From the NCBI GenBank assembly GCA_016192135.1, contig JACPUR010000029.1:1-7791 (forward strand): a stretch of DNA of 7,791 bases, given 5' to 3'. Within the stretch, counting starts at the first letter, position 1. The number at the start of each line of letters is the position of its first letter. The notes below the pieces were generated by a model. It saw nothing but the letters and a program-made list of their open reading frames with translations. It searched no databases and was not told the DNA's origin. This DNA comes from Candidatus Tectomicrobia bacterium (GTDB taxonomy: Bacteria; UBA8248). A program made the position numbers and the translations under genes. Of the stretch, positions 1 to 7,791 are shown piece after piece.

Positions 1-669
1 ATGCAGGGCCTCAGGTGCCGCCGCGGCCCGCCTGGGGAGTAGCGCGTCATAGACCTCCCGCGGGGAGCGGCCCTCCATCCCGTCCCCGGTGTGGGGGTGC
101 TCGTTGTAGACCCCCTCGATGAACTCCCCATAGAGCTGGTCTATCTGGGTCAGCGAGGGTAGGTCTTCAATCCGCTTCCAGAGGTGCTTCAAGTCCTCGG
201 GGCGCTCCTGGGGGTTCCCGCCCCGGTAGGCGGCGAAGCGCCGCTCCATCCATTCCTTGAGGGTCCTAAAGGCCCGCTCGATGGGCTTGGCCTTGGGGTT
301 GTAGGGCGCCGCGAAGTGGCATGTGATCCCCAGGTGCCCGGTCAAGGCGAGGACCCGGCCCTCGTCCAGGGGCGGATCCTTCCGGCCGCCCGTCAGGGCC
401 TTGGCCCGGAAGTCCTTGCCGTTGTCCACGAGGAGATGGCGGGGGACGCCGTAGCGCAGGAGGGCCCGCCTGAGGGCGGCGAGGATGGTGTCCTGGTTGG
501 GTCCGGAATGGAGGTACCAGCCCAGCAACCTCCGGGAGCGTACGTCCATGACCGCCGTGACCCAGGGGAAGAGGGGCTTGCCGTCAGAACCCCTTGCCGC
601 AACGTCGCACTGGCGGTGGTCCATGACCCACCAATCGTTCGGGAGGATGCTGGTATAATCGCCTCCCGC
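1..669 (-). pseudogene. Mu-type (MuA/TniA-like) DDE transposase, N-terminally truncated and cut by left edge
   Basis: Reading the minus strand from 669 down to 1 gives 223 open codons without a stop. The product looks like the catalytic core of a MuA-type transposase (rve fold), which cuts transposon ends and joins them to target DNA. The DDE triad is visible: Asp in WWVMDHRQCDV (codon 619-621), Asp in LLVDNGKDF (424-426) and Glu in NPKAKPIERAFRTLKEW (277-279). The spacings of 65 and 49 residues are near those of MuA. A C-terminal EGRSPREVYDALLP segment follows, as in this family. An in-frame TAG (670-672) lies just before the conserved DYTSILPNDWW stretch, and no start codon lies between it and the first catalytic Asp. 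The N-terminal helix-turn-helix DNA-binding domains are therefore missing and the gene is probably dead. An upstream minus-strand frame reading GLRGIRRE could be the frameshifted continuation. The C-terminus lies beyond the window. Family assignment is confident; the exact subfamily is not. Confidence 0.82.
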
Positions 670-672
670 CTA

Positions 673-718
673 ATCCCGCGCAGACCCGTTTTAGCCAATT
701 CATTTCGCAAGTGACACA
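673..718 (-). mobile_element. Possible terminal end of the degraded Mu-type transposon
   Basis: Directly outside the broken transposase, the minus strand reads from 718 inward as TGTGTCACTTGCGAAATG. Mu/Tn7/Tn552-type elements end in 5'-TG...CA-3', and this sequence starts with TG and sits where an end would be expected if the 5' part of the transposase had been deleted. The other end is not in the window, and I could not identify a second copy of the motif or a target-site duplication. The same bases may instead be remnant coding sequence in another frame (reading VCHLRNELAKTGLRGIRRE). This is an inference from position and the terminal dinucleotide only. Confidence 0.25.
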
Positions 719-780
719 CCTCCGGGGGCGCTCGCTCTGATTATCTTCTTGTTTTAAAAGGAATTGGTCTCGAACCTGGG

Positions 781-799
781 AAGCGAAAAATTTCCGCTT
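781..799. promoter_or_regulatory. 19-bp near-palindrome upstream of recA, possible operator
   Basis: AAGCGAAAAATTTCCGCTT is symmetrical around position 790 with 8 of 9 base pairs matching; only 786/794 fails. Its right edge overlaps the proposed -35 box of recA (798-803), where a bound repressor would block RNA polymerase. recA is a LexA target in many bacteria, and LexA boxes differ between phyla, so this is a candidate SOS box. It does not match the known CTG-N10-CAG or GAAC-N4-GTTC types. No lexA gene is present here to support the link. Confidence 0.4.
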
Positions 800-827
800 G
801 ATTTTCGTTATATTTTTGCCATATATA
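798..827 (+). promoter_or_regulatory. Likely sigma-70-type promoter for recA
   Basis: TTGATT (798-803) and TATATA (822-827) are separated by 18 bases in the only strongly AT-rich part of the upstream region. Transcription would start near 834, giving a leader of about 150 bases before the recA start codon. The boxes fit the general bacterial consensus, but in AT-rich DNA such matches arise easily. Confidence 0.45.
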
Positions 828-927
828 GAGCGAAGATAAAGTCCGGCATAGTCGTGGCAAAGATGGCCGGGGCCGGGAGCCGGGCATGTAACCAGGCGTT
901 GCGGCCGGAGGCCCGTTTCCCTAAAGT

Positions 928-944
928 GAGGGCGCGCCGCCCTC
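928..944 (+). other. GC hairpin in recA leader
   Basis: GAGGGCG and CGCCCTC form a perfect 7-bp stem closed by the loop CGC, about 28 bases before the recA Shine-Dalgarno sequence. No T-run follows, so it is not a standard terminator. It may shape the leader RNA; no function can be assigned. Confidence 0.35.
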
Positions 945-984
945 TCCTCTCTCGCGCGATCGTTCTCTTCCGAGGAGCTCTCCC

Positions 985-2103
985 ATGAACCAGAAGAACG
1001 GAACCCCTCCCGCGGGCGCGCCCGGCGCGCAGGATCCCAAGGAGCGCGAGCGCCGCGAGAAGGCGGTCGAGATGGCCTTCAGCCAGATCAACCGCCAGTT
1101 CGGCAAGGGCTCGATCATGCGCCTGGGCGAGGGGCCGGAGCTGGGCCCGATCCCGGTGATCTCGACGGGCGCCGTCTCGCTCGACGCGGCGCTGGGCATC
1201 GGCGGGGTGCCGCGCGGCCGCATCATGGAGATCTTCGGCCCGGAGTCCTCCGGGAAGACCACCATTGCCCTACAGATCATCGCCCAGGCCCAGCGCAACG
1301 GCGGCATGGCGGCCTTCATCGACGCCGAGCACGCCCTCGATCCCATCTACGCCAAGGCGCTCGGGGTCCAGACCGACAACCTCATCGTCTCCCAGCCCGA
1401 CACCGGGGAGCAGGCCCTCGAGATCGCCGAGATCCTCACGAGCAGCGGCGCGGTGGACGTGGTCGTGATCGACTCCGTCGCGGCCCTCGTCCCCAAGGCG
1501 GAGCTCGAGGGCGAGATGGGCGATCAGCACGTGGGCCTCCAGGCCCGTCTCATGAGCCAGGCCCTGCGCAAGCTGGGCGGCGTGGTGCACCGCAGCAACG
1601 CCTGCTTCATCTTCATCAACCAGATCCGCATGAAGATCGGCGTCATGTTCGGCAACCCGGAGACCACCTCGGGCGGCAACGCCCTCAAGTTCTACGCCTC
1701 CATCCGGCTGGACGTCCGCCGCGTCGCCTCCATCAAGGAAGGGGAGGAGAACGTGGGCAACCGCACCCGGGTCCGCGTGGTCAAGAACAAGCTCTCGCCC
1801 CCCTTCCGGACGGCCGAGTTCGACATCATGTTCGGCGCGGGCATCTCCCGGGAGGGCGACGTGCTCGACCTCGCGGTGGACAAGGGCGTGGTCCAGAAGA
1901 CCGGCGCCTGGTACACCTTCGGCGATGAGCGCATCGGCCAGGGCCGCGAGAACGTGAAGAAGTTCCTCAAGGACACGCCCGAGATCTTCGCCGAAATCGA
2001 ACGCCAGGTGCGGACGGCGATGGGCATCGGCGCCCCCCCTGCGGCCGGGATAGCCACGGCGGCGCCCAAGCCGGCGGCCGCCAAGCCCTCGACCCCCCAG
2101 TAG
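985..2103 (+). CDS. recA: RecA recombinase
   Basis: RecA is the cytoplasmic ATPase that forms filaments on single-stranded DNA, drives strand exchange in homologous recombination and stimulates LexA self-cleavage. The 372-residue product has the whole family core: Walker A GPESSGKT (85-92), Walker B VVVIDS (159-164), loop L1 around [14 protein letters not shown] (175-188) and loop L2 from [20 protein letters not shown] (212-231). The ATG is placed by AGGAG at 973-977, seven bases upstream. The core begins later than in E. coli RecA (Walker A 85 against 66), so there is a Gly/Pro-containing N-terminal extension of roughly 19 residues. The C-terminal tail after about residue 347 is Ala/Pro/Lys-rich instead of acidic; in E. 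coli the acidic tail restrains activity. recX follows 31 bases downstream, the usual pairing. Confidence 0.98.
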
Positions 2104-2134
2104 GCGGCCGGGGGTGCGCGGGGTGAGGCCCGGC

Positions 2135-2704
2135 ATGCGCCCCGGCGGCGGGAGGTCTGTGAAGAGCGGAAAGAAAGCCGCGAAGGACGCCGATCTCCCT
2201 CCCTCCGAGCGAATGAAGGCGGCGGCTTTGCGCCTCCTCTCCCGCCGCGCCCACACCCGCTCCGAGCTCCGGCGCAAGCTCCGCCTGCGGGACTTCGCCG
2301 GCGGGGAAATCGAATCCCTCCTGGACCGCTTCACCGAGCTGGGCTATCTCGACGACGCGGCCGCGGCGCGCGCCTGGGCGCGCGGCCGCCTGGAGGGCCG
2401 CCCGATGGGCTGGCGCCTCCTCGAGGAGGAGCTGCGGGGGCGGGGCCTCTCGCCCTCCATCCTCCGGGCCGTCCTGGAGGAGCTGTACGGCGAGGGGGAG
2501 GAGCGGCGGCTGGCCGTCGCCGCCGCCCGCAAGCGGGCGCGCTCCCTCGGAAAGGACGATCCCCAGCGGGCCCGGCAGCGCCTCCTGCGCCACCTCCTGG
2601 GGCGGGGCTTCCCGATGGGGATCTGCATCCAGGCGGCCGATGACGCGCTGAGCGCCGCTCCTTCAGAAGAGGCGGACGCGCAAGAAGGGGGCTGGAGCGA
2701 GTAG
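2135..2704 (+). CDS. recX: RecX, regulatory protein of RecA
   Basis: RecX binds RecA filaments and limits their extension. The 189-residue product shows the family's helical-repeat pattern: a first repeat with ALRLLSRRAHTRSELRRKL (31-49), the signature GYLDD (70-74) followed by Ala-rich helix and WARGRLEGRPMGWRLLEEEL (81-100), and a last repeat around RLLRHLLGRGFP (149-160). Position directly after recA agrees. The start is uncertain: ATG at 2135 has GTGAGG six bases before it; GTG at 2114 would add seven residues; GTG at 2159 sits only three bases after GGAGG (2151-2155). The first 25 or so residues are not conserved, so all starts keep the functional part. The gene ends two bases before def, so the two are probably on one message. 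Confidence 0.88.
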   Translation: MRPGGGRSVKSGKKAAKDADLPPSERMKAAALRLLSRRAHTRSELRRKLRLRDFAGGEIESLLDRFTELGYLDDAAAARAWARGRLEGRPMGWRLLEEELRGRGLSPSILRAVLEELYGEGEERRLAVAAARKRARSLGKDDPQRARQRLLRHLLGRGFPMGICIQAADDALSAAPSEEADAQEGGWSE

Positions 2705-2706
2705 CG

Positions 2707-3216
2707 ATGGCGGTTCTGACCATCCGGACATACCCCGACCCGGCGCTCAGGAAGCGGTGCCGGCCCGTGAAAGCGGTGGACGCGGGCCTCGCCGCGCTCG
2801 CCGCGGACATGGCGGAGACGCTGCGCGCGGCGCCGGGCGTCGGGCTGGCCGCGCCCCAGGTGGGAGAGGATATCCGGCTGATCGTGGTGGACCTCTCGGT
2901 GGGGACGGACCCCGCCCAGCTCCACGTCCTCATGAACCCGGAGGTGGTGTCGGCCGAGGGGGAGCAGATGGAGGAGGAAGGCTGTCTCTCCCTGCCCGGC
3001 GTCCACGAAAGGGTGCGCCGCGCCCTGCGCGTGAGGGTGCGGGCCCTCAACCCGCGGGGGGAGGAGATACTCCTGGACGGCCAGGGGGTCCTCGCCCGGG
3101 TGCTGCTGCACGAGATGGATCACCTCGAGGGCAAGCTCATCCTGGACCACCTCAACCGCGAGAAGCGCGACGTCCTGAAGAAGCGCCTCAAGCGCCTGAG
3201 CCGCGCCGCCTCCTAG
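2707..3216 (+). CDS. def: Peptide deformylase
   Basis: Def removes the formyl group from the N-terminal methionine of new proteins, undoing at the protein level what Fmt adds to the initiator tRNA. The 169-residue length is typical. All three motifs are present: GVGLAAPQ (44-51), EGCLS (91-95, metal ligand Cys93) and HEMDH (135-139, ligands His135 and His139, catalytic Glu136). The residue before the HExDH motif is Leu where many homologues have Gln; this is common variation. The start ATG lies two bases after the recX stop, with GGAG (2694-2697) inside the end of recX, which suggests coupled translation. The C-terminus is a basic helix (REKRDVLKKRLKRL). Confidence 0.97.
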   Translation: MAVLTIRTYPDPALRKRCRPVKAVDAGLAALAADMAETLRAAPGVGLAAPQVGEDIRLIVVDLSVGTDPAQLHVLMNPEVVSAEGEQMEEEGCLSLPGVHERVRRALRVRVRALNPRGEEILLDGQGVLARVLLHEMDHLEGKLILDHLNREKRDVLKKRLKRLSRAAS

Positions 3217-3235
3217 CATTCTCACCCTCCCGCGT

Positions 3236-3264
3236 TTGACCCGTATGCTCCCCTTGTTTATGAG
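3236..3264 (+). promoter_or_regulatory. Possible internal promoter before fmt
   Basis: In the 85-base gap between def and fmt, TTGACC (3236-3241) is followed after 17 bases by TATGAG (3259-3264). It is a near-consensus -35 box with a weaker -10. It would let fmt and the genes behind it be transcribed apart from recA-recX-def. The segment is flanked by the inverted repeat CCCTCCC (3225-3231) and GGGAGGG (3264-3270), which could also fold in the message. Confidence 0.4.
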
Positions 3265-3301
3265 GGAGGGGCCGGGGTGATCCCGGCGGAGGATCGCCCC
3301 G

Positions 3302-4249
3302 ATGCGCGTGGTGTTCCTGGGGACCCCCGAGTTCGCCGTCCCGGCGCTCGAGGCGATGATTGCTTCCCCGATTGAGATCGCCGCCGTCTTCACCCAGCCC
3401 GACCGTCCCTCGGGCCGCGGGCGGCGCGTGACTCCCCCTCCGGTGAAGGCGCGGGCGCTCGAGGCCGGCCTCGCCGTCCTCCAGCCCGAGCGCATCCGCT
3501 CGACCGACATCGCCCCCTTCGCGCCTGACGCAGTGGCCGTGGTGGCCTACGGGCAGATCCTCTCGCGCAAGTTCCTCGGCGTGCCCCGTCTCGGGGCGTT
3601 CAACCTCCACGCCTCCCTCCTCCCGCGCTGGCGCGGGGCGGCCCCCATCCAGCGCGCCCTTCTCGCGGGGGACCGGGAGACGGGCGCCTGCGTCATCCGC
3701 CTCGTGCACGAGCTGGACGCCGGGCCGGTTCTGTCCCGGCTCGTCCTGCCGATCGGCCCCCGCGACACTTCGGAAGAAATCCACGACCGCCTCGCCGCCG
3801 CCGGAGGGCCTCTCCTGGTGGAGACCCTCCTCCGCCTCGAAAGAGGAGAGGCGAGGGAAGAGCCCCAGCCCGAGGCGGGCGTGACGTATGCCGCCAAGCT
3901 CGGGAAGGAAGAAGCCGCGCTCGACTGGTCCCTCCCGGCCGAGGAGCTGGACCGCCGGGTGCGGGGCCTGCGGCCCTGGCCCGTGGCCGAGACGGCGTGG
4001 CCGGACGGCGGAACGGTTCGAATCTGGCGGGCCCATCCGCTCCAAGCCGAGGGCCGGGTCCCGGCCCGGCCGGGCGAGGTCCTGGGCCCGGCCGTGACGC
4101 CCGAGGGCCGGGGGCTCCGGGTGCGGACGGGGACGGGGGACCTGGCGATCCTGGGGCTCCAGCCGCCGGGAGGAAAGCGGATGGAGGCGGAGGCCTTCCT
4201 CCGGGGCCATCCCCTCCCGGCAGGCGCCCGCCTGGGCGCGGGAAAGTGA
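3302..4249 (+). CDS. fmt: Methionyl-tRNA formyltransferase
   Basis: Fmt transfers a formyl group from 10-formyltetrahydrofolate to the methionine on initiator tRNA, in the cytoplasm. The 315-residue product matches the family in length and order: an N-terminal Rossmann-like half starting MRVVFLGTPEFAVPAL; the loop QPDRPSGRGRR (32-42); the catalytic motif NLHASLLPRWRGAAPIQ (101-117, with Asn101 and His103); HELDAGPVL (136-144, with catalytic Asp139); and the C-terminal tRNA-binding barrel from about residue 205, beginning near TYAAKLGKEEAALDW. GGAGG (3288-3292) lies nine bases before the ATG. The TGA stop overlaps the GTG start of rsmB. The def-fmt pairing is conserved across bacteria. Confidence 0.97.
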   Translation: MRVVFLGTPEFAVPALEAMIASPIEIAAVFTQPDRPSGRGRRVTPPPVKARALEAGLAVLQPERIRSTDIAPFAPDAVAVVAYGQILSRKFLGVPRLGAFNLHASLLPRWRGAAPIQRALLAGDRETGACVIRLVHELDAGPVLSRLVLPIGPRDTSEEIHDRLAAAGGPLLVETLLRLERGEAREEPQPEAGVTYAAKLGKEEAALDWSLPAEELDRRVRGLRPWPVAETAWPDGGTVRIWRAHPLQAEGRVPARPGEVLGPAVTPEGRGLRVRTGTGDLAILGLQPPGGKRMEAEAFLRGHPLPAGARLGAGK

Positions 4250-5616
4250 GCCAGAAGCCGAAGCCCGGGCGGAGCGGAAGAGGGCGGCGCCTTCCCTCTT
4301 CCGGGGGAGCCGATCCGGTGAGGCGCGCCGCGCACGCCGCCCTTCTCGCCTTCGAGGCCCGCCCCGAGAACGCCGAGGAGCTGGCCGCCCGCTTCGCCGC
4401 CTCCTCGTTCGACGGCCGGGATAGGGCCCTCCTGCGGGAACTCGTCTACGGCGCCCTCCGGTGGCGGAACCGCCTGGATTTCGCCCTGAGCCGCTGCCTG
4501 GAGAAGCCCCCGGACCGCCTTCCCCCGCCCGTTCGCGAGGCGCTTCGCCTGGGCGCCTACCAGCTCCTTTTCCTGGATCGCGTTCCGGCGCACGCCGCCG
4601 TGAACGCCTCGGCGGGGCTGGCGGGGGCGGGCCCCTGGGAGCGGGGCCTCGTCAACGCCGTCCTCCGCAGGCTGACCCCGCCCGCCCCGCCCGATGAGCT
4701 GGAGGAGAGGCTCGTCCTGTGGGAGTCCCATCCGCGCTGGCTGGTCCGCCGGTGGCTGGCCGCCCTGGGCGGGGAGGGAGCGCGAGCGCGCTGCGAGGCG
4801 GACAACGCCGAGGGCCCGCTCGTCCTCCGGGCGAACCCGCTGAGGACTTCTCCCCAGGCTCTCGCCGCCCGGCTGGCGGAGGACGGGATGGAAACCGCGC
4901 CCGGGCTCGCGGACCCGGAGTGCCTGCGGGTGATCTCCCAGGAATCCGCCCTCACCGGGACCGCGGCCTTCGCCGAGGGCCTCTTCATCGTGCAGGACGA
5001 GGCGTCGAGCCTCGCGGCCCGCTACGCGGGCGCCCGGCCGGGCGAGCGGGTGCTGGATGCCTGCGCCGCCCCCGGGGGAAAAACCGCCTGTCTGGCCTGG
5101 GCCGCCGCGCCCGCCGGGCGGGTGGTGGCCGGCGACGCCTCCTTCGCGCGGCTCGCCCGCCTCCGGGAGAACTGTGCTAGGATCGGCGCCGATGTTCCGG
5201 CTGTGGTGATGGATGCCTCCCGCCCCTCCTTCGGGGCCGCCTTCGATCGGGTGCTGGTGGACGCGCCGTGCTCCGGGCTCGGGGTGCTGCGCCGCCATCC
5301 GGACGCGCGCTGGCGGCTGCGGGAGGAGGACCTGGCCGCCCACGGGAGGCGCCAGGGGGAGATCCTCCGGCGGGCGGCGGAGGCGGTGCGGCCCGGGGGC
5401 CGGCTGATTTACGCCGTCTGCACGAACGAGCCCGAGGAGACGGAGGAGGTGGCGTCCGGCTTCGAGGGGCCGGACTTCGTTCCGGAGGGGGCCGGGCAGG
5501 GCGATATCCCGGAGTTGCGGCGGGTCATCGGGCCGGACGGAGCGCTCCGGATCCGGCCGGAGGAGGCCCCCGGCCTGGACGGATTCTTCGCCATGCGGTG
5601 GCGGCGCAGGGGATAG
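4246..5616 (+). CDS. rsmB: 16S rRNA (cytosine-C5)-methyltransferase RsmB
   Basis: RsmB (Sun/Fmu) methylates C967 of 16S rRNA from S-adenosylmethionine. The 456-residue protein has an N-terminal NusB-like RNA-binding domain (about 22-145, including LLRELVYGALRWRNRLD and AHAAVNASAGLA) and a Rossmann methyltransferase domain. The latter shows the SAM motif VLDACAAPGGKT (269-280), motif IV VDAPCSGLGVLRRHPD (338-353, Cys342) and motif VI IYAVCTNEPEETEEV (388-402) with the second cysteine, Cys392; the two cysteines are those needed for product release and catalysis. The frame is open well upstream inside fmt, but homology begins only near residue 22. GTG at 4246 overlaps the fmt stop as GTGA, a typical coupled start; no strong Shine-Dalgarno is seen. 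Motif VI reads CTNEPEE where CSxxxxEN is commoner. Confidence 0.94.
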   Translation: MSQKPKPGRSGRGRRLPSSGGADPVRRAAHAALLAFEARPENAEELAARFAASSFDGRDRALLRELVYGALRWRNRLDFALSRCLEKPPDRLPPPVREALRLGAYQLLFLDRVPAHAAVNASAGLAGAGPWERGLVNAVLRRLTPPAPPDELEERLVLWESHPRWLVRRWLAALGGEGARARCEADNAEGPLVLRANPLRTSPQALAARLAEDGMETAPGLADPECLRVISQESALTGTAAFAEGLFIVQDEASSLAARYAGARPGERVLDACAAPGGKTACLAWAAAPAGRVVAGDASFARLARLRENCARIGADVPAVVMDASRPSFGAAFDRVLVDAPCSGLGVLRRHPDARWRLREEDLAAHGRRQGEILRRAAEAVRPGGRLIYAVCTNEPEETEEVASGFEGPDFVPEGAGQGDIPELRRVIGPDGALRIRPEEAPGLDGFFAMRWRRRG

Positions 5617-5619
5617 CGG

Positions 5620-6555
5620 ATGCGCGGGGTGCTGAGGGGGCTGTTCGCGGCGGTGCTCCTGTTCCTCGCCGGGGCGGGGGGCGGGATCGCGGGCCTCTAC
5701 CTGTTCCAGGAGGGGGAGAGCGTCTTCCTGCCGAACGTCGCGGGGATGGACGTGGTGCGGGCCCTGGAAATCCTGGGCGAGCGGGGCATCCCTCTTCAGG
5801 TGGCGGAGCGGGTGTTCAGCGACGCGGTGCCGCAGAACCATGTCGTCGGCACGAACCCTTCGGGCGGCAGGCGCATCCGGAAGGGGCGCACCGTGTCGCT
5901 CGTCATCAGCCAGGGCTCTAGGGAGGTGGCGGTCCCCGCCGTGAAGGGGGAGAACATGGCCCGGGCGGAAACCCTCGTCCTCCAGCAAGGGCTCCGGGTG
6001 GGCTGGGTGGAGCGGCTGTTCGATCCCAAGCGGCCGGTCGATGAAGTGATCGGGATCTGGCCAGGCGAGGGCAAGGCCGTTTCGCGCGGGGAGGCGGTGG
6101 TCCTTCTGGTGAGCCAGGGCCCGCGCGAGCGCGCCTACGTCATGCCCTCCCTCGTGGGCGAGCCGGTGAACGCGGCGCTCGACCGGGTGCGCGAGGTGGG
6201 GCTGAACGTGGGGCGGGTTCGGTACGTGGACCGGCAGGGGGCCCTGCGCGGGACGATCGTGGCGCAGATCCCGCCGGCTGGGCAGCGGGTGCTGGCCGGC
6301 CACCGCGTCCACGTGGACGTGGCGCGGGGCGGCGATCAGATTACGGGCAACTTCAGCGTGCTGCGCTACAGGGTGCCCTCCGGCCGCCCGGCGCAGAAGC
6401 TGCGGATCGAGCTGGAGACGGGAGGCGAGAAGCGCGAGGTGCTCTCACGGGAGGTGAACGCGGGCGAGGAGATCCAGATCATGATCCCCTCGACGGGGCG
6501 CACCTGGGCGCGCATCTACCTCGACGGGCAGCTGATGGAAGAGCAGGCGCACTAG
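5620..6555 (+). CDS. Membrane-anchored protein with three PASTA domains, no kinase
   Basis: The 311-residue product begins with an uncleaved signal-anchor-like segment (about 7-28, LFAAVLLFLAGAGGGIAGLYL), so the rest should lie outside the membrane. Three PASTA repeats follow: about 33-99 (FLPNVAGM ... RTVSLVISQG), 102-167 (VAVPAVKG ... AVVLLVSQG) and 172-236 (YVMPSLVG ... HVDVARG). Each starts with a Pro-x-hydrophobic-hydrophobic-Gly segment and ends in a Gly-bounded beta strand. PASTA domains occur on penicillin-binding proteins and Ser/Thr kinases and are linked to peptidoglycan binding. A C-terminal region of about 65 residues (245-309) is beta-rich and I do not recognise it. There is no kinase, transpeptidase or other catalytic domain. 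The start has AGGGGA (5608-5613) six bases upstream and lies three bases after rsmB. Between rsmB and rpe, Firmicutes carry the PASTA kinase PrkC; this protein holds that place without the kinase. Confidence 0.88.
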   Translation: MRGVLRGLFAAVLLFLAGAGGGIAGLYLFQEGESVFLPNVAGMDVVRALEILGERGIPLQVAERVFSDAVPQNHVVGTNPSGGRRIRKGRTVSLVISQGSREVAVPAVKGENMARAETLVLQQGLRVGWVERLFDPKRPVDEVIGIWPGEGKAVSRGEAVVLLVSQGPRERAYVMPSLVGEPVNAALDRVREVGLNVGRVRYVDRQGALRGTIVAQIPPAGQRVLAGHRVHVDVARGGDQITGNFSVLRYRVPSGRPAQKLRIELETGGEKREVLSREVNAGEEIQIMIPSTGRTWARIYLDGQLMEEQAH

Positions 6556-6626
6556 GTGAAGTGAAGCTGGTCAAGTCATTCGCTGGTTGGCCATATGCGC
6601 GCCGAGAATCGCCCTCGCTGATCGCG

Positions 6627-6728
6627 GCACCCCTCTCCCTCCGGGAAAGGGGGATGGGGGTGAGGGAAAAGCTGCGAGCGCTGGAGAATCCTCCCTCACC
6701 CCGGCCCTCTCCCAAAGGGAGAGGGTGC
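6627..6728. repeat. Paired inverted repeat of REP/MITE type between PASTA gene and rpe
   Basis: Left arm 6627-6666 and right arm 6693-6728 are imperfect reverse complements of each other over nearly their whole length, separated by 26 bases. Both arms begin, read inward, with GCACCC and end with GGGTGAGGG. Each arm also folds on itself: CCCTCTCCC (6705-6713) and GGGAGAGGG (6717-6725) form a perfect 9-bp stem with loop AAA, and 6630-6639 pairs with 6643-6652 at 9 of 10 positions. CCCTCACCCC...CCCTCTCCC/GGGAGAGGG sequences of this kind are, from memory, dispersed intergenic repeats in several high-GC bacteria. No T-run follows, so it is not a standard intrinsic terminator, though it may protect or end the upstream message. 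Confidence 0.75.
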
Positions 6729-6771
6729 AGAGCCTGCCGCCCGGGTGAGCGGTCTGTTTAGATTCGTAACT

Positions 6772-6776
6772 AGGAG
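6772..6776 (+). promoter_or_regulatory. Ribosome binding site that fixes the TTG start of rpe
   Basis: AGGAG lies six bases before TTG at 6783-6785. The first in-frame ATG (6798) is 21 bases away, too far to use this site, so the unusual TTG is the better start. Confidence 0.65.
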
Positions 6777-6782
6777 CCGCCG

Positions 6783-7736
6783 TTGCCGAAGCCCGACATG
6801 ACGAGGGGGAAGATCCGGATCGCGCCCTCGCTGCTCGCCTGCAGGTTCGAGCGGATGGGGGAGGAGATCGAAGCCGTCCGACGGGCGGGAGCCGACTGGC
6901 TCCACTTCGACGTGATGGACGGCCGCTTCGTCCCCAACATATCGGTGGGCCCCATGGGGGTGGCGGCGGCGCGGCGGGTGTCTCCGGATTTCGTGCTGGA
7001 CGTGCACCTCATGATCGCCGACCCGGACCGCTACCTGGAGGATTTCGTCCGGGCGGGGGCCGACCTCGTGACCGTGCACGTCGAGGCCGCCGGCCACCTG
7101 CACCGGACCGTCCAGGCCATCCACGCCCTGGGGGCGCTGGCCGGGGCGACCCTGAACCCCGGCACCCCGCTCTGCGCCCTCGATCCGGTGCTGGGAGACG
7201 TGGACCTGGTGCTCATCATGAGCGTCAACCCGGGCTTCGGGGGGCAGAAGTTCATCCCCTCGGCCCTGGAGCGGGTGCGCGAGGCGAGGCGGATGCTGGA
7301 CGCCCGGAAATCGGGGGCGCTCCTGGAGGTGGACGGCGGGGTGACGGCCGGGAACGCCGCCGCCCTGCGCGAAGCCGGGGCGGACGTGCTGGTGGCGGGC
7401 ACGGCCGTGTTCGGGTCCCCCGACTACGCGGGGGCCATCCGGGAGATACGGGGGGGAGAGATGGATACTGAAAACAACAGATGTCCTGTGTGCCTGGTGG
7501 ATAAACCAAGGATTGAAGGAATCTCCAATAAAGATGCGTACAAGGTGGATTGCCACGGCAAAGGATGCGGACGCTTTTCATATTCTGGACCAGCCAAAAT
7601 AGAGAAACTCAAGAATTTGACATTGGACGAGCGCGAAGTACTGAAGGCTTATATCGTTCGGAAAAATCAAGATGGGATTGAGCCGTGCTTAGATAAAATG
7701 ACTGTTGACGCAATCTTGGCTGGGACCGCTGGCTAG
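6783..7736 (+). CDS. rpe: Ribulose-phosphate 3-epimerase with extra C-terminal Cys-rich domain
   Basis: Residues 1 to about 226 are a complete ribulose-phosphate 3-epimerase, the TIM-barrel metalloenzyme that interconverts ribulose 5-phosphate and xylulose 5-phosphate in the pentose phosphate and Calvin cycles. Visible signatures are IAPSLLA (13-19), LHFDVMDGRFVPNISVGP (40-57, with His41 and Asp43), DVHLM (73-77, His75), SVNPGFGGQKF (147-157), EVDGGV (182-187, Asp184) and the phosphate-binding AGTAVFGSPDY (205-214). All four metal ligands are present. The family is normally about 220 residues, so the enzyme is finished near IREIRGG (219-225). The frame then runs on without a stop for 91 codons into an unrelated Cys-rich segment (entry 7461-7736), giving 317 residues in all. 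The start is TTG at 6783. The 227-base gap before it, with a repeat element, suggests separate transcription, but I see no clear promoter. Confidence 0.93.
   Translation: MPKPDMTRGKIRIAPSLLACRFERMGEEIEAVRRAGADWLHFDVMDGRFVPNISVGPMGVAAARRVSPDFVLDVHLMIADPDRYLEDFVRAGADLVTVHVEAAGHLHRTVQAIHALGALAGATLNPGTPLCALDPVLGDVDLVLIMSVNPGFGGQKFIPSALERVREARRMLDARKSGALLEVDGGVTAGNAAALREAGADVLVAGTAVFGSPDYAGAIREIRGGEMDTENNRCPVCLVDKPRIEGISNKDAYKVDCHGKGCGRFSYSGPAKIEKLKNLTLDEREVLKAYIVRKNQDGIEPCLDKMTVDAILAGTAG
7461..7736 (+). other. Foreign-looking zinc-ribbon-like segment fused in frame to rpe
   Basis: This 91-codon segment begins with its own ATG and reads MDTENNRCPVCLVDKPRI, then YKVDCHGKGCGRFSYSG, then a helical part with LTLDEREVLKAYIVRKN and DGIEPCLDKMTVDAILAG before TAG. 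The pairs CPVC and CHGKGC (Cys 8, 11, 31 and 36 counted from this ATG) look like a treble-clef or zinc-ribbon site. From memory the layout (CPxC, then VDCxxCGxF, then L...R...I...N..GI.P) resembles N-terminal domains of larger hypothetical and some defence-associated proteins, so this may be the front of such a protein cut by the stop. By hand count only 43 of 91 codons end in G or C, against 213 of 226 in the epimerase part. A GGGGGGAG run just upstream might allow independent translation, but the spacing to the ATG is only two bases. Confidence 0.7.
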
Positions 7737-7791
7737 AACTCAAGATTGTTTCAGTAGGATGAGGGCGCCCAGCTTTCCGGTCACTTCCTCC

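Follow-up and report, generated by a model that had tools for sequence, protein, structure and literature searches.

Why does the gene for ribulose-phosphate 3-epimerase (rpe) in this genome run on, without a stop codon, into a cysteine-rich tail of quite different base composition? The window analyzed here covers contig C29 in full (7791 bases), one of the 41 contigs of a 3.9-Mb genome. Sequence comparisons point to a truncated, horizontally acquired defence-type gene, which probably landed at the junction between rpe and the convergent gene mazF and formed an in-frame fusion with the single rpe copy that was detected.

The open frame and its composition break

The open reading frame at positions 6783-7736 of the plus strand comprises 317 codons without a stop and extends past the expected end of rpe, in agreement with the original observation of a frame that passes through its expected stop into a 91-residue cysteine-rich tail. 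The first part of this frame (6783-7460, plus strand) is a complete rpe gene. Its translation matches the NCBIfam model TIGR01163 with an E-value of 1.5e-83 over residues 13-223, and the score of 279.3 bits (curated cut-off 212.6), with positions 2-211 of the 211 in the profile aligned, identifies a full-length epimerase. Searches of the same genome detected one copy of rpe in an assembly that is 96.77% complete.

The second part of the frame (7461-7736, plus strand) is a 91-codon tail in frame with rpe, which opens with a likely native ATG codon and carries an N-terminal zinc-ribbon module recognized by a 28-member profile. Codons ending in G or C make up 213 of 226 before position 7461 and 43 of 91 after it, and a recount returned identical numbers (Fisher p = 6e-20). 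The drop is therefore real, but its placement exactly at the ATG codon was slightly too precise, since the best statistical change-point lies at 7446 (within 15 bases of 7461) and the edge based on sister genomes at 7456-7459.

Two further features were observed elsewhere in the window. A transposase fragment on the minus strand (1-624; rve / Mu-type DDE_2) runs off the left contig end and is single-copy in the assembly. Upstream of rpe, positions 6633-6740 contain a dispersed inverted repeat (CCCTCTCCCTCC ... GGGAGAGGGTG), the right part of which recurs at more than 20 further sites of the genome.

The zinc-ribbon module and its family

Four cysteines lie near the start of the tail in a CPxC...CxxxxCG pattern, with a fifth at residue 76. 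The 91 residues gave no match to Pfam, NCBIfam, PHROGs or PDB sequences, and a PADLOC match to Cas8b was discarded (E-value 0.015). The entry point to the family was a weak search of 386 genomes, which provided one real relative (L047) at the front of a TIR-domain protein. Plasmids were searched with an approximate consensus as the seed query; this query served as a lead only, and every member tested is a real sequence. The plasmid members found with it are fused to DUF4145 or to a Ymh/HEPN domain, and profile searches revealed further members from many lineages. Several candidates were rejected, including L043 (a spurious overlap with a gene on the opposite strand), L042, L044-L046 and L048-L050 (without the shared cysteine pattern), and L083-L086 (chance matches or unrelated zinc ribbons).

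The profile used to score the tail was built from 28 independent real members, some of them weak (for example L082), with L083-L086 excluded and the tail itself left out. It scored the tail at 36.0 bits over residues 4-87, whereas the best of 20,000 shuffled controls reached 15.2 bits and the best of 20,000 controls with fixed cysteines 20.0 bits. The zinc-ribbon-like character proposed for the tail was thus borne out by the profile test. C8, C11, C31 and C36 align with the metal-ligand cysteines of the family, the second pair being spaced by four residues as against two in the family. The tail may bind zinc. A single-sequence AlphaFold2 model suggested two strands followed by helices with low confidence (pLDDT 53.9); the fold models (pLDDT 54 and 38) were too poor for structure searching.

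Members of this family share a common plan of four conserved cysteines near the start and a helical stretch, followed in nearly all of them by a second domain and an effector-like domain. The module precedes TIR, DUF4145/HEPN, Ymh/HEPN, CAP12-TIR, Nuc_deoxyrib_tr-like and AAA domains, and nearly all intact members have 216-576 residues. An earlier study (PMC3710099) lists fusions of zinc ribbons in conflict systems, with DUF4145 and related HEPN domains as the partners. The family is sporadic in the sampled genomes (a few per cent or less), as expected for genes that are moved horizontally. On a Ciceribacter plasmid (L064:1965-2264), a shortened module is found beside a transposase of the IS3 family and downstream of a gene with a TIR domain, representing another truncated copy.

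The genome studied here also encodes a full-length member of 311 residues on contig C16 (L087:1486-2421; G000:C16:81962-82186), which combines the zinc ribbon with a C-terminal Nuc_deoxyrib_tr-like domain. It is located in a patch of about 1 kb with 46-49% GC between flanks of 72-75%. Since this gene occupies a low-GC patch of its own, the lineage has probably acquired genes of this class at least twice.

Compared with its relatives, the tail corresponds to the first module only, which is complete at about 90 residues, and the frame stops where the second domain of the members starts. After the stop codon (7734-7736) there is only the 3' end of mazF, with no second or effector domain, and the tail is therefore not a whole member of the family. 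One could argue instead that the 91 codons are an entire gene in their own right, encoding a small zinc-ribbon protein such as a regulator or antitoxin, and that this gene was acquired whole and is fused to rpe only incidentally. Its product would start at position 7461, with an upstream run of G as the ribosome binding site and with transcription from rpe. The ATG codon at 7461 aligns with the native starts of other members and the module is complete; moreover, rhizobial plasmid frames of 76-77 residues (L065 and L066) end at about the same point as the tail, and a short stand-alone form is therefore possible. The right end of the insert also contains an imperfect hairpin across the stop codon (7702-7757), weakly supported by its folding energy (-18.8 kcal/mol; z -2.45 relative to dinucleotide-shuffled sequences) and a possible shared terminator of the two convergent genes. 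However, almost all other members are multidomain proteins, a close stand-alone relative was not found, and in L064 the same module is a truncated leftover beside the transposase. We consider the whole acquisition of a small gene unlikely, and favor the 5' fragment of a longer defence-type gene.

The rpe/mazF junction in sister genomes

In the two sister genomes of the same genus (G001 and G002), rpe ends with a TAG codon and is followed by a GC-rich spacer of about 100 bp and the convergent mazF. The sister sequence at the end of rpe is CGGGGGGAGTAG, after which come the spacer and the mazF end, whereas the sequence here is CGGGGGGGAGAGATGG... and continues into a segment of 44.5% GC up to position 7757. 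Alignment with both sisters, together with GC content, delimits this foreign low-GC segment to 7459-7757. Its left edge falls at 7456-7459, with about 3 bases of uncertainty, the low GC content extends beyond the stop codon to about 7757, and homology to the sister locus is back from 7758 onward on the same contig. Because the spacer is gone and homology resumes at 7758, the segment represents a replacement, which has taken both gene ends. The proposed insertion that removed the rpe stop and produced an in-frame fusion is thus supported, although strictly about 100 bp were replaced by about 300 bp. Apart from the contig overlap described below, the foreign segment is single-copy in its own genome.

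The 3' end of mazF occupies positions 7740-7791 of the minus strand, and the remainder of the gene is found on contig C2 (L009:90-446, minus strand). Its identity was established by sister alignment, a match to PemK_toxin (E-value 7.1e-26) and a score above the cut-off of the MazF equivalog model. The C-terminus of MazF is ..SALIGS-stop in the sisters and ..GALILLKQS-stop here, with the stop codon now at 7740-7742, and the last codons (LLKQS-stop, 7740-7757) come from the insert. On contig C2, mazF (minus strand) is followed by a likely antitoxin frame, ffh and a rimM-trmD-rplS run, the gene names other than MazF being taken from translations. Across the family, ffh comes after rpe at every fetched locus that contains both genes; the G001 locus reaches ffh, and the G002 contig ends before it. 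In this genus, the gap between rpe and ffh holds mazF (minus strand) and an antitoxin-like frame upstream of it, several other genera of the family have a spacing of only about 130 bp, and one genus has longer repeat-like spacers.

The position of the rpe stop in sister genomes had been proposed as a check, and we extended the comparison to 15 relatives from the family in which the end of rpe is complete. All 15 stop within 0-2 residues of the expected end of rpe here, and none has the tail. At 29 rpe loci in other genomes, the frame runs at most 17 residues beyond the aligned rpe end, and a search of the remaining 17 genomes of the phylum did not turn up the 91-residue tail. As the outgroups and all 15 relatives keep the stop at this place, its loss is derived in this genome. 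These data also bear on the idea that the fusion is under selection, with the zinc ribbon regulating or localizing the epimerase or coupling it to stress. Such a role would be compatible with 91 open codons and four intact ribbon cysteines, and the presence of the tail on the only detected rpe copy means that the cell must tolerate it. Its restriction to a single genome and the lack of any comparable tail at the 29 other loci make a maintained function highly improbable. The fusion probably arose by a recent accident and does not represent a new working enzyme; selection most likely does not maintain any role of the module here, and the tail would have little or no effect on the epimerase.

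The left junction is located in a G-rich, Shine-Dalgarno-like stretch (CGGGGGGGAG), which makes joining through a short shared sequence plausible. A run of seven G at this junction (7450-7456, plus strand) has six G in the sisters and could act as a Shine-Dalgarno-like site for the ATG codon at 7461. The frame depends on the length of this run, with a stop after 272 codons for six G, 317 for seven and 229 for eight.

Both junctions are present within one contig, and the right one is found again in contig C2, which makes an assembly join unlikely. The suggestion of such a join at 7461 was not supported, since syntenic sister homology resumes beyond the insert in the same contig. An artefact of assembly or binning would have brought unrelated sequences together at about 7461 in a genome that is indeed fragmented (41 contigs), and the contig ends 330 bases further on in a manner resembling a branch of the assembly graph. 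There, positions 7651-7791 form an exact 141-bp overlap, by sequence identity, with the start of contig C2 (an assembly-graph node), which appears to be the trace of a k=141 assembly graph. However, in such a graph k-mers must support the junction itself, and the sole repeat at the join is the 7-base G run. In addition, the right flank is the expected syntenic mazF on the same contig and on C2, leading to ffh, and a false join would need to exit and return at the orthologous position. An artefact is thus extremely unlikely, and the sequence evidence argues strongly that the rpe/mazF junctions are genuine.

Origin of the fusion and comparison with known systems

We propose that a piece of AT-richer foreign DNA took the place of the spacer between rpe and mazF in this lineage. 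It would have brought with it the 5' portion of a defence-type gene, with the start codon and the complete zinc-ribbon module and without the second domain or the effector. This swap would have taken away the rpe stop and supplied the new C-terminus of MazF. By chance the reading frames coincide, so that translation would continue from rpe into the module, and the predicted product is a 317-residue Rpe-zinc-ribbon protein, should it be translated and folded as expected; initiation at the ATG codon at 7461 may in addition yield a separate product of 91 residues. It is highly improbable that Rpe, in a single step, was recruited to carry a zinc ribbon that senses infection or nucleic acids, creating a sensor-coupled enzyme with MazF remodelled in the same event.

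Some points count against the truncated-gene origin that we favor, namely the short rhizobial frames, the low confidence of the fold prediction, the dependence of the in-frame join on one G-run length, and the failure to find the donor. The donor was sought in phage and plasmid collections, which gave no match, and in genome and viral collections, which gave no convincing match; single-sequence searches of phages, plasmids, viral contigs and genome contigs returned nothing or chance matches. The ends of the insert contain an imperfect 12-base inverted repeat, TACTGAAA(A)CAA (7466-7477 and 7745-7756), which was reached by 11 of 5000 shuffles, the repeat having been picked after it was seen. They could be the ends of a mobile element, but are treated as a lead only because the left copy falls inside what is probably native coding sequence. 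No attC core of an integron gene cassette was seen by eye at the insert ends, nor was there a clear target duplication of the kind left by a small insertion sequence.

With the sister genomes as a reference, this locus is a clear case of foreign DNA between convergent genes rewriting both protein ends at once, and it illustrates how central enzymes can gain new fused domains before selection comes into play. It further draws attention to a zinc-ribbon module that begins many bacterial defence-type proteins and is sporadic yet spread over a broad phylogenetic range, for which no model of its own matched in the libraries searched.

The tail resembles the ZnR-TIR, ZnR-CAP12 TIR/PDC-S35, ZnR-DUF4145 HEPN and ZnR-Ymh HEPN proteins in its CPxC...CxxCG pattern, in the helical part that follows and in length. 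In these defence-type proteins the module is at the protein start, whereas here it stands behind an epimerase; the cysteines of its second pair are four residues apart (CHGKGC) rather than two, and it is without the second or effector domain. L087 shares with the tail the module, N-terminal in L087, and the location in a low-GC patch, but it is an intact multidomain protein on contig C16 and its module is only about 24% identical. The epimerase domain is complete both in the TIGR01163 epimerases and in the fusion, whereas a C-terminal tail of 91 residues is present in no relative examined. In the zinc-ribbon fusions listed in part of PMC3710099 the partners are HEPN domains, whereas here the partner is a metabolic enzyme.
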